From contig CAJBBX010000116.1 of the NCBI GenBank assembly GCA_903951425.1, positions 1 through 33,938 of the forward strand: a stretch of 33,938 nt of DNA. The letters are read 5' to 3'. Of this stretch, positions 1 to 33,938 are shown in pieces (the stretch's first letter is position 1; every line of letters begins with the position of its first letter). The position numbers and the translations under genes were made by a program. The DNA comes from an uncultured Chthonomonas sp. GTDB taxonomy: Bacteria > Armatimonadota > Chthonomonadetes > Chthonomonadales > CAJBBX01. A model generated the notes under the pieces. The model saw only the letters and a list, made by a program, of their open reading frames with translations, did not search any database and had not been told where the DNA came from.

Positions 1-2153
1 ACCGCGACATCCGCGACCAGCTCCGGCGCCTCGGGCCGGGCGGGCGCATCGACGACGTGAAGCGGAGCTTCTTCTACCTGACCGGGCTGATGGACATGGG
101 CGTCGCGGTCCCGACGTGGATCGCGGCCTACGAGGTCGGCATGGATCAGTTCGCCGGGGACGAGGCGAAGGCGATCGACTACGCCGACCAGCTCGTGCGG
201 CAGAACAGCCTGACCCACCTCGGCTGGAGCGTGCTCCGGTGGTCGGACTGGCAGTTGTCCACAGAGCCAGATCGGGTGAAGGAACACCTCTCGATCCTGC
301 TTGATACGGGGGTTCGCCTTACCGTCCCCGCAGACCACCTGCCCTGTAAGCGTGGCGCGCTCATCGAGCTCATGGAACATCAGCAGGAAGCGCTGGAGGC
401 ACTCGCGTCGTTGCGCGCCGACGGCAACCAGATCGCGTTGCTTGCTCACGCCGTAGGGTCGGGCAAGACTACCACGGCCATCGAGGACGCACGCCGCGTC
501 GGCGGCAGAACGCTCTTCCTCGCGCATACTCACGAACTGGTCGACCAGGCCCTTGTGCGGTTCGGTGACCTGTGGCCCGAGCAGCGCGTTGCTCGGCTTG
601 GTGATGCCGACGCCGACACGACCCCCGTCGTTGTAGGCACTGTGCAGTCGATGGTGAACCGGCTGTCGGACTTCGGTGCCACGCACTTTGCATACATCAT
701 CATCGATGAGGCGCACCACGCGACGGCTCGGGAGTACCAGGCAATCTTGCGGTACTTCGACCCTGAGTTCCTGCTTGGCCTGACCGGTACGGACGAGCGC
801 GCTGACGGCCGGAGCGCCCTCGATGTGTTTGTCCATGCGGCGCACAGGCTTGGCCTTGAGGCCGCCGTGAAGCAGGGCATCCTCTGTGACGTCCGGTGTC
901 TGCGCGTGGAGACCAATGTCGATCTCAGAAACCTCAGGTTCGGAGGGATGAACTACCGGCAGGCCGACCTTGAGAAGCGCGTCACGATACCCTCTCGCAA
1001 TGAACTCATCGTTCGGACCTATGCCGACAACGTGCCAGGTAGGCGAGCAGTATGTTTCTGCGTGACTGTGGAGCATGCCGAATGTATGGCCAAACTCTTC
1101 CAAGATGCGGGCTTCGGCGCACAAGCCGTCAGCGGCCGCCTAAACCGGACTGAACGCCAGCGCGTTCTTGACGCGTACCGGTCGGGCGAGGTCCGTGTCC
1201 TGTGCGCCCGCGATGTACTGAATGAGGGCTGGGACGCACCTGAGACCGAGGTGCTACTGATGGCGCGCCCAACCCTCTCCAAGGTGGTCTACCAGCAGCA
1301 GTTGGGCCGTGGTATGCGGCGGCATCCTGGCAAGGAGGCGTTGGTAGTATTCGACTTCGTGGACCTCTTCGGTCGCCACAACCAGGCGCTCAGTGTTCAT
1401 CGTCTCACCAAGAAGCCCCAGTACCGGGCAGGATCGCGTGTGTTCGGCGATGACGATACCGCCGCACCGACCGAACTGCCACTGCATCTCTGGTGCCGTG
1501 ACCTTGTTGATGTGGCCATATTCGACTGGCAGGAGCGCGTCGAGGGCATGGTCACCGCGTGCGGCCTCGCGCGGCTGCTCCGCGTCTCCGAGGGCTGGGT
1601 GATCGACCGACTCAGGAAGGGCCGTATACGCGCAGACGAAGTGATTGACCTTGGCGGAGGTGCCTCCGTGGCGTACTTCAGCCGTGAGCGTGTGCCAGAC
1701 CTGAGGGATCAGTACGGCCTCAGCGAGGTCACCGAGGACAACCTGTACGACGATCTCGTGCGCTTCCTGATCGAGATGGACATGACGGCGTCATACAAGC
1801 CTGTATGGTTCGGCGCACTGCTCCGACTGGCCGACGAGCATGGCAAGGTCAGGGTTGCGGACGTCACCGCCGAGTTCCATCGGTTCTACCTGGTTCGCGA
1901 CGGCGCAGGACTGCCGGCGGAGCGAGGTGCCCGCGTGCTGTGCAACCCCGCCGGGCTGAGCCCGTCCCGTGTGCTGCAGACCATCAACCAGGGCCCGATG
2001 GACCGGTTCGAGCGGCTGGGCTTCGTCAGGTACGCGCGAGACCGAGCCTACTACGAGATCCCGCCTGTGATCTGGAAGAGGCTGCGGCAACCCGATGCGA
2101 GGAGCGAGGCGCTACGGCTCTGCGACGAGGGCGTCGCAAGGTACTTCCGGTGA
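1..2153 (+). CDS. SF2 DEAD/DEAH helicase (5'-partial), restriction/defence type
   Basis: Superfamily 2 ATP-dependent helicase or translocase. The frame is open to the left edge (first full codon at base 3), so the gene probably begins outside the window; the first in-frame start candidate is GTG 57. Numbering from that GTG, Walker A (GSGKTT) has its Lys near 137, the DEAH box is at 217-220, motif III reads LTGTDER, and motif VI (QQLGRGMRRHPG) lies near 413. About 200 residues follow the helicase core. They include a helix-turn-helix-like patch (ARLLRVSEGWVIDRLRKGRI) and a segment with TASYKPVWFGALLRLAD, resembling the 'SYKPV-LLALL' element seen in restriction-type helicases. No nuclease motif is visible in this protein. 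It converges on the nuclease gene 70 bases downstream, which suggests a two-component DNA-targeting module. The helicase call is firm; the defence role is inferred from domains and island context. Confidence 0.85.
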   Translation, partial: RDIRDQLRRLGPGGRIDDVKRSFFYLTGLMDMGVAVPTWIAAYEVGMDQFAGDEAKAIDYADQLVRQNSLTHLGWSVLRWSDWQLSTEPDRVKEHLSILLDTGVRLTVPADHLPCKRGALIELMEHQQEALEALASLRADGNQIALLAHAVGSGKTTTAIEDARRVGGRTLFLAHTHELVDQALVRFGDLWPEQRVARLGDADADTTPVVVGTVQSMVNRLSDFGATHFAYIIIDEAHHATAREYQAILRYFDPEFLLGLTGTDERADGRSALDVFVHAAHRLGLEAAVKQGILCDVRCLRVETNVDLRNLRFGGMNYRQADLEKRVTIPSRNELIVRTYADNVPGRRAVCFCVTVEHAECMAKLFQDAGFGAQAVSGRLNRTERQRVLDAYRSGEVRVLCARDVLNEGWDAPETEVLLMARPTLSKVVYQQQLGRGMRRHPGKEALVVFDFVDLFGRHNQALSVHRLTKKPQYRAGSRVFGDDDTAAPTELPLHLWCRDLVDVAIFDWQERVEGMVTACGLARLLRVSEGWVIDRLRKGRIRADEVIDLGGGASVAYFSRERVPDLRDQYGLSEVTEDNLYDDLVRFLIEMDMTASYKPVWFGALLRLADEHGKVRVADVTAEFHRFYLVRDGAGLPAERGARVLCNPAGLSPSRVLQTINQGPMDRFERLGFVRYARDRAYYEIPPVIWKRLRQPDARSEALRLCDEGVARYFR

Positions 2154-2223
2154 ACGGTACGGGATCGCGCTCGTATTGCGAAGCGTGTTCCTGCTCGACC
2201 GGGGTGGTAACCCACTCGGGCCC

Positions 2224-3027
2224 CTACTCTGGGGCTACCTGACCACCGTAGCATTGCACGGCCTCACGGACGCAGGCAACCGCGTCCGGCAGAGCATCGC
2301 GAATGTCGGCCGTCCCAAACCGGAGGATGTGCCAGCCGTTGACCGTTAGGGCATTGTCACGGCGTCGGTCCTTAGCGGCCCGCTCCACGCCGGTATGCCA
2401 CTTGTCGCCGTCGCACTCCACATCGAGGCCGGAATCGCGGCAATGGAGCGCCAGGTCCAGACACCGCATCGTTGGGCAGCGCTGCCTCGCTCCGGGGCTG
2501 GGTACCTCCAGCCACAACTGGCGCTCTGGCAGCAGGCCCTCCTCTCGCAGGCCCGAAAACAGCCTGTCCTCAATCGGTGTGCCCATGAAGAGGTCATTGA
2601 TGTCAGTTGCCCCGGCGGCTCTAGATGCGGTTGTGGGTACAAAGAGGAGCCGCCGCCTGATGCGGCTTAGGATCGGCGTGGTCAACCGCCGTAGCGGCCC
2701 CAGCTCAAAGCAATGGTACAGCTCCTCGGCACGCAGGTGCTCGGGCTCGTCGGGCAGCAGGTCAACCCGTCGGGCTCGCTCATACCCGGTCACGTTTGCC
2801 GTGTATTCGATCCGCCTCCGCTCGGCTCCGAATGAGTCGGGCTGGTAGAAGAGCAACTGCCTGAAGGCGGTCAGGTTGCCGAGCTCGTTCACGGACCGGC
2901 TCGGTCGCGCCCGGTACCAGCCCTGGCGCTCGGCCAGGTCGCGGTCGCGGCGGAGAGGCAGGAGCACAACCAGCGTGTCACGCGGCTCGCGCGGCCGGCT
3001 GGGCGTGCGCGTAGAGTGCCTCGGCAT
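2224..3027 (-). CDS. DUF559/Vsr-like PD-(D/E)XK endonuclease
   Basis: Predicted 267-residue nuclease. The C-terminal third carries the DUF559/very-short-patch-repair-like fold signature: CLDLALHC, then LDVECDGDKWH with Glu204 and Asp206, then RRRDNAL and GWHILRFG. The acidic residues and the trailing R-x-x-D-N...G-W-x-I-L-R-F pattern are what this family uses for metal binding and DNA cleavage. The N-terminal ~150 residues match nothing I recognise and may be a target-recognition or partner-binding part. I chose ATG 3027 over the longer GTG 3054 because a GGAGGG site sits 7 bases upstream of it. It is convergent with the helicase gene. An isolated TAGAAT (-10-like, 3062-3067) lies upstream but has no convincing -35. 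The fold is likely; the biological target is unknown. Confidence 0.75.
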   Translation of the reverse strand: MPRHSTRTPSRPREPRDTLVVLLPLRRDRDLAERQGWYRARPSRSVNELGNLTAFRQLLFYQPDSFGAERRRIEYTANVTGYERARRVDLLPDEPEHLRAEELYHCFELGPLRRLTTPILSRIRRRLLFVPTTASRAAGATDINDLFMGTPIEDRLFSGLREEGLLPERQLWLEVPSPGARQRCPTMRCLDLALHCRDSGLDVECDGDKWHTGVERAAKDRRRDNALTVNGWHILRFGTADIRDALPDAVACVREAVQCYGGQVAPE

Positions 3028-3034
3028 CGCGATA

Positions 3035-3040
3035 CCCTCC
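3035..3040 (-). promoter_or_regulatory. Shine-Dalgarno GGAGGG deciding the nuclease start
   Basis: GGAGGG on the minus strand lies 7 bases before ATG 3027. It lies downstream of GTG 3054, inside the longer reading frame, so it supports the shorter 267-residue protein. Confidence 0.7.
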
Positions 3041-3416
3041 AGGTTGGCGACCACGGTTGGGATTCTATGGTCTGCGCTATTCTGCTATTCGCCGGTCAGT
3101 GCCGCAAATCCTTCGTCGAGCCACCGACGGCAACCACCCAACCGCCGCTGCAAGCGGCTCAAAGCCGTGTGGCCGAGTTTGCGCCACGAGCACTGAGCGA
3201 TGGATCACCGGTCCAGTGCAGCGATGCGCACGGGTCGTGGTAACCAGACGTCGGTGCGATCCGCAGGGCACGTGTTGCACAGTGCCACACCCCACCGCCA
3301 ACCCGCCGCCGCGGTCACCATGCCCCACAGACCCGGCGATGGTGATATACTCTCTGGTGAGCATTCGCTCGCCTCTTTCCGGTCGGTCGCCGGAGCGGTG
3401 CTTGTTCGCGCCCCTG
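3041..3416. other. Gene-free stretch at the putative island edge
   Basis: About 375 bases hold no convincing coding frame. The open frames crossing it on both strands lack Shine-Dalgarno sites, and those running into the tRNA fragment encode the well-known spurious antisense-tRNA peptide (…TGLEPAT…). A TATACT hexamer (3346-3351) could be a -10 element for a transcript into the tRNA fragment, but no -35 accompanies it. A short tandem GCTATTCT/GCTATTCG sits near 3077-3092. Confidence 0.5.
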
Positions 3417-3449
3417 GGGTCGCGGGTTCGAGTCCCGTTTCCCGCTCCA
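3417..3449 (+). tRNA. tRNA-Gly 3' fragment (T-arm, acceptor 3' strand, CCA); probable att site
   Basis: The sequence has a perfect T-arm (stem GCGGG/CCCGT around loop TTCGAGT, 3422-3438). It continues directly into the acceptor 3' strand TTCCCGC, discriminator T3446 and an encoded CCA. CCCGC plus a U discriminator is the tRNA-Gly ending. A matching 5' acceptor strand (GCGGGAA) does not occur in the preceding 180 bases, and no anticodon arm can be folded upstream, so this is a fragment rather than a working tRNA. A native-looking terminator follows 5 bases later. Integrases of mobile islands commonly duplicate exactly this 3' part of a tRNA gene; an element lying to the left would leave the intact tRNA at its other end. 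A decayed tRNA pseudogene is the alternative. Confidence 0.7.
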
Positions 3450-3454
3450 TTCAT

Positions 3455-3490
3455 GCGGCCTCGGCTCCGATGCCGAGGCCGCTTTCTGTT
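3455..3490 (+). terminator. Intrinsic terminator after the tRNA-Gly fragment
   Basis: A perfect 11-bp stem (GCGGCCTCGGC at 3455-3465, GCCGAGGCCGC at 3472-3482) closes a 6-base loop and is followed by TTTCTGTT. It sits just after the encoded CCA, as expected for the original tRNA transcription unit. It lies only 30 bases before the M16 peptidase start. Confidence 0.8.
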
Positions 3491-3520
3491 CGCTGCCTCC
3501 CGGCAGCCAAAGGACCATCT

Positions 3521-4783
3521 ATGCCCTCTGAGGCCATACAACTCAGCACCCTTCCCAACGGCGTCCGGGTCGTATCCGAGACGGCGTCGCACGTGCAGAG
3601 CCTCTCGCTGGGGCTCTGGGTGGATGCCGGATCGGTGGACGAGCCCGCCGGCGTTCGGGGGATCTCGCACTTCATCGAGCATATGCTCTTCAAGGGCACG
3701 GAGAAGCGCAACGCGCAGCAGATCGCCGAGGCCATCGAGTCACGCGGGGGGTCGCTGAACGCCTTCACGGACAAGGAGTGCACCTGCTTCTACGTGAAGT
3801 CGCTGGCCGAGGACGCAGAGGTCGCCATGGATGTGCTGAGCGACATGCTCCTGGCATCCAGGCTCGACCCCGGCGAGCTGGCGCTGGAGCGGAACGTGGT
3901 GCTAGAGGAGATCAAGCGGTACGAGGACACGCCGGACGATATCATCCACGATGTCTTCACGCAGACGCTCTGGAAACGACACCCGCTGGGCCGGCCGGTG
4001 CTGGGAACGGCGCGAACCGTGGCCGAGCTGGACGACGTGGCCGTGCGCGCCTACCTGGCTGAGAACTACACGCCGGACCGCATGGTGGTGGCGGCGGCCG
4101 GCAACGTGCCGCACGAGCGGATCGTGGAGCTGGCGTCGCAGATGCTGGGCGGCCACGCGGGAGCCTCCAAGCGGAAGAGCCGCAAGCCGCCGCACGTCTC
4201 GCGGTTGAGCAAGAGCGTATGGAAGCGCACCGAGCAGGTCCACTTCTGCCTGGGCGGAGACGGCGCCGGACAGCACGACGTCCGCCGCTTCCCGCTCACC
4301 ATCCTGGATATGGTGCTGGGCGGCAACATGAGCTCCCGCCTTTTCCAGGAGATCCGGGAGAAGCGCGGCCTGGCCTACTCCATCGGCTCGTACCTCACGG
4401 TCTTCCAGGACTGCGGCTACTTCACCGTCTATGGCGGAACCAGCCCGGACACCTACGACCAGGTGCTGGAGCTGGTCCACGCGGAGCTGGCCAAGGTGCG
4501 GCAGGAGGGCCTCACGCCGGACGAGGTGGCGAAGGCCAAGAACCAGGTGCGCGGCTCGCTGATCCTGGGCCTGGAGGGCATGAGCGCACGCATGATGCGG
4601 CTGGGCAAGTCGATCCTGAGCTTTGGGTACGTGCCGTCGCTGGACGAATTCGCCAAGCGCATCAACGCCGTGACGCTGGAAGACGTGCAGCAAGTCGCCG
4701 CCGCCGGACTGGATCCGGACGGCCTCACCACCACCGCCATCGGGCCCTTCGCAAGGCTCGCGGCGGCCGAGGAAGCGGCATGA
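3521..4783 (+). CDS. M16 family zinc peptidase (insulinase/processing-peptidase-like)
   Basis: A 420-residue single-unit M16 metallopeptidase. The inverted zinc motif HFIEH is at residues 50-54, and the third ligand region (LEEIKRYED, Glu129/130) is at the family's usual distance. The C-terminal half carries the R/Y-type element of M16 proteins (SSRLFQEIREKRGLAYSIGS). Length matches the bacterial PqqF/YmxG-like group. ATG 3521 was chosen because AAAGGA lies 6 bases before it and homology starts at once (LSTLPNGVRVVSE); the longer frame from 3200 would translate through the tRNA fragment and terminator. It overlaps dapB by four bases (ATGA), so the two are co-translated; a peptidase-dapB linkage is familiar from Firmicutes-like genomes. 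It is probably cytosolic, since no signal peptide is visible. The physiological substrate is unknown. Confidence 0.92.
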   Translation: MPSEAIQLSTLPNGVRVVSETASHVQSLSLGLWVDAGSVDEPAGVRGISHFIEHMLFKGTEKRNAQQIAEAIESRGGSLNAFTDKECTCFYVKSLAEDAEVAMDVLSDMLLASRLDPGELALERNVVLEEIKRYEDTPDDIIHDVFTQTLWKRHPLGRPVLGTARTVAELDDVAVRAYLAENYTPDRMVVAAAGNVPHERIVELASQMLGGHAGASKRKSRKPPHVSRLSKSVWKRTEQVHFCLGGDGAGQHDVRRFPLTILDMVLGGNMSSRLFQEIREKRGLAYSIGSYLTVFQDCGYFTVYGGTSPDTYDQVLELVHAELAKVRQEGLTPDEVAKAKNQVRGSLILGLEGMSARMMRLGKSILSFGYVPSLDEFAKRINAVTLEDVQQVAAAGLDPDGLTTTAIGPFARLAAAEEAA

Positions 4784-5601
4784 GCCAGGAGATCCGAGTC
4801 GCCGTATCGGGAGCCGCGGGCCGCATGGGCCTGGAGGTCGTGCGAGCCGTGCACGAGGCCGAGGGCCTGACGCTGGTCGCGGCCATCGACCCCGCGGGGA
4901 GCGGGTCCGATATCGGCGAGCTCGCGAGCATCGGTTCGCTGGGCATCGCGGTGGCGGGATCGGTCGGCGAGGCACGGCTGGCGGGACGCGCCGATGTGCT
5001 GGTGGAGTTCTCGCCGGCCCGGTCGGCCGTGGGCAACATTGAGGCCGCCCTACGGCAGGGGTGCCACGCCGTTGTCGGGTCCACGGGCATCGATCCCGCC
5101 GAGCGCGACCGGCTGGGCGCGGTGGCCGAGGAGGCCGGGCTGGGCCTGCTGGTGGCCCCCAACTTCGCGATCGGAGCCGTGCTGATGATGCGCTTCGCCG
5201 AAGAGGCAGCGCGGTACATGCCCGACGTGGAAGTGATTGAACTCCACCACGAGAAGAAGCTCGACTCCCCCTCCGGGACCGCCATGGAGACGGCGGCGCG
5301 CATCGCACGGGTCCGCACCGGCCAACTGCCCATGCCGGAAGGGCAGATCGAGAAGTCGCCCGGCGCACGCGGCGCGAGCCCCGACGGCGTACCGGTACAC
5401 AGCATCCGCCTGCCCGGCCTGGTGGCCCATCAGGAGGTGCTCTTCGGCGCCCTGGGCCAGACGCTCTCGATCCGGCACGACAGCATCGACCGGCGCTCGT
5501 TCATGCCCGGCGTCGTGCTGGCAATCCGGCGGATCGGAACGGTGCGGGGCCTCCGAGTAGGCCTTGAACACGTCATGGTGGGTCAGGAGAGACCCGCTTA
5601 G
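4780..5601 (+). CDS. dapB: 4-hydroxy-tetrahydrodipicolinate reductase
   Basis: DapB reduces 4-hydroxy-tetrahydrodipicolinate with NAD(P)H in the diaminopimelate/lysine pathway, supplying peptidoglycan cross-links. The 273-residue protein has the N-terminal dinucleotide-binding loop GAAGRMG (residues 11-17) and the catalytic signature ELHHEKKLDSPSGTA, with His156/157 and Lys160. Further family landmarks are the GSTGID segment and the C-terminal LPGLVAHQEVLFG. Length is normal for the family. The ATG overlaps the upstream peptidase stop (ATGA), giving translational coupling. No other dap genes are in the window. Confidence 0.96.
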   Translation: MSQEIRVAVSGAAGRMGLEVVRAVHEAEGLTLVAAIDPAGSGSDIGELASIGSLGIAVAGSVGEARLAGRADVLVEFSPARSAVGNIEAALRQGCHAVVGSTGIDPAERDRLGAVAEEAGLGLLVAPNFAIGAVLMMRFAEEAARYMPDVEVIELHHEKKLDSPSGTAMETAARIARVRTGQLPMPEGQIEKSPGARGASPDGVPVHSIRLPGLVAHQEVLFGALGQTLSIRHDSIDRRSFMPGVVLAIRRIGTVRGLRVGLEHVMVGQERPA

Positions 5602-5699
5602 GCCTCTTGCCGGATGACCGGGAACGAAGAGCCACCCGGGCGCATCTATGTAGTTGGCGCACGAGGGCAACACCCCGGCGACCTTCAGGATTATCGACC

Positions 5700-6623
5700 A
5701 TGGAACGCTGCAAGCACCAAAACCGCACCCTGGCCGCGCTCCTCACCGCGGGTTCGTCCGCCGACGAGCTGGCGGCCGCGCACCAGCATCTGGAGCGGTG
5801 TTCGCAGTGCAGGCAGGCGCTCCAGATGGCCGTCTGGATCGCCTCCAACGAGCATGACGAGGTGGAGCCGGCGGTCCCTGCGGGGCTTCGCGGCGCCATC
5901 CTCAGCGCCACAGTAGACGGCCGTCGACGCCGGACCGTGCATCGCCGCATGGCGCTGGCCGGCGCCTGCGGCGCCTGCGCAGCAGCGCTCATGCTGGTCG
6001 TGGCCCACAAGCCCGGGGCCGCATGGCTGGACGCATCGTTCATCTCCCGGCCGCACCCGATGATCGCGCTCTGGCGCCAACTCACGCAGCCCTCGGTGCC
6101 GGCAGCCGTGGCGTCCGTCGAGCCGCCCGGCGAGCCCACCGTGCGCCCGGTCGCGGCCACGGCGTTCTCAGAGCAGCCGGTTCGCTCCACAGTCGAACGC
6201 ACGGAGCTTGCCGACGTCCGCGAGTCGCCCACCCGCGCCCGCCGCCCTGCCGTGTCCTACGCCGTCCTCCGGTGGCCGACGACGGCGACGCTGAGCGCCG
6301 ATCCGGTCGAACCCACCGCGTTGCGCACCGCGGCTGCAGCGCAGCCCACCTCCGAACGCCGAGCCGACACCGAGCCGCAAGCCACACTCACCGATGACGA
6401 GTGGCTCGACGCCGACGAGGCGCCATCGGAGCCCGGGCCCGTAGCCTCGCCTGTGGTGGTCCTCTCCGCGGCGCAGTCGAGCGGACTGGCCGACGGCGTG
6501 GTCGCCACTCTGGCATCGATCCGATCCTCGCGAGCCGCCATGGAGCCGCTGCCCGACACATGGGAAACCGGGCACGACGGCCGCCGCGAGGCCACGGTGT
6601 CGCTCGTCCGCAGCCGCTTCTAG
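5700..6623 (+). CDS. Anti-sigma-factor-like zinc-finger membrane protein
   Basis: A 307-residue protein. Its N-terminus has a zinc-finger anti-sigma (zf-HC2-like) motif, His30-x3-Cys34-x2-Cys37, embedded in a short helical domain. One hydrophobic segment follows at about residues 82-102 (MALAGACGACAAALMLVVA), then a long Pro/Ala/Thr/Glu-rich, low-complexity outer region of roughly 200 residues. This is the layout of a membrane-bound anti-sigma factor with a disordered extracytoplasmic tail. ATG 5700 is used (AGGA 9 bases upstream); a longer frame from 5607 has no support. No ECF sigma gene lies next to it, so the partner is unseen. It ends 12 bases before the exporter ATPase gene, suggesting co-transcription. 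The family call rests on the short Cys/His motif and topology only. Confidence 0.6.
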   Translation: MERCKHQNRTLAALLTAGSSADELAAAHQHLERCSQCRQALQMAVWIASNEHDEVEPAVPAGLRGAILSATVDGRRRRTVHRRMALAGACGACAAALMLVVAHKPGAAWLDASFISRPHPMIALWRQLTQPSVPAAVASVEPPGEPTVRPVAATAFSEQPVRSTVERTELADVRESPTRARRPAVSYAVLRWPTTATLSADPVEPTALRTAAAAQPTSERRADTEPQATLTDDEWLDADEAPSEPGPVASPVVVLSAAQSSGLADGVVATLASIRSSRAAMEPLPDTWETGHDGRREATVSLVRSRF

Positions 6624-6635
6624 CGCGGGCCGGCC

Positions 6636-7616
6636 GTGGCGCAGATTGAGGTTCGGGGCCTCCGCAAGAGCTTCCGTGCACCGCTTCGGTCGGCCGGGCC
6701 CTTCGGCGCCCTGAAAGACCTCCTCCACCGCCGCACCCGCACCGTCGAAGCCCTGAAGGGCATCACATTCGAGATCGACGCTGGCCAGATCGTCGGATGC
6801 ATCGGGCCCAACGGCGCGGGCAAGTCCACGGCGATCAAGATCATCGCGGGCATCATGAACCCCGACGGCGGCGAGGCAACCGTGCTGGGACGCACCCCAT
6901 GGGCCGACCGCATCGCGCACGTCCGCCACATCGGAGTGGTCTTCGGGCAGCGGACGCAACTCTGGTGGGACCTGCCCGTCATCGACTCCTTCGCCCTGCT
7001 GCGTGAGATCTACGACGTCCCCCGCCGCGAGTACGAACAGACGCTGGCCGACGTGGTGGAGCGGTTCAAGCTGGCCGAGGTGCTCGACTCGCCGGTGCGG
7101 CAGCTGAGCCTCGGACTGAGGATGCGGTGCGACCTGGCCGCGGCGCTGCTGCACCGGCCCAGCATCCTCTTCCTGGACGAACCGACCATCGGCCTCGACG
7201 CCGTCTCCAAGCTCGCCCTGCGCGAGGCGATCCGCGACTGGTCCGCCGAGCGGGGCCTCACGGTCCTCCTCACCACCCACGACATGGACGACATCGAGGA
7301 CCTCTGCCGTCGCGTGCTGCTCATCGCGGACGGTTCGCTGCTGCTGGACGGCGCCATCGACGACCTCCGCCGCATGAGCAGCGCCAGGCGCACACTGATG
7401 ATCGACCTAGCGGCCGGAGTGGCCAACGTGGAACTGGAGGGAGCTGAGTTGGTCCGCCGCGAGGGCGACCGGCTCTGGCTCGAGTATGACCCCGAGCAGG
7501 TAGCCACGCATGAGCTGATCGCGCGAGCCGCGGCGGCCTTCCCCATTCGCGACCTGACGGTGGCGGACCGGCCCATCGAGGAAGTGGTGGCGCAGGTCTA
7601 CCGCGACGCGCCCTGA
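6636..7616 (+). CDS. ABC-2 exporter ATP-binding protein
   Basis: A 326-residue ATPase of the ABC-2 export class (COG4586-like). Visible motifs are Walker A GPNGAGKST, a Q-loop region VVFGQRTQLWWDLP, signature LSLGLRMRCDLAAALL, Walker B ILFLDEPTIGLD and the switch TTHDMDD. The 'QRTQLWWDLP' stretch is typical of this subfamily, which normally pairs with two DUF990-type permeases. A C-terminal extension of about 90 residues follows the ATPase core. Start is GTG 6636; its Shine-Dalgarno site is weak. The stop overlaps the permease start by one base (TGATG). The exported substrate is unknown. Confidence 0.9.
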   Translation: MAQIEVRGLRKSFRAPLRSAGPFGALKDLLHRRTRTVEALKGITFEIDAGQIVGCIGPNGAGKSTAIKIIAGIMNPDGGEATVLGRTPWADRIAHVRHIGVVFGQRTQLWWDLPVIDSFALLREIYDVPRREYEQTLADVVERFKLAEVLDSPVRQLSLGLRMRCDLAAALLHRPSILFLDEPTIGLDAVSKLALREAIRDWSAERGLTVLLTTHDMDDIEDLCRRVLLIADGSLLLDGAIDDLRRMSSARRTLMIDLAAGVANVELEGAELVRREGDRLWLEYDPEQVATHELIARAAAAFPIRDLTVADRPIEEVVAQVYRDAP

Positions 7617-8404
7617 TGCGCCCATACCTGGCGGTCATGCGCACGCGGTGCCGCCTGCTGCTGCAGTACCGCGCCGCGGCGGCGGCCGGACTCGCCACAC
7701 AGGTGGCCTGGGGCTTCCTGCGGCTCATGATCCTTGAGGCCTTCTACCGGGCCGGCGGGCCGGCGCCCATGACCCTGTCGCAGGTCTCGGCCTACGTCTG
7801 GCTGGGGCAGGCCTTCCTGGCCATGTTCCCGTGGAACGTGGACGCCGACGTGCGCGACCAGGTCCGCACGGGTTCCGTGGCCTACGAGCTGGCGCGGCCC
7901 ATCGACCTCTACTCGCTCTGGTTCGCCCGGGCGCTGGCCATGCGGACCGCCCCCACGCTGCTCCGATGCGTGCCGCTACTGGCCGCCGCCCTGCTGCTCT
8001 TCGGAATGCCCGGCCCGGCGAGCGCGACCTCGTTCGCGTGGTTCTCCGCATCGATGCTCCTGGCGCTGCTGCTGGCCTGCGCGCTTACGGTGATCCTCAC
8101 GGCCTCGGCGCTCTGGACCATCTCGGGCGACGGCGCCTCGCGCCTGTTGGCAGCCGTAGCGCTCAGCCTCTCGGGCAACATCGCTCCCCTGGCGCTACTG
8201 CCCGACTGGCTCGGCCGAGCGGTGGTCCTTTTGCCCTTCAGCGGCATCGTCGACCTGCCCTTCCGGCTCTACTCGGGCAACATCGCCCCCGAGGGCGCCT
8301 GGCTCGTCCTCCTGCACCAGTCGGTCTGGACCGTGGTTCTGGTGGCGCTCGGGCGATCCATGGTGAACCGAGGCATGCGGCGGCTTACCGTCATGGGCGG
8401 CTGA
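7616..8404 (+). CDS. ABC-2 exporter permease 1 (DUF990-like)
   Basis: A 262-residue integral membrane protein with about six hydrophobic segments, starting one base inside the ATPase stop codon. The N-terminus (RLLLQYRAAAAAGLATQVAW) and the mid-region VRTGSVAYELARPIDLYSLW match the pattern of ABC-2 permeases of the DUF990 group, where 'VR-G-l/v--L-RPl' is characteristic. It is expected to form the membrane channel together with the second permease at 11452-12267. No substrate can be assigned from sequence. Confidence 0.85.
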   Translation: MRPYLAVMRTRCRLLLQYRAAAAAGLATQVAWGFLRLMILEAFYRAGGPAPMTLSQVSAYVWLGQAFLAMFPWNVDADVRDQVRTGSVAYELARPIDLYSLWFARALAMRTAPTLLRCVPLLAAALLLFGMPGPASATSFAWFSASMLLALLLACALTVILTASALWTISGDGASRLLAAVALSLSGNIAPLALLPDWLGRAVVLLPFSGIVDLPFRLYSGNIAPEGAWLVLLHQSVWTVVLVALGRSMVNRGMRRLTVMGG

Positions 8405-8471
8405 TCCGCAGGAAACCGGGCGGTCCGCGCCGAAGCCTACGTCGAACGCCGCATGCGAGGAGACGCACCCG

Positions 8472-11423
8472 ATGCGATCTTGGTCATCGTTTGCCGCCCT
8501 TCTGGCCTCCACCGTCTGGATGGCCGCGGGCCTAGCCGACGCACAGGAGAGGACCCCAGTGAAGCAAGACGTCCCAGAGAACGTGTACAAGGGCGAACTG
8601 GTCTCGTACCCCGGCGCCTGGAGCTTCCAGCTCGGCAGGGCGTGCATCATCCTCGTCAGCGACAAGGAGTTCGAGGCGCTGGAGGATCCCGACAAGGTGC
8701 TCAACCTGACGCTCACCTTCCAGAAGGAGGAGGCCAGCCTCCGGCAGGTGTGCGAGCGAGCCAAGGCCGCGGGCCAGCGGACGCTCATCATCGCGTTCGA
8801 CCACTTCTTCAGCCAGTACCGGCCGGGCCAATCGGGTCCGCGCAACCTGATGCCGGACATGGACGAGTATGTGCAGCGCATCGCCAAGATCGGCCGGTTC
8901 GCCGAGCAGTATGGCCTGGGCCTGGAATTGAGCTTGCTCACGCCGCTGGAGATCGGGAAGTCCTATACGCGGGCCACCGGCGAGCAGGGCGTCTGGATGC
9001 ACTACCGCGAAGGTCGCCGCGACCCGGCCACGGGCAAGTACAGCGTGCAGCTCTGGCAGCAGCGGATCTGGGTGAACAACAAAGGACCATTCAAGATCGC
9101 CGACGCCGGCGTCCGCGTCTTCGCCTTCCATGAGGCGCCCATCAGCGGCACTCCATACCGCGCCGTGGACCCGAAAGGCATCCGCGAGATCACCGATACC
9201 GCCTCCGTGGAGCTGATGGAGAAGGAGGTCGAGGGCAAGCCGGCGGTGCAGATCCGCGTCTTCGGTAAGGGTCGCACCGATGTGGGCGGTCTGGAGCGCG
9301 TGCTGGTGGTGCAGCAGTACAAGACGCCCGAGATGGACTACCTGAGCCCGCAGGCGCTCCCCTACCTGAACAAGCTGATCGACAAGTACGCCGACGCAGG
9401 GGTGAAGCTCAACGCGCTCTACTCGGACGAGATGCACATCCAGCAGGACTGGAGCTACTTCGGGCACCATGACCACGGCCAGTTCGCCATGCGCTACGCG
9501 TCGCCGGGCCTCTCGCGGACCTTTGCCCAGAAGTACGGCGCCGAGTACGCCGACCTGGCCAAGTACATGGTCTACTTCGCCTACGGGCAGGAGGACCAGG
9601 CCAACGATCTGACGGCCGCCGAGCGCATCTCGCACGTCATGGGCGCCGCGCCGGAGGATGCCCGCCGCACCGAGCTGTTCCGCTCGCGCTACTACCGCCT
9701 GCTGCAGGACGGCGTGGTGGAGCTCTTCGCGGCGGCTAAGCGCCACGCCGAGGCGCGCATGGGCCACAAGCTCGAGTCCCGCGCCCATGCTACCTGGGCC
9801 GAGAGCCCGACCATCGACAACTGGCGGGCCTATGGCGAGAACATGTACAGCCAAGCCTACGAATACACGCCCAACTTCGTCTGGTCCAACACGGTGCATC
9901 AGGCCGCGTCTGCCTGCCACGACTACTTCAAGTGGGGCGAATTCCTCACCGGCAACGGCAACGACCACGCCGAGTGCGGCTGGCTCGACCGCAACTACGT
10001 CGGCCTGGCGCTGGCATGCTCTACCGGCATCATCAACGAGGTTCCCTACTCCTACGGCGCCCACTGGGGAATGCCCAACGCCATCAACGCCCGGCGCATG
10101 GACCTGGTTAACGTCTACGGCGCCGCGGGCTCGCCGCTCTTCGGCATGGTGCAGGAGATGCAACACCGCGACGTCTCCGTGCTCATGCTCTACCCGCTCG
10201 ACCTGGTGGCGACCGAGGAGCGGTTCGGGTCGTGGATGACGCAGTACGGCTATGCCAACCTGATCACCCAGGCCAAGCTGGTGGAGCTCGGAAAGGTGGA
10301 GGGCGGGGCCATCGTGCTGGCGGGCCGCCGGTTCACCACGCTCATGGCGCAGTTTGAGCCGCTTCCCAGCGCCAGGCTGCTGGCCATGATGGGCGAACTG
10401 GCCCGGGCCGGCGGCCGTGTGATCTGGTGCGGCCCGCCGCCGACGCTCACGGACGAAGGCGAACCCGCGCTGGCCGCATGGTCCGAGCTGTTCGGCGCGA
10501 CCACCAAGCCCGGCCACAACCTCGGCGTCATCGCGCCGGGACGGCAGGTAGCCTTCGAGGGAGCGCTGAAGCAGGTGGCGCCGCAGACCATCCTGACCGA
10601 TATGCTGGTGGACCGCATCTACCCGCTGGAGCCGGCGGCCGGATCCGAGCCCGTGGCGCGCTGCCGAGGCCGCATCATCGGCGTCCGGCGCACCTTGCCG
10701 GGCGGCGGTCTGTGCTTGGCGCTGGGCTTCCGGCCGCGTGACGACCAGTCGGCGAGCCTGGGACGCGAGGAGCGCACACTCACCGATATCCTGGCCACGC
10801 TGGGGGCCTACGACGGCAAGGGCAACACCGAGGCGCTCTCGCGCACGACGCCCTACCTCTTCTGCCGGTTCCCCAACGGCGCCGTGGCCGCGGCTCCCCA
10901 CCTGCGGACGGTTGAGGAGCAGTGGGAGGGAGGCTTCGCCAGGAACGAGGAGCGCGACAAGGCTGCCATGGCAACGATCACGCTGCCGGACGACACATTG
11001 GAGCTGAACAGCGCCGCCGTCAACGGCCATACCGTGACCTACAAGGGGAAGGGCTCCATGTGCTTCCGGGTGGACGGCGCGGGCAACCTGATCGCCTTCG
11101 CGGGAAGCCAGGCCAACGCAATCACGGTCGACGGCAAGACCACCGTCTACGCCGACGCCCCGATCGGCCAGCTGGCATGGGCGCCCGTGCCGGACGCGCG
11201 GCGCGTGCCGGGCGGAGCCGTCCTGCAGGCCATGGTATACGGGCAGGGCGTGGTTCGCATACCCGACGTGGGCCTTCCGGCCTCGGTGAAGGTCTATGCC
11301 GAGGGCACGAGGCCGGGCAGCCGCGGCACCGAGGTGAAGTGCGAACGGAGCGCCGGGTCGCTGGCCATCACCGTCGGGCCGGAGGCGGTTGGCCGCTGGC
11401 TCTACGTGACGCCGCTACCATAG
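8472..11423 (+). CDS. Large secreted glycoside-hydrolase-like protein
   Basis: A 983-residue protein with a clear signal peptide (residues 1-25, cleavage likely after ADA). The first ~580 residues read like a (beta/alpha)8-barrel hydrolase, with candidate acidic residues in LYSDEMH (Asp319/Glu320) and AECGWLD (Glu501). Next comes a Rossmann or glutamine-amidotransferase-like domain (about 600-670; GAIVLAGRRFTTLMAQF, GGRVIWCGPPP), as in several large GH families. Beta-rich segments resembling a sandwich run from about 830 to the C-terminus. I cannot name the GH family. ATG 8472 has AGGAGA 8 bases upstream. The gene sits between the two permease genes of an ABC-2 exporter in the same direction. 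A carbohydrate substrate is inferred, not shown. Confidence 0.7.
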   Translation: MRSWSSFAALLASTVWMAAGLADAQERTPVKQDVPENVYKGELVSYPGAWSFQLGRACIILVSDKEFEALEDPDKVLNLTLTFQKEEASLRQVCERAKAAGQRTLIIAFDHFFSQYRPGQSGPRNLMPDMDEYVQRIAKIGRFAEQYGLGLELSLLTPLEIGKSYTRATGEQGVWMHYREGRRDPATGKYSVQLWQQRIWVNNKGPFKIADAGVRVFAFHEAPISGTPYRAVDPKGIREITDTASVELMEKEVEGKPAVQIRVFGKGRTDVGGLERVLVVQQYKTPEMDYLSPQALPYLNKLIDKYADAGVKLNALYSDEMHIQQDWSYFGHHDHGQFAMRYASPGLSRTFAQKYGAEYADLAKYMVYFAYGQEDQANDLTAAERISHVMGAAPEDARRTELFRSRYYRLLQDGVVELFAAAKRHAEARMGHKLESRAHATWAESPTIDNWRAYGENMYSQAYEYTPNFVWSNTVHQAASACHDYFKWGEFLTGNGNDHAECGWLDRNYVGLALACSTGIINEVPYSYGAHWGMPNAINARRMDLVNVYGAAGSPLFGMVQEMQHRDVSVLMLYPLDLVATEERFGSWMTQYGYANLITQAKLVELGKVEGGAIVLAGRRFTTLMAQFEPLPSARLLAMMGELARAGGRVIWCGPPPTLTDEGEPALAAWSELFGATTKPGHNLGVIAPGRQVAFEGALKQVAPQTILTDMLVDRIYPLEPAAGSEPVARCRGRIIGVRRTLPGGGLCLALGFRPRDDQSASLGREERTLTDILATLGAYDGKGNTEALSRTTPYLFCRFPNGAVAAAPHLRTVEEQWEGGFARNEERDKAAMATITLPDDTLELNSAAVNGHTVTYKGKGSMCFRVDGAGNLIAFAGSQANAITVDGKTTVYADAPIGQLAWAPVPDARRVPGGAVLQAMVYGQGVVRIPDVGLPASVKVYAEGTRPGSRGTEVKCERSAGSLAITVGPEAVGRWLYVTPLP

Positions 11424-11451
11424 GTTGCACGAGTTGCGGGGCGTGGCCGGG

Positions 11452-12267
11452 ATGATCCGATCGATGCGGCGGTACCTGCGCATCTATGGTCGCCTGGCCG
11501 CCGCCTCCGTGCGGTCGCAGTGGCAGTACCGAGCCTCATTCGCGCTCTATTCGGCCTCCCAACTGGTGGCCACGCTGGCCGAGTTCGGCGCGATCTGGGC
11601 GCTCTACGCGCGGTTCGGGTCGCTGCCGGGGTGGCGGCTATCAGAGGTGGCAGTGCTGTACGGCATCAGCAACGTGGCCTTCGCGTTAGCCGAGGCCGGC
11701 GCCCGGGGTTTCGACGTCTTCCCCGGCATGGTCCGCACGGGCGACTTCGACCGCCTGTTGCTTCGGCCACTGCCCACGGCGTTCCAGCTCGCGGCCCACG
11801 ACGTGCAGATCATGCGAGTAGGACGGCTGGCACAGGGCGCCGCCATCCTCGTGTGGGGCTGCATGGGCCTGGGCATCGGATGGGACGCGGCGCGCTTGAC
11901 GCTGCTGGCCCTCTGCGTCGTGGGCGGCGCCTGCATCTTCGCCGCGCTCTTCGTGCTGCAGGCCACGCTGGCGTTCTGGACCATCGAGTCTCTGGAGGTG
12001 GTGAACATCGTCACCTATGGCGGCAACCAGATGGCCCAGTACCCGCTGACGATCTACCGGCCCTGGTTCCGGCTCTTCTTCACGGTGGCGGTGCCGCTGG
12101 CTGCGATCAACTACGTGCCCCTGGCCGCGCTCTTGTCGCGCCCGGATCTCAGCGGGCTTCCCGCGCCGCTCAACTGGCTGGCTCCCTGCGTAGGGGCGCC
12201 CTTCCTGGCGGCGTGCTTGCTGATCTGGAAGCTCGGCGAGCGTCACTACGCCTCGACAGGATCGTAG
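11452..12267 (+). CDS. ABC-2 exporter permease 2 (DUF990-like)
   Basis: A 271-residue membrane protein with about six hydrophobic segments. SVRSQWQYRASFALYSASQL and MVRTGDFDRLLLRPLPTAFQ match the DUF990/COG3694 permease pattern ('VR-G-fD-lLlRPl'). It is the natural partner of the ATPase at 6636 and the permease at 7616. ATG 11452 is preferred; a TTG at 11425 would add nine residues, and neither start has a strong Shine-Dalgarno site. It follows the secreted protein by 28 bases and ends 9 bases from a convergent gene, with no clear terminator between. Confidence 0.85.
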   Translation: MIRSMRRYLRIYGRLAAASVRSQWQYRASFALYSASQLVATLAEFGAIWALYARFGSLPGWRLSEVAVLYGISNVAFALAEAGARGFDVFPGMVRTGDFDRLLLRPLPTAFQLAAHDVQIMRVGRLAQGAAILVWGCMGLGIGWDAARLTLLALCVVGGACIFAALFVLQATLAFWTIESLEVVNIVTYGGNQMAQYPLTIYRPWFRLFFTVAVPLAAINYVPLAALLSRPDLSGLPAPLNWLAPCVGAPFLAACLLIWKLGERHYASTGS

Positions 12268-12276
12268 CGGCGCGGC

Positions 12277-13146
12277 CTACTCTTCCTGGCGGCCAAGATC
12301 GGCGGGCGGGCGGGGCTGGAGCGCCATGGCCGCCACGACCGTGGCGATGTACGGTATGCTCCGCAGCAGCTCGCCCGGCAGTGCGACGCTGCCCTGCAGC
12401 TGGAACTGAAGCGCGTCGAAGGCGCCGAAGGCCAGCGCCGCGGCGGCCATCCCCAGGGGCGTCCAGCGCCCACAGACCACTGCCGCCAGCGCGATGAAGC
12501 CGCGGCCGCTCACCATGTCGTCGCTGAACCTGCCCACCTGCGCCAGCGAGAGGTAGGCCCCTGCAAGGCCGGCCAGGACGCCGGATGCCGCCAGGCCCAC
12601 CATCTTCACGCGGGCCGTATCGACCCCAGCCATGCGCGTGCTGGCCTCGCTCTCGCCCACCGCCCGGACGCGCAACCCCAGCGGCGTGTGGTAGAGGACC
12701 AGATGGAAGATGACCGCTAGCGCCAGGGCCAGACCCGTAAACAGGGCCGTGGGGAGCATGGTCTCGATGCGGGCCTCGACCGGCGGGTCCGCCTGGCTAA
12801 AGAGCCGCCGCAGCAGGAACGTAGTGGAGTGCAGGGCGAGGAGGTTGATCGCAACGCCGCTGACGATGTGGTTCAGACGTAGCTTCCGGGTCGCCCAGAG
12901 GTGCGTGAGCCCCACCAGCATCCCAACCGTCACGGCCGCCAGCACGCCGACCAGCGGACCTGCAAGGCGGCCGGCGGCGAGGCCGGAGAACGCCCCGGCC
13001 AGCATCATGCCCTCCAGCGCGATGTTGACGATCCCAACTCGCTCCGAACAGATGCCGCCCAGGCCGGCAAGGACGAGCGGCGTGGCCTGTCGGAGCGCCG
13101 AGACGCCCAGCGGCAAGAGGAACCCGGCGAGCTCGGGACCGCTCAT
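12277..13146 (-). CDS. BMP-family ABC importer permease (NupQ/YufQ-like)
   Basis: A 289-residue inner-membrane permease of the branched-chain/ribose-type (BPD_transp_2) fold. Family landmarks are GLGGICSERVGIVNIALEGM near the N-terminus, then LRLNHIVSGVAINLLA and GVDTARVKMVGLAASGVLAG. These match the second permease of guanosine/nucleoside importers (NupQ). Its ATG overlaps the stop of the upstream permease by four bases. It is the last gene of a three-gene minus-strand operon. Nucleoside specificity is inferred from the family; other BMP-type ligands are possible. Confidence 0.88.
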   Translation of the reverse strand: MSGPELAGFLLPLGVSALRQATPLVLAGLGGICSERVGIVNIALEGMMLAGAFSGLAAGRLAGPLVGVLAAVTVGMLVGLTHLWATRKLRLNHIVSGVAINLLALHSTTFLLRRLFSQADPPVEARIETMLPTALFTGLALALAVIFHLVLYHTPLGLRVRAVGESEASTRMAGVDTARVKMVGLAASGVLAGLAGAYLSLAQVGRFSDDMVSGRGFIALAAVVCGRWTPLGMAAAALAFGAFDALQFQLQGSVALPGELLRSIPYIATVVAAMALQPRPPADLGRQEE

Positions 13147-14159
13147 CGGCGCCGTCCCTTCAGGTACCGGGCGCCGGCCGAGAAGATGACCACGCCCTGC
13201 ACGATGCCCGCGATCTGCCTAGGCACGTGGGTCCAGGCCTCCATATGGGTCGCACCTGCGCTGAGGCCGCCAAACAGCAGCGATGAGAGCGTCACTCCCA
13301 GCGCACCGCCGCCTCCGAGAAGGGCCACAGCGATGCTGTCAAAACCGTAGCCCGGCGAGAAGGCATCGAGGTAGCGGCGATGGACGCCCAGCACCTCGAT
13401 CGCGCCGGCCAGTCCGGCCAGTCCGCCTGAAATGGCCATGGCTGAGATCATCGTTCGGCCCACGTTGACACCGGCAACGCGGGCGGCATCGGCCCCCAGC
13501 CCGACAGCACGGATCTCGAAGCCCAGCGCCGTGTGCCGCAACAGCACGGCGACGCCGACGGCGGCGAGTACCGCCAGCCCGAAGCCCGCCGAGAAGTTGC
13601 TGCCGTCCGCGGCCGCCCAGAGCCGCGCCGAAGGCTCGACCATCGAGGTGGCCGGCGCCATGCTGACAGGGTCCTTCATGGCTCCGTTGACCAAGAAGTG
13701 GGCGAGCTGGATGGCGAGGTAGTTGAGCATGATGGTCACGATGACCTCATGCGACCCCCGCCAGGCGCGCAGGGCGCCGGGGATCGCCGCCCAGAGCGCC
13801 CCAACGAACACGCCGGCGGCCAGGCAAACCGGGATGTGGATCCATGCGGGTAGCCCGGTGAACGCATGGCCCGCCCAGGCGGCCGCCAGCGCTCCCAGGA
13901 TCAACTGACCCTCGGCGCCGATGTTGAAGAGACCCGCCCGAAGCGCCACCGCCACCGCCAGCCCGCTAAGGAGCAACGGCGTGGCCTTGGAGAGCGTGCG
14001 CAGGAGGCCCGTGGAGGAGCCGCAGGAGCCCTGAACGAGCGCAGTCAGCGCCTCGAGCGGACTGCCGCCGCAGGCCCATACCACGACGCCCGCGATGACG
14101 AAGGCGCCGACCACCGAGAGTAGCGGTTGGACGGCGGGCGCGAGGCGTCGCAGGATCAT
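13143..14159 (-). CDS. BMP-family ABC importer permease (NupP/YufP-like)
   Basis: A 338-residue permease with about nine hydrophobic segments. LRAGLFNIGAEGQLILGALA, HEVIVTIMLNYLAIQLA and GFEIRAVGLGADAARVAGVN are typical of the first permease in NupOPQ/YufOPQ systems. It overlaps both neighbours by four bases (ATGA), so all three genes are translationally coupled. Together with the 12277-13146 product it would form the heterodimeric channel for a nucleoside-like ligand. Confidence 0.88.
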   Translation of the reverse strand: MILRRLAPAVQPLLSVVGAFVIAGVVVWACGGSPLEALTALVQGSCGSSTGLLRTLSKATPLLLSGLAVAVALRAGLFNIGAEGQLILGALAAAWAGHAFTGLPAWIHIPVCLAAGVFVGALWAAIPGALRAWRGSHEVIVTIMLNYLAIQLAHFLVNGAMKDPVSMAPATSMVEPSARLWAAADGSNFSAGFGLAVLAAVGVAVLLRHTALGFEIRAVGLGADAARVAGVNVGRTMISAMAISGGLAGLAGAIEVLGVHRRYLDAFSPGYGFDSIAVALLGGGGALGVTLSSLLFGGLSAGATHMEAWTHVPRQIAGIVQGVVIFSAGARYLKGRRR

Positions 14160-15691
14160 GTCCGCCCCTCGGTCATCAGCTTGCCCAGCCGATCCACACC
14201 GGCTTCGTCGCGATCCATCACACCGGCGATCCGGCCGTTGTACATCACCGCTATGCGATCCGACACCTCGCGCAGTTCGTCCAGGTCCAGCGAGAAGAGC
14301 AGGACGCCCATGCCTGCGGCCGTTCGCGCACGAATGGCATCGTACACTGCTGCCGAGGCGCCGACGTCGAGCCCGCGGGTGGGCTGCATGGCGACCAGGG
14401 CCCGAGGTTGGCGAGCCAGCGCACGGGCCACCACCACCTTCTGCTGGTTGCCACCCGAGAGAGACGATGCGAGGGCCGCCGGGCCCGCGGACGCCACGCC
14501 CGCCTCGGTCAGCAGCCGCTCGGCGTCGGCCAGCACCCGGCGGCGCTGGAGGAACCTGCCGCCGCCCGCCGAGGCATCGCGGTGCCTGCCGAGCAGCAGG
14601 TTCTCCGAGAGGTCGAAGTCCAGGATGAGCCCCTCGCGGTGGCGGTCCTCAGGCACGTAGGCGAGGCCCGCGGCCGCGCGGAAAGCCACGGAGCGCCCGG
14701 TCACGTCGTCGCCGCAGAGCGTGACCGAGCCTGATATTGCGGGCCGGAGGCCGATGATGGCCTCAGCCAGCTCACGCTGGCCGCTTCCGTCGACGCCGGC
14801 CACGCCCAGCACCTCTCCCGCCCGCACCGAAAGGTCGGCATAATGGACCGCGGGGCGCCCGCCTCGCCCGCGCACGGTGAGCCCGTTGACCTGCAGGGCG
14901 ACCTCCGCCTGTCGCGGACCCTCGCGCGGTCCCTCCGCCGGCCGAATGGCCGACCTATCCGGGCCCAGCATCAGGGAGACCAACTCATCAGCGCTGGTCT
15001 CGGACGTGACCCGGTCACCGGTGTTGGCGCCGCCTCGGAGGATGGTCACGTGGTCGCTGTGCTCCAGCACCTCGCGCAGCTTGTGGGTGATGAACAGCAC
15101 CGACGCTCCCGAGGCAACGATGCCCTGCACCACGGCGAAGAGCCGGTCGGCCTCTGCCGGCGCCAGGGTAGCCGTCGGCTCGTCCAAGATGAGAACGCGA
15201 GCGCCACGGTAGAGCGCCTTGACGATCTCGGCCTTCTGCAGGGCCGCAACGGAGAGGCTCACCGCGGAGGCGCTCCAATCGACTTCGATCCCCGCCTGCG
15301 CCGAGAGCTCTTCCACGCGACGGCGGCCGGCCTGCCGGTCGAGCGTGCCCAAACGGATCGGCTCGAAGCCGAGGAGCACGTTGTCGAGCGCCGTGAGGGC
15401 CGGGATCATGGTGGTGTGCTGCGTGACGAGGCCGATGCCGTGCCGGATCGCGTCGGCAGGGCGGCGAAGCAACACGGGTGCGCCGCCGATCTCGATGGAG
15501 CCGGCATCGGGCAGGACGCTGCCGTAGAGGACCCCCATCAGCGTAGACTTGCCGGCGCCGTTCTCGCCGACGACGGCGTGCGCTGTCCCGGGAAGCACCG
15601 TCAGGGAGATCTCGATGTTGGCCACCACGCCGCCGGGGTACCGCTTGGTGATGTTCCGCATGTGCACGGCAGGGGGAGTATCGGCGCGCAT
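14156..15691 (-). CDS. BMP-family ABC importer double ATPase (NupO/YufO-like)
   Basis: A 511-residue ATP-binding protein with two ABC domains, as usual for sugar/nucleoside importers. The first has an intact Walker A (GENGAGKST, residues 42-50) and LILDEPTATLAPAE. The second has the family's degenerate nucleotide loop GVDGSGQRELAEAI and a good signature LSGGNQQKVVVARAL. ATG 15691 fits the usual family start; a TTG at 15730 would add 13 residues without homology or a Shine-Dalgarno site. It is the first gene of the operon in this window. The substrate-binding lipoprotein usually encoded just upstream is absent. Confidence 0.9.
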   Translation of the reverse strand: MRADTPPAVHMRNITKRYPGGVVANIEISLTVLPGTAHAVVGENGAGKSTLMGVLYGSVLPDAGSIEIGGAPVLLRRPADAIRHGIGLVTQHTTMIPALTALDNVLLGFEPIRLGTLDRQAGRRRVEELSAQAGIEVDWSASAVSLSVAALQKAEIVKALYRGARVLILDEPTATLAPAEADRLFAVVQGIVASGASVLFITHKLREVLEHSDHVTILRGGANTGDRVTSETSADELVSLMLGPDRSAIRPAEGPREGPRQAEVALQVNGLTVRGRGGRPAVHYADLSVRAGEVLGVAGVDGSGQRELAEAIIGLRPAISGSVTLCGDDVTGRSVAFRAAAGLAYVPEDRHREGLILDFDLSENLLLGRHRDASAGGGRFLQRRRVLADAERLLTEAGVASAGPAALASSLSGGNQQKVVVARALARQPRALVAMQPTRGLDVGASAAVYDAIRARTAAGMGVLLFSLDLDELREVSDRIAVMYNGRIAGVMDRDEAGVDRLGKLMTEGRT

Positions 15692-15812
15692 ATCGCGTGC
15701 AGTATGGCGAACGAAACGCCCGGGCGTCAACCGACGGACCCGGGCGTCAGAACCTTGTGGTAAATTGCGCCAAGGCCTTCCGGTTCCGGCGCCGGCGCGG
15801 CAGTAACATGGT

Positions 15813-15878
15813 GAGCAGGGGACGAAGATGCACTCATGCAGCTAGCTCAGGAGCCGCTCCGTATTTCGTCCCCTGCTC
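15813..15878. repeat. REP-like inverted repeat (GGGGACGAA hairpin)
   Basis: A perfect 14-base inverted repeat, GAGCAGGGGACGAA (15813-15826) and TTCGTCCCCTGCTC (15865-15878), encloses 38 bases that contain further short palindromes (GGAGCC/GCTCC, GCAGCTAGCTC). The reverse strand reads GGGGACGAAATACGGAG. This resembles the GGGGAC-type extragenic palindromes mobilised by RAYT transposases in several phyla, but only one copy is visible here. It sits between two minus-strand genes (15691 and 15944) and has no T-tract, so it is not a good terminator. Confidence 0.55.
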
Positions 15879-15943
15879 CAAAAGCCGGTGAACGCCCATC
15901 GGTACGCCACGACGGATGACACCCAAAACAATGCCCGGCAGAG

Positions 15944-16327
15944 CTAGCCCTTCTTAACGAACCGGCTCTGGGTCCAGTCGATGCGGGCATTCTCGGCCAG
16001 CATGTAGTCGCGCGCTTCCCGGTTCGGCCGGCCGCGGCGGTTGCAGAGGATCGATCCGCTACCGTCCATCTTCGCGATGGGCACCGCGTCGGTCATGCCG
16101 CGGTGGTACTCGGGCCTGATCGGAACCACCGGGGCCAGGCCGCCCAGGCGGACAACGACGTCCGAGCACTGGCTGGCATGCTCAAGCACGGCGTTCCTCG
16201 GATCATCATCCGTCAGCAGCTTGGCCAACGAGGCGAACTCGTCGGTCATCGTCACGGTGAACTGAAGGCGCCAGTTGGCCGCCTTCATCTCCTCAATGGA
16301 AAATCCTGACACGTGTATACCCTCCAT
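15944..16327 (-). CDS. Orphan 127-residue hypothetical protein
   Basis: I do not recognise this family. The protein is soluble and has no signal peptide or membrane segment. Mixed-charge regions include FTVTMTDEFASLAKLL, a run SDVVVRLGGLAPVVPI, and a basic C-terminus (CNRRGRPNREARDY). Codon-position composition looks coding, and the frame is bounded sensibly by the REP-like hairpin and a divergent intergenic region. ATG 16327 has only a distant AAGG upstream. A possible promoter is TGGACG, 17 bases, TAGACT on the minus strand just upstream, with 4 of 6 matches in each box. It is divergent from the glycyl radical enzyme gene. Confidence 0.6.
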   Translation of the reverse strand: MEGIHVSGFSIEEMKAANWRLQFTVTMTDEFASLAKLLTDDDPRNAVLEHASQCSDVVVRLGGLAPVVPIRPEYHRGMTDAVPIAKMDGSGSILCNRRGRPNREARDYMLAENARIDWTQSRFVKKG

Positions 16328-16484
16328 TGCAGAATCGCCTTACGCTGTCAGTCTACCACGCATCCATATTCGCGTCCAGATTGGCGCGGCCTGAGAGCCG
16401 ACTTCCCGCTACAATCTGAAAGCCTCGCGCCGGAATGCGTGCAGGGAGTATCCTAAGGGCGACCACTGTGAGGAGAACGCGACG

Positions 16485-18785
16485 ATGCTGAGCAGCGACC
16501 GCTTCCGGCTCTCACCCCGTCTGGCTACGCTACGACAGCGGCGTATGGAAACGCCGACGCAGCCGCTCCTGGCCTCTTGGCGAGACTACTACTTCCTCCG
16601 GGAATGGATCCGCGCGGACGGCGCCTCCCTGCCCGAGCGGTTCGGCCGGTCGCTGGCCGCAGTGATCTGCGAGACGCCGCCTGCGACCGATCCGGAGACC
16701 TCCCTGGCCGGAGAGCATGGAGGCGACCACAGCTATATCGGCTTCCGTTCACATCTCGGAGCCGATGTGGTTGATCGCGCCGTCGCGGCAGGCATGCCCG
16801 CCGGGGCCGTCGAGGAGATGCGCGGCTGGGTGGCTTCGCAGCCCTTCGCTTGGCAGTCTCTGGCCGGCGTGGCCGGCTGGCCGCCCGAGCTCCGCGAAGC
16901 CCAGGAACGGGCCATCGTGCAGGTCTGGGGCACCGACCTGAACCACAGTATCCGCGACTACGGCCGAGTACTCACCGAGGGTTTCTCGGGCATCCTCGTC
17001 CGCATCGACGCGAGCATCGCCGCGCAGAGCCCGGCCGATCCGCAATCGCCGCAACGGCTTGCAGCCCTCTGGGCATTCCGAGCCGTGGCCGACGCCGCTC
17101 AAGCGATGGGTCTCCGACACGTTGAAGCGTTGCGCGCCCAGGCGGCTGGGGCGCCCGACGAACCGACGCGAGTACGCCTGCAGGCCATGGCCGAGATCTG
17201 CGAGCGAGTGCCCGCGCAGCCGGCACGGACCTTCGCCGAGGCCGTGCAGTCGCTCTGGTTCGCGCACATGGTCACGGTGTGGGAGGACGGCGTCAACGCC
17301 AACGGGATCGGACGCATCGACCAGATCCTGTGGCCCTACCTGGAGGCCGACCTTGCCGCCGGGCGCACTACCCTCGCCGAGGCATCCGACCTGCTGGCGG
17401 AGCTATGGCTTAAGCTCTACATGCCCTACGACGTCCAGCAGATGATGGTGGGCGGTCAACACCCCGACGGCTCCGACGCCGTGAACCCGCTGAGCTACCT
17501 TGTGCTCGATGTGACCGAGGCGATGGACTTCGTGCGGTGCCTCTCGGCGCGCCTGCACAACGGCTCGCCACGCCCATTCGTCACACGGTGCCTTGACCTC
17601 GTGGCCCGGGGCGGAGGCATTCCGTTCTTCTTTAACGACGAAGCCTTGGTCCCGGCGCTGGTAGATCACGGCGTCCCGATCGAGGATGCGCGAGGGTACG
17701 CCGCCATCGGCTGCATCGAGATCACGGTGCCGGGCAAGGCCTCGCCCCACGCAGTAAGCCACTGGATCAACCTAGCCCGCGTGCTGGAGCTCACGCTGCA
17801 TGGCGGCCGCGACCCGCGCGACGGCCGCCAGATCGGCCCTGCGGGGCCCGACCTGCGCCAGTGCGCCTGCATGGACGACCTGGTGACGGCATTCAGGCGT
17901 CAACTCGAGCACTTCGCGGCGTGGTCTGTCTACGGCTCCAACTCGGCCGAGACCGCCCACCAGGCGCAGTACCGGCTCCCCTACCTCTCGATCCTGACGG
18001 ACGATTGCATCGGCCGCGGCATGGACATCATGGAGGGCGGCGCCCGGTACAACTACCACTCCAGCGCAGCCATGGGGGTCCCCAATGCGGCCGACAGCCT
18101 GGCAGCCCTGAACCAGCTGCTATACGTCGAGGGTTCGGCAACCGCTGACGCGATTCTGACGGCACTGGGCGCAGACTTCGAGGGCCACGAGGCGCTGCGC
18201 GGCCGGATGATGCGTTGCGCCCGGTACGGCAATGATGACCCGGCGCCGGACGCGATGGCCGCTCGGCTCGTGGGTATGTACTGCGACGTACTGGACGGGC
18301 ACCAGACCGTTCGAGGCGGGCGGTTCTTCACGCACCTCTTCACGTTCACGCTCATGCTCCCCATGGGCCGCGCCACCGGCGCCACACCCGACGGTCGTCG
18401 CGCCGGGGAACCCCTGGCCTACAGCGTTTCGCCGGGCCAGGGCCGAGATACGCACGGGCTCACCGCCGTGGTCCGCTCTCTGGCCGCCCTGCCCCACCAC
18501 CGTGTGGCCGCCAGCAGTTCGGCGATCCTGGAGCTGGACCCGGCACTGCTGGAGTCGGGCGGCATCGAGGCGTTCGCTGATCTGCTCATGGCGGCGGTCC
18601 GCATGCGGGTGGGCCAACTGCAGTTCAACGTCGTCAGCGCAGAGACGCTACGGGCAGCGCAGGAGGACCCGGGTCGGTACGCGAACCTCTGCGTGCGGGT
18701 GTCGGGCTTCAGCCAGCAGTTCCGCCTTCTCGACCGGGAAATGCAGGAGCATATCATCGCCCGGACCAAGCATGCGCGAGGCTGA
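16485..18785 (+). CDS. Glycyl radical enzyme (PFL-like dehydratase/lyase family)
   Basis: A 766-residue glycyl radical enzyme. The catalytic Cys410 lies in AAIGCIEITVPG, the family's G-C-x-E active-site loop. The radical-bearing glycine is Gly741 in CVRVSGFSQQF, 25 residues from the C-terminus as is usual (canonical RVxGY/F). Length fits the glycerol/diol dehydratase, choline-lyase and 'PFL2' side of the family. The substrate cannot be read from sequence; the usual stretch before GRxDQ is here GVNANGIGRIDQ. AGGAG lies 9 bases before ATG 16485. No radical-SAM activating enzyme, which is essential for function and often adjacent, is encoded in the window. The cobalt/nickel transporter begins 22 bases downstream, so they are probably co-transcribed. 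Activity implies anaerobic or microaerobic metabolism. Confidence 0.92.
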   Translation: MLSSDRFRLSPRLATLRQRRMETPTQPLLASWRDYYFLREWIRADGASLPERFGRSLAAVICETPPATDPETSLAGEHGGDHSYIGFRSHLGADVVDRAVAAGMPAGAVEEMRGWVASQPFAWQSLAGVAGWPPELREAQERAIVQVWGTDLNHSIRDYGRVLTEGFSGILVRIDASIAAQSPADPQSPQRLAALWAFRAVADAAQAMGLRHVEALRAQAAGAPDEPTRVRLQAMAEICERVPAQPARTFAEAVQSLWFAHMVTVWEDGVNANGIGRIDQILWPYLEADLAAGRTTLAEASDLLAELWLKLYMPYDVQQMMVGGQHPDGSDAVNPLSYLVLDVTEAMDFVRCLSARLHNGSPRPFVTRCLDLVARGGGIPFFFNDEALVPALVDHGVPIEDARGYAAIGCIEITVPGKASPHAVSHWINLARVLELTLHGGRDPRDGRQIGPAGPDLRQCACMDDLVTAFRRQLEHFAAWSVYGSNSAETAHQAQYRLPYLSILTDDCIGRGMDIMEGGARYNYHSSAAMGVPNAADSLAALNQLLYVEGSATADAILTALGADFEGHEALRGRMMRCARYGNDDPAPDAMAARLVGMYCDVLDGHQTVRGGRFFTHLFTFTLMLPMGRATGATPDGRRAGEPLAYSVSPGQGRDTHGLTAVVRSLAALPHHRVAASSSAILELDPALLESGGIEAFADLLMAAVRMRVGQLQFNVVSAETLRAAQEDPGRYANLCVRVSGFSQQFRLLDREMQEHIIARTKHARG

Positions 18786-18795
18786 CCGGTTGGGC

Positions 18796-18801
18796 AGGAG
18801 G
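18796..18801 (+). promoter_or_regulatory. Shine-Dalgarno AGGAGG deciding the TTG start of cbiMQ
   Basis: A perfect AGGAGG lies 6 bases before TTG 18808. The resulting N-terminus MHIPDAM is the conserved metal-binding start of CbiM, so the unusual TTG start is well supported. Confidence 0.85.
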
Positions 18802-18807
18802 CGCTGA

Positions 18808-20742
18808 TTGCACATCCCTGACGCGATGATCAGTCCATCCACATGCGCTGCCGCCGGCGCAGCAATGGCCCCTGCCTGGTGGTACTCGGCCAGGCGCCTG
18901 CGGCTCGATCTCGACACGCGGCAGGCCCCGTTCCTGGCCATGGCCTCGGCATTCTGCTTCGTGCTCCAGATGTTCAACGTACCCGTGATCGGCGGCACCA
19001 CCGCACACCCTGTAGGCGCTGTGATGGTGGCGATCCTCCTGGGTCCTTGGGCCGCCATCATGGCGGCCAGCGTGGCGTTGCTGGTGCAGGCGCTCTTCTT
19101 CGGCGACGGCGGCGTGCTGGCATGGGGCGCGAACAGCTTCACAATGGCCTTCGCCATGCCGCTGGTGGGCTATGCCGCCTACCGAGCCATCGCTGCTGGG
19201 CGTTGCTCCGCCCGCCGCCGGGCCGTGGCGGCCTTCGTGTCGGGCTACCTCGGCGCCAATATGGCCGCACTGCTGACGGCGATCCTTCTCGGCATCCAAC
19301 CCGCTGTGAGCCACGACGCGGCGGGCCGCGCGCTCTACTTCCCCTTCGACCTGCGCGTCACGGTTCCTGCACTGATGATCCCCCATCTGGCGGTGGTGGG
19401 TCTCATTGAGGGCGCGATCACCGCCTTCGCGCTCCGCTTCGCCCAGGCCGGAGGTCTGGTCGGCGATGAGGGATCGACTGAGGCCGGCTCCCATGTTAGC
19501 CTGAAGCCCGGTTGGATAGCGCTGGCCCTGCTGGTGGCGCTGGCGCCGCTGGGCCTGCTTGCCACCGGAGAAGCGTGGGGCGAGTGGGACCAGGCCACCT
19601 TGAGCAAGATGGCCGGCTACACGCCCAGCATGTACGCCCGAGTCGAGAAGCATGGATGGAAGGGCTTCAACCTGCTTCCGGACTACAACTCCGGGCGGGG
19701 CCCAGGAGCGTACATCGCCTCCGGGCTGGCCGGCGGCGCGGTGGCGCTGCTGCTGGGACTAGGTATGGCCGTAGCGCTGAAGCGCCGGCGGGCTCTGCCG
19801 CCTGATGGCGGCCCGAACCCGCCGACCGGCGGCGGGCCCAGCGCGGGCAAGCTGCCGGACTGGCTTCTGGCAGACCAGGGCGGCGACGACCCACCCGCGG
19901 CTGAACGGCGGCGCGGCGCCGACTTCGTGGAGCGGTCGCTGACGGGTATCTCGGGCGCGGGAGCTGACTCGCTCCGCCTCGAGGAGTGGTCGCGGCTCCC
20001 CGGGCCGATCCAGGCGCTGGACCCGCGGGCGAAGGTCGTCGGCCTGGGCCTGGTGCTGGTTGGCTGCGCCTGCGCCGGGTCATGGGCCTCCGTCGCGATC
20101 ATGGCCGCACTGGTAGCGGCCCTGAGCCTCCTTTCCGGTGCACCTCCGCTACGGATTTGGGCGCGCGCGGGCCTGGGCACCGCGATGTTCAGCGCTGCGG
20201 GCATCCTGCCGGCAGCCTTCAGCCTCGACCGAGGCGCTCCGGCCATGCTGGTCCTGCTCAGCGACCCCTATGTGTCGATCACGGCGCACGGACTGAGCTA
20301 CGTGGCGCTGGCGACCTCGCGCGTCTTGCTCTGCCTCGTGGGCGTCTCGGTAGTGGTCTCCTGCACGCGCTGGCAGCTCCTGCTGCGCGGCCTAGGGGCC
20401 CTTGGCGCCCCTCGCTCGCTGACGGTGGTGCTGGAAATGACCTACCGCTATACCGCCGTAATCCTCGCCACACTGCACGAAATGCTGACGGCCCGCCGCA
20501 GCAGGACGCCGGGAGCCACTCCACCCGGCAAGGGCAGGCAGTACCTGGGGGCGGTGGCCGCGGTTCTCATCTGGAAATCGCTGAAGCTGACCGACGACAT
20601 CCACGCCGCCATGGTCTCGCGTGGGTGGCGAGGCGACTTCGTCACAGGGGAGAAGCTGCGCCTGGCCCCGGCGGACTGGGCCTGGCTCGCCGGCGTCGGC
20701 GGCGTAACCACGGCGTCGCTGCTGCTGGGAACACAGCCGTGA
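18808..20742 (+). CDS. cbiMQ: Fused CbiM-CbiQ cobalt/nickel ECF transporter subunit
   Basis: A 644-residue fusion. Residues 1 to about 335 are CbiM, the substrate-binding membrane subunit: it begins MHIPDAMISP (N-terminal His is a metal ligand), has NVPVIGGTTAHPVGA, and ends with the periplasmic part (EWGEWDQ-like region, FNLLPDYN). A Pro/Gly-rich charged linker runs from about 335 to 395. Residues 400-644 are CbiQ, the ECF energy-coupling membrane subunit (IQALDPRAKVVGLG; later MVSRGWRGDF). CbiM and CbiQ are usually separate genes. Separate CbiN is not seen. The TTG start is set by a perfect AGGAGG site. Its stop overlaps cbiO. It imports Co2+ or Ni2+; which one cannot be told from sequence. 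Confidence 0.93.
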   Translation: MHIPDAMISPSTCAAAGAAMAPAWWYSARRLRLDLDTRQAPFLAMASAFCFVLQMFNVPVIGGTTAHPVGAVMVAILLGPWAAIMAASVALLVQALFFGDGGVLAWGANSFTMAFAMPLVGYAAYRAIAAGRCSARRRAVAAFVSGYLGANMAALLTAILLGIQPAVSHDAAGRALYFPFDLRVTVPALMIPHLAVVGLIEGAITAFALRFAQAGGLVGDEGSTEAGSHVSLKPGWIALALLVALAPLGLLATGEAWGEWDQATLSKMAGYTPSMYARVEKHGWKGFNLLPDYNSGRGPGAYIASGLAGGAVALLLGLGMAVALKRRRALPPDGGPNPPTGGGPSAGKLPDWLLADQGGDDPPAAERRRGADFVERSLTGISGAGADSLRLEEWSRLPGPIQALDPRAKVVGLGLVLVGCACAGSWASVAIMAALVAALSLLSGAPPLRIWARAGLGTAMFSAAGILPAAFSLDRGAPAMLVLLSDPYVSITAHGLSYVALATSRVLLCLVGVSVVVSCTRWQLLLRGLGALGAPRSLTVVLEMTYRYTAVILATLHEMLTARRSRTPGATPPGKGRQYLGAVAAVLIWKSLKLTDDIHAAMVSRGWRGDFVTGEKLRLAPADWAWLAGVGGVTTASLLLGTQP

Positions 20743-21575
20743 CCCCGGCCAACGAACCGGCATTCGCCCTCCAAGGCGTCTCCTACGCCTACGCCCAGGG
20801 CCCTGCGGCGCTCTGCGGGGTTACGTTCGGGATTGGCCGCGGCGAAACCGTGATGCTACTGGGAGCCAACGGAGCGGGAAAGTCCACACTGCTCCGCCTG
20901 ATGGACGTCCTGATGCCCCCGACGGAGGGCCGCATCCTCGCCTTCGGGCGCGAGGTTTCACCGGACCTCTTGCGCGACGCCGCCCTGTCGCGCTGGTTCC
21001 GAAGCCGCGTCGGTTTCGTATTTCAGGACGCCGATGCGCAGCTCTTCTCCCCCACCGTGGAGGAGGAGCTGATGTTCGGCCCGCTCCACATCGGCCTGAC
21101 CGCCGGAGAAGCGCGCCGCAGGGCGTACGAACTGGCCGCATCGTTTGATATTGAGCGGCTCATGGATCGCGCCCCGTTCCGGCTGTCCGGCGGCGAGAAG
21201 CGAAGAGTGGCCCTGGCTTGTACGCTGGCCGTGAACCCAAGTGTCATACTAATGGATGAACCGACGACCGGGCTTGATCCCAAGAGCGAGAGCTGGCTCA
21301 TCGACATGCTGCACCAACTGGCGTCTGCGGGCAAGACGATCGTGGCCGCCACGCATAGCCTCCACCTGGCCGCCGAGGTGGCCGACCGAGCCATCGTACT
21401 CGGGCAGGGCAGCGGCCTCGTTGCTGACGGGGCGGCTGGAGCCATACTTGACGATCTGGAGCTGCTGGAGCGCGCGAACCTGATCCATACGCATGCTCAC
21501 GCTCACGACGATGACAGCCATGCCCACCCGCACACACACGCGGGCATTCACACGCATAGCGAGGATGGACGCTGA
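20739..21575 (+). CDS. cbiO: Cobalt/nickel ECF transporter ATPase with His-rich tail
   Basis: A 278-residue ATPase of the ECF type. It has Walker A GANGAGKST (Lys48), Q-loop VGFVFQDADAQLFSPTVEEE, signature LSGGEKRRVALA, Walker B VILMDEPTTGLD and switch ATHSLH. The last ~29 residues are exceptional: ten histidines in HTHAHAH, SHAHPHTH and GIHTH blocks with acidic residues, a likely Ni/Co/Zn-binding tail. GTG 20739 overlaps the cbiMQ stop (GTGA); the frame also runs upstream, but that part is a shadow of cbiMQ. The next gene starts on the last base of the stop codon. Confidence 0.94.
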   Translation: MTPANEPAFALQGVSYAYAQGPAALCGVTFGIGRGETVMLLGANGAGKSTLLRLMDVLMPPTEGRILAFGREVSPDLLRDAALSRWFRSRVGFVFQDADAQLFSPTVEEELMFGPLHIGLTAGEARRRAYELAASFDIERLMDRAPFRLSGGEKRRVALACTLAVNPSVILMDEPTTGLDPKSESWLIDMLHQLASAGKTIVAATHSLHLAAEVADRAIVLGQGSGLVADGAAGAILDDLELLERANLIHTHAHAHDDDSHAHPHTHAGIHTHSEDGR

Positions 21576-21883
21576 TGGCAGGCTCCGGCCTGAACCGCAC
21601 ACAACAGACGCTAGGGGTGCTGGCGTTCGTGATCGGCATCGGGGTGATCGGCATCGTGCTTAAGATCGCCTTCGGGATGCTGGCTGACCCCAAGGCGGGC
21701 ATCCCCGATGCCGGCGGCGCTTCAGCCGCCTCCGCCATGGCGCTGGGCTCCGCCTTCGTGCGGCTCCTCACACGCCTGGCGATCCTGCTGCTGGCCTGCC
21801 TCTGCGGCTCCATGGTGGCGGGGAAGGGCGTCCAACTGCTGCTGTCCGGCGACCGCGGTAGCCGTCCCGGACCGACGCCCTAA
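21575..21883 (+). CDS. Small two-helix membrane protein after cbiO
   Basis: A 102-residue protein with two strong hydrophobic segments (about residues 12-36 and 62-91) joined by a short Gly/Ala/Ser-rich loop. I do not recognise the family. It starts in the TGATG overlap with cbiO, so it belongs to the transporter operon and may be an accessory subunit taking the place of CbiN, although it lacks obvious CbiN motifs. Its stop codon overlaps the stop of the convergent gpsA by two bases. Confidence 0.65.
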   Translation: MAGSGLNRTQQTLGVLAFVIGIGVIGIVLKIAFGMLADPKAGIPDAGGASAASAMALGSAFVRLLTRLAILLLACLCGSMVAGKGVQLLLSGDRGSRPGPTP

Positions 21884-22893
21884 CCCTCGGCCCTGGGCGG
21901 CCTCAGCATCAGTTCCTCGACGGCGTGGTCAACCGCCATCTCCTCGAACAGCAGGCCGTACATGGAGCGGGTGATGGGCATCTCGGCGCCCATGCTGCCC
22001 GCCAGTCGCCACATGGCCCGTGTGGTCGGCACTCCCTCGGCGACCTGGCCTATGTCAGACAGCACGTCGGCCAACGCGCGCCCCTTGCCCAGCCCTACGC
22101 CGACCCGGTAGTTTCTCGAGAGCTTGCTTCCGCCCGTGGCGATCAGGTCGCCTACGCCGGCGAGGCCCAGGAACGTGCTCTGCTTCGCCCCGAGCGCCAG
22201 GCCCAGGCGCGTGATTTCGGCCAACCCGCGCGTCATAAGCGCGGCCCGCGTATTGTCGCCATAGCCTCGCCCCTCGCAGACGCCGCACCCGATGGCGATC
22301 ACGTTCTTCATGGCCCCGGCCAGTTCGACGCCGACCACGTCATCCGACGAGTAGACGCGGAACGTCGGGCCCATGAAGAGCGCGCGGCAGCGCTCCGCCA
22401 ACGCGGATGTCTGGCAGGCTGCCACCGTGGCGGACGGGTGCCCCATGGCGACTTCCATCGCCAGGTTCGGCCCGGAGATCACGGCAACGCGATGCGATGA
22501 GCCTTCCGTGTCCCATGCGCCGTCGAGGGAGCGGCCGATCACCTGCGACATGCGCAGGCCGCCCACCTCGGTCAGGCCCTTCGAGGCGCTGACGAGGAGG
22601 GCGTCGCGCGGGACCAGGGGCGCCGCCAGCCGGCAGGCCTCCTCCATCCCTGCGCTGGGGATGGCGAGGACCACCGCCTCGGCCCCCTTGAGCGCGGCGG
22701 CAAGGTCGGTATGGACCGCCACTGCCGGACCGAGGTCGATGCCGGGCAGGTAGCGCCGGTTCTGCCGATCGCCGGCGATGGCGCGAGCCAAGTCGATATC
22801 CCGCGACCAGAGCGTCACCGGGTGGTGATGCTGCAGGATCGAGGCCAGGGCGGTGCCCCAGCTACCCGCACCCAGGATCGTCACCCGGCTCAT
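21880..22893 (-). CDS. gpsA: NAD(P)-dependent glycerol-3-phosphate dehydrogenase
   Basis: GpsA converts dihydroxyacetone phosphate to sn-glycerol-3-phosphate for phospholipid synthesis. The 337-residue protein begins with the Rossmann loop GAGSWGTAL, followed by VLAIPSAGM, SASKGL, SGPNLAMEVA and the catalytic-region GAMKNVIAIG. C-terminal landmarks GLAGVGDLIATGGSKLSRNY and EGVPTT are present. ATG 22893 gives the family's standard start; a longer frame from 22950 would overlap the upstream gene. It follows the M42 peptidase by 19 bases in the same direction. Confidence 0.96.
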   Translation of the reverse strand: MSRVTILGAGSWGTALASILQHHHPVTLWSRDIDLARAIAGDRQNRRYLPGIDLGPAVAVHTDLAAALKGAEAVVLAIPSAGMEEACRLAAPLVPRDALLVSASKGLTEVGGLRMSQVIGRSLDGAWDTEGSSHRVAVISGPNLAMEVAMGHPSATVAACQTSALAERCRALFMGPTFRVYSSDDVVGVELAGAMKNVIAIGCGVCEGRGYGDNTRAALMTRGLAEITRLGLALGAKQSTFLGLAGVGDLIATGGSKLSRNYRVGVGLGKGRALADVLSDIGQVAEGVPTTRAMWRLAGSMGAEMPITRSMYGLLFEEMAVDHAVEELMLRPPRAEG

Positions 22894-22912
22894 GTGCGCC
22901 CGTCCACGATCA

Positions 22913-23983
22913 TCAGCCCAGGTCCGCCTCGAAGCCGTAGCGCCCTTCATGGGCGTGCCGCAGGTAGACGGAAAGGAGCTGGATCGCGGCCTCGATGTCC
23001 TTCAGGCAGGCCATCTCGTTCACCGTGTGCACGTAGCGCGACGGGATGGAGAGGGTAATGCTCGCGACCGGTCCGCGCGACCGCTGGATCGCACCGGCGT
23101 CCGTGCCGCCCCTGGGCAGGATCTCCATCTGGTGGCTGATGCTGTTGGCCTCGGCCAGGTCGCGGAAGTGGCGAACCAGCCGCGGGTTACAGATCAGCGA
23201 CGAGTCCAGGATTTTGATGCCCACGCCGGATCCTAGCCGCGTGACAGCGTCGTAGTCGGCGGGACCCGGGTAGTCGTTGGCCAACGTGGTGTCGATCGCC
23301 ACACCGACCGTCGGCTGCAGGTCGTGCGCGGCAACCAGGGCGCCGCGTGTGCCGACCTCTTCCTGCGTGGTGGCCACGGCGAGCACCTCGGCCTCGTGGT
23401 CGCCCACGGCGCGAAGGGCCTCGAGCATGACGAAGACGGCGACGCGGGCGTCCAAGGTCTTGCTCATCACGTTCCCACCGACGATCTCGGCCGTGCGCGC
23501 CATGGTCACTGGGTCGCCGATCTCGAGGCGGGTCTTGACCTCATCGGCGGGCATGCCCAGATCGATGAAGAGCTCGTCGATGGTCGGCGGCTTGTTGGCG
23601 TCTTCGGGCTTCTGCATGTGAATCGGCTTCGCGCCGGGCATCACCGCGCCGAGGAGGCTCTCACCGGACCGCGTGTGGACGTAGACGCGCTGCGAGACGA
23701 CATTGCGCGGGTCCCAGCCACCCATGGGCAGGATGCGGACGAAGCCCTTGTCATCGATGTGCTTCACCATGAAGCCGATCTCGTCCATATGCGCGGCAAG
23801 CATGACGCGGCAGGAGGAGCGGCCCGGACGCCGGCCGATGACGTTGCCCAACGCATCGACGGTGATCTCGCTAACCAGCGGTCGCATGGCGTCAGCCACC
23901 AGGCGGCGGATCGGTTCCTCACGCCCGGGAATGCCAGGCGTCTCGCAGAGCTGCTTCAGCAGTCCGAAGTTGATGTCAGCCAT
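22913..23983 (-). CDS. M42 family metallo-aminopeptidase
   Basis: A 356-residue co-catalytic metallopeptidase of the M42 (glutamyl aminopeptidase/'endoglucanase M') family. Metal-ligand and catalytic landmarks are AAHMDEIGF, SKTLDARVAVF, TTQEEVGTRGA (catalytic Glu and metal Glu), IDTTLANDYPG and IPSRYVHTVNE. These cytosolic enzymes usually assemble into dodecameric shells and trim peptides. A purine-rich GAGGGGGAGGAG tract precedes ATG 23983. It is between sigH upstream and gpsA downstream, all in one direction. Confidence 0.93.
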   Translation of the reverse strand: MADINFGLLKQLCETPGIPGREEPIRRLVADAMRPLVSEITVDALGNVIGRRPGRSSCRVMLAAHMDEIGFMVKHIDDKGFVRILPMGGWDPRNVVSQRVYVHTRSGESLLGAVMPGAKPIHMQKPEDANKPPTIDELFIDLGMPADEVKTRLEIGDPVTMARTAEIVGGNVMSKTLDARVAVFVMLEALRAVGDHEAEVLAVATTQEEVGTRGALVAAHDLQPTVGVAIDTTLANDYPGPADYDAVTRLGSGVGIKILDSSLICNPRLVRHFRDLAEANSISHQMEILPRGGTDAGAIQRSRGPVASITLSIPSRYVHTVNEMACLKDIEAAIQLLSVYLRHAHEGRYGFEADLG

Positions 23984-24006
23984 CTCCTCCCCCTCTCACA
24001 GTCGTA

Positions 24007-24030
24007 CGCCCCGCCGCAAAGGGCGGGGCG
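24007..24030 (-). terminator. GC-rich hairpin between sigH and the M42 gene
   Basis: A perfect 9-bp stem (CGCCCCGCC/GGCGGGGCG) closes a 6-base loop downstream of sigH on the minus strand. No U-tract follows, so it is either a weak terminator or a processing/attenuation hairpin within the sigH-M42-gpsA run. Confidence 0.4.
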
Positions 24031-24062
24031 CTCTCGCCGCATCAAATGTGGCAAAGCCAGGC

Positions 24063-24764
24063 TCACCTGGCGTGGTTCACCAGCAGCTCGCTCAGGTTGG
24101 CCAGGCCAAGGGGCACGCACGAGACCTTGCGCTTGATTCTGGCCAGGGCATTATCAACGGACTTCGTCTTGCACTGAAGCTCCACGGCGATCTCGCGATA
24201 GGACTTGCCGATCTGGTACCCGGCCAACACGCGCCACTCGAAGTCGCTGAGCATATGCTGAAGCATCTGGTGGAGCCGGCGCGTATCCTCGACCTGGAGG
24301 ACGATGCCCTCGGGATCCGGTGAACTGGTCGAACAGAGGACGTCGGCCAAGGACCAGTCGGGCCCGCTGTCGTCGGAGGATGTCTCCAACGGGAGCGATG
24401 TGTTGAGCGGCATCTGCTTCTGCCGCGTCGCCGTCTTGATCGCGGTGATGATGTGCCGCTGTATGCAGACCTTCGCGAAAGCCGGGAAGGAGATCGCGCG
24501 GTCGCAACTGAAATCTACCACAGCCTGCCAGAGGCCGATCATTCCGACCTGGAGGAGGTCCTCCTTCTCGGCGCCGACCAAGAAGTAGGACTTGACCTTG
24601 GTCCGTACCAGGTTGCGGTACTTGTAGAGCAAGTACTCCGCTGCCAGTTCTTCGCCGCGCTGGGCCCTGGCGACGATCTCGCGATCCGACATATCGAGGT
24701 AACGGGAGTGCGCGGGTCTGAGTTGCTGCTGCAGGTCAAGGTCCACACGGATCTCCGTACTCAC
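24063..24764 (-). CDS. sigH: SigH-type RNA polymerase sigma factor
   Basis: A 233-residue sigma-70-family factor of the SigH (sigma-30) type. Region 2 is very close to the Firmicutes pattern: EYLLYKYRNLVRTKVKSYF, then GAEKEDLLQVGMIGLWQAV, then SFPAFAKVCIQRHIITAIK and ATRQKQMPLN. Region 4 has the helix-turn-helix SYREIAVELQCKTKSVDNAL. In Bacillus, SigH drives entry into sporulation and competence; relatives occur in non-spore-formers with other stationary-phase roles. Start GTG 24764 fits the family N-terminus, though the Shine-Dalgarno site is poor. A good housekeeping promoter lies upstream. No sporulation genes are in the window. Confidence 0.93.
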   Translation of the reverse strand: MSTEIRVDLDLQQQLRPAHSRYLDMSDREIVARAQRGEELAAEYLLYKYRNLVRTKVKSYFLVGAEKEDLLQVGMIGLWQAVVDFSCDRAISFPAFAKVCIQRHIITAIKTATRQKQMPLNTSLPLETSSDDSGPDWSLADVLCSTSSPDPEGIVLQVEDTRRLHQMLQHMLSDFEWRVLAGYQIGKSYREIAVELQCKTKSVDNALARIKRKVSCVPLGLANLSELLVNHAR

Positions 24765-24841
24765 ATTGTCGACCGGTTTGGGCTACGCACGACCTTCATT
24801 GGTCTGCCGCCCGAAAGTCGCCGGGTCGTCGTTGCGGGTCA

Positions 24842-24871
24842 TTATACTTGAGCCGTGCATCGCTTAGCAAC
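24842..24871 (-). promoter_or_regulatory. Sigma-70/A promoter of sigH
   Basis: On the minus strand a -35 TTGCTA (24866-24871) is followed after 18 bases by a perfect -10 TATAAT (24842-24847). Transcription would start near 24835, giving a leader of about 70 bases before GTG 24764. Confidence 0.75.
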
Positions 24872-25143
24872 CCGCGGACCGCCAGACTGGTCCGGCCGAA
24901 CTCCAATGCCGCCGAAGCGAAAATGGCGCCTAACCACGAAGGTGAACCGCCGGACCACGGCGAAACTAGCCATGCATCGTCCTCACGGGCGCCGCACGGG
25001 GTAACCTGTTGGCAGCCTGGACACGGACTCGCCCAGTTGGGTCGAGAGGCAAGGCTCGTGCGACGGTGCACGCAGGAACCGCCTGACGCACATCGAACCT
25101 GATGTCAGCAATCACAGTCCATCTCGGACGGAGAGGATCACGT
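24872..25143. other. Intergenic stretch upstream of the DUF5679 gene
   Basis: No convincing gene: the minus-strand frame across it has no Shine-Dalgarno site and runs through the sigH promoter. Small hairpins are visible (GTGCG…CGCAC near 25058-25092; ACATC/GATGT just after) but match no riboswitch I know. A promoter for the downstream mini-gene must be here, but no clear -35/-10 pair stands out. Confidence 0.4.
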
Positions 25144-25281
25144 ATGGAAGCCTATTGCGTCAAGTGCAAGGCCAAGAAGGAAATGAAGGATCCCACGAGC
25201 ATCACGATGAAGAACGGCAAGCCCGCGACCACCGGTACCTGCGCCACCTGCGGGACCAAGATGTTCAAGATCGGCAAGTAG
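25144..25281 (+). CDS. DUF5679 mini-protein with two CxxC knuckles
   Basis: A 45-residue protein beginning MEAYCVKCKAKKEM, with ITMKNGKPATTGTCATCG and KMFKIGK near the end. This is the recognisable pattern of DUF5679, a small protein found in Chloroflexi, Actinobacteria, Armatimonadota and candidate phyla. Two Cys-x2-Cys pairs (CVKC, CATC) should bind one zinc as a zinc ribbon; the strong basic character fits nucleic-acid or ribosome association, but function is unknown. AGAGGA lies 6-7 bases before the ATG. It stands alone, divergent from sigH and convergent with fmdB. Confidence 0.88.
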   Translation: MEAYCVKCKAKKEMKDPTSITMKNGKPATTGTCATCGTKMFKIGK

Positions 25282-25569
25282 CGAGGTCGCTTCGGGCGCT
25301 GCAGGCTACCGGGCACTCGGACAGCACTGCCTGCGCCCCACCTCTATATCGACACGGCTCGGCGCCGGCTGTTCGGTAGAGCACCAGGGACTACCACTGC
25401 CGGCGTCGGCGCATACCATCGGGGAGGTCGGACACGGCGTTACCTAACGACGCTACCCAATGGTTGGGGGTGCAGGACCGGACCGAGGTGCACCACCTGC
25501 GGGCGGTCACGCGAATCCGCGACTACCTGAAGGCTGCACTGGGCACCCAGCGCCGGCCAGATGCAAAGC
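25282..25569. other. Gene-free stretch between convergent small genes
   Basis: No coding frame with a start signal, no complete tRNA and no riboswitch motif is seen. A GGTAGAGCA run near 25375-25383 resembles a D-arm, but no matching T-arm or acceptor follows. The region ends at the terminator-like hairpin at 25570. Confidence 0.4.
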
Positions 25570-25596
25570 AGCGGAGCGCCAGAGCGGCGCTCCGCT
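25570..25596 (-). terminator. Terminator-like hairpin downstream of fmdB
   Basis: A perfect 11-bp stem (AGCGGAGCGCC/GGCGCTCCGCT) closes a 5-base loop, 26 bases beyond the fmdB stop on the minus strand, followed by GCTTTGC. The T-tract is short, so efficiency is uncertain; it could also serve the convergent plus-strand transcript. Confidence 0.55.
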
Positions 25597-25622
25597 TGGT
25601 TCCCACTCCGGTAGCCGCCAGG

Positions 25623-25928
25623 CTACTCGGTGGTCTTTGCCGGCGTTGACGGCGCCGGTGTGGCGGTTGGCGGGGTCTCCGGCTTGGCAGGAGCGGCGAC
25701 AGGAGCCTTCTCCGGCTCGGACTTGCCCGCGACGGTGCTGCTCTTTCTGGCGTAGTCGTTCACATGGAAGCCTGAGCCCTTGAACGCAATACCCACAGGG
25801 AAGACGAGCTTCCGCAACTCACCACCGCAATCATCGTGCTCCTTCAGCGGAGCGTCCGACATGCGCTGCGTGACCTCAAACGTGGCCTTGCAGCGCGTAC
25901 ACTCGTACCCGTACACTGGCACGGTCAT
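25623..25928 (-). CDS. FmdB-family zinc ribbon protein (CxxC…HxxC variant)
   Basis: A 101-residue protein of the FmdB/CxxC_CXXC_SSSS regulatory family: N-terminus VPVYGYECTRCKATFEV and the core GIAFKGSGFHVNDY are diagnostic. The second zinc pair, usually CPxCGG, is here HDDCGG, giving CxxC plus HxxC. The C-terminal ~40 residues are a Pro/Ala/Thr/Lys-rich tail. FmdB was first linked to formamidase/acetamidase regulation, but the general role is unknown. ATG 25928 is used; a GTG three bases earlier is also possible. An extended -10 promoter lies just upstream. Confidence 0.88.
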   Translation of the reverse strand: MTVPVYGYECTRCKATFEVTQRMSDAPLKEHDDCGGELRKLVFPVGIAFKGSGFHVNDYARKSSTVAGKSEPEKAPVAAPAKPETPPTATPAPSTPAKTTE

Positions 25929-25961
25929 CACCTCACCAACTGGATTGCCGAATCACTTAGG

Positions 25962-25970
25962 ATTATAGCA
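25962..25970 (-). promoter_or_regulatory. Extended -10 promoter of fmdB
   Basis: The minus strand reads TGC-TATAAT: a perfect -10 with the TGn extension and no good -35, as is common for extended -10 promoters. The predicted leader is about 27 bases. Confidence 0.65.
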
Positions 25971-26022
25971 GACGACGCCCTGCCGGGGTTCCCGTTGGGC
26001 GCCGCAGGAGGGCTACGAGCGT

Positions 26023-27219
26023 ATGGATGGCGACGGTTCGGTCCTGGCCATCGGCCTCATGTCCGGTACCTCGGCCGATGGGATCGATGCCGCACTGGTG
26101 CGGGTACGGCTGCAGCCGGGCGGCCCGCCGGACGTCCTGGCCGCGCGCTCTGCCCCCCATCCAGACGCTCTGCGCTCCGCGATTCTGGCCGCTTGCGTTC
26201 CAGGCGACTACGGCGCCGACAAGCTCTGCGCCCTGCATCAGGCCCTGGGCTGGGCCTTCGGCCAGGCCGCAGTCGACCTGTGCGCCTCCCTGGACATGGA
26301 CCTCGGCGATGTCGACGTCATCGGCAGCCACGGCCAGACGATCTGGCACCAGCCTGACGCTGTCGACCTCAGCGAATACGCCTGCCGAGGCACCCTGCAA
26401 CTCGGCAATCCGGCGGTCATTGCCGCCATGACCGGCTGCACGGTGGTCTCCGACTTCAGGTCGGCGGACATGGCGCTTGGCGGTCAAGGCGCGCCCCTGG
26501 TTCCCATGGTGGACTGGCTCACCCTGAGCGCCGACCACGTTGATCGTGCTGTCCAGAACATCGGCGGGATCGGCAACGTCACCTGGCTTCGGCGCGGACG
26601 GACTACCCGCGACATCGTGGCGTTCGACACGGGGCCCGGCAACATGCTAATCGATGCCGCCGCGAGTTACGTCAGCGGTGGAGGTGTTTCGATGGATGTC
26701 GATGGCCGGTTCGCCCGCACCGGACGTGCGAGTGACGCCATGGTGCGGCGGCTCATCGACGAGACGCCCTACTATGCAACGCCGCCGCCCAGGAGTACCG
26801 GGCGCGAGGCGTTCGGTGAAGCGTACTTCCGCAACACGGTCCTGCCGACGGCGCACGCAATGGGCGTCCACGGGACCGACATTGTGGCCACGCTCACCGA
26901 GTTGACCGCCCGATCCATCGCCGATGCGTACAGGAGATGGCTGCCCGGCTTCGGCGCCGGGGCGCAGGTGGTGGCCTGCGGTGGCGGTACACAAAACCCG
27001 GCCCTGATGGCACAACTGCGTGCGAACCTCGACGACTGTGTCGTGACCACATCCGATGCCCTCGGCGTCGACGCCTCCGCGAAGGAGTCCGTCGCGTTTG
27101 CCGTCCTGGCGGCTATGACGCTTCGGGGCCTGCCGGGCAACGTGCCCAGCGCAACCGGGGCCTCGGATCCAACGATCCTGGGCAGCATCACGCCCGGCTC
27201 CCGGCGGCCCATCTGGTAG
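26023..27219 (+). CDS. anmK: Anhydro-N-acetylmuramic acid kinase
   Basis: AnmK opens the 1,6-anhydro ring of anhydroMurNAc and phosphorylates it, recycling cell-wall sugar. The 398-residue protein has the phosphate-binding loop GLMSGTSADGIDAALV near residue 11, then VIGSHGQTIWH, FRSADMALGGQGAPLVP, NIGGIGNVTWL and FDTGPGNMLIDA, all family signatures. Near the C-terminus are VVACGGGTQNP and GVDASAKESVAFAVLA. AGGAGG lies 11 bases before ATG 26023, slightly long. It is followed by murJ after 12 bases, pairing two cell-wall functions. No MurQ etherase is seen in the window. Confidence 0.96.
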   Translation: MDGDGSVLAIGLMSGTSADGIDAALVRVRLQPGGPPDVLAARSAPHPDALRSAILAACVPGDYGADKLCALHQALGWAFGQAAVDLCASLDMDLGDVDVIGSHGQTIWHQPDAVDLSEYACRGTLQLGNPAVIAAMTGCTVVSDFRSADMALGGQGAPLVPMVDWLTLSADHVDRAVQNIGGIGNVTWLRRGRTTRDIVAFDTGPGNMLIDAAASYVSGGGVSMDVDGRFARTGRASDAMVRRLIDETPYYATPPPRSTGREAFGEAYFRNTVLPTAHAMGVHGTDIVATLTELTARSIADAYRRWLPGFGAGAQVVACGGGTQNPALMAQLRANLDDCVVTTSDALGVDASAKESVAFAVLAAMTLRGLPGNVPSATGASDPTILGSITPGSRRPIW

Positions 27220-27231
27220 ACTTGCCGCAGA

Positions 27232-28872
27232 ATGAGCGAGACCACCGAGGCCGCCCAGCAACCGGGCCGAAACGATACCAGCAGGCGCATGGCGGGCGCC
27301 GCAGCGGTCATGATGGTGTCCATGTTCGCGAGCCGCGTCCTGGGCTTCGTGCGCGATGCCATCATCTCCGGCAAGTTCGGCCAGGGCGCAGGCTCGGACG
27401 TCTACTACGCGGCGTTCAACGTGCCCGATCTGCTCTTCTACCTCATCGCCGGCGGCGCGCTCTCATCGGCCTTCATCCCCGTCTTCACCGAGAAGATCAC
27501 TTTGGGTCGGCGGCAAGAGGCGTGGCGCATCTTCAGCACCGTAGCCTGCGTCATGTTCCTCGTGGTCTCCGTGGTGGTGATCGTGGGCGAGCTCTTGGCG
27601 CACCAGTTGGTTCGTCTCACGAGCTACGGATTTGCACCGAGCCTGATCCCCGAGACGGTCCGTCTGACGCGAATCGTGCTGCCCGCGCAGATCTGCTTCT
27701 TTCTGGGCGGACTGATGATGGGCGCCCAACAGGCGCACGGTAAGTTCTTTGTGCCCTCGCTGGGCCCAAACATCTACAACGTCGGCATCATCGTGGGCGG
27801 GATGGCGCTGGGGTCGACGCTGGGGCCTGAGGGGCTCTGCTGGGGCGCGCTTGGCGGCGCCGTCATCGGCAACTTCGTGATCCAGCTGATCGGCGTCCGC
27901 AAGCTGGGCATGCACTTCACGCCCTCGCTGGCCTGGCGCGACCCGGACGTTATGCGCGTCTGGAAGCTCATGCTGCCGGTCATCTTCGGCATCGCGCTCC
28001 CGCAGGTGAGCATGTTGTTCAATAAGATCTTCGCCTCCTCGCTGGGCCAGGGCCCCGTCTCCGCCCTCCAGCGCGGAGCGCTGCTGATGCAAGCGCCCCT
28101 GGGCATCTTCGGGCAGGCGCTTGCGATCGCCATCTTCCCAACCATGGCCGCGCAGGCCGCCCGCAAGGACTTCGGCGGCATGCGCAACACTGTAAACCAG
28201 GGCATGCGGTTCGTCTTGTTCCTGACGATCCCCAGTTCGGCGGGACTCGTTCTGCTGGGCCACCCGGCGATCGCCCTCTGGCTGCAACACGGCGTATTCC
28301 GCCAGGCCGACACCGACATGGTGGTCGTGGCGCTTACCTACTACTCCATCGGCCTCTTCGCCTGGGCCGCGCAGGGAGTGCTGAGCCGCGGGTTCTACGC
28401 GCTGCAGGACACCGTGACGCCGGTGGTCGTGGGCACGGTGGTGACGCTGATCTTCATCCCGACCAACCTCTTCTTCATGAACGGCCTCCATCTGGGGATG
28501 GTGGGCCTCCCGCTGGCCACCACCGTGGCCGCCACGCTGCATATGCTGGCCATGGGGACGGTCCTCTCCCGCCGCCTATCCGGCATCGGCTCGGCGGGCA
28601 TCGTCCGGTCGGCAGTTCTCATCTGCGCGGCCAGCGCCATCGCCGGTGCAGCCGGGTGGGCGACGCTTCGCCTCGTCGAGTTTGCTCCGGCCCTGGGTAG
28701 CGGGCTTGCCGCCGTCAAGCTCGGAGCCCTGCTCCGGTTACTGGCGGGCGGCGGCGTCTTCGTCGGCGTCTACTTCGGCGCGGCATTTGCCCTCAAGATG
28801 GACGAAACGAGCCAGATCGTCGGGATGCTCCGCCGCCGCCGAGCCCGAGCCGGGGCCGCGCCCACGGCCTGA
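27232..28872 (+). CDS. murJ: Lipid II flippase MurJ (MviN)
   Basis: A 546-residue polytopic membrane protein of the MOP superfamily, predicted to have about 14 helices. It flips lipid II across the inner membrane for peptidoglycan synthesis. Signatures include SRVLGFVRDAIISGKFG, DVYYAAFNVPDLLFYLIAGG and SSAFIPVF at the N-terminus and PLGIFGQALAIAIFPTMAAQ in the middle. The N-terminus has a short hydrophilic extension, and the C-terminus is basic. It lies 12 bases after anmK with a weak ribosome site. Confidence 0.95.
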   Translation: MSETTEAAQQPGRNDTSRRMAGAAAVMMVSMFASRVLGFVRDAIISGKFGQGAGSDVYYAAFNVPDLLFYLIAGGALSSAFIPVFTEKITLGRRQEAWRIFSTVACVMFLVVSVVVIVGELLAHQLVRLTSYGFAPSLIPETVRLTRIVLPAQICFFLGGLMMGAQQAHGKFFVPSLGPNIYNVGIIVGGMALGSTLGPEGLCWGALGGAVIGNFVIQLIGVRKLGMHFTPSLAWRDPDVMRVWKLMLPVIFGIALPQVSMLFNKIFASSLGQGPVSALQRGALLMQAPLGIFGQALAIAIFPTMAAQAARKDFGGMRNTVNQGMRFVLFLTIPSSAGLVLLGHPAIALWLQHGVFRQADTDMVVVALTYYSIGLFAWAAQGVLSRGFYALQDTVTPVVVGTVVTLIFIPTNLFFMNGLHLGMVGLPLATTVAATLHMLAMGTVLSRRLSGIGSAGIVRSAVLICAASAIAGAAGWATLRLVEFAPALGSGLAAVKLGALLRLLAGGGVFVGVYFGAAFALKMDETSQIVGMLRRRRARAGAAPTA

Positions 28873-28912
28873 GCCCCCCGGTCCAGGCAGCATAGGCTGC
28901 GGTATACTCCTG

Positions 28913-28945
28913 ACTTGCAGGCCGCGGGATCGGACGGTCCCGTGG
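28913..28945 (+). promoter_or_regulatory. Possible -10 and leader hairpin upstream of purL
   Basis: TATACT (28913-28918) has no clear -35 but could start a transcript near 28925. A hairpin CCGCGGGA/TCCCGTGG (one G-U pair, 8-base loop, 28922-28945) would then sit at the 5' end of the mRNA. It does not resemble a purine riboswitch. Confidence 0.3.
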
Positions 28946-28986
28946 CGGCTTGGATTCGTCCCGGCAACAGCGATATCGTGCACCAC

Positions 28987-28992
28987 AAGGAG
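28987..28992 (+). promoter_or_regulatory. Shine-Dalgarno AAGGAG deciding the TTG start of purL
   Basis: AAGGAG lies 7 bases before TTG 29000, which gives the conserved PurL N-terminus (PETYREMGL). The open frame upstream to 28646 is a shadow of murJ. Confidence 0.8.
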
Positions 28993-28999
28993 TCCTGAG

Positions 29000-31255
<2,256 letters not shown>

Positions 31256-31257
31256 GC

Positions 31258-32739
31258 ATGGATTCGTGGCGACAGGACGGCGTGCACGATGAGTGCGGCG
31301 TCTTCGGCGTGTTTGGCCGTGGCGAGGACGTCGCCCGTACCACGTACTTCGGTCTTTTCGCCCTGCAGCACCGCGGACAGGAGAGCGCCGGCATCGCTGT
31401 GGCCGACGACGTCACGGTGCGCGTCCACAAAGAGATGGGCCTCGTAACGCAGGTCTTCGACGAGAGGCGCCTCAAGCGCTTCCGCCCCTGCCACATCGCC
31501 ATCGGCCACACCCGCTACTCAACGATGGGCTCTGCCGTGGTGCGCAACGCCCAGCCGATCCTGCTGACGGCGCCCGCCGGGCAGATCGCGGTGGCCCACA
31601 ACGGCAACCTCGTAAACACGCAGGCCCTCCGCGACAAGATGACCAACGAGGGCACCCAGTTCGATACGACCAACGACAGCGAGGTCATCGCCCGCATCCT
31701 GGCTGAGTGCTGGACCGGCTCCATCGAGGACGCCATTCGGACCATGATGGGCCGGGTCTCGGGCGCCTACTCGCTCGTGGTGCTGACCAAGGACCGGCTG
31801 ATCGCCGTCCGCGACCCGCACGGAATCCGCCCCCTATCGCTGGGCAGGATCGGCCCGACGGCCTACGCGGTCGCCTCGGAGACCTGTGCGCTGAACGTCA
31901 CGGGGGCGCAGTTCGTCCGCGAGATCGAGCCGGGCGAGATGGTCACGATCGACGACAAGGGCGTCGTCGAGTCGCAGGTCGTGCCCACAGCCCGCCACGC
32001 CACCTGCATCTTCGAGTTCATCTACTTCGCCCGGCCCGACAGCCGCATCTTCGACCGTACGCTGCACCAGGCCCGCCGCCGCATGGGGCAGGAGTTGGCC
32101 CGCGAGCATCCGGCGCCGGGCGCGCAGATCGTCATGCCCATCCCCGACTCGGCCATACCCGCTGCACTGGGCTACGCCGAGGCCGCCCGCCTGCCATACA
32201 GCGAAGGCGTGGTGAAGAACCGCTACATCCAGCGCACCTTCATCCAGCCCGACCAGCGGATGCGCGAGCTTGGCGCCAAGCTGAAGTACACGCCGTTGCG
32301 CGATGTGTTGGACGGCCGCCGCGTGGTCATGGTGGACGACTCCATCGTGCGCGGCAACACCACAGGCAAACTGGTTCGCATGCTCCTGGAGGCCGGGGCC
32401 AAGGAAGTCCATGTCCGCATCAGCTCGCCGCCCGTGAAGTACCCCTGCTACTACGGGATCGACATGGCCGACCAGGACGAACTCGTGGCGCACAAGCACT
32501 CCGTCGAGGACATCCGGCGGATGATCGGCGCCACGTCGTTGGGTTACCTCTCCCTCGAAGGGGTCGTCAGAGGAATCGGCATGCACAAGAACAGCTTCTG
32601 CCGAGCCTGCTTTGACGGCAAGTACCCGATCGACATCCCGGAGCACGTTCGGATCAGCAAGATGATGCTGGAGGACGTGTGCGAGCCATCACCGGAAGGC
32701 GGCGACCCAATCGACGACCTTCCAGCGCTCCCAGCCTGA
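31258..32739 (+). CDS. purF: Amidophosphoribosyltransferase (Fe-S type)
   Basis: PurF transfers glutamine-derived ammonia to PRPP, the first committed step of purine synthesis. The 493-residue protein has a 12-residue propeptide before the catalytic Cys13 (DECGVFGVFG), which must be cleaved. The glutaminase domain shows LQHRGQESAGIA and HTRYSTMG; the PRPP loop is VVMVDDSIVRGNTTGK. Four cysteines in the Bacillus-type [4Fe-4S] positions are present: Cys250, Cys397, Cys448 and Cys451 (FCRAC). Propeptide plus cluster marks it as the oxygen-sensitive Bacillus class rather than the E. coli class. It follows purL by two bases. Confidence 0.97.
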   Translation: MDSWRQDGVHDECGVFGVFGRGEDVARTTYFGLFALQHRGQESAGIAVADDVTVRVHKEMGLVTQVFDERRLKRFRPCHIAIGHTRYSTMGSAVVRNAQPILLTAPAGQIAVAHNGNLVNTQALRDKMTNEGTQFDTTNDSEVIARILAECWTGSIEDAIRTMMGRVSGAYSLVVLTKDRLIAVRDPHGIRPLSLGRIGPTAYAVASETCALNVTGAQFVREIEPGEMVTIDDKGVVESQVVPTARHATCIFEFIYFARPDSRIFDRTLHQARRRMGQELAREHPAPGAQIVMPIPDSAIPAALGYAEAARLPYSEGVVKNRYIQRTFIQPDQRMRELGAKLKYTPLRDVLDGRRVVMVDDSIVRGNTTGKLVRMLLEAGAKEVHVRISSPPVKYPCYYGIDMADQDELVAHKHSVEDIRRMIGATSLGYLSLEGVVRGIGMHKNSFCRACFDGKYPIDIPEHVRISKMMLEDVCEPSPEGGDPIDDLPALPA

Positions 32740-32756
32740 AAAGCGAGGCGGCCCAC

Positions 32757-33773
32757 GTGGCACTCCTTCAGACCAACAACCTGACCAAGATTTACAATAA
32801 CCGATTAATTGCAGTAAACGGCGTCAATCTGGCTGTAGAGCCTGGGTGGGTGTTTGGCTTGCTCGGCCCGAACGGCGCGGGCAAGACTACCATGCTTAAG
32901 CTCGTGATGGGCCTTCAGTCGCCCACTGCAGGCTCGGTGACCCTCTTTGGCGACAAGGTCAGCCCGAACTCCTCCAACGTCCGGCAGCGGATCGGCTACC
33001 TGCCCACCAACCCAAAGTTCCCGCCGACGCTCACGCCCATCGGCTATCTGGACCTTGTGGGGCAGCTCTTCGGCATGGACGCCGGCCTCCGCAAGCCCCG
33101 GCTGGCAGCCCTGCTCCGCGCCGTTGACCTCCTCGGCGCGGCAGCCCAGCCCATCAAGACGCTCTCCACGGGCATGACCACGCGGCTGGGCATCGCAGCC
33201 GCGCTCATGAACGATCCCGAACTGCTGATCTGGGACGAGCCCACGGCGGGCCTCGACCCCGCGGCCCGGAAGTACACGCTGGATCTCATTCGCGAACTCG
33301 GGCAGGAGAAGACGATCATCGTCTCGTCGCACATCCTGTCTGATATCGACCGCGTCTGCGACCATGTGGGCATCATGCACGACGGCAAGGTGATCTACTG
33401 CGGTTCAGTTGCCGACCTGAAGCGCACCATCGGCCGCAACACGATCGAGGTCGAGCTTGACGGTCCCGAAGCTCGCCTTGCGTCGTGGGAGGCCGAGGCC
33501 CGAGTGCTGCCCCCCGTGCGGGCCGTGCAGCGCACGGGACCGTGGGCCTCCGTGGCACTGGACCCTGACGCCACACTCGCCGCGCCGCTGGCCTCGCTTC
33601 TCGCGCTGGCCACGCAACACGAGCTTGAGGTGCTGTCCGTCACGTCCGCCCGGGCGCAGACGGAGGATGCTTTCCTACAGCTACTGGAGGCTGACCAAGC
33701 CAATGGGTTCTCAAGGGCCTACAGCGAGATGGCGCCGGCAGGTGATGGCGCTGTCGGCGCTGTGCAAAGCTGA
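32757..33773 (+). CDS. ABC-2 exporter ATP-binding protein (second system)
   Basis: A 338-residue ATPase. It has Walker A GLLGPNGAGKTT, signature LSTGMTTRLGIAAAL, Walker B LLIWDEPTAGLDPAARK and switch SSHILSDIDRVC, as in the CcmA/NatA-like ABC-2 exporters. A ~110-residue C-terminal extension follows the core. GTG 32757 is used: GCGAGG lies 8 bases before it and the fold begins at once (LLQTNNLTKIY). It follows purF by 17 bases, but a functional link to purine synthesis is not evident. Its end overlaps the start of a membrane protein gene, presumably its permease. Confidence 0.9.
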   Translation: MALLQTNNLTKIYNNRLIAVNGVNLAVEPGWVFGLLGPNGAGKTTMLKLVMGLQSPTAGSVTLFGDKVSPNSSNVRQRIGYLPTNPKFPPTLTPIGYLDLVGQLFGMDAGLRKPRLAALLRAVDLLGAAAQPIKTLSTGMTTRLGIAAALMNDPELLIWDEPTAGLDPAARKYTLDLIRELGQEKTIIVSSHILSDIDRVCDHVGIMHDGKVIYCGSVADLKRTIGRNTIEVELDGPEARLASWEAEARVLPPVRAVQRTGPWASVALDPDATLAAPLASLLALATQHELEVLSVTSARAQTEDAFLQLLEADQANGFSRAYSEMAPAGDGAVGAVQS

Positions 33774-33938
33774 CCTCAGCTCTCTCGGACGCACCTGGGT
33801 CTTCCGGGGCTGGCTCATCGCACTGGCGATCAGCGAACTGCTGACGCTTTCGGGCGCCCTCGCCAGCGGCCGTAGCGGCGCCATACCAGCCTCGCTGGTG
33901 CTCTCCATGAGCCTCCAGGGCTTCCTGTTCGTCTGGAG
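33703..33938 (+). CDS. ABC-2 permease, N-terminal part (cut by window end)
   Basis: The frame runs open to the right edge and encodes about 78 residues. After a basic N-terminus comes KADLSSLGRTWVFRGWL, then hydrophobic stretches LIALAISELLTLSG and ASLVLSMSLQGFLFVW, consistent with the first helices of an ABC-2 permease. Two starts are possible: ATG 33703 (GGAGG 12 bases upstream, 71-base overlap with the ATPase gene) or ATG 33745. Identity rests on position after the ATPase and on hydrophobicity. Confidence 0.55.
   Translation, partial: MGSQGPTARWRRQVMALSALCKADLSSLGRTWVFRGWLIALAISELLTLSGALASGRSGAIPASLVLSMSLQGFLFVW

What the first reader, a model, noticed from the sequence alone, without database searches (positions are those of the whole stretch)
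3417..3490. tRNA-Gly 3' end plus terminator marks a probable island boundary
A perfect T-arm, acceptor 3' strand and encoded CCA of tRNA-Gly are present with no 5' half upstream, followed 5 bases later by a strong terminator. This is what an integrase leaves at the far side when an element enters the 3' end of a tRNA gene. It implies that bases 1 to about 3416 are the right end of an integrated element, with the intact tRNA-Gly and perhaps an integrase further left.
Basis: partly seen in the sequence, partly recalled or inferred. Interest (0 to 1): 0.62.

Follow-up and report, generated by a model that had tools for sequence, protein, structure and literature searches.

The report
Small defence island beside tRNA gene
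The tRNA-gene fragment is the genuine right-hand scar of a small (about 4 kb) inserted DNA element that carries restriction-type defence genes but no integrase of its own; a close relative still shows the intact, uninterrupted site.

Summary
Window 3417-3451 is an exact 35-bp copy of the 3' end of tRNA-Gly(CCC) with no 5' half, followed by a strong terminator and an M16 peptidase gene. In the same genome, contig C1 ends with the intact tRNA-Gly(CCC), the same 35 bp, then 793 bp that finish with the first 62 codons of the helicase gene whose remainder starts at window 177. A same-genus relative (G001) has the empty site: C1's left flank (96%), intact tRNA, terminator, M16. The element is therefore about 4.07 kb.

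Two corrections. First, the element holds no integrase: it has a methyltransferase-like fragment, an endonuclease-helicase and a DUF559-type nuclease. Second, window 1-176 is not element DNA but a chimeric assembly tail of phage-like sequence.

A second relative (G002) holds a different 7.3-kb restriction module at the same site, also without integrase, sharing only about 110 bp at the right end. The best reading is a non-autonomous, CIME-like tRNA island at a recurrent insertion site for defence genes in Armatimonadota: a new member of a known kind.

The parts
1..176 (.). Chimeric assembly tail, not part of the element; encodes a piece like a phage protein
   Evidence: Helicase homology to relatives starts only at 176-177; G001 has other sequence there; no second copy in the genome; 50% identity to Cobetia phage Carin1 gp32, E 5e-14
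177..2153 (+). Endonuclease-helicase gene, all but its first 74 codons (62 of these are on contig C1, about 12 are missing)
   Evidence: ResIII/Helicase_C; N-terminal MTES_1575 nuclease-like domain in the full-length G001 homologue, 29.4 bits, below Pfam's cut-off; PADLOC mREase_IV 171.9 bits; 86% protein identity to the G001 homologue
2224..3054 (-). DUF559 / MTES_1575-like nuclease gene
   Evidence: PF04480 26.4 bits (cut-off 20.6); PF18741 31.8 bits (below its cut-off of 38.2)
3304..3416 (+). Right arm of the element, shared with the G002 element; contains a 28-bp block identical in both (3335-3362)
   Evidence: Local alignment score 127 against shuffle maximum 54; 28-bp block found only in G000 and G002 among 291 phylum genomes with up to 3 mismatches
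3417..3451 (+). attR core: 3' fragment of tRNA-Gly(CCC) (3417-3449) plus TT; direct repeat of C1:4771-4805
   Evidence: Exact 35-bp match to C1 and to the G001 empty site
3455..3482 (+). Chromosomal terminator of the original tRNA-Gly gene
   Evidence: 11-bp stem, -27.3 kcal/mol, z -6.6; identical in G001 after the intact tRNA
3521..4783 (+). M16 peptidase gene, right chromosomal flank
   Evidence: PF00675, PF05193; follows tRNA-Gly(CCC) in G001, G003, G004, G005 and G007

Best explanation
The fragment is attR of an element of about 4.07 kb inserted into the T-arm/acceptor end of tRNA-Gly(CCC). A tyrosine integrase recombined an element-borne copy of the tRNA 3' end with the chromosomal one. 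This regenerated an intact tRNA at the left end (attL, C1:4771-4805) and pushed the original 3' end and its terminator to the right (attR, window 3417-3451). The element carries restriction-type defence genes and no integrase, so it is non-autonomous: either it lost its integrase or it used one supplied by another element. Shown: both ends, the direct repeat, the empty site and the gene content. Inferred: that an integrase did it, which one, and that the genes defend against phages.
For: Intact tRNA-Gly(CCC) with the same 3' end on C1. Empty site in G001: C1 flank at 96%, intact tRNA, terminator and M16 at 94% contiguous, one copy of the 35-bp core. C1 and the window are joined by one gene: the G001 homologue is 732 aa, exactly 188 + 34 nt + window 177-2153. 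tRNA-Gly(CCC) before M16 is the arrangement in G003, G004, G005 and G007 too. G002 has another element at the same core, its two contigs overlapping by 12 bp inside dcm. No integrase among the element's genes. Intact tRNA plus displaced fragment is the accepted mark of an integrase-made tRNA island (PMC4383910).
Against: The C1-to-window join spans about 34 unread bases and was not seen in reads. No integrase in the element and no demonstrated trans-acting one. This is a metagenome-type assembly with at least one chimeric contig end.
Confidence: 0.88

Rival explanations
1. An autonomous island with an integrase inserted long ago in the ancestor of G000 and G002. The scar and about 110 bp of its right end remained, and the interior was later replaced by unrelated restriction modules through ordinary recombination. 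G001 lost it by exact excision or replacement.
For: The two elements share the right end but not the cargo or, significantly, the left end; arm identity (82-85%) is near the chromosomal 87%.
Against: The 35-bp fragment is unmutated in both species although a non-functional fragment should drift; the chromosomal spacer just downstream differs by only about 3% while the arm differs by about 17%. G001's site is exactly clean. The spacer holds a terminator and may be constrained, so this only leans.
Confidence: 0.3
2. The fragment is the remnant of a decayed duplicate tRNA-Gly gene, with no element involved.
For: Several tRNA-Gly genes exist in the genome with very similar 3' ends.
Against: G001 has an intact tRNA exactly here with C1's left flank; the repeat is exact and ends sharply; the same happened with other cargo in G002.
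Confidence: 0.03
3. The junction is an assembly artefact.
For: The contig carries a chimeric tail at 1-176 and C102 also ends in transposase-like sequence joined into M16.
Against: The same arm and fragment are joined in a separately assembled species, G002, and both ends of the element agree with one exact site-specific event.
Confidence: 0.04

Closest known systems
tRNA-gene genomic islands as defined by Islander (PMC4383910)
   Same: Intact regenerated tRNA at one end, displaced 3' fragment at the other, same orientation, size above 2 kb, empty site in a relative.
   Different: No integrase gene inside; Islander's integrase filter would reject it.
CIME, cis-mobilizable element (PMC5704250)
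   Same: Keeps attL and attR, lacks integration and transfer genes.
   Different: No evidence here that it descends from an ICE or IME; two unrelated cargoes with a common right end are not explained by simple decay.
Integrase-bearing tRNA-Gly elements of the same family (G001 at tRNA-Gly(GCC), G009 at tRNA-Gly(CCC))
   Same: Target tRNA-Gly genes; the G001 element carries the same helicase and DUF559 pair (helicase 86% identical protein).
   Different: They have an integrase directly after the tRNA plus primase/AAA genes and leave a longer fragment of about 50 bp that reaches into the anticodon arm.
Type IV restriction-like nuclease-helicase (PADLOC mREase_IV)
   Same: ResIII and Helicase_C domains with a nuclease-like domain at the N-terminus.
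   Different: Match covers 375 residues only; accompanied by a DUF559 gene; no activity known.

Membership tests
tRNA-gene genomic island (Islander definition) | 3' fragment of a tRNA gene at one end, in the same orientation as the intact tRNA | tested here: met
   Window 3417-3451 against C1:4771-4805
tRNA-gene genomic island (Islander definition) | Regenerated intact tRNA at the other end, fragment downstream of it | tested here: met
   tRNA-Gly(CCC) C1:4729-4803; C1 joined to the window through the helicase gene
tRNA-gene genomic island (Islander definition) | Length 2-200 kb | tested here: met
   793 + 34 + 3240 = 4067 bp
tRNA-gene genomic island (Islander definition) | Integrase ORF inside the island | tested here: not met
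   No PF00589 match on C1 or C116; only C53, C155 and C119 carry one
CIME (cis-mobilizable element) | attL and attR retained | tested here: met
   35-bp direct repeats at both ends
CIME (cis-mobilizable element) | Integration and transfer genes absent | tested here: met
   Three genes only, none of these kinds
CIME (cis-mobilizable element) | Derived from an ICE or IME by decay, movable after accretion with an active element | not testable with these tools
   No conjugation genes or relics seen; movement needs an experiment
Type IV restriction enzyme (PADLOC mREase_IV) | Match to the family's nuclease-helicase profile | tested here: inconclusive
   171.9 bits, profile positions 175-567 of 945 only

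The most novel reading that the evidence does not exclude
The G000 and G002 elements belong to a family of small integrase-less defence cassettes that share a conserved right-end recognition arm (with the 28-bp block GGCGATGGTGATATACTCTCTGGTGAGC) and are moved into tRNA-Gly(CCC) in trans by an integrase encoded elsewhere, swapping whole restriction modules between species.
Probability: 0.2. Interest if true: 0.5.

Novelty: new member of a known kind. Interest (0 to 1): 0.3.

Why it matters
It maps a recurrent tRNA-Gly insertion site with turnover of restriction modules in a poorly studied phylum (Armatimonadota), including small elements that island finders with an integrase filter discard. 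It also shows that the first 176 bases of the window should not be read as the organism's own DNA at this place.

Tried and rejected
Left-end similarity between the G000 and G002 elements looked real in BLAST, but that score came from the tRNA; the arms alone score 44 against a shuffle maximum of 56, so no claim is made. No inverted or direct arm repeats were found between left and right ends of either element. A 22-bp core of the conserved block has no exact match in viral contigs, and the 28-bp block occurs nowhere else in 291 phylum genomes. A trans-acting integrase was sought: C53 and C155 look like XerC/XerD (orthologues at 83-87% in both close relatives); C119 is not next to a tRNA gene and has no tested link to this site. 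C102 was considered as a second site: it has an intact tRNA-Gly(CCC), terminator and the start of M16, but its M16 is equally distant (about 80%) from all three species and the contig ends in transposase-like sequence, so it is probably a contaminant contig or a foreign segment. A structure prediction was not run because it would not bear on the island question. A final NCBIfam run on the integrases failed on a coordinate error and was not repeated, so the Xer assignment rests on orthology only.

Full report
What was checked. The window is the whole of contig C116 of a 6.08-Mb, 188-contig genome. A named record whose length and helicase match G001:C139 (JAPLCQ010000109.1, 19,111 bases, 100% protein identity) is an Armatimonadetes MAG from Lake Pavin, so the phylum is Armatimonadota. 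The fragment at 3417-3451 is exact, unique in the window and without a 5' half. The terminator after it is strong.

Where the other end is. The same 31 bases end two intact tRNA-Gly(CCC) genes in the genome. One, on C1, is followed by the same two extra bases (TT) and then by unrelated DNA. C1 ends 793 bp later inside an ORF that reads MPAAAPYRTEERFV...YAIEIDG. The homologue of the window's helicase in G001 begins with nearly this sequence and continues, after 34 more nucleotides, with the residues that start at window 177. The arithmetic closes: 188 + 34 nt is 74 codons, window 177-2153 adds 658 codons and a stop, and the sum of 732 aa is the length of the G001 protein. So C1 and C116 are neighbours, and the element between the repeats is 793 + 34 + 3240 = 4067 bp.

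The empty site. In G001 contig C99 the left flank of C1 (96% identity), an intact tRNA-Gly(CCC), the terminator and the M16 gene (94%) form one stretch with a single copy of the 35-bp sequence. In the more distant family members G003, G004 and G005, tRNA-Gly(CCC) also stands about 85-110 bp before M16.

What the element carries. From left to right: a methyltransferase-like piece on the minus strand (C1:4910-5377, matching only positions 316-417 of TIGR04096 at 64.5 bits, below the cut-off of 150); the endonuclease-helicase; and a DUF559/MTES_1575-like nuclease gene on the minus strand. The helicase's best match in the defence library is a type IV restriction enzyme. That these genes defend against phages is inference from family resemblance. 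No integrase is present.

Chimeric tail. DNA homology of the helicase to G001, G018 and G025 begins at window 176-177. Bases 1-185 have no second copy in the genome, and their translation matches a phage protein (Cobetia phage Carin1 gp32, 50% identity, E 5e-14). The phage-like match runs into the YADQ residues that also start the helicase homology, which may be where the assembler crossed over (inference).

Other elements at tRNA-Gly genes. In G002, contigs C99 and C1 overlap by 12 identical bases inside a DNA cytosine methyltransferase gene, which gives an element of about 7.29 kb between an intact tRNA-Gly(CCC) and the 3' fragment before M16. Its cargo is a cytosine methylase, an HATPase protein, a Z1-domain protein and a DUF4420 PD-(D/E)XK protein. 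It too lacks an integrase. The two elements share nothing in cargo, but their right ends align over about 110 bp with a score of 127 against a shuffle maximum of 54; the left ends are not significantly alike. A 28-bp block in the right end is identical in both and occurs nowhere else in 291 genomes of the phylum with up to 3 mismatches. G009, another genus of the family, has an integrase gene directly after tRNA-Gly(CCC) on one contig and a longer tRNA fragment directly before M16 on another; that these are two ends of one element is inferred. In G001 the helicase and DUF559 pair sits 9.4 kb downstream of tRNA-Gly(GCC), with an integrase gene next to that tRNA. So tRNA-Gly genes are repeated targets, the helicase module is found beside more than one tRNA-Gly, and two kinds of core are in use: one reaching into the anticodon arm (about 50 bp, with integrase) and one in the T-arm/acceptor (35-40 bp, no integrase). 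Islander describes the same classes of subsite.

Mechanism. Site-specific recombination by a tyrosine integrase is the established cause of an intact tRNA plus a displaced 3' fragment (PMC4383910). The exact repeats and the empty site are shown; the identity and origin of the enzyme are not. In G000 the only tyrosine recombinase genes are two Xer-like genes with orthologues in both close relatives and one on C119. The element is thus either a decayed island or one moved in trans. The unmutated fragment in both G000 and G002, beside an arm that differs by about one base in six, leans towards separate recent arrivals of related elements over one old shared insertion, but does not prove it.

Verdict. 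A real tRNA island boundary, correctly recognised from sequence alone. The kind is known; it fails the strict integrase-bearing definition and best fits a CIME-like or non-autonomous tRNA island. Interest is modest.

Noticed in passing
window 1-176: Chimeric contig end: phage-like coding sequence joined in frame to the helicase gene.
   Followed up: yes
L040 (own contig C102) 10725-11608: Second intact tRNA-Gly(CCC) with terminator and the first 214 residues of an M16 gene that is about 80% identical to all three species; the contig then runs into sequence that reads like an IS66-type transposase. Probably contaminant or foreign DNA.
   Followed up: partly
L039 (own contig C1) 138-4424 and L040 506-9505: Restriction-modification genes also lie on the 5' side of tRNA-Gly(CCC): an Eco57I-type methylase and a large helicase on C1, a methylase/ResIII pair on C102. 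Defence genes therefore gather on both sides of this tRNA.
   Followed up: partly
L066 (G001:C139) 12198-13344 and L078 (G001:C33) 7551-7601: Integrase gene directly after tRNA-Gly(GCC), with several copies of a repeat like AACTGGCAACTTACTTCC near both presumed ends, possibly integrase binding sites.
   Followed up: no
L113 (G001:C8), L112, L110, L116 (G009), L114 (G002): A clade of related tyrosine integrases in this family lies close to different tRNA genes: Gly(TCC), Gly(CCC), Gln(CTG), Asp(GTC). It looks like one integrase family that has switched tRNA targets repeatedly.
   Followed up: partly
L070 (own contig C119) 3692-8854: Integrase gene beside genes that read like DGQHR-domain and tRNA-guanine transglycosylase-like proteins; may be a DNA-modification island of the Dpd kind. 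Judged by eye only.
   Followed up: no
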